20,393 nt of DNA, from positions 1 to 20,393 of the IMG/VR virus record IMGVR_UViG_3300045825_000053. One strand, 5' to 3'. Source of the stretch: a virus. The notes under the pieces were generated by a model. The model saw only the letters and a list, made by a program, of their open reading frames with translations. It did no database searches and was not told the DNA's origin. The position numbers and the translations under genes are program-made. Shown one piece after another: positions 1 through 20,393 of this stretch (positions within the stretch are counted from its first letter, which is position 1; every line of letters starts with the position of its first letter).

Positions 1-14
1 AGGCATATATCCCA

Positions 15-659
15 CTACTTTAAGAATTTAGAGAACATATCTTCTCTGTCTGTTCTGATACAAATAATGATAGTGATTCTATCAACCTTGCTGTTATTGG
101 GAACCCAATGACAATACTGATTATCAAACCAGTAATAGTCTCCCTGTTTTGCACAAAAATGCTCACCAGGGAAGTGAAAAGCTTGTTCTGGAACATCTGT
201 CTTTCCAGAGTGATAATCTTCGTCAGGAGCGCATTCAAGCTGCACAGCAACCTTGCAATTGTAGTAAGCAGCGTGCCAAGTTCCAGTATCAACATGAGGC
301 TTGCATTCTTTACCTGGCTTGATTCGAGTTATCAGAACCCCTCCCAGTCTTTCGCCTTTCACTTTGCCCATAATTTCATAGGCCAATTCCTTGATAGACG
401 GAAGATGCATAATGCTTGGATACCAAACGGACTCATGCGGATACTTCTGCATAGCCAAGTTGCACGGAATATCAGGATTAACGTCATCTAAATGCTGATA
501 CCTTACCCAGATGTCATCAAGTCCATGATGAGGGCTAGAAGGGTCTTTGCGTCTAAAATCGTATTGGTTCCAAACTTGCGGATTGTTTTTTAGTTCGAGC
601 TGAATCCTACGAATAATATCCATACCGACATTGCCTAGATGCAACATAGTGTCAGACAT
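15..659 (-). CDS. 2-oxoglutarate/Fe(II)-dependent oxygenase, Asp/Asn hydroxylase-like
   Basis: The 214-residue protein looks like a small cupin-fold 2OG-Fe(II) oxygenase of the aspartyl/asparaginyl beta-hydroxylase type. The iron triad is visible as H122-x-D124 (in PHVDTGTWH) and H184 (in YCHWVPN), with R194 ten residues later in the place of the 2-oxoglutarate-binding arginine. Established members hydroxylate protein or small-molecule substrates using O2 and 2-oxoglutarate; the substrate here cannot be told. The ATG at 659 overlaps the stop of the sulfotransferase-like gene by 8 bases, so the two are probably translated together. Position after the virion genes suggests a late product that modifies a virion or host component (inference). 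The fold assignment is fairly sure, the activity is not tested. Confidence 0.8.
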   Translation of the reverse strand: MSDTMLHLGNVGMDIIRRIQLELKNNPQVWNQYDFRRKDPSSPHHGLDDIWVRYQHLDDVNPDIPCNLAMQKYPHESVWYPSIMHLPSIKELAYEIMGKVKGERLGGVLITRIKPGKECKPHVDTGTWHAAYYNCKVAVQLECAPDEDYHSGKTDVPEQAFHFPGEHFCAKQGDYYWFDNQYCHWVPNNSKVDRITIIICIRTDREDMFSKFLK

Positions 660-1164
660 TCTTCATTATCTCCTGTAGTTCGTTTATGAGCTTTTTCGTA
701 ACTTCTCGGCCTACTTTCAGACCTTTAAAATTTGGCTGCATCTCAATCTCTTTCAAGAATTCATGCCTTTCTTCATCAAACACCAATCCTGTTAAGTATT
801 CGTAAATATCTTCTGGCTCATTGAATAAAGCCTTCCAATTTAAATGCAGTCCGTCTATCCTGTTTAAATCTCTTTCTACGTTTGCAATTGGCTCAAGACC
901 TATAGCAACCAATGATTCATTAATCTCATTTTCATCACGATGCAATATGATTTTCTTTGCCGGATGAGAATTAACAAAATCAGGGAACATATACAACCCA
1001 GTACATGCAACACCTAGCTTTTTAGCAGACTGAATCGAGTCCAAGTAATTATAATGATGAGTCCATAGCGGGTCATGCAGGCACAGTGTTTTATCAGTCG
1101 TAAGCCAATTAGCGGCCCATGTTGTGCCTGATCTTGGAGCAGCTATCAACATAAAATCTATCAT
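652..1164 (-). CDS. Sulfotransferase-like protein (PAPS-binding P-loop)
   Basis: This 170-residue protein begins with a sulfotransferase 5'-phosphosulfate-binding loop (APRSGTTW, residues 9-16) straight after a short beta strand. A second family-typical element, the 3'-phosphate-binding region, is seen as HRDENEINESL at residues 75-85 (R76 and S84). Sulfotransferases move the sulfuryl group from PAPS to a hydroxyl or amine acceptor. At 170 residues it is shorter than the usual 250-300, so the acceptor-binding part is reduced or the protein is a minimal version. It could also be only a related P-loop nucleotide-binding protein. The start forms an ATGA overlap with the preceding gene, and its end overlaps the oxygenase gene, so all are co-translated late genes. 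Confidence 0.75.
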   Translation of the reverse strand: MIDFMLIAAPRSGTTWAANWLTTDKTLCLHDPLWTHHYNYLDSIQSAKKLGVACTGLYMFPDFVNSHPAKKIILHRDENEINESLVAIGLEPIANVERDLNRIDGLHLNWKALFNEPEDIYEYLTGLVFDEERHEFLKEIEMQPNFKGLKVGREVTKKLINELQEIMKNV

Positions 1165-1484
1165 AACGGTATGAACGTCATAGTAGGTGCCGCGCTGTAA
1201 GTAACCGTTACCACATCCTTATTTCCAACTGGAACAAGTCCCGCAGTTAATCCTGTTGCGTGAACCGATACCCTAGTTAAACTAATCGCGCTAACCGTCC
1301 CTCCAGTTACTACAACATGCCCGTTATTCTGTGCCGTGTAAGCAAATGGTGAAGCTCCAACCGTTATGCTTGATTCTTTTGCTGGCTGTACAGGTGCCAG
1401 CAAGTTAAAAAATTGCCACCAAGCAAGAGAAACCATCTCTTGATCGTCGGATACTTTCTGATTTCTAGAAGGTACGGTAATCAA
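1161..1484 (-). CDS. Small phage structural protein with C-terminal beta domain
   Basis: The 107-residue product has a short helical N-terminus (about residues 14-32, with a WWQFF patch) and a Gly/Thr/Val-rich beta part containing VVVTGGTVSAISLTR. This layout resembles small proteins I know from podovirus tail/head-completion operons, where the C-terminal part looks like a beta sandwich; exact function is unknown. It overlaps the gp10-like gene upstream and the sulfotransferase-like gene downstream, each by ATGA, which places it in the virion assembly operon. A minor virion protein is the likeliest role, but this is inferred from context. Confidence 0.65.
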   Translation of the reverse strand: MITVPSRNQKVSDDQEMVSLAWWQFFNLLAPVQPAKESSITVGASPFAYTAQNNGHVVVTGGTVSAISLTRVSVHATGLTAGLVPVGNKDVVTVTYSAAPTMTFIPL

Positions 1485-2941
1485 TTTTCCCCCGCCAATG
1501 CGTTAAGGTTAGCAGAAATTATTACAGCATTAATCGGGTCGCTCACATTAACCTCATAAATCCTATCCCTTGCATGTCCCAATCGCCTCCAAAGAGCGCG
1601 ATTCTTGTATTGTCCTACTTGTCCAATAGATACCCAATGCTCATTAGACCAAGTAGATCCTCCATCATCAGACCATCTCAACATTGCTTGCGGGTTTTGT
1701 CCCTGTCCTGATTGGAGTCCAACCCCAGGTTGAAATTGAATCTGTAAATCGTTATAGAACATTCTTTTCAAATCTGAAGTCAAATGCGGGCAGCGTCTTT
1801 GACGTACTATTTTCTGTCCGTTATCGGTGTATTGTTTTGTGTCTTGGATATATATATTGCCATTTTGCCAATCACCGACCATCACATTATTAGCGAAGTT
1901 CATCATGCAGTTAGCTCGTACTCTGTGCTGTACGTTCATATTATCAACCCAGCATCTACGATGCCACATATTAGTAGATAGATCGTAAGCCCAAGTCACA
2001 TCGGCGGACGGAAAAGTGATAACGTAAAACTCATGCCCTGCTTCTTGGTATGTGTAGGCTACAGCGTCAGAAGTAATCGCATAACTTTGTATTGCGTTTT
2101 CAATCGGGAAAGTTGAAATTCTCTGAGCGTTGTAACCGTTCATCATTACAACTGTTGCAATACCTCTTTTGTCTTGAGCAAGGAACGCGAAAGACTCACC
2201 AAGTTGGGCAATTGATCTTTTAGCCGCACAACCATGTTGAATAGACGAACCAGGAACGCATTGGAATGGGAACGGGAACGAACCAACATCTACCCAAACT
2301 TCGCAGGTATATTCACTGAGAAGGAATATCTCTCTTCGATTTGCTATCAGCCCTACCATGTTTCCAGGAGCGGTTAAAGTAGAACCAAAGTTCAATCCAC
2401 TCGAAACGATAGACCCAACATTAGTACACCCCCATTGGTTTGTATTCGGGGAGTTGTAGATTATATAATTATCTACAGTGTCAACAAAGTTAGCCCCATT
2501 GAATGCGCCATCCGTGACAATTGTTATAGCTCCTCCAGCGATAGGCCAGTAATACCGATTCGTACCATCTGCCATATAGACATAGGTTCCGTTGTCGGTG
2601 ATCGAAACAATCCCCGTAGATGTAGTCAAGTATCCGATTCGTGCCGCTACAAAAGATGAGCTAAAGGTGTAAACAACATTCCCAGCTATAACTATTGAGT
2701 TAGTCCCACCGGGTAGAGGATGCATACCTCTAACCATAGCAGGATTGTCTAGAGTAACGGCTAGAACAAGTCCGGGAGTAGGATATAAAGCCATCACTCC
2801 ACGATCAGGCGCTATCCCTGTTTGCTTTGACCCATTGCTTTTTACAGTGTCAATTTCAGGATACCAATTAAGGCATACCTGAGCATCTTGATAAATGCTT
2901 GCCGTTTCGTAAGCTGCGCCTACAAAAGAAAAGTCACTCAT
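1481..2941 (-). CDS. Packaged DNA stabilisation protein, P22 gp10-like tail hub
   Basis: The 486-residue protein has the N-terminal pattern of P22 gp10-family proteins: a short lead, then IYQDAQVCLNWYPE (about residues 16-29) and LYPTPGL (52-58), followed by many repeated beta strands with VRGMHPLPGG and similar turns, consistent with a propeller-like body. P22 gp10 is 472 residues, close to this. In P22 the protein binds under gp4 at the portal vertex and helps keep packaged DNA inside, and it attaches the tail needle. It directly follows the gp4-like gene (ATGA overlap), the same order as in P22. Homology call is confident from order and N-terminal motif; fine details are inferred. Confidence 0.85.
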   Translation of the reverse strand: MSDFSFVGAAYETASIYQDAQVCLNWYPEIDTVKSNGSKQTGIAPDRGVMALYPTPGLVLAVTLDNPAMVRGMHPLPGGTNSIVIAGNVVYTFSSSFVAARIGYLTTSTGIVSITDNGTYVYMADGTNRYYWPIAGGAITIVTDGAFNGANFVDTVDNYIIYNSPNTNQWGCTNVGSIVSSGLNFGSTLTAPGNMVGLIANRREIFLLSEYTCEVWVDVGSFPFPFQCVPGSSIQHGCAAKRSIAQLGESFAFLAQDKRGIATVVMMNGYNAQRISTFPIENAIQSYAITSDAVAYTYQEAGHEFYVITFPSADVTWAYDLSTNMWHRRCWVDNMNVQHRVRANCMMNFANNVMVGDWQNGNIYIQDTKQYTDNGQKIVRQRRCPHLTSDLKRMFYNDLQIQFQPGVGLQSGQGQNPQAMLRWSDDGGSTWSNEHWVSIGQVGQYKNRALWRRLGHARDRIYEVNVSDPINAVIISANLNALAGEN

Positions 2942-3879
2942 GTTGTAAATCCGCCGGTCAGTATCCAGCCCGCATCTCCACCATGCCTAAAGTCAAGCAG
3001 AGCAGGGTCGAATGAGGATGCAGCGGGATTAGCCATGTTGGTACGTTTAATCCATGACTTAGCATTAGCTGCATTTTTCATGATTAGCTGCACCAATCCC
3101 TGATCTGTAGTGCGTCCGTACTCAGGCAATAGATACTCAGCCAAACACCAGCGCAGAGCCATGTTGTAGCCGGGTGGCAATGTAACAGTGTCTTGCAGAG
3201 AGCCAAGTCTGCCAAGGATAGTCTCAGCGAATACATGCATCTCTCCACTAGTAGGAACAGGCCATACAGTGATATTCCCAACCGGACTAGATGGCTGATA
3301 GTACAAACCTCTAGGCCAAGGGCCGTTCAAAGCCTTCAGTCCGATCTGGTTGTAATTCTCGACATTCATTATCCCAACTGGATAATCCAAAGTGGACACA
3401 CGAACAAATGCAGAGTTGATCTTCAGAGGACGCTGATAATAGGTCGTCAACGCACCAGAAACCACCGTCTGACTGATACTGACTTCGTAAGTACCTATCC
3501 CGCCTGCGCCAGTGATAAAGTCTGTTACTTGCGTTCCTGTAGCTGCTCCACCGATGTATTGACCGATGGCGATGTTACCTAGAGGGATTGCGGATACTGT
3601 CAGCGTTCCGGTTCCATTTGTATTTGTAGAAATTGAGCCTGTAAAACTTCCACCGATTGTTCCACCCTGTCCAATGGTGTACTTATACGTTCCGTTCGTT
3701 AGCGTCCAGATTATCTCTGTTATATACGGAATCATCATGGTCGAGTTTGACCATGTTTCCAGCATATCATTGAGCATTTCTAGAGCGTCATTAGCATCAG
3801 CAGGAGCCAAAGTTTCACCAGGAGAATAAGCTCCAATGGCTTTTAATGATCTGGTTATGATGTCTAAAGCTGTAGTCAT
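2938..3879 (-). CDS. Head-completion / tail accessory factor, P22 gp4-like, with inserted beta module
   Basis: Residues 1-70 (ITRSLKAIGAYSPGETLAP, then DALEMLNDMLETWS) match the helical N-terminus of P22 gp4-type proteins, which form the ring under the portal. Residues about 149-313 hold the rest of the family pattern (PLKINSAFVR, LPPGYNMALRWCLAEYLLPEYG). Between them, residues about 71-148 form a Gly/Thr/Ser-rich block ending in GTYEVSISQTVVSG, a module seen in many phage tail and head proteins but absent from typical gp4. P22 gp4 is 166 residues; this one is 313. The start is preceded by TAGGGATAA. In P22, gp4 also has peptidoglycan-cutting activity; nothing here proves that activity. Confidence 0.8.
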   Translation of the reverse strand: MTTALDIITRSLKAIGAYSPGETLAPADANDALEMLNDMLETWSNSTMMIPYITEIIWTLTNGTYKYTIGQGGTIGGSFTGSISTNTNGTGTLTVSAIPLGNIAIGQYIGGAATGTQVTDFITGAGGIGTYEVSISQTVVSGALTTYYQRPLKINSAFVRVSTLDYPVGIMNVENYNQIGLKALNGPWPRGLYYQPSSPVGNITVWPVPTSGEMHVFAETILGRLGSLQDTVTLPPGYNMALRWCLAEYLLPEYGRTTDQGLVQLIMKNAANAKSWIKRTNMANPAASSFDPALLDFRHGGDAGWILTGGFTT

Positions 3880-3888
3880 TATTTATCC

Positions 3889-4119
3889 CTACTTCCCATT
3901 CCTATGCAACTTAGACAACCCCCAGACCAGCACCACTAAATCCTTAGTGTCAGAAGCAAGGCCGATTTCTGAACCTACGCCAGCAACACGCGAGTCTAAT
4001 GCCTGAAGAGAGGATTCTGTTTATGCCACCTCTTCGCGCAAAGATATTGGTATTTGATACTTCCTGCGAATCTTGATACATAGCAACCAGCACAAAAAAC
4101 CAAGTAGAAAACGAAGCAT
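3889..4119 (-). pseudogene. Small membrane-anchored ORF split by an in-frame TAA
   Basis: ATG at 4119 directly abuts the TAA of the preceding gene (TAAATG). It opens a 32-codon frame whose first 15 residues are a hydrophobic segment (MLRFLLGFLCWLLCI) followed by basic residues (KIRRK), then TAA at 4021-4023. The same frame continues for 43 sense codons to TAG at 3889-3891, encoding a stretch with ALDSRVAGVGSEIG and a hydrophobic LVVLVWGL segment, with no ATG, GTG or TTG near its beginning. Joined, it would be a 76-residue protein with an N-terminal membrane segment and a possible coiled coil. Either a nonsense mutation broke the gene, the 32-residue peptide alone is used, or the stop is read through. 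I do not recognise a family. Confidence 0.5.
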
Positions 4120-4401
4120 TTAAGCTCCCGTCATCGAAACAGGAATGACGTAGGTAATCGGCACTGCGATTGTGAAAGTGTCGCTAACGGGCGCACCTAC
4201 AGGGTTATTAGCAGCGTCTACAGCTTGAATCGTTGCCACATACACATCAGGCAACAGATCGACAGAAACAGAAGTTTCTCCCATCTTTACATCAACAGCT
4301 ACGTTTGTGCCAAGTTGCCCAACGATAGTAAGAATAGCTTTATCTACAACAGCGCCTTCAGGAGCAGCACCCCAAACGATAGATTCGATACGAGTTGTCA
4401 T
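4120..4401 (-). CDS. Small Ig-like/decoration-type virion protein (hypothetical)
   Basis: The 93-residue product is all beta in appearance: alternating strands, then the sequence VYVATIQAVDAANNPVG and a DTFTIAVP strand. This resembles single bacterial Ig-like or FN3-type domains found on phage capsids and tails, though no fold can be proved by eye. I chose ATG 4401 because TAAGGAAAACAAA lies just upstream and the previous gene ends at 4412; a longer frame to 4476 would overlap that gene heavily. It is the last intact gene of the small-protein cluster between coat and gp4. Confidence 0.65.
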   Translation of the reverse strand: MTTRIESIVWGAAPEGAVVDKAILTIVGQLGTNVAVDVKMGETSVSVDLLPDVYVATIQAVDAANNPVGAPVSDTFTIAVPITYVIPVSMTGA

Positions 4402-4411
4402 TTTGTTTTCC

Positions 4412-5290
4412 TTAGAAGCCGTACCAAGTGGTAGCGGCTGAGTTTGTTGGCGTTCCTGCGACTGAGTTATACACAATTTCTACTGCTTGCCCTGCAATTA
4501 CAGTTGTCGGCAATCCGAGAACAGCTGTAGCTGGAGTTGTCGGAGTCCATGTAATAGTAGTCACAGGGCCACCAAATACAATCCTGCGCCTCTCTCCGTC
4601 TGCTGTAGGTGCAGCGAGCGTGATAGTGATCGCAGTTGCACTTGGAGTTGCTATGTACATCGAAGCAATACCTGCCGCCAAAGTCGCAGCCGAAGCAGTA
4701 GCAGTAGTGTTAACCGCCCTGCCTGTTGCGATTGCTACTTGATTAGCAGCAATAGCTAGTTGTTGGGTTGCGTTAAAATACCCAGCAGGAAGCGTGTAGC
4801 CGTTGACATAGAAATTGATGATCGAAGCAGGCAAACTACCTACCACACCAGCCCCAATATCCAATTCTGCATCTACTGTGTAAAGTGCAGCCGCATGTGC
4901 ATTGGCAAAGTATGTGTTAGTTGGATTCGGGCCAGTGCTGTTGTTCATTGAAATCTGGCAATAATGCGTTGTATTTGTCGCATCATTCGCATTACACACA
5001 TAGCAAGACTGCCCTGCTACCGTTGGGTCGGTAATCGTGTGCTGTGTATAACCTAAGCTTGCAGCGCCCATTGTCATAGCTGCAACCGTACCGGGGAATA
5101 AAGTCTGATTTACCATCCCGCCAACAGCAAAAGAATTTGCCGAATCATCAAACGTAATCATCCCGGTATCTTGGGTTAATGTTTTCCCGTTACCGTAAGG
5201 AATATCACCAACACCAGGCACAAAAACATCAACCGACAATGTTGTAATCGGCGTCTGACTTGAAGCGATTGAATTACTATATCCAGTCAT
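4412..5290 (-). CDS. Virion protein with C-terminal beta domain (hypothetical structural)
   Basis: This 292-residue protein is rich in Ala, Thr, Gly and Val with few charges, typical of capsid-surface or fibre proteins. Three parts can be seen: an N-terminal beta stretch (1-100), a middle containing four cysteines around CYVCNANDATNTTHYC (about residues 97-112), and an Ala-rich helical link near residues 180-215. The C-terminal part (about 215-292: ITITLAAPTADGERRRIVFG, AVEIVYNSVAG, TTWYGF) has the form of a small beta domain often placed at the end of phage head or tail proteins. Shine-Dalgarno AGGAGA precedes ATG 5290. Likely a head decoration or fibre protein; not assigned to a named family. 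Confidence 0.65.
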   Translation of the reverse strand: MTGYSNSIASSQTPITTLSVDVFVPGVGDIPYGNGKTLTQDTGMITFDDSANSFAVGGMVNQTLFPGTVAAMTMGAASLGYTQHTITDPTVAGQSCYVCNANDATNTTHYCQISMNNSTGPNPTNTYFANAHAAALYTVDAELDIGAGVVGSLPASIINFYVNGYTLPAGYFNATQQLAIAANQVAIATGRAVNTTATASAATLAAGIASMYIATPSATAITITLAAPTADGERRRIVFGGPVTTITWTPTTPATAVLGLPTTVIAGQAVEIVYNSVAGTPTNSAATTWYGF

Positions 5291-5298
5291 GTTATCTC

Positions 5299-5637
5299 CT
5301 AGATCGCGCTAACCGGCGTAACGGTTAGAAGTGTTGGTCCTGCTGCGCTTGCGATTGCTGTCACAGACAAAGGCGCATTTGCAGTGGTAATGCACAAAGA
5401 TTGCAAAGGCGGAATTGGAATACTTCCCGCTACACCGTCAGTAGGAATCACCGAGGCAGCAGCCGTCAAACCATTCTGCGCAACAGTCACATAAACAATC
5501 AGCGTGCTTGAAGTGTTTACGAACAGAACAGCGTTTGTATCAGCCGCAGGAGTTATAGTTACGGCAGCATGTGAAGTAGCTACCACCGACAGGCCAATAG
5601 TCGGCCCAACCAATTTAGTTACGAGAGTGGTAGCCAT
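5299..5637 (-). CDS. Small beta-rich virion protein (hypothetical)
   Basis: The 112-residue protein is made mainly of Ala, Thr, Val and Ile with NTSSTLIVYVTVAQNG in the middle and IPIPPLQSLCITTANAP later. The pattern of strands suggests a compact beta sandwich, as in capsid decoration proteins. AAGGACGG precedes ATG 5637, and 8 bases separate its stop from the next start, consistent with the same late operon. I recognise the style from podovirus head operons but not a named family. Confidence 0.65.
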   Translation of the reverse strand: MATTLVTKLVGPTIGLSVVATSHAAVTITPAADTNAVLFVNTSSTLIVYVTVAQNGLTAAASVIPTDGVAGSIPIPPLQSLCITTANAPLSVTAIASAAGPTLLTVTPVSAI

Positions 5638-5645
5638 ATCCGTCC

Positions 5646-6047
5646 TTACGTCAAAGGTTCTAAGACTGCTTGAACCATACCCACAGCTGCCGTCATTGTC
5701 CCTGCTACCAAAACCATCAAAGCATCACCAGGAGCAAAGGTAAGTTTTGTTTGGTCTGTAACAAGAGTCAAAAACTGATTTGCATCAGCAGTTCCACCTG
5801 TAGACGCATCAAAAATACCAGAATGCAACAGAACCCCATTAGCAGCAGCAACACCAGACGCGCATTTGTAAAATGTCATTTGCGCACCAGACCCACCGTT
5901 AACACGCTGTCTACCTGTAATACCAGTACAAATGCACGGATATGCCGCTACAAACATAGGCTGTGTTACGGTAGTAGCAATATAGTCAAGCGTAACAATT
6001 TCTGCGCAAGACTGAGAAGTTGCAACACCTAAAGAACGTCCACCCAT
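5646..6047 (-). CDS. Small beta-rich virion protein (hypothetical)
   Basis: The 133-residue protein has alternating hydrophobic strands, an FVAAYPCICTGITGRQRV segment, an AQMTFYKC strand and a later LTFAPGDALMVLVAG segment. Four cysteines lie in its first half (residues 14, 38, 40 and 62). AAGGAGAG precedes ATG 6047, the best ribosome site in this cluster. It sits in the tandem set of five small proteins between coat and gp4, so a decoration, head-fibre or vertex role is likely. No named family is recognised. Confidence 0.65.
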   Translation of the reverse strand: MGGRSLGVATSQSCAEIVTLDYIATTVTQPMFVAAYPCICTGITGRQRVNGGSGAQMTFYKCASGVAAANGVLLHSGIFDASTGGTADANQFLTLVTDQTKLTFAPGDALMVLVAGTMTAAVGMVQAVLEPLT

Positions 6048-6058
6048 AATATCTCTCC

Positions 6059-6496
6059 TTAGTTGGCTTGAGCGTCAAACACATAACCGTAAATATATAC
6101 GTCCGCTGTAGCGGCAGCAGTATTTGCGGTTGTGCAACGATAGTACAACGTGTTCTGAGCAGCAGTAATGCCGGGGTTAGCAGTGGAAGCGATAGAATGC
6201 GCCACAACTACGCCAGCACTGGAAGCAGCAGACAGAGCAGCAGCGGATACGATAGCCGTACCACCAGCAGCAGGGGCGGTGTACAAAGCACCATAAGCCT
6301 GTGCCAAGCTAACAGAAGCATTGGTTACGATTACCGCTGTAACACTGAAAGAGCCTGTGTTAATAGTTGGAATGATGTTGTCGCCAACAACACTCAAGTT
6401 TGCGGCGTTAAGTTTACCGATCAAGCGAATTGCTTGGTTAGAGCCAAGCAGTTGCGTTGCGGGGTAAGTGGTTGAAGCAGGGCCGGGATTTGCCAT
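6059..6496 (-). CDS. Small Ala/Thr-rich virion protein, first after coat terminator
   Basis: The 145-residue protein is strongly Ala/Thr/Ser-rich (for example SAAALSAASSAG) with an N-terminal TQLLGSNQAIRLIGKL and a C-terminal YYRCTTANTAAATADVYIYG beta stretch. Such composition fits an abundant capsid-surface protein. It starts at ATG 6496 with AGGAGAAAC upstream, only 22 bases after the coat terminator. It therefore depends on readthrough of that terminator or on an undetected promoter. Function unknown. Confidence 0.65.
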   Translation of the reverse strand: MANPGPASTTYPATQLLGSNQAIRLIGKLNAANLSVVGDNIIPTINTGSFSVTAVIVTNASVSLAQAYGALYTAPAAGGTAIVSAAALSAASSAGVVVAHSIASTANPGITAAQNTLYYRCTTANTAAATADVYIYGYVFDAQAN

Positions 6497-6518
6497 TTTG
6501 TTTCTCCTAGATTAGTTC

Positions 6519-6543
6519 AAAAAATCCCCCAATTATGGGGGAT
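6519..6543 (-). terminator. Rho-independent terminator after coat
   Basis: On the minus strand, a perfect 7-bp stem (ATCCCCC/GGGGGAT, loop ATAATT) is followed by a run of six T. It lies 6 bases beyond the coat stop. It probably sets the coat-to-downstream ratio rather than ending the operon, because the next gene continues in the same direction. Confidence 0.85.
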
Positions 6544-6548
6544 ATTTG

Positions 6549-7919
6549 TTAGCAAGCTACGCGGCAGGACAACTCTCCGTATAAAGGTGCCCATCCAAAC
6601 AGCGTATCAAAGCGAGTAGGCATCTGGTCGTTGTTGATCGTGTATTGAGTTACTACACGAATCGACATGCCACCCTCTTTACTAGAGGCTCTACCAGCAT
6701 ACTCAACACCACGCGGCAGAGGCAGGTCAGCCATTGCCAACGTAAACGCATTCTTGTGGTGCAAGATGTTTTGCGGAGAGCTAACACCAACCGAACTAAA
6801 GCCAATTGCGTAAGGCGTGCAAGTAGCCGTAGTAGAAGCAGTCACGATAGAGCAGTTCTGGAATTGACCAGCAGTGATGATAGCCGGAGAAACAGTCGCG
6901 GAGAAGGTAGTGGAACCAGTACCTCCGCAATCAGCCTTAACCACGAAGGTACGCGGTTTAGAACCGTACACTTGGCGATTCTGAGGATTGACCGGATACA
7001 GACCAGCGATGGAGATTACATCGCCTTTCTTCAGGGCGATGGTTGCGCTGTTGGTCAAAGTGATTGTCGAAGTGGAAGCCCAGCCGGAAGTAAGGATGCC
7101 AGTGTCAGCAGTCGAAGCAGTCAAAGTACCGGCAGTTGCAGCAGCCCAATAACCGGAAGTCTGGGTAGATACGTTTTGGTCAGTTACCCAATCCATACCA
7201 GCGGAATCACGACCCATCAAACCAGTGCGGAACTGTTTGTCAATTGCTTGACCTGGAGTAAACAGACCTTTCAGCGAGTCAACAATCACAGCGCCGGAGA
7301 ACTGCTCCAGAACCATCGTACGATCACCACGCAGCGGAGTACCTTCGGCGGTCAGATAAGCACCACCAAGTAAGTAAGTAGACAGAGCGGATGCCGGAGT
7401 ACCGTAAGTACCGACAATGTTTGCTGTCTCGTTCTTAGCCATTTGCAGGCCTATGTAGTCGATCTTGTTCGCAATTGCTGCAACAGCGGGCTTGATGACG
7501 TTATCAGAGAATGCACCCAGAGAAAGTTTCAGGTCTTTGGTAGTGAAAGCAACATCAACGTGGAACTGATCGCCGTATGGGTTGTTAGTACCACCGGACA
7601 AGCCAGGATTACCAACAATAACCGGAATCGAAGTCTGATTGTAGTCTTCAACATTCAGATTCGAGCCAGATGTACCGATGAAGCGCGGAGGTTTGCGAAC
7701 GTTCAGAGTATCGCCAATCTTCGCACCATCTACTCCGAACGAGTCGTCATATTTACGGGTTACGCCTTCAGCGAATACGATTTCATTTTCAAGAACCATC
7801 AAACTCTCGTTTGTGATCTTGGACATTGTCAGGATGGTGTCTGTTGCGCCAAACATCATGCCCATGCGGGTCATGTAATTGGTGAACAGTACATAAAAGA
7901 AACTAGAGATGAATTTCAT
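6549..7919 (-). CDS. Major capsid protein, P22 gp5-like coat
   Basis: The 456-residue protein shows the pattern of P22-type coat proteins: MSKITNESLMVLENEIVF and GAKIGDTLNVRKPPRF near the N-terminus, FSDNVIKPAVAAIANKIDY in the backbone, IALKKGDVISIAGLYPVN in the middle, and MADLPLPRGVEYAG with SIRVVTQYTINND and DTLFGWAPLYGELSCRVAC at the end. P22 gp5 is 430 residues. The start at 7919 has GGAGCC 8 bases upstream; about 24 residues (MKFISSFFYVLFTNYM onward) precede the region where family members normally begin. In P22 this HK97-fold protein forms the icosahedral shell on the scaffold. Preceded by scaffold, followed by a terminator. Confidence 0.9.
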   Translation of the reverse strand: MKFISSFFYVLFTNYMTRMGMMFGATDTILTMSKITNESLMVLENEIVFAEGVTRKYDDSFGVDGAKIGDTLNVRKPPRFIGTSGSNLNVEDYNQTSIPVIVGNPGLSGGTNNPYGDQFHVDVAFTTKDLKLSLGAFSDNVIKPAVAAIANKIDYIGLQMAKNETANIVGTYGTPASALSTYLLGGAYLTAEGTPLRGDRTMVLEQFSGAVIVDSLKGLFTPGQAIDKQFRTGLMGRDSAGMDWVTDQNVSTQTSGYWAAATAGTLTASTADTGILTSGWASTSTITLTNSATIALKKGDVISIAGLYPVNPQNRQVYGSKPRTFVVKADCGGTGSTTFSATVSPAIITAGQFQNCSIVTASTTATCTPYAIGFSSVGVSSPQNILHHKNAFTLAMADLPLPRGVEYAGRASSKEGGMSIRVVTQYTINNDQMPTRFDTLFGWAPLYGELSCRVAC

Positions 7920-7923
7920 GATA

Positions 7924-7982
7924 AAGGCTCCAAAAGAGTTAAGAAAGTGGGTTTAGCACGCTCAAAAACTCAAAGGAGCCTT
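7924..7982 (-). promoter_or_regulatory. Coat leader hairpin that covers the Shine-Dalgarno site
   Basis: In the minus-strand transcript AAGGCTCC (7982-7975) pairs with GGAGCCTT (7931-7924), and GAGTT (7971-7967) pairs with AACTC (7940-7936), separated by a U-rich internal loop and closed by a 26-base loop. The 3' arm contains the GGAG that serves coat ATG 7919. Free folding would hide the site, so the hairpin may control coat translation or be an RNase III target. Pairing is seen directly; the role is inferred. Confidence 0.6.
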
Positions 7983-8078
7983 CTTTGGATATTCCCCCGT
8001 ATGACGAGGTAGCAGGCTAATTACGCTAGCCAAGCAGTTGTTCTGTCGAACAGGTACGACACAAAACCCCTGTTATAT

Positions 8079-8094
8079 GTTGCAAGAATACAAC
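8079..8094 (-). promoter_or_regulatory. Operator-like palindrome, upstream of coat
   Basis: Minus-strand GTTGTATTCTTGCAAC, followed at once by ATATAAC, which could be a -10 element pointing toward coat. It is one of five copies of the same near-palindrome in the window and lies in the 195-base scaffold-coat gap. A coat-specific promoter with an overlapping operator is possible, but no good -35 is visible. Confidence 0.5.
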
Positions 8095-8114
8095 AGTATT
8101 TCAAAAAGTGCAAA

Positions 8115-9074
8115 TTAAGTTATTTTGCCTGATCTGCGCAAAGCCTTCCACTCGTCAGCGGTTCCAAAAAATTCGCCTTTGTCGTCTATCTTGTTGCTAG
8201 ATAATGCTGAACCTGACTTAATTGGAGAGATTACGGCAGCAGGAGTAGCAAGCGGCTTAATAGCAGGAGTTTTCTTAGTTTCCTTTGTTTCTACCTTATC
8301 CTCCAGCTTGCCGATAAACTTGTACATCTTGTCCAATGTCATGCCATTCATCTTCTCGACTTCAGTAGGATTCTTAGCCAGGAAGTAACAGATTTCTGGG
8401 CCTACATCCGAATCCCTCAGGGCTTCCCTAGCCTCATTGGATACCATTAGCCCGCCTGCGTTATCCATAGTCTCTTTGAAGTCAGGAATGGAGGTTTTAG
8501 CCAATTCCCAACGAGAATCCCAGTTAGTATTCTTCTCTTGTTGTTTTTTTGCAACAGTTTCATTCTGGAGTCTGGTTGACTCTTCGCGCTTGGTATTGTC
8601 GGAAGTCCACTCTTTGAGTGCTTTGGTGAATTCCTTAATATCTGTGAACTGTTCCGGCTGTGGCTCTGGGTCTTGCTCAGTCTTTACAGGCTCGTACTTG
8701 TCTTTGAGTGCCTGAATCTCTGCTGCAATCTTAGCGCGTTCTTCCTTGAGGGTTTTTGCCTCTTCTTGAGCCTTGGTTGCCTTCTCTTCAGCTTCACGCT
8801 TTGCAGCAGTCAGCTTGGTAAAACGCTCGTTGATGCCGTGTTTCTTCTTCTCATCCAACTCTGGAGCATCATGGGTTGGGTCTTCTTTTGACTTTGCTTC
8901 TTCTTCTTCCGCTGCCTTAGTCTCGGCTTGCTTTGTCTCGATTTCCTTTAGTTCCTTTGCTGCAATCACTTCTGGGTCGGTTTCGTTTGGTATTCCAAGC
9001 TCACGGTTCAGATGTTCGTTGTAGTTATCTTGCGTGATGGTAATAATATCGGGTCGATTTTCTACTTCTGACAT
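8115..9074 (-). CDS. Scaffolding protein, P22 gp8-like
   Basis: The 319-residue protein is very charged and predicted helical. Long Lys/Glu/Ala coiled-coil stretches cover residues about 35-75 and 85-135, with a second helical region around 150-260 and a Pro/Ala linker near 270-285. The C-terminus (FGTADEWKALRRSGKIT) is compact and basic, comparable to the coat-binding end of P22 gp8, which is 303 residues. It lies between portal and coat, where scaffold is found in P22-like phages. Scaffold guides coat assembly into a procapsid and leaves before or during DNA packaging. GGAGAG precedes ATG 9074. The call rests on composition and gene order. Confidence 0.8.
   Translation of the reverse strand: MSEVENRPDIITITQDNYNEHLNRELGIPNETDPEVIAAKELKEIETKQAETKAAEEEEAKSKEDPTHDAPELDEKKKHGINERFTKLTAAKREAEEKATKAQEEAKTLKEERAKIAAEIQALKDKYEPVKTEQDPEPQPEQFTDIKEFTKALKEWTSDNTKREESTRLQNETVAKKQQEKNTNWDSRWELAKTSIPDFKETMDNAGGLMVSNEAREALRDSDVGPEICYFLAKNPTEVEKMNGMTLDKMYKFIGKLEDKVETKETKKTPAIKPLATPAAVISPIKSGSALSSNKIDDKGEFFGTADEWKALRRSGKIT
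8540..8555 (+). promoter_or_regulatory. Operator-like palindrome inside scaffold
   Basis: GTTGTTTTTTTGCAAC, one of five copies. It encodes part of VAKKQQ in the scaffold on the other strand, so it may be chance from Lys/Gln codons; it nevertheless keeps the outer arms. Confidence 0.35.
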
Positions 9075-9106
9075 GGTTTACTCTCCATAGAGGATTATTC
9101 CCTGAA

Positions 9107-9337
9107 TCAGTCAGGTTCCGTTTGCTTTTGCTTCCAATGAATACCAATAGGATTGCATTCTAGATATCCTATTCCTTCTATCGTTTTTGATTTAATACTG
9201 TCAGAAACGATGCCCATTCCGTCAAATCTGGCTTTCTCACACTCCATTAGCTTGCCATGTATTAAATCACGCACTAACTCGCACCTTAAAGTTGCACTAT
9301 CATTAACACAAGAAACGCAATCTGCGCATATTCTCAT
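9107..9337 (-). CDS. Small Cys-rich, probably zinc-binding phage protein
   Basis: The 76-residue protein opens with MRICADCVSC and has further cysteines at 19 (LRCEL), 33 (MECEKAR) and in a late ECNPIGIHW element. This pattern (C-x2-C, a later C, ECEKAR, then C-x-P-x-G) matches a family of small phage proteins whose members are probably zinc-binding and of unknown role. ATG 9337 lies one base after the portal stop, and GGAG lies 8 bases upstream inside the portal end, so translation is probably coupled to portal. I excluded a longer in-frame extension because it overlaps portal. Confidence 0.7.
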   Translation of the reverse strand: MRICADCVSCVNDSATLRCELVRDLIHGKLMECEKARFDGMGIVSDSIKSKTIEGIGYLECNPIGIHWKQKQTEPD

Positions 9338-9338
9338 A

Positions 9339-11396
9339 TTAATGCTCCGCTCTTTCCTTTGCTGCGCCTTCCATATTTCCATGCTCTTTGCGCTCATCAA
9401 TCCTAGCCAGTAATAAAGCCACATGAGCCTGAATCTCTGCAATCTGAAGTCTAGTATCATTATCCACCGCGGTATCGTTTCTCTCTTCATTCGCCCACAT
9501 TTGAGAGTCATGAGCCTTATTAGACTCAACCATCAGCGTGCGCTTAGTCTGACCTTCCTGCTTCATCTGCTCCAGACCTGTCTTGTATTTAAGCTCAGTC
9601 TGTAGTTGTTGGATAGCGTCTTGCATTTGCTTGATGGTAGCGTCAGCCTGTTTCAGCTTCATCTGTACTTGAGGCGGAATGTCACTCTTCTCGTCAATCT
9701 GTGATAGAGGATTAGCAGCAGCTAGACGATCTGCCAGCACATCAGAGCCAGGGAAGTCCATTTGCCTTACAATAAGGTCATCACCAACAGCGCCTACCTT
9801 CTCACCCATCGGAGTGCCAAGCAGCTGCATCATCGAATCTACACCTTGCAGGCGTTTAGAGTCGTATCCTGGGCCGGTATCCATCACAACATCGTAAGTA
9901 CCTACACGTACATCATTCAGGACTGTGGCGATAGCTTGCGAAGTTTCGTCTTGTTGCGGGTCTTGATTGATCTTCACCATGCTTGGCGTGCCATCTTCCC
10001 CAATAATACGGCGAGTGGTCGATTCGTTCAGCACTTTAGGAATGCCAGACAGAATGATACGGGCTGTATGCTTAATGGAACGTGTTAGGTTGTCGTATCC
10101 GTGATAGTTGGAGTTCTCTGACTGGCTACGCTCGGCATTAACAGCCTTACCGGACTTGGCTTTACCTTCTTGCATGTTAGGGTCGAATATACCCATAACC
10201 CTTTGCAGATTCTGGTTTGACAAGAATGCAGCCTCAATACTGCCAGACGGAGGCGGTTCAGGTTGCATACGTTGCGGAGGAGGCGCAGGTTGTCCATCTA
10301 CGTCTGTTGGTTTGTACCGTAGTACAGCGGTAGAGCTTAGATTGGCATTCTTGAATTCTTGCTCATGGCCTTCGTCCTGACCTTCGGCAATCAGCCATTT
10401 TGCCTTTGGAGCAAGGGCGATAGACTCAGTGATTGAGGTATGCCAGAAATTAACCATTCTCTGACTGTCCATTCCTGGACGAACCATGCCTTGACGGAGA
10501 ATCTTGTTATCAATCTTGGTGTTTGTCCAGTAAACAGGCACTACAGGTATCCATCTCCAAGGCAGTACTTTCTCTTCGAGTACATCAAGGGAAGTCTGTT
10601 TGCGCCATTTCACTATGCGCTTTTGGCTATCACGATCACCAATGATCTGTACTCCGTGCATATCAAGCAGCCTTTGTGGGGGCATTTCATCTTCAAACAC
10701 TGAATTTCCATCCGATAGCTTGACTAGCTTCATCGGCTTTCGGTCTACGTAGAAATACTCAGCTATGCGAATCTCATACTTATTCACCCACTCAGGGTTA
10801 TTGTCGCCTGTGTTGTCCTCACTGAAACTAATAGCGTCTGCGCCAGGGTAGAGCTTCTTAAATTCCGTCTTTTTCATCAAGTCTGTAATCAAACACTTTT
10901 CCTGATCTGAGCCATCTGGAAGGCGGGATGCGGGGTCGAAATAGACCGAGAATGGGTTGTCTACCGAGTCAATGAATATATCCTGATCGAAGCTATCTTC
11001 CCGTACATAGTCATTACGGATGCGCCAATATCCCCAGCCCATAGTAGCAGCGAAGTCGAACGCTATGTCATAGGCGTTGTCTGCATCAGAATTAACTTCG
11101 AAGTGACGCATTAGGCCGGTAATTACCTTGGCTGTCTTTGGGTCTGCGAAGTCGTCGACAGGGTGAACTTTGATGCGAGGGCGTTGCTGGCGTTGTCCGT
11201 TTGTTACTTGGCGGATATATGAATCCATCTCGTTGATGGTAAGCTGTGGTCGGTCTAATCCTCGGCTGGCGATTGCGTATTGAGGCCATTGCTCACCGTA
11301 TCGGAACTTAAGGTCTGTTAGAGCAAGGGCGCGTTGATTCTCGTCAGCCTCATTGCTCATTCTCATGAATTCGATTGCGTCATCTACATCAGCCAT
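9339..11396 (-). CDS. Portal protein, P22 gp1-like
   Basis: The 685-residue protein has the P22-type portal pattern: an N-terminal helix (AIEFMRMSNEADENQRALAL), the FRYGEQWP element, LTINEMDSYIRQVTNGQRQ, a WGYWRI strand and FDPASRLPDGSD, WRWIPVVPVYW in the middle, and a long C-terminal helical part with IKQMQDAIQQLQTELKYKTG. P22 gp1 is 725 residues and forms a dodecamer at one capsid vertex through which DNA enters and leaves. TerL lies upstream, scaffold downstream, as expected. AGGGAATAATC precedes the ATG. The C-terminal helix probably corresponds to the barrel of P22-type portals (inference). Confidence 0.9.
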   Translation of the reverse strand: MADVDDAIEFMRMSNEADENQRALALTDLKFRYGEQWPQYAIASRGLDRPQLTINEMDSYIRQVTNGQRQQRPRIKVHPVDDFADPKTAKVITGLMRHFEVNSDADNAYDIAFDFAATMGWGYWRIRNDYVREDSFDQDIFIDSVDNPFSVYFDPASRLPDGSDQEKCLITDLMKKTEFKKLYPGADAISFSEDNTGDNNPEWVNKYEIRIAEYFYVDRKPMKLVKLSDGNSVFEDEMPPQRLLDMHGVQIIGDRDSQKRIVKWRKQTSLDVLEEKVLPWRWIPVVPVYWTNTKIDNKILRQGMVRPGMDSQRMVNFWHTSITESIALAPKAKWLIAEGQDEGHEQEFKNANLSSTAVLRYKPTDVDGQPAPPPQRMQPEPPPSGSIEAAFLSNQNLQRVMGIFDPNMQEGKAKSGKAVNAERSQSENSNYHGYDNLTRSIKHTARIILSGIPKVLNESTTRRIIGEDGTPSMVKINQDPQQDETSQAIATVLNDVRVGTYDVVMDTGPGYDSKRLQGVDSMMQLLGTPMGEKVGAVGDDLIVRQMDFPGSDVLADRLAAANPLSQIDEKSDIPPQVQMKLKQADATIKQMQDAIQQLQTELKYKTGLEQMKQEGQTKRTLMVESNKAHDSQMWANEERNDTAVDNDTRLQIAEIQAHVALLLARIDERKEHGNMEGAAKERAEH

Positions 11397-11398
11397 GA

Positions 11399-11575
11399 TT
11401 ATTCCCTATCCTTAAATGGTCGTCCCAGCTTCTTCTTAATGCGTATTATCTCCCTTTTTTCTTGTTTTTGTTGTATTTTTACAACATTAACACCACGTAC
11501 CTCGTCTATCTCTTCTTGGGAAAACTTTGATTCTTTGTAGAGGGCTTTTATTGCCCATTTAGGTATGAAGGTCAT
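11399..11575 (-). CDS. Small basic protein, unknown
   Basis: The 58-residue product (MTFIPKWAIKALYKESKF start) is rich in Lys/Arg at its C-terminus (REIIRIKKKLGRPFK, with a GRP core that recalls AT-hook-like sequences, though only weakly). ATG 11575 forms an ATGA overlap with the gene upstream; a longer frame to 11614 would overlap that gene by 43 bases. Its end lies 3 bases before portal. A DNA-binding role is possible, but no family is recognised. One copy of the palindromic motif lies inside it (11470-11485). Confidence 0.55.
   Translation of the reverse strand: MTFIPKWAIKALYKESKFSQEEIDEVRGVNVVKIQQKQEKREIIRIKKKLGRPFKDRE
11470..11485 (+). promoter_or_regulatory. Operator-like palindrome, perfect arms
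   Basis: GTTGTATTTTTACAAC has two fully complementary 6-base arms around TTTT and is the most symmetric of the five copies. It lies inside the small gene before portal, about 75 bases upstream of portal ATG. Confidence 0.5.
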
Positions 11576-11775
11576 TTCACGTTTAAAGCAATAATTGGGG
11601 GCGTAGTTGCCCACTCCATAAACTCTTTTGGTGGAACTTCAGTCCATCCGGCAGCATGAAACATCTCACAGTAAACATGATACGCATGGGCTATTTCATC
11701 ATCCAAATGAGAACTGAACTCTGAAGGATAAGCATGGCGCAGCTTCTTTATGGTCTTAGACTCGTAATCTCTCAT
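11572..11775 (-). CDS. Small protein, unknown
   Basis: The 67-residue product (MRDYESKTIKKLRH start) has a helical middle (DDEIAHAYHVYCEMFHAAGW) and ends in PPIIALNVK. I chose ATG 11775 over a GTG at 11784 because AAGGG lies 8 bases upstream and the ATG overlaps the preceding stop as ATGA. It ends by ATGA into the 58-residue gene. It lies between TerL and portal, where phages often hold small accessory genes; no function is recognised. Confidence 0.6.
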   Translation of the reverse strand: MRDYESKTIKKLRHAYPSEFSSHLDDEIAHAYHVYCEMFHAAGWTEVPPKEFMEWATTPPIIALNVK

Positions 11776-11786
11776 CCCATCCACCC
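11772..11786 (-). repeat. 15-bp direct repeat, copy 2
   Basis: GGGTGGATGGGATGA on the minus strand, identical to 11951-11965. It contains the Shine-Dalgarno GGG, the TGG-ATG-GGA-TGA end of one gene (Trp-Met-Gly-stop) and the ATG of the next. Confidence 0.8.
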
Positions 11787-11954
11787 TTGCTTACGTGAGA
11801 AGTCATCCAGACTAAGCCTTAAATCCTCTATCGTGAAGTTTTCTTCTTTTAGTTCTGGGTGCTCGACTGTGCTGATATTTTCAATATTATGAGTTGACGC
11901 ATATTCACGCTTAATAATATAAGTAGTCAGTAATGCTCTGAGGTTGTCAGTCAT
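11772..11954 (-). CDS. Small acidic protein between two direct repeats, unknown
   Basis: The 60-residue product (MTDNLRALLTTYIIKREYAS start, ending in RKQGWMG) has helical segments and a hydrophilic middle (EHPELKEENFTIEDLRLSL). Its last four residues GWMG equal the last four of TerL because both ends are coded by the same 15-bp repeat. ATG 11954 overlaps the TerL stop (ATGA) and has GGGGGG 8 bases upstream. Exact loss of one repeat plus this gene would leave the following gene fused to the TerL end in the same ATGA arrangement, so it looks like an inserted or duplicated cassette. Family not recognised. Confidence 0.6.
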   Translation of the reverse strand: MTDNLRALLTTYIIKREYASTHNIENISTVEHPELKEENFTIEDLRLSLDDFSRKQGWMG

Positions 11955-11965
11955 CCCATCCACCC
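11951..11965 (-). repeat. 15-bp direct repeat, copy 1
   Basis: GGGTGGATGGGATGA at the TerL stop, identical to 11772-11786. The copies lie 179 bp apart, start to start, and bracket one small gene. Confidence 0.8.
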
Positions 11966-13282
11966 CCCAACGTAGTCTTGCTCTGATTGCACTTTGGCTT
12001 TCCTTGGTTTAACTATTCCAGGGAATATCTCAGTAAGCGCCCAAACTAGCGCATCTGCCCTATTTGGGGACCCTGCGCCGATATATCCCATAGTTGAAAA
12101 TGATGTTAACTCATCCTCTAAATCTCTAAAATACCCGACATGCCTGATCTTGCCTTGCTCATACAGTGACGAGAATGGCTCTGCTCGTACTACCTTACCT
12201 CGGCTTGCAGTAACAGACTTGTACGGGGTTCTAGGTCTTGCGGTCTTTATGGTCATTTCAACCATCGCCCCCCCATAATTCTGCTCACCCACAATAATAT
12301 CCGCTTCATGGCGTTCGTAGGCTGTTGTAGCTATATTTCCCCATGTTGATGGACCAGCTTTAACCGTGCAGTCTTCCAGTACATAAGCGTTACCATCTGT
12401 ACCTAATCCAGCCACTATGATACCGATTGCGTCATTGTCAGCGTTGTCAACATCACCACTACCAGATGGGTCAACAGCTACCACTATCCTCTGCATATCA
12501 GGCAGCACGCCATCCATGTGCCGCCATTTGTCGATAGTTTCATCAGTGAATAGCCCATTTGGATTTTCGTCTGTAAATTCCCCAAGCAAGAACCGTTTTT
12601 GCAACCTAGCCGATAACCCCTTCAATGTATCAATGTAGCTCTTTGGAAGGTTATCTTCATTATCTTGCGGGTTCATCTGCAAGTAACCAAATATCTCTTT
12701 GTGATTCGGTATCGGCATCTTGGTATCTGGGTCTATCCCCTGTACGAATACCTTATATGTCCAATGCCCCTTTCCTGGGGGGTTGCAGTCGTAGAACATC
12801 TTCAATGGTAATGGAAACGGTTCTTTACCCTCGATCTCACACAAACAGACTTGGGCAAGGCGAGTAACAGCCAAGTCCCTTGAAGCCTTTGGTATCTGTG
12901 AACACTCGTTAAGGTAGATGGTGGCGAACTCTTGCCCTAATATCTTTTCTGTGCGCTCTTTGTCATCTAGTCCGCCTATCCATATCTCAGATTGATTAGG
13001 GAAGTAAACAATACCCTTTTGTTTATCTATACTAACCACTACATCAGGAAAGCACAGCTTCATCACTTTAGGTAGGGTATCCATCAGGATTGAGGCTACC
13101 GCAGCGTTATACCTAAACCTGAGAATTGCGTGTCTACTTCCCGGTGCCTTAATCGCCCTTACGCATATCCGGCGAACAATAACAAACGTCTTGCCGCTTC
13201 TTGACCCGCCAAACAACATAACATGCTGAAGTATGCCATTTAGAAGCTCATTAGCCTTTAGCTGACGATCTGTTAGCTTCAT
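11951..13282 (-). CDS. Terminase large subunit
   Basis: The 443-residue protein is the ATPase/nuclease motor of head packaging. Walker A is GGSRSGKT (residues 25-32), Walker B TIYLNE (121-126, catalytic Glu126), and a coupling-type motif is YDCNPPG (164-170). The RNase H-fold nuclease begins with VAVDPSGSGD (Asp271), continues with IIVGEQN (Glu333) and closes with NRADALVWAL (Asp410). The three acidic residues fit the expected metal site. P22 gp2 is 499 residues, so this is somewhat short but complete. It overlaps TerS by ATGA. The last residues GGWMG are encoded by the 15-bp repeat. Confidence 0.95.
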   Translation of the reverse strand: MKLTDRQLKANELLNGILQHVMLFGGSRSGKTFVIVRRICVRAIKAPGSRHAILRFRYNAAVASILMDTLPKVMKLCFPDVVVSIDKQKGIVYFPNQSEIWIGGLDDKERTEKILGQEFATIYLNECSQIPKASRDLAVTRLAQVCLCEIEGKEPFPLPLKMFYDCNPPGKGHWTYKVFVQGIDPDTKMPIPNHKEIFGYLQMNPQDNEDNLPKSYIDTLKGLSARLQKRFLLGEFTDENPNGLFTDETIDKWRHMDGVLPDMQRIVVAVDPSGSGDVDNADNDAIGIIVAGLGTDGNAYVLEDCTVKAGPSTWGNIATTAYERHEADIIVGEQNYGGAMVEMTIKTARPRTPYKSVTASRGKVVRAEPFSSLYEQGKIRHVGYFRDLEDELTSFSTMGYIGAGSPNRADALVWALTEIFPGIVKPRKAKVQSEQDYVGGWMG

Positions 13283-13530
13283 CCGTCAATGTCTGATTCC
13301 AGAAGTCCAACCAGGAAAGGTTTATTGTTTAGGTTTCCGTGCTCGATGTTGGCTAGCTTGGGATGTACATAAGGAGCCGCGCCCTTTGCTGCATCCATGC
13401 GGGCAGAAGTCTCTAAAGACTCGTCCCGCATTACCTTAAGCATAAATTGAAGCGGAGTTTCGCCAGACTGCTCAACCTGTAGTTGGAGTTTTCTGGTTAC
13501 TTTATTTCTTGATCCTGCTGGTCTAGCCAT
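13279..13530 (-). CDS. Terminase small subunit-like protein
   Basis: The 83-residue protein has MARPAGSRNKVTRK followed by TPLQFMLKVMRDESL and ARMDAAKGAAPYVHPKLANIEHG. This pattern is common in small phage proteins just upstream of TerL that are annotated as small terminase or terminase-associated. Small terminase recognises the packaging site and regulates TerL. P22 gp3 is 162 residues, so this is about half length; it may be only the DNA-binding part. No Shine-Dalgarno site precedes ATG 13530; instead the upstream 50 bases hold two palindromes. The end overlaps TerL by ATGA, which supports the pairing. Confidence 0.7.
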   Translation of the reverse strand: MARPAGSRNKVTRKLQLQVEQSGETPLQFMLKVMRDESLETSARMDAAKGAAPYVHPKLANIEHGNLNNKPFLVGLLESDIDG

Positions 13531-13537
13531 GATATTT

Positions 13538-13553
13538 GTTGTTTATTTGCAAC
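13538..13553 (+). promoter_or_regulatory. Operator-like palindrome A before terS
   Basis: GTTGTTTATTTGCAAC, ending 8 bases from terS ATG, in the position where a ribosome site would be expected. Paired with the copy at 13565, 27 bases away start to start. This could be an operator, a TerS-binding pac-like site, or both. Confidence 0.55.
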
Positions 13554-13564
13554 TTTTTGAGTTT

Positions 13565-13580
13565 GTTGTATTTTTGCAAC
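13565..13580 (+). promoter_or_regulatory. Operator-like palindrome B before terS
   Basis: GTTGTATTTTTGCAAC, 35 bases upstream of terS and 4 bases before the groES stop. On the plus strand it is followed by TATAAT, but no minus-strand-specific promoter is obvious. Confidence 0.55.
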
Positions 13581-13583
13581 AAG

Positions 13584-13901
13584 TTATAATGAGCGTTCAT
13601 CAATGAAACAAACGTCAGATTCCTGAAGAATTAGATATTCTTGCCCGTCTTCTATCACTTTGGGGAATTTAATGCAACCTAATCCCTTGCCGCCGTATAG
13701 GACATTATCCCCAACCTTTGATACTAATGGAATGAGCTTGCCTTTCTTGGAGAGCTTACCTGGTCCTACTGCCATAACCTCACCAAATGCCCCCCAACTG
13801 TTCTGATCTGAGTCACTGATAATTACGGTTAATACTTTGGAGTGTTTCCTTGCTTGTGGCTTTACCAATACATAGTCTTGTAGGGGGCGGAATTTAGGCA
13901 T
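13584..13901 (-). CDS. groES: GroES-like co-chaperonin (Cpn10)
   Basis: The 105-residue protein starts with KFRPLQDYVLVKPQAR, the GroES entry strand, and continues with FGEVMAVGPGKL, VGDNVLYGG and GQEYLILQESDV, the other core elements. GroES is the lid of the GroEL folding chamber; phage versions such as T4 gp31 replace it for capsid folding. The mobile loop (about residues 17-35) reads KVLTVIISDSDQ: the contact residues are hydrophobic but do not match the cellular pattern. Length is close to the usual 95-100. ATG 13901 overlaps the preceding stop (TAATG). It lies directly before terminase, consistent with support of late-protein folding (inference). Confidence 0.85.
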   Translation of the reverse strand: MPKFRPLQDYVLVKPQARKHSKVLTVIISDSDQNSWGAFGEVMAVGPGKLSKKGKLIPLVSKVGDNVLYGGKGLGCIKFPKVIEDGQEYLILQESDVCFIDERSL

Positions 13902-14131
13902 TATTCGACAATTTTCAGATAAAACTTTATTCCATCTTGGTTTGTGTACAAATATCGTATATCAGCAAGGCTATCAATACGCTCGTATTGTCCTGTCTCG
14001 ATATGCTTGCTTGGAGTCTTCTCTTCAATCAACTTAGCCATATCCATAGCCCAAAGCAAAAGAGCGGAGTTATCCCACTTCCTTACATCTTGGGTGGAGA
14101 TTAGCTTTATTACTAGGTCAATGTCTTGCAC
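13901..14131 (-). CDS. Hypothetical protein
   Basis: The 76-residue product begins with GTG 14131, preceded by AGAGGTAACT. It has a helical first half (LVIKLISTQDVRKWDNSALL) and a beta-like end (RYLYTNQDGIKFYLKIVE). It ends with TAATG into groES, so it shares its transcript. I recognise no domain. Confidence 0.6.
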   Translation of the reverse strand: MQDIDLVIKLISTQDVRKWDNSALLLWAMDMAKLIEEKTPSKHIETGQYERIDSLADIRYLYTNQDGIKFYLKIVE

Positions 14132-14403
14132 AGTTACCTCTATGGTTTGCCGTTAGGCGAATAAGTTGGTGCGCAATTTGCGGCTTGTGGTTCGATTCCA
14201 CCCGCTATCCCTTGCAGCTTATGTCAGGACGGTAGCCGGATACTCCGCCCGTGTAGCCATAACGTCTTATGGCGATATGCGTAAACACCAACACAACTAA
14301 GCACTGCTCGGGAGCTACCCTTAAAACCAGCTTCGCGACCTGATTAAAGTCAATGCTTATGTGTCTTGATGCACCAACATACTGCCATAAATACAGCTAA
14401 TTA
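14132..14403 (-). other. Non-coding gap with hairpins
   Basis: About 270 bases without a supported gene. It holds a perfect 7-bp hairpin (GCCATAA-CGTC-TTATGGC, 14256-14273) and, on the plus strand, a tRNA T-arm-like hairpin GTGGTTCGATTCCAC (14187-14201), but no complete tRNA can be folded. A 63-codon open frame on the minus strand (14205-14396) has no start codon in its first 34 codons. This may be a leader for the groES operon or degraded sequence. Confidence 0.4.
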
Positions 14404-14577
14404 TCAAGCATTTCCTGCATTATCATCTGGGTCACGGTGTACCCATACCAATTCATCATCGTCAGCAGGATATGGTTTGCACCAGCAGTCTACACTGGAT
14501 ATATGTTCGCGCTTCTTTTCTGGAATCAAGTCGTAATAATGAGTGCGTTCTGCTGGCTTGTACAGGTCATCAGTCAT
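14404..14577 (-). CDS. Small protein with CWC motif, unknown
   Basis: The 57-residue product (MTDDLYKPAERTHYYDL start) ends in a segment with VDCWCKPYPADDDELVWVHR. The CWCxP...WVHxD pattern is familiar from small phage proteins of unknown role, where the Cys pair and His may bind metal. The ATG at 14577 forms ATGA with the preceding stop; GGGAG lies 11 bases upstream. A TTG-initiated longer form is possible but less likely. Confidence 0.6.
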   Translation of the reverse strand: MTDDLYKPAERTHYYDLIPEKKREHISSVDCWCKPYPADDDELVWVHRDPDDNAGNA

Positions 14578-14735
14578 TTCGGCAGTTTCTCCCAAGTCCA
14601 AGTTTGTAGCTTAATTGATACAGTCACCATGTCAACAGAAGTCTTGAACGCGGCTTTGTAGTCCTCTTCATTCAGTTCGGACTCAAGTTGACGGGTTAGC
14701 TGGTGTTGCTTTATGGTTAGTTCGGCCCAGTCCAT
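14574..14735 (-). CDS. Small protein, unknown
   Basis: The 53-residue product (MDWAELTIKQHQLTRQLESE start) has an N-terminal helix and a C-terminal TWTWEKLPK. It starts at ATG 14735, 2 bases after the stop of the upstream gene, and overlaps the next gene by ATGA. The tight linkage on both sides makes this small frame credible. Confidence 0.6.
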   Translation of the reverse strand: MDWAELTIKQHQLTRQLESELNEEDYKAAFKTSVDMVTVSIKLQTWTWEKLPK

Positions 14736-14737
14736 AA

Positions 14738-14884
14738 TCAACGACCAATGCGCCGAAATGAACCATCTGCGGCTACGATGTAATCAGTACCAGCCTTTCG
14801 AAGGATTCTGCATGGAGTTAATCCGCTATTCTTCAGCCACTTAATTGCAAGCTGCAATTTCTTCTTTGCTATCCAATTTCTCAT
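14738..14884 (-). CDS. Small basic protein, unknown
   Basis: The 48-residue product (MRNWIAKKKLQLAIKWL start) is basic and helical, then GTDYIVAADGSFRRIGR. A strong GGAGAAGAA precedes ATG 14884. It lies in a tight string of tiny genes. No family recognised. Confidence 0.6.
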   Translation of the reverse strand: MRNWIAKKKLQLAIKWLKNSGLTPCRILRKAGTDYIVAADGSFRRIGR

Positions 14885-14907
14885 TTCTTCTCCAATGCTT
14901 TAAGTTG

Positions 14908-15066
14908 TTAAGCTTTATTGAATAACTCAGCTTGCAGGTCTTTTAGCGCTTGCTCTTTGTCTCTAAGCTCAAACATAGCCTTGTACGCTTTCCTAATCGG
15001 CGTTATCGCTACTACTTCTTGCAAGTACTTTATCCGTTCTTTAAGTTCTTTCTCTGTTTGTTTCAC
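14908..15066 (-). CDS. Small coiled-coil protein, unknown
   Basis: The 52-residue product starts at GTG 15066 with AAGGGA 7 bases upstream. It is charged and helical (TEKELKERIKYLQEVV, then FELRDKEQALKDLQAEL), so a dimeric coiled coil is plausible. Upstream codons in the same frame remain open to 15126 with no better start. No family recognised. Confidence 0.55.
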   Translation of the reverse strand: MKQTEKELKERIKYLQEVVAITPIRKAYKAMFELRDKEQALKDLQAELFNKA

Positions 15067-15279
15067 CCTAGAATCCCTTATGGTGGACAGACCTAGACTT
15101 ATCCCTAGGCCTTCACAGTTAATCCCTCACGGAGCCACTGACCCGACAGCCTTACGTAGTGAACCTGCTATCTTCGACGGGTTCATGCGCTATTGCATCT
15201 ACTTATCCCCACAGTGCGCTTTCAGTATTAACCGCTGCCGTTTACCCTGACCAGTTAATCCGACTAGCCACCAAAGCAA
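15067..15279 (-). other. Non-coding gap
   Basis: About 210 bases between the coiled-coil gene and the large stem-loop. No supported gene; the best minus frame is 19 codons. Plus-strand ACTTATCCC occurs twice (15097-15105 and 15201-15209), a motif that also turns up as ACTTACCC in other gaps of this region. Confidence 0.35.
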
Positions 15280-15353
15280 AAGGCCTTATCTGCTCATGCT
15301 TTCGGTGCGCACACACCGCCCTTTCGGGGAAAAGCATGATGAGATAAGGCCTT
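15280..15353 (-). ncRNA. Large stem-loop with two inner hairpins
   Basis: A 23-bp stem with a single 2x2 mismatch pairs 15280-15302 with 15331-15353 (outer part AAGGCCTTATCT). Its loop holds CGGTG-CGCACA-CACCG and CCC-TTTC-GGG, giving a three-way junction. On the minus strand it is followed by TTTTGC, so it may terminate the ninG-side transcript; it may also be a structured RNA or DNA cruciform. Structure is seen directly; function is unknown. Confidence 0.55.
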
Positions 15354-15417
15354 CATCGTACAGAGTGTGCGCTCTAGTAACGTCATTATTAAACAATTTC
15401 ATAATTAGCGCAACCAT
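15286..15417 (-). CDS. Possible 43-residue ORF through the stem-loop
   Basis: ATG 15417 follows the NinG stop by 2 bases with GGAAA upstream. The 43-residue product (MVALIMKLFNNDVTRAHTLY start, ending TESMSR) runs through the large hairpin and stops inside its left arm. It could be a real small gene or chance; the hairpin sequence would constrain its residues. Low confidence. Confidence 0.3.
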   Translation of the reverse strand: MVALIMKLFNNDVTRAHTLYDEGLISSCFSPKGRCVRTESMSR

Positions 15418-15419
15418 TA

Positions 15420-15980
15420 TTACTTTTCCAGCGCCTTAAGTTTAGCTTTGTACTCGGCTTTTATCGCTTTCAGCGCATCAATTGAATAATGCTTGGCTTC
15501 ATGGTTTGATTCTAGCCAGTCAACATACTCTAGTCCGTAACGTTGAATAAGCCCATTCCTGTAGGCCAGGATGTTACCGTGCAAATGGGTGTTGCATCGT
15601 TCGCATTGTAAATGGCAATTTTTCTCTTCAAATCGCAATTCTGGCGTACTTCCGACAGATCGAAAATGTCCGCCGTTCTCTTTACCCGTATGGCTTCCGC
15701 AACTGATACAACCGTAACCGAATTGCTTGTCTCTTGCTCTGATAAATGCGTTAAACGCTGTCTGTGCTTCTCTCGCCCAATCCCCACGACTCTTTAACCT
15801 TTCCTTTGCTGTGCGCAGTTCTGCGCGGTCTTTCTTTGTCCTTGATACCTTTGCCGCCTCAATAGCACATTCAATGCTGCATCGGCTTTGTAGTGGCTTG
15901 GCAGGGGTGAATTTTACACCACATTGCTTGCACTTCTTCTGCTTTGCGGCCTTCTGGGATATTGGGCGGGCACAAATCAT
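15420..15980 (-). CDS. ninG: NinG (Rap-like) recombination protein
   Basis: The 186-residue protein matches lambda NinG/Rap: an N-terminal zinc site (C17-x2-C20 and C34-x3-C38), a Lys/Arg-rich helical linker, then C91-x2-C94 with GGHFRSVGS and NCHLQCERCNTHLHGN. Lambda Rap is a structure-specific nuclease that acts on recombination branch points and favours RecBCD-independent focusing of exchanges. NinB is also present here, 2.1 kb upstream, as often in lambda-like ninR regions. I set the start at ATG 15980 because it overlaps the preceding stop as ATGA; a longer form to 16007 would overlap the upstream gene more. Confidence 0.85.
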   Translation of the reverse strand: MICARPISQKAAKQKKCKQCGVKFTPAKPLQSRCSIECAIEAAKVSRTKKDRAELRTAKERLKSRGDWAREAQTAFNAFIRARDKQFGYGCISCGSHTGKENGGHFRSVGSTPELRFEEKNCHLQCERCNTHLHGNILAYRNGLIQRYGLEYVDWLESNHEAKHYSIDALKAIKAEYKAKLKALEK

Positions 15981-16156
15981 GCTGTAATGGCTTGCAAAGC
16001 CTTCCATGCCTTGTCTGCCAGAAATACAGCATCCTCGACAGGCGGATTATTAAGCAATGCGTGCTGTCCGGTTGAGCAAGCTCCATCGTATTCCATCACA
16101 GCCCAAGATGCCAAAAAGGTAGCGATGTAGTGCGCTTTGAATTGTTCTTCGTTCAT
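15977..16156 (-). CDS. Small hypothetical phage protein
   Basis: The 59-residue product (MNEEQFKAHYIATFLASW start) is mostly helical and acidic and ends in LADKAWKALQAITA. ATG 16156 overlaps the stop of the Cys-rich gene upstream (ATGA), and its own stop overlaps NinG (ATGA). Its helical ASWAVMEYDG core looks like small conserved phage proteins of unknown role. Confidence 0.65.
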   Translation of the reverse strand: MNEEQFKAHYIATFLASWAVMEYDGACSTGQHALLNNPPVEDAVFLADKAWKALQAITA

Positions 16157-16317
16157 TTCAGCCTTTCAGGATAAACGCACTCAGTATCACCCTTAACATA
16201 CCTACCCCTCTCTTCTGCTGTTCTGGCCTTGGAGCAGGATTTATAACCCATCTGGCGCATCTGTTCATCACCTTTTGAGGTTCCTACTACGGTATGTGGG
16301 CAGTCTCTGCATTTCAT
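16153..16317 (-). CDS. Small Cys-rich, probably zinc-binding protein
   Basis: The 54-residue protein starts MKCRDCPHTV and holds C3-x2-C6, C28 (GYKSCSK) and C47 (TECVYP), a likely four-cysteine zinc site. The GYKSCSKARTAEERGRYV section resembles small zinc-finger-like phage proteins that often lie near NinG. Function unknown. Overlaps the next gene by ATGA. The 140 bases upstream of it (16318-16457) hold no gene but several short inverted repeats. Confidence 0.65.
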   Translation of the reverse strand: MKCRDCPHTVVGTSKGDEQMRQMGYKSCSKARTAEERGRYVKGDTECVYPERLK

Positions 16318-16457
16318 AATTAGTGCCGAGTCAGCAGGCTACCACCTCGGCGTATGGTTTAGTTATCCTGGTTTGTGGGTGCTCAAGACCACTTACCCTG
16401 CGCCTGCTAGGCAGTTTCCTTTACCTGCCGTCGATTGTGTGGGCGGTAGGCATAATT

Positions 16458-17990
16458 TTATTGATCGCTTAATTTCAACATAACAACATCCACCGACGCA
16501 TCATCGAACTTGTTCCGGTACGCCTCGCTGTATTCGTGCTTCATTCCTTCCACAAGCGTTTTGCCTTTGTTTGAGGCTGGAAGTATGGCAACTAGCCGTC
16601 CTCCAGCAGATAACATCTTAGCTGCGCTTTTGACGTGTTCGGCACCCCTTCCGGAACTAAATGGCGGATTCATCACGATTCTGTCATATCTGTTTGTCAC
16701 TGTCCCGCTGTACCAGATAAACTCAGCGCAGATTGTGTCGTACCCTTTAACTTTCAGAACTGCGCAATGCAGCGGCGAAACTTCGATGCAGGTAGTTTGG
16801 TCGTGCGGCATAAAGTCTGCAATCCCTCCCTGTCCGGCGCTCGGCTCTAGGCAAACATGATGCGGCTCGATTTCTGCCAACGCCACAGCAATCTCGGCAA
16901 GCTCTGGCGGGGTCGGGTAAAACTGGTGGCTCTTTTGTTCTGGTATCCGCCCAGAACGTGAAAGCTCTTTCAGTACAGGCATTATTGCGTAATCAAATTC
17001 CCAAATGCCCTTGCTTGTTTCTGCCCCGCCAAGTCGCTCCATAATCGCAACTGTCGGCGCTAACGGAGGCTCTTTGTGCTGGTATTCCAACTGGTTAGGA
17101 TAGGTCTTTGAGTGATACGGCACACCTCGCTCAAGGTCTTTTATCACCTCGAAGCTCACTAGGTCGTGGTGTAGCTTGTATTCCTTGGCCTTGCTTGGCT
17201 TCTTTGTGCGGAATTCTGCCGGTATCGCCATTGGGTGTAGGTGTGCCAGAACTTTGTTGAGCTGCCACGCAATGTCAGGGTGAACTTCCATGTGCGCGGT
17301 GCCTTTTTTGTACAGGCGAATCTTAAAAGCTCCACCGTCAAACTCGTTCCATTGACCATCAAAATCACACGCATCTAAGTCGTAATAGGTGCTGTTTGAA
17401 TTCTTAACTTCGCGCCCCATGAATTTCCCGATTACGCAGCGCAGGTCATGTATGTAGTTCGCTCGCCTAGATTCAATATGCCCGTATGAGAGCATATATC
17501 CAATAATAAACCGCTTTCCGAATGCCTCCGGCCTGTTGGTCAGGTGTTCATCAGACAGGGCTTTGAATAGGCCGTCCACCCGCTCCGCCATGAATGTGGC
17601 GCGGTTGTTCAGAAGCTGGATAAGGGTTTGCTTTACGCTCTGATACTCAAACGGCGGGGTTTTGTGTTTGCTTATTTGTTCATGCCATTCATTGCGCTTA
17701 TTTGCTGGCATGTACTCCAGCACATCAGTCAGCATCATGGCGCGTTGCCAGTAGTCGGCATCCAATGCCTTAATGGCAGGTTCAAGTTGGAACACGTCAC
17801 CAACACTTGCCACCGATCTACTACCCACGGCAGCGGCCTCGAAGAAGTAATTCATCTGCTTCGCGTCATTGGCGAAGTTGGATATATGCTCAATACCTTC
17901 CTTGTTCTGCTTGTACGATGCAAATAACGCATCAAGCGGATGGTGTAGCGATACTGCGCGGTCATCGGTGAATAATAAAACTTCTTGCAT
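16458..17990 (-). CDS. DUF4942 - adenine-specific DNA methyltransferase fusion
   Basis: The 510-residue protein has a long N-terminal part (residues about 14-350; the HHPLDALF start is typical of DUF4942 proteins) and a C-terminal class I methyltransferase. Motif X FYPTP lies at 357-361, the AdoMet motif EPSAGQGG at 382-389, and the catalytic NPPF at 441-444, the type used for N6-adenine. It probably methylates phage DNA, which may guard against host restriction (inference). No restriction partner or specificity subunit is seen, so it is an orphan enzyme. AGAGGATACC precedes ATG 17990. It lies between NinB and the NinG string. Confidence 0.85.
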   Translation of the reverse strand: MQEVLLFTDDRAVSLHHPLDALFASYKQNKEGIEHISNFANDAKQMNYFFEAAAVGSRSVASVGDVFQLEPAIKALDADYWQRAMMLTDVLEYMPANKRNEWHEQISKHKTPPFEYQSVKQTLIQLLNNRATFMAERVDGLFKALSDEHLTNRPEAFGKRFIIGYMLSYGHIESRRANYIHDLRCVIGKFMGREVKNSNSTYYDLDACDFDGQWNEFDGGAFKIRLYKKGTAHMEVHPDIAWQLNKVLAHLHPMAIPAEFRTKKPSKAKEYKLHHDLVSFEVIKDLERGVPYHSKTYPNQLEYQHKEPPLAPTVAIMERLGGAETSKGIWEFDYAIMPVLKELSRSGRIPEQKSHQFYPTPPELAEIAVALAEIEPHHVCLEPSAGQGGIADFMPHDQTTCIEVSPLHCAVLKVKGYDTICAEFIWYSGTVTNRYDRIVMNPPFSSGRGAEHVKSAAKMLSAGGRLVAILPASNKGKTLVEGMKHEYSEAYRNKFDDASVDVVMLKLSDQ

Positions 17991-18019
17991 GGTATCCTCT
18001 AAGACGTTTGGTTGAGTGG

Positions 18020-18079
18020 TGTCGGCTCCATCCTGTTAGAGCAGGCTGGACTTACCCGCGCACTCCTGCACAACCGACA
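18020..18079 (-). other. Structured intergenic element A (TGTCGG...CCGACA)
   Basis: The gap of 107 bases before the methyltransferase gene holds a 6-bp outer stem TGTCGG/CCGACA (18020-25 and 18074-79) and an inner hairpin CCTG-TTAGAG-CAGG (18032-45). A second element with the same outer arms occurs at 19177-19232. Confidence 0.4.
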
Positions 18080-18097
18080 GAAAGAATTCTACAGCCT

Positions 18098-18541
18098 TTA
18101 CTTCCGCTCCGCAATCGGTTCCCATCTTTTATTCTGCCCATCTTTGAATATCGGCGTGATGTTTTTCAATGCGGCCGCAGCCATGAGCCATTCCATCCAG
18201 AGCGCGAATTTCTTCTTTCCGAACTGGCTTGTCTTGCGGCCGAGCATAACAATCCCGCCATCAAATCCCGCAGCAATGCGCGGCTCGGTTTCATTCTCAA
18301 ATGCGGCGGTCAATATATCCTTGTACTCATCCGATGTGAGCTTGCACATTACCCCGTTCACCGGCCATTCCAGTTGTTGAGAGAATCCCTCAAGGTACGG
18401 CCATTGATAGGCATTCTGATCTAGCGTGCGTCCTGGCGGTTCAATCTTGCAAACGTAGCCATCAGGAGCAAGATGGCACTGCGCAGCGGCTAGGCGGCGG
18501 GCGGTTGTGTGAACTAAAAAATATACTCTCTTGTCTGTCAT
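18098..18541 (-). CDS. ninB: NinB (Orf-like) recombination protein
   Basis: The 147-residue protein has the NinB/Orf pattern: RTLDQNAYQWP (residues 38-48), LTSDEYKDILTAAF (68-81) and the GFDGGIVMLGRKTS element (92-105), ending with a helical region KKFALWMEWLMAAAA. Lambda Orf is a single-strand DNA-binding recombination mediator that can replace host RecFOR. Length is near the usual 146. The gene overlaps the HNH gene by ATGA (18538-18541) and precedes the methyltransferase. Confidence 0.9.
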   Translation of the reverse strand: MTDKRVYFLVHTTARRLAAAQCHLAPDGYVCKIEPPGRTLDQNAYQWPYLEGFSQQLEWPVNGVMCKLTSDEYKDILTAAFENETEPRIAAGFDGGIVMLGRKTSQFGKKKFALWMEWLMAAAALKNITPIFKDGQNKRWEPIAERK

Positions 18542-19149
18542 AGCAAAAACCCTCTGCTTTGCATGAAGTCTATTGGATGCTTTGCATGTTTTTCAAGGTT
18601 GCAAGTAGGGCATAGCAACTGAATATTACTGTCAGCATTTGCGCCATCAAGTGCTAAAGGCATGATGTGATCAAGATGGTATTTCTCCAGCCTTGCATGA
18701 CAGCACGCACATTTTCCTTTTTGCAACTCGAATAATCTATATCCCAAGTCCTTTGATAACTTGCCTTTCTCCCGTGCGCGTCGATTTTGACGACCCATAC
18801 GGCCAGTGTATCTAGCTTTCTCTATATTTGCGATGCGCCAAGCTGCGTTATAAGCTACTTTTTTCTCTAGGTTCGCTTTGCTCCACGCGGCACTTGTAGC
18901 ATTTGCTTTTTCTTTATTTAATTTATGCCATGAAACATTTGCTGCCTTGACTTTTTCTGGGTTAGATTTTCTCCAATTAGATATAATTTCTTTTTGTCTT
19001 TCTGGATTATTCTTTCGCCACTCAGCAGATGATTCATTCGCTTTATATATGTTGGCAGAACGCCACTCCAAAGATTTTTCACGACTGCATTGAGCGCAGC
19101 GTCCGCATTTATATCGTTCAGTAGAACCGCATTTTTTGCAAGGTTTCAT
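18538..19149 (-). CDS. HNH endonuclease with zinc knuckles and 15-residue repeats
   Basis: The 203-residue protein starts with a Cys-rich knuckle (C4-x2-C7, C15-x2-C18, C21). Residues 29-115 hold a tandem repeat of 15 residues in which Trp recurs at 29, 44, 59, 74, 89 and 104, with NPEK/NIEK-like turns; such repeats are common in phage and algal-virus HNH proteins and may bind DNA. A basic linker follows. The HNH core at about 147-191 has C147-x2-C150, LDHIMPLALDG (D160, H161), N175, C180-x2-C183 and H188. It could be a homing-type or packaging-related nuclease. GGGG lies upstream of the ATG, spaced 7 bases. Confidence 0.85.
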   Translation of the reverse strand: MKPCKKCGSTERYKCGRCAQCSREKSLEWRSANIYKANESSAEWRKNNPERQKEIISNWRKSNPEKVKAANVSWHKLNKEKANATSAAWSKANLEKKVAYNAAWRIANIEKARYTGRMGRQNRRAREKGKLSKDLGYRLFELQKGKCACCHARLEKYHLDHIMPLALDGANADSNIQLLCPTCNLEKHAKHPIDFMQSRGFLL

Positions 19150-19176
19150 TTGATACCCCTAACAGTAATTTGATGG

Positions 19177-19232
19177 TGTCGGTAATCGCTTCCGGTTAGG
19201 CGGAGGAAAGGCTGCGCAGCCCTGTCCCGACA
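19177..19232 (-). other. Structured intergenic element B (TGTCGG...CCGACA)
   Basis: Outer arms TGTCGG (19177-82) and CCGACA (19227-32) enclose TCCG-GTTAGG-CGGA and the 12-bp palindrome GGCTGCGCAGCC (19210-21). It lies upstream of the HNH gene, in the 119-base gap that follows the zinc-ribbon gene. Confidence 0.4.
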
Positions 19233-19268
19233 AAATAATTATACCATTACCAAAGAAAGAAAACGCGC

Positions 19269-19610
19269 TTATCGATGATCTCGGGCATCTTGTTCTTTCT
19301 TTGGTGGTGGGTTGGGGGGCATTTCGGTAAGTTCGTTTCTGTGCTTTCCGCATGTGCGCAAATAATCATCACAGTCATCGTCTCCGGAGAATGTAACAAA
19401 TCCACCTTTGATTGGCGTACCGCATGATGCGTGTTGCGTGCATCCTTCCACATCGCACAACTCGTCAAATCCCTCTGTCATTCTGCACTTTGGGCAGGCG
19501 ATCAGAACATCATCATCACGGAACGGACTTGTTGCCTGGAGAAACTCACCGTCAACGAATGTATGTCCGCAACACTGGCAAGACCATTTAGAATCACGTT
19601 CCTTTCTCAC
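19269..19610 (-). CDS. Zinc-ribbon protein, unknown
   Basis: The 113-residue protein has many cysteines in pairs: C11-C13-C14-G (WSCQCCGH), C39-x2-C42 (CPKC), then a second cluster C52, C57, H60, C63, C80, C87 and H90 (TCGKH). The first set looks like one zinc ribbon and the second like a small treble-clef type site seen in phage proteins (C..GC..HASCG...CGKHR). GTG 19610 has GAGGG 8 bases upstream; the preceding stop lies 6 bases away. A DNA- or RNA-binding role is possible but not shown. Confidence 0.65.
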   Translation of the reverse strand: MRKERDSKWSCQCCGHTFVDGEFLQATSPFRDDDVLIACPKCRMTEGFDELCDVEGCTQHASCGTPIKGGFVTFSGDDDCDDYLRTCGKHRNELTEMPPNPPPKKEQDARDHR

Positions 19611-19615
19611 TTCCC

Positions 19616-19915
19616 CTACCCTCCCATATCGGCTGAATTGATCTTAGCTCCAAGCTTCAAGATATACACAGCTTCTTTTTCAGGCGCTCCCCATTCGATA
19701 ATTCCCAGACCTGATTCTAGTCCGTTAAACTCGATAAGCATTTGCGGAGCATCTTTACTGTATCCGTTACGAAACAATATTGCATCGTATTTCTTCTTTT
19801 TGTTCAACAGGCGCTTGTGCCAGTACGGTTTCATCTCGCGATATTCCTCGCGCTTGATTCCGCTTTTAATCATGTCAAACCATCGCTTTTTCAGCGTCAA
19901 GTGCAGAATGTTCAT
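19616..19915 (-). CDS. ASCH-like domain protein
   Basis: The 99-residue protein reads MNILHLTLKKRWFDMIKSGI, EYREMKPYWHKRL, DAILFRNGYSKDAPQMLIE and a C-terminal EAVYILKLGAKI. This follows the pattern of phage ASCH-domain proteins (a PUA-like fold that may bind RNA or nucleotides). No catalytic residue can be set from this alone. ATG 19915 overlaps the preceding gene (ATGA), with AAGGGGG just upstream. Confidence 0.7.
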   Translation of the reverse strand: MNILHLTLKKRWFDMIKSGIKREEYREMKPYWHKRLLNKKKKYDAILFRNGYSKDAPQMLIEFNGLESGLGIIEWGAPEKEAVYILKLGAKINSADMGG

Positions 19916-20067
19916 TTTGATACCCCCTTGATCTTAGCTTCGTATCCCAGAATCAAATTGTGCAGAAACTCGATTCTTTCCAAGTTGCGCACTGAAACTG
20001 CCATACTCAATTCAGCGAGAGCATTGGATTTAAGTGTTTCGTAGTGGGCGATTTCAGCATCATTCAT
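19912..20067 (-). CDS. Small helical protein, unknown
   Basis: The 51-residue product (MNDAEIAHYETLKSNALAEL start) is wholly helical and amphipathic, probably a short coiled coil. It overlaps the upstream gene by 8 bases and the ASCH-like gene by ATGA. Function unknown. Confidence 0.65.
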   Translation of the reverse strand: MNDAEIAHYETLKSNALAELSMAVSVRNLERIEFLHNLILGYEAKIKGVSK

Positions 20068-20356
20068 TTTTTTCACCGTTACACAATGGGAATGGTAGCC
20101 CGCGCTTTGATGCTGTTACCGCTTCAATTACACGTACCTTATTCCACGGATAACCTGGTTGTGGTTTTGGATACTCAATCTTTCCTGTACGTTTCAACCG
20201 ATCAAGTGTCTCGGCAAGTGACTGATGCTCGCTTGCAGAAAAGCATGTGAAAGATGGATTTTTGCGTAACACTTCCAGCACATAGTCGTCGTTCTTGCGC
20301 TGCTTTGGCGGTATATCATCCAGTGCGCTTGCAAAGCTACAGATTATCGCTTTCAT
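20060..20356 (-). CDS. Small hypothetical phage protein
   Basis: The 98-residue protein starts at ATG 20356 (MKAIICSFASALDDIPP), with GGAG 8 bases upstream. The middle (DDYVLEVLRKNPSFTCF, then HQSLAETLDRLKRTGKIEY) reads like a small winged-helix segment, with a YPWNKVRV strand after it. Such short helix-turn-helix-like phage proteins may bind DNA, but this is inference. An ATG 18 bases further upstream is unlikely because it overlaps the ribosome site. Confidence 0.6.
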   Translation of the reverse strand: MKAIICSFASALDDIPPKQRKNDDYVLEVLRKNPSFTCFSASEHQSLAETLDRLKRTGKIEYPKPQPGYPWNKVRVIEAVTASKRGLPFPLCNGEKNE

Positions 20357-20358
20357 TT

Positions 20359-20393
20359 TCAAATCTCCTTGCACTTCTTGCGCGGATTGTCGA
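20359..20393 (-). CDS. C-terminal end of an upstream gene (partial)
   Basis: The last 10 codons (DNPRKKCKEI, TGA at 20359-20361) of a frame that enters from beyond the window. The end lies 2 bases before the next start, as is usual for neighbours here. Too short to assign. Confidence 0.45.
   Translation of the reverse strand, partial: DNPRKKCKEI

Follow-up and report, generated by a model that had tools for sequence, protein, structure and literature searches.

A two-fold symmetric DNA site of 16–18 bp was found to be repeated within one P22-like phage genome fragment beyond chance expectation, as judged from its 5-base arms, and the same word recurs beside promoters in many unrelated viruses, so that it is probably a docking site of a gene-control protein. 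We tentatively propose, with confidence a little short of even, that this undescribed box, TGTTGYAnAAAWACAACA, is a promoter-associated element of many unrelated phages, preferentially placed in half-turn steps upstream of the –35 hexamer and read by a conserved regulator, probably of the hosts, and that in P22-like phages it lies additionally at the transcription starts of terS and scaffold/coat. For the fragment itself, we give about even chances to the reading that the boxes are binding sites of a dimeric transcription regulator and serve as operators at putative terS and coat promoters.

The fragment comprises 20.4 kb (the window, meaning the whole stretch analysed) and is incomplete; the virus record contains no genome sequence beyond it. 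It belongs to a P22-like podovirus whose identified genes, NinB and NinG among them, all lie on the minus strand. The boxes are framed by the following genes:

13279–13530, minus: terS (83 aa; phrog_641/phrog_15261)
11951–13282, minus: terL (Terminase_6C/6N, phrog_979)
9339–11396, minus: portal, P22 type (PF16510)
8115–9074, minus: scaffold (phrog_8865)
6549–7919, minus: coat protein, P22 type (PF11651)
13584–13901, minus: groES-like gene upstream of terS (PF00166)

The last of these, a phage-encoded GroES-like co-chaperonin gene, adjoins terS; GroES-like genes upstream of portal were also present in most of the loci L291–L299 and in a second P22-like lineage, the L363 clade.

The initial annotation had listed five GTTG-N8-CAAC cores, and all of them were recovered at the positions and in the gene contexts it had given: two before terS, one in the scaffold–coat gap, one in a gene preceding portal and one within scaffold. 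Their assignment to a GTTGYA-N4-TRCAAC class held exactly for three (8079, 11470 and 13565), whereas the other two (8540 and 13538) deviate by one mismatch. The statement that most copies extend to 18 bases was borne out as well, TGTTG-N8-CAACA being present in four of the five, with 13538 as the exception. The boxes are:

13565–13580, minus: box 1 before terS, GTTGCAAAAATACAAC; 2 bp after a TATAAC hexamer; tandem layout common to L363 and relatives
13538–13553, minus: box 2 before terS, GTTGCAAATAAACAAC; non-coding; 27 bp from box 1 and 7 bp before the terS ATG
8079–8094, plus: box in the scaffold–coat gap; over the –10 of the putative coat promoter; partly conserved in L150
8540–8555, minus: box within the scaffold gene; encodes VAKKQQ
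11470–11485, minus: box within a 71-aa ORF before portal; encodes VVKIQQ; perfect-arm palindrome TGTTGTATTTTTACAACA

Both terS-proximal boxes fall inside the 53-bp groES–terS gap. Single-base differences aside, the minus (coding) strand carries GTTGYAAAWAWACAACAA at four of the five boxes and the plus strand carries it at box 8079, which has the opposite orientation. No further clean-match copies were found elsewhere in the 20-kb fragment.

The comparison with shuffled sequence that had been called for came out in favour of the set: dinucleotide shuffles held a mean of 0.43 GTTG-N8-CAAC words (maximum 4 in 500), compared to five in the window. Since the word had been picked by eye after seeing the data, the test was redone over all palindromic words and spacers. 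After this correction the 4-base arms were not significant, with an equally extreme word in 30 of 120 shuffles. With 5-base arms, TGTTG-N8-CAACA (four copies) was the top word and was matched in none of 200 shuffles. The box set is real, but the 4-base arms by themselves would not have been enough to establish it.

Promoter-like hexamers accompany the boxes at two gene starts:

13583–13611, minus: putative terS promoter TTGTTT-N17-TATAAC of weak consensus; ends 2 bp before box 1
8085–8113, minus: putative coat promoter TTGCAC-N17-TATTCT of weak consensus, just after the scaffold stop

TTGCAC follows the scaffold stop in the window, L150 and L155, and TTGACA occupies the same place in L151; 17 bp further on, TATTCT is found in the window and TATTTT in L150. 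Box 8079 is centred on the putative coat –10, and between the window and L150 the 18-bp box is identical at 15 of 18 positions, the immediate flanks less so. A consensus promoter scan of the window returned fewer promoter-like sites than shuffled sequence, and neither the putative terS nor the putative coat promoter was on its list. Two leader elements were noted in the same region. The coat 5′ leader (7920–8060, minus) is conserved over about 140 nt; its GGCTCC...GAGC blocks recur in L150, L149 and L155 and, with less similarity, in L151 and L153. No Rfam family matched this leader at gathering score. The scaffold leader (9101–9115, minus), which precedes the ATG at 9074, carries a conserved hairpin of the form UACC-stem-loop-stem-GG-GnAAAuCC. 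In an alignment of 12 rows (window, L291, L149, L153, L148, L156, L158, L174, L293, L363, L374 and L391), both sides of a pair changed in 12 cells (shuffles: 4.6), and the cells were paired in 92% of cases. This hairpin is a possible translational operator; the scaffold protein of P22 is said to autoregulate.

The box is widespread beyond this fragment. An exact search of IMG/VR with the 17-mer GTTGYAAAAATACAACA from the window retrieved at least 120 viral contigs, compared to 21 for the reversed control, and the fetched loci (1.02 Mb) held 192 relaxed sites versus 10 reversed ones; these site counts include related phages, and many of the matched contigs are partial and without host data. The sites were mostly intergenic, with 29% within ORFs as opposed to 77% of random positions in the same loci. 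Sigma-70 promoters, called purely by TTGACA/TATAAT consensus with at most two mismatches, followed 101 of 372 site contexts (27%), but only 28 of 1536 random positions (1.8%) and 63 of 1528 random intergenic ones (4.1%). Loci selected by tandem pattern gave a promoter after 11.1% of sites (0.9% random, 3.1% random intergenic); the numbers from that initial scan were, by estimate, largely at chance level, and motif-dense loci alone were taken as leads. The commonest layout was site, 10 bp, TTGACA, 17 bp, TATAAT. Distances from the site peaked at 33–34 and 43–44 bp for TATAAT and at 10–11, 16, 20–21 and 26–27 bp for the –35 element, the latter peaks stepping by roughly half a helical turn (resultant 0.30 at period 5.25, n = 137). 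The sites in the window are without this usual layout. The motif contigs differ in the phage genes that they carry, so descent from a single phage family does not account for the spread, although some of the matches are related to one another. Two motif-rich contigs compared with named phages by megablast gave no match, and literature searches with the word strings returned no published description of the box and nothing else relevant. Close TerL, portal and coat relatives were without the box except for a one-mismatch copy in L150. In L418, L428 and L439, three to four direct copies of GTTGCAAAAATACAACA are arrayed upstream of a TTGACA element, and their copy number differs among contigs with the same flanks.

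A second P22-like lineage (L363, L374, L377, L378, L380, L381, L391 and L392) was gathered by GroES homology rather than by the motif; L140 also belongs to it, as does L293, which comes from a MAG with a Methylococcales label. The GroES alignment already included both of these contigs, and it was the tandem pattern that had originally led to L140, so the route was not wholly motif-blind. In eight of the 80 GroES-found loci, terS is immediately preceded by two to three boxes spaced 24–54 bp from each other, an arrangement that the reversed control did not give in any locus; the TerS and TerL proteins of this lineage are unrelated to those of the window. In the L363 clade another box comes after the stop codon of portal and lies over a promoter-like TTGTAW-N17-TAAGAT sequence before scaffold; here the word is GTTGTA-N4-[A/T]ACAAC, with the arms kept and the centre varying. 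Two more boxes fall within portal. The second of these varies at a single base of its 16 among six phages of about 82% identity; 50 of 2039 windows are conserved to the same degree, which makes the result no more than suggestive. The 35-kb contig L363 has six Y/R-type sites, of which five are located between terS and scaffold, as in the window. One L363 box, with one mismatch, stands in the common layout (site, 10 bp, TTGCGT, 17 bp, TATACT), and another is located 2 bp downstream of TATACT, resembling the TATAAC-TT-GTTGCAAAAATACAAC arrangement of the window. A different tandem word, ATGATACA, was seen between groES and terL, before the presumed terS, in L291 (899–975) and L294 (2332–2350); tandem words before terS may be common in this phage group. 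Both lineages also share an RNA element. Rfam RF02932, 'Betaproteobacteria-1 RNA', matched the window at 15141–15261 (minus) and was likewise found between early and late genes at L374:2213–2331 and L414:15148–15264; because of its presence in both P22-like lineages it may be a phage leader RNA and not a bacterial sRNA. Directly upstream of it, the window (15270–15395, minus) contains a long terminator-like inverted repeat, AAGGCCTTATCT...AGATAAGGCCTTTTGC.

The terS-proximal copies also indicate what is being conserved. In L140 and L363 the pair is coding and supplies the VAEIQQ...VAEKQQ residues with which a small protein ends. L419 and L423 have GTTGCATAAATACAAC as their second box, which spans a TAA stop and still keeps its right arm beyond it. 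In the window both boxes are non-coding. It is thus the DNA that is conserved and not a peptide.

These data bear on several alternatives. That A/T-rich palindromes simply arose from Lys/Gln/Val codons and simple sequence appears distinctly unlikely. Codon usage could account for the coding copies at 8540 (VAKKQQ) and 11470 (VVKIQQ): AKK and QQEK residues are partly retained in scaffold relatives, and no close relative covers either position. The 4-base-arm count, not significant after correction, also speaks for chance. However, three of the five copies are non-coding, the 5-base-arm test stands at 0 of 200, and the box recurs, with its promoter association, in independent contigs. An element acting at the mRNA level, as small hairpins or as translation control near start codons, could be imagined since the 7 nt that separate box 2 from the terS ATG contain no clear Shine–Dalgarno sequence. 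Such a role is nevertheless quite improbable: four of the five window sites place C opposite A at the fifth pair (T opposite G on the other strand), these combinations are common outside the bait too, and the arms fail base-pair covariation. Moreover, one of the five window copies is inverted relative to the rest, and other phages have the box ahead of the promoter and hence outside the transcript.

The smallest chance is left to TerS recognition (pac/cos) sites, the second option of the initial annotation. Lambda cosB has repeated elements, which the tandem copies resemble, and tandem copies do occur at the terS boundary in both the window and the second lineage. That lineage has an unrelated TerS and TerL, though; the TerS of the window and that of L140 share no significant similarity, and within the L363 clade the TerS versions differ while the box is constant. 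Copies away from the terminase genes, in portal, in the scaffold and coat gaps and near promoters of unrelated phages, also disfavour this option. P22 itself has a single pac site of 22 bp, which is asymmetric and lies within terS (PMC9611059). Recognition by TerS is thus unlikely because the same box occurs with dissimilar TerS proteins and P22 pac is single and asymmetric; the likeness to pac and cosB is one of location at the terS boundary, whereas the box stays the same where the terminases are unrelated and also occurs in other genes. An activator site, from which a regulator upstream of –35 would help RNA polymerase as at class I/II promoters, is possible but on balance unlikely. Many phages have the box 10–11, 16, 20–21 or 26–27 bp upstream of TTGACA in half-turn steps, and one L363 box shares such a layout; the spacing peaks may, however, partly reflect shared ancestry, and the boxes in the window and at the L363-clade scaffold promoter overlap or follow the putative core promoter, where activators seldom act.

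A position over or just after the core promoter is the usual site of repression, and one upstream of –35 is more natural for activation. The box takes the former position in the window and at the L363-clade scaffold promoter, and the latter in most other phages; one regulator could both repress and activate. In the operator reading, the consensus (T)GTTGYAnAAAWACAAC(A) would be bound by a dimeric regulator that is absent from the fragment and may belong to the host. The terS pair would lie just downstream of the putative TATAAC element and box 8079 over the putative coat –10, and given these positions a bound regulator would most likely repress the local transcription of the packaging and head genes or set its timing. 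We infer the promoters, their repression, the regulator protein and any role of the two coding copies. The suggestion of an operator for a late regulator gained ground in its operator part, from promoter-side recurrence, the layout in the second lineage and conservation at the DNA level. 'Late' proved not to be specific, the same box being found elsewhere upstream of TTGACA/TATAAT promoters, one of which, in a P22-like relative, lies beyond the head module. Among the window proteins scanned, in this incomplete fragment, no HTH family match was obtained, and no protein family was common to most motif contigs, the largest cluster covering 14 of about 134 loci. Its representative looked exonuclease-like by eye and was rejected as a single phage-encoded regulator shared by the motif contigs. 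A P22 Cro/YdaS-like protein of L363 is a candidate, but upstream of its own gene there is no more than a half-like GTTGTAAAATAAACAA. A search for a host regulon found the box in only 11 of 398 sampled Pseudomonadota genomes and, with Methylococcales also searched, no regulon; the contexts of the few bacterial genomic matches varied, and no neighbour was seen to be shared among them.

The box shares features with several known systems. Operators of lambda CI/Cro, 434 and P22 c2 are short and symmetric with an A/T-rich centre and are paired at or over core promoters. Like these sites of dimeric phage repressors, the box has two-fold symmetry over 16–18 bp, an A/T-rich centre and site pairs; unlike them, it is common to phages without common genes and has copies in the head module. 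With the operator/stoperators of L5 and cluster A it shares the repetition of one regulator word at promoters and between genes. Sites of that kind are asymmetric, span 13 bp, bind a monomer and point in the direction of transcription (PMC9283540), in contrast to the 16–18 bp near-palindrome in mixed orientation described here. Dispersed repeats near gene starts are also known from cluster K mycobacteriophages, where the SAS are 13-bp asymmetric, start-codon-linked elements and the ESAS 17-bp imperfect inverted repeats (PMC3203893). The SAS consensus GGGATAGGAGCCC next to start codons differs in sequence from the box, which in other phages is linked to promoters.

If the proposal is correct, a common regulator reads the box in phages that share few genes, and the phages of a host group tap the same switch. 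The box would then provide a sequence handle to predict promoters and the host range of uncultured viruses. It also raises the question of how head genes are timed in P22-like phages without recognisable late regulators.
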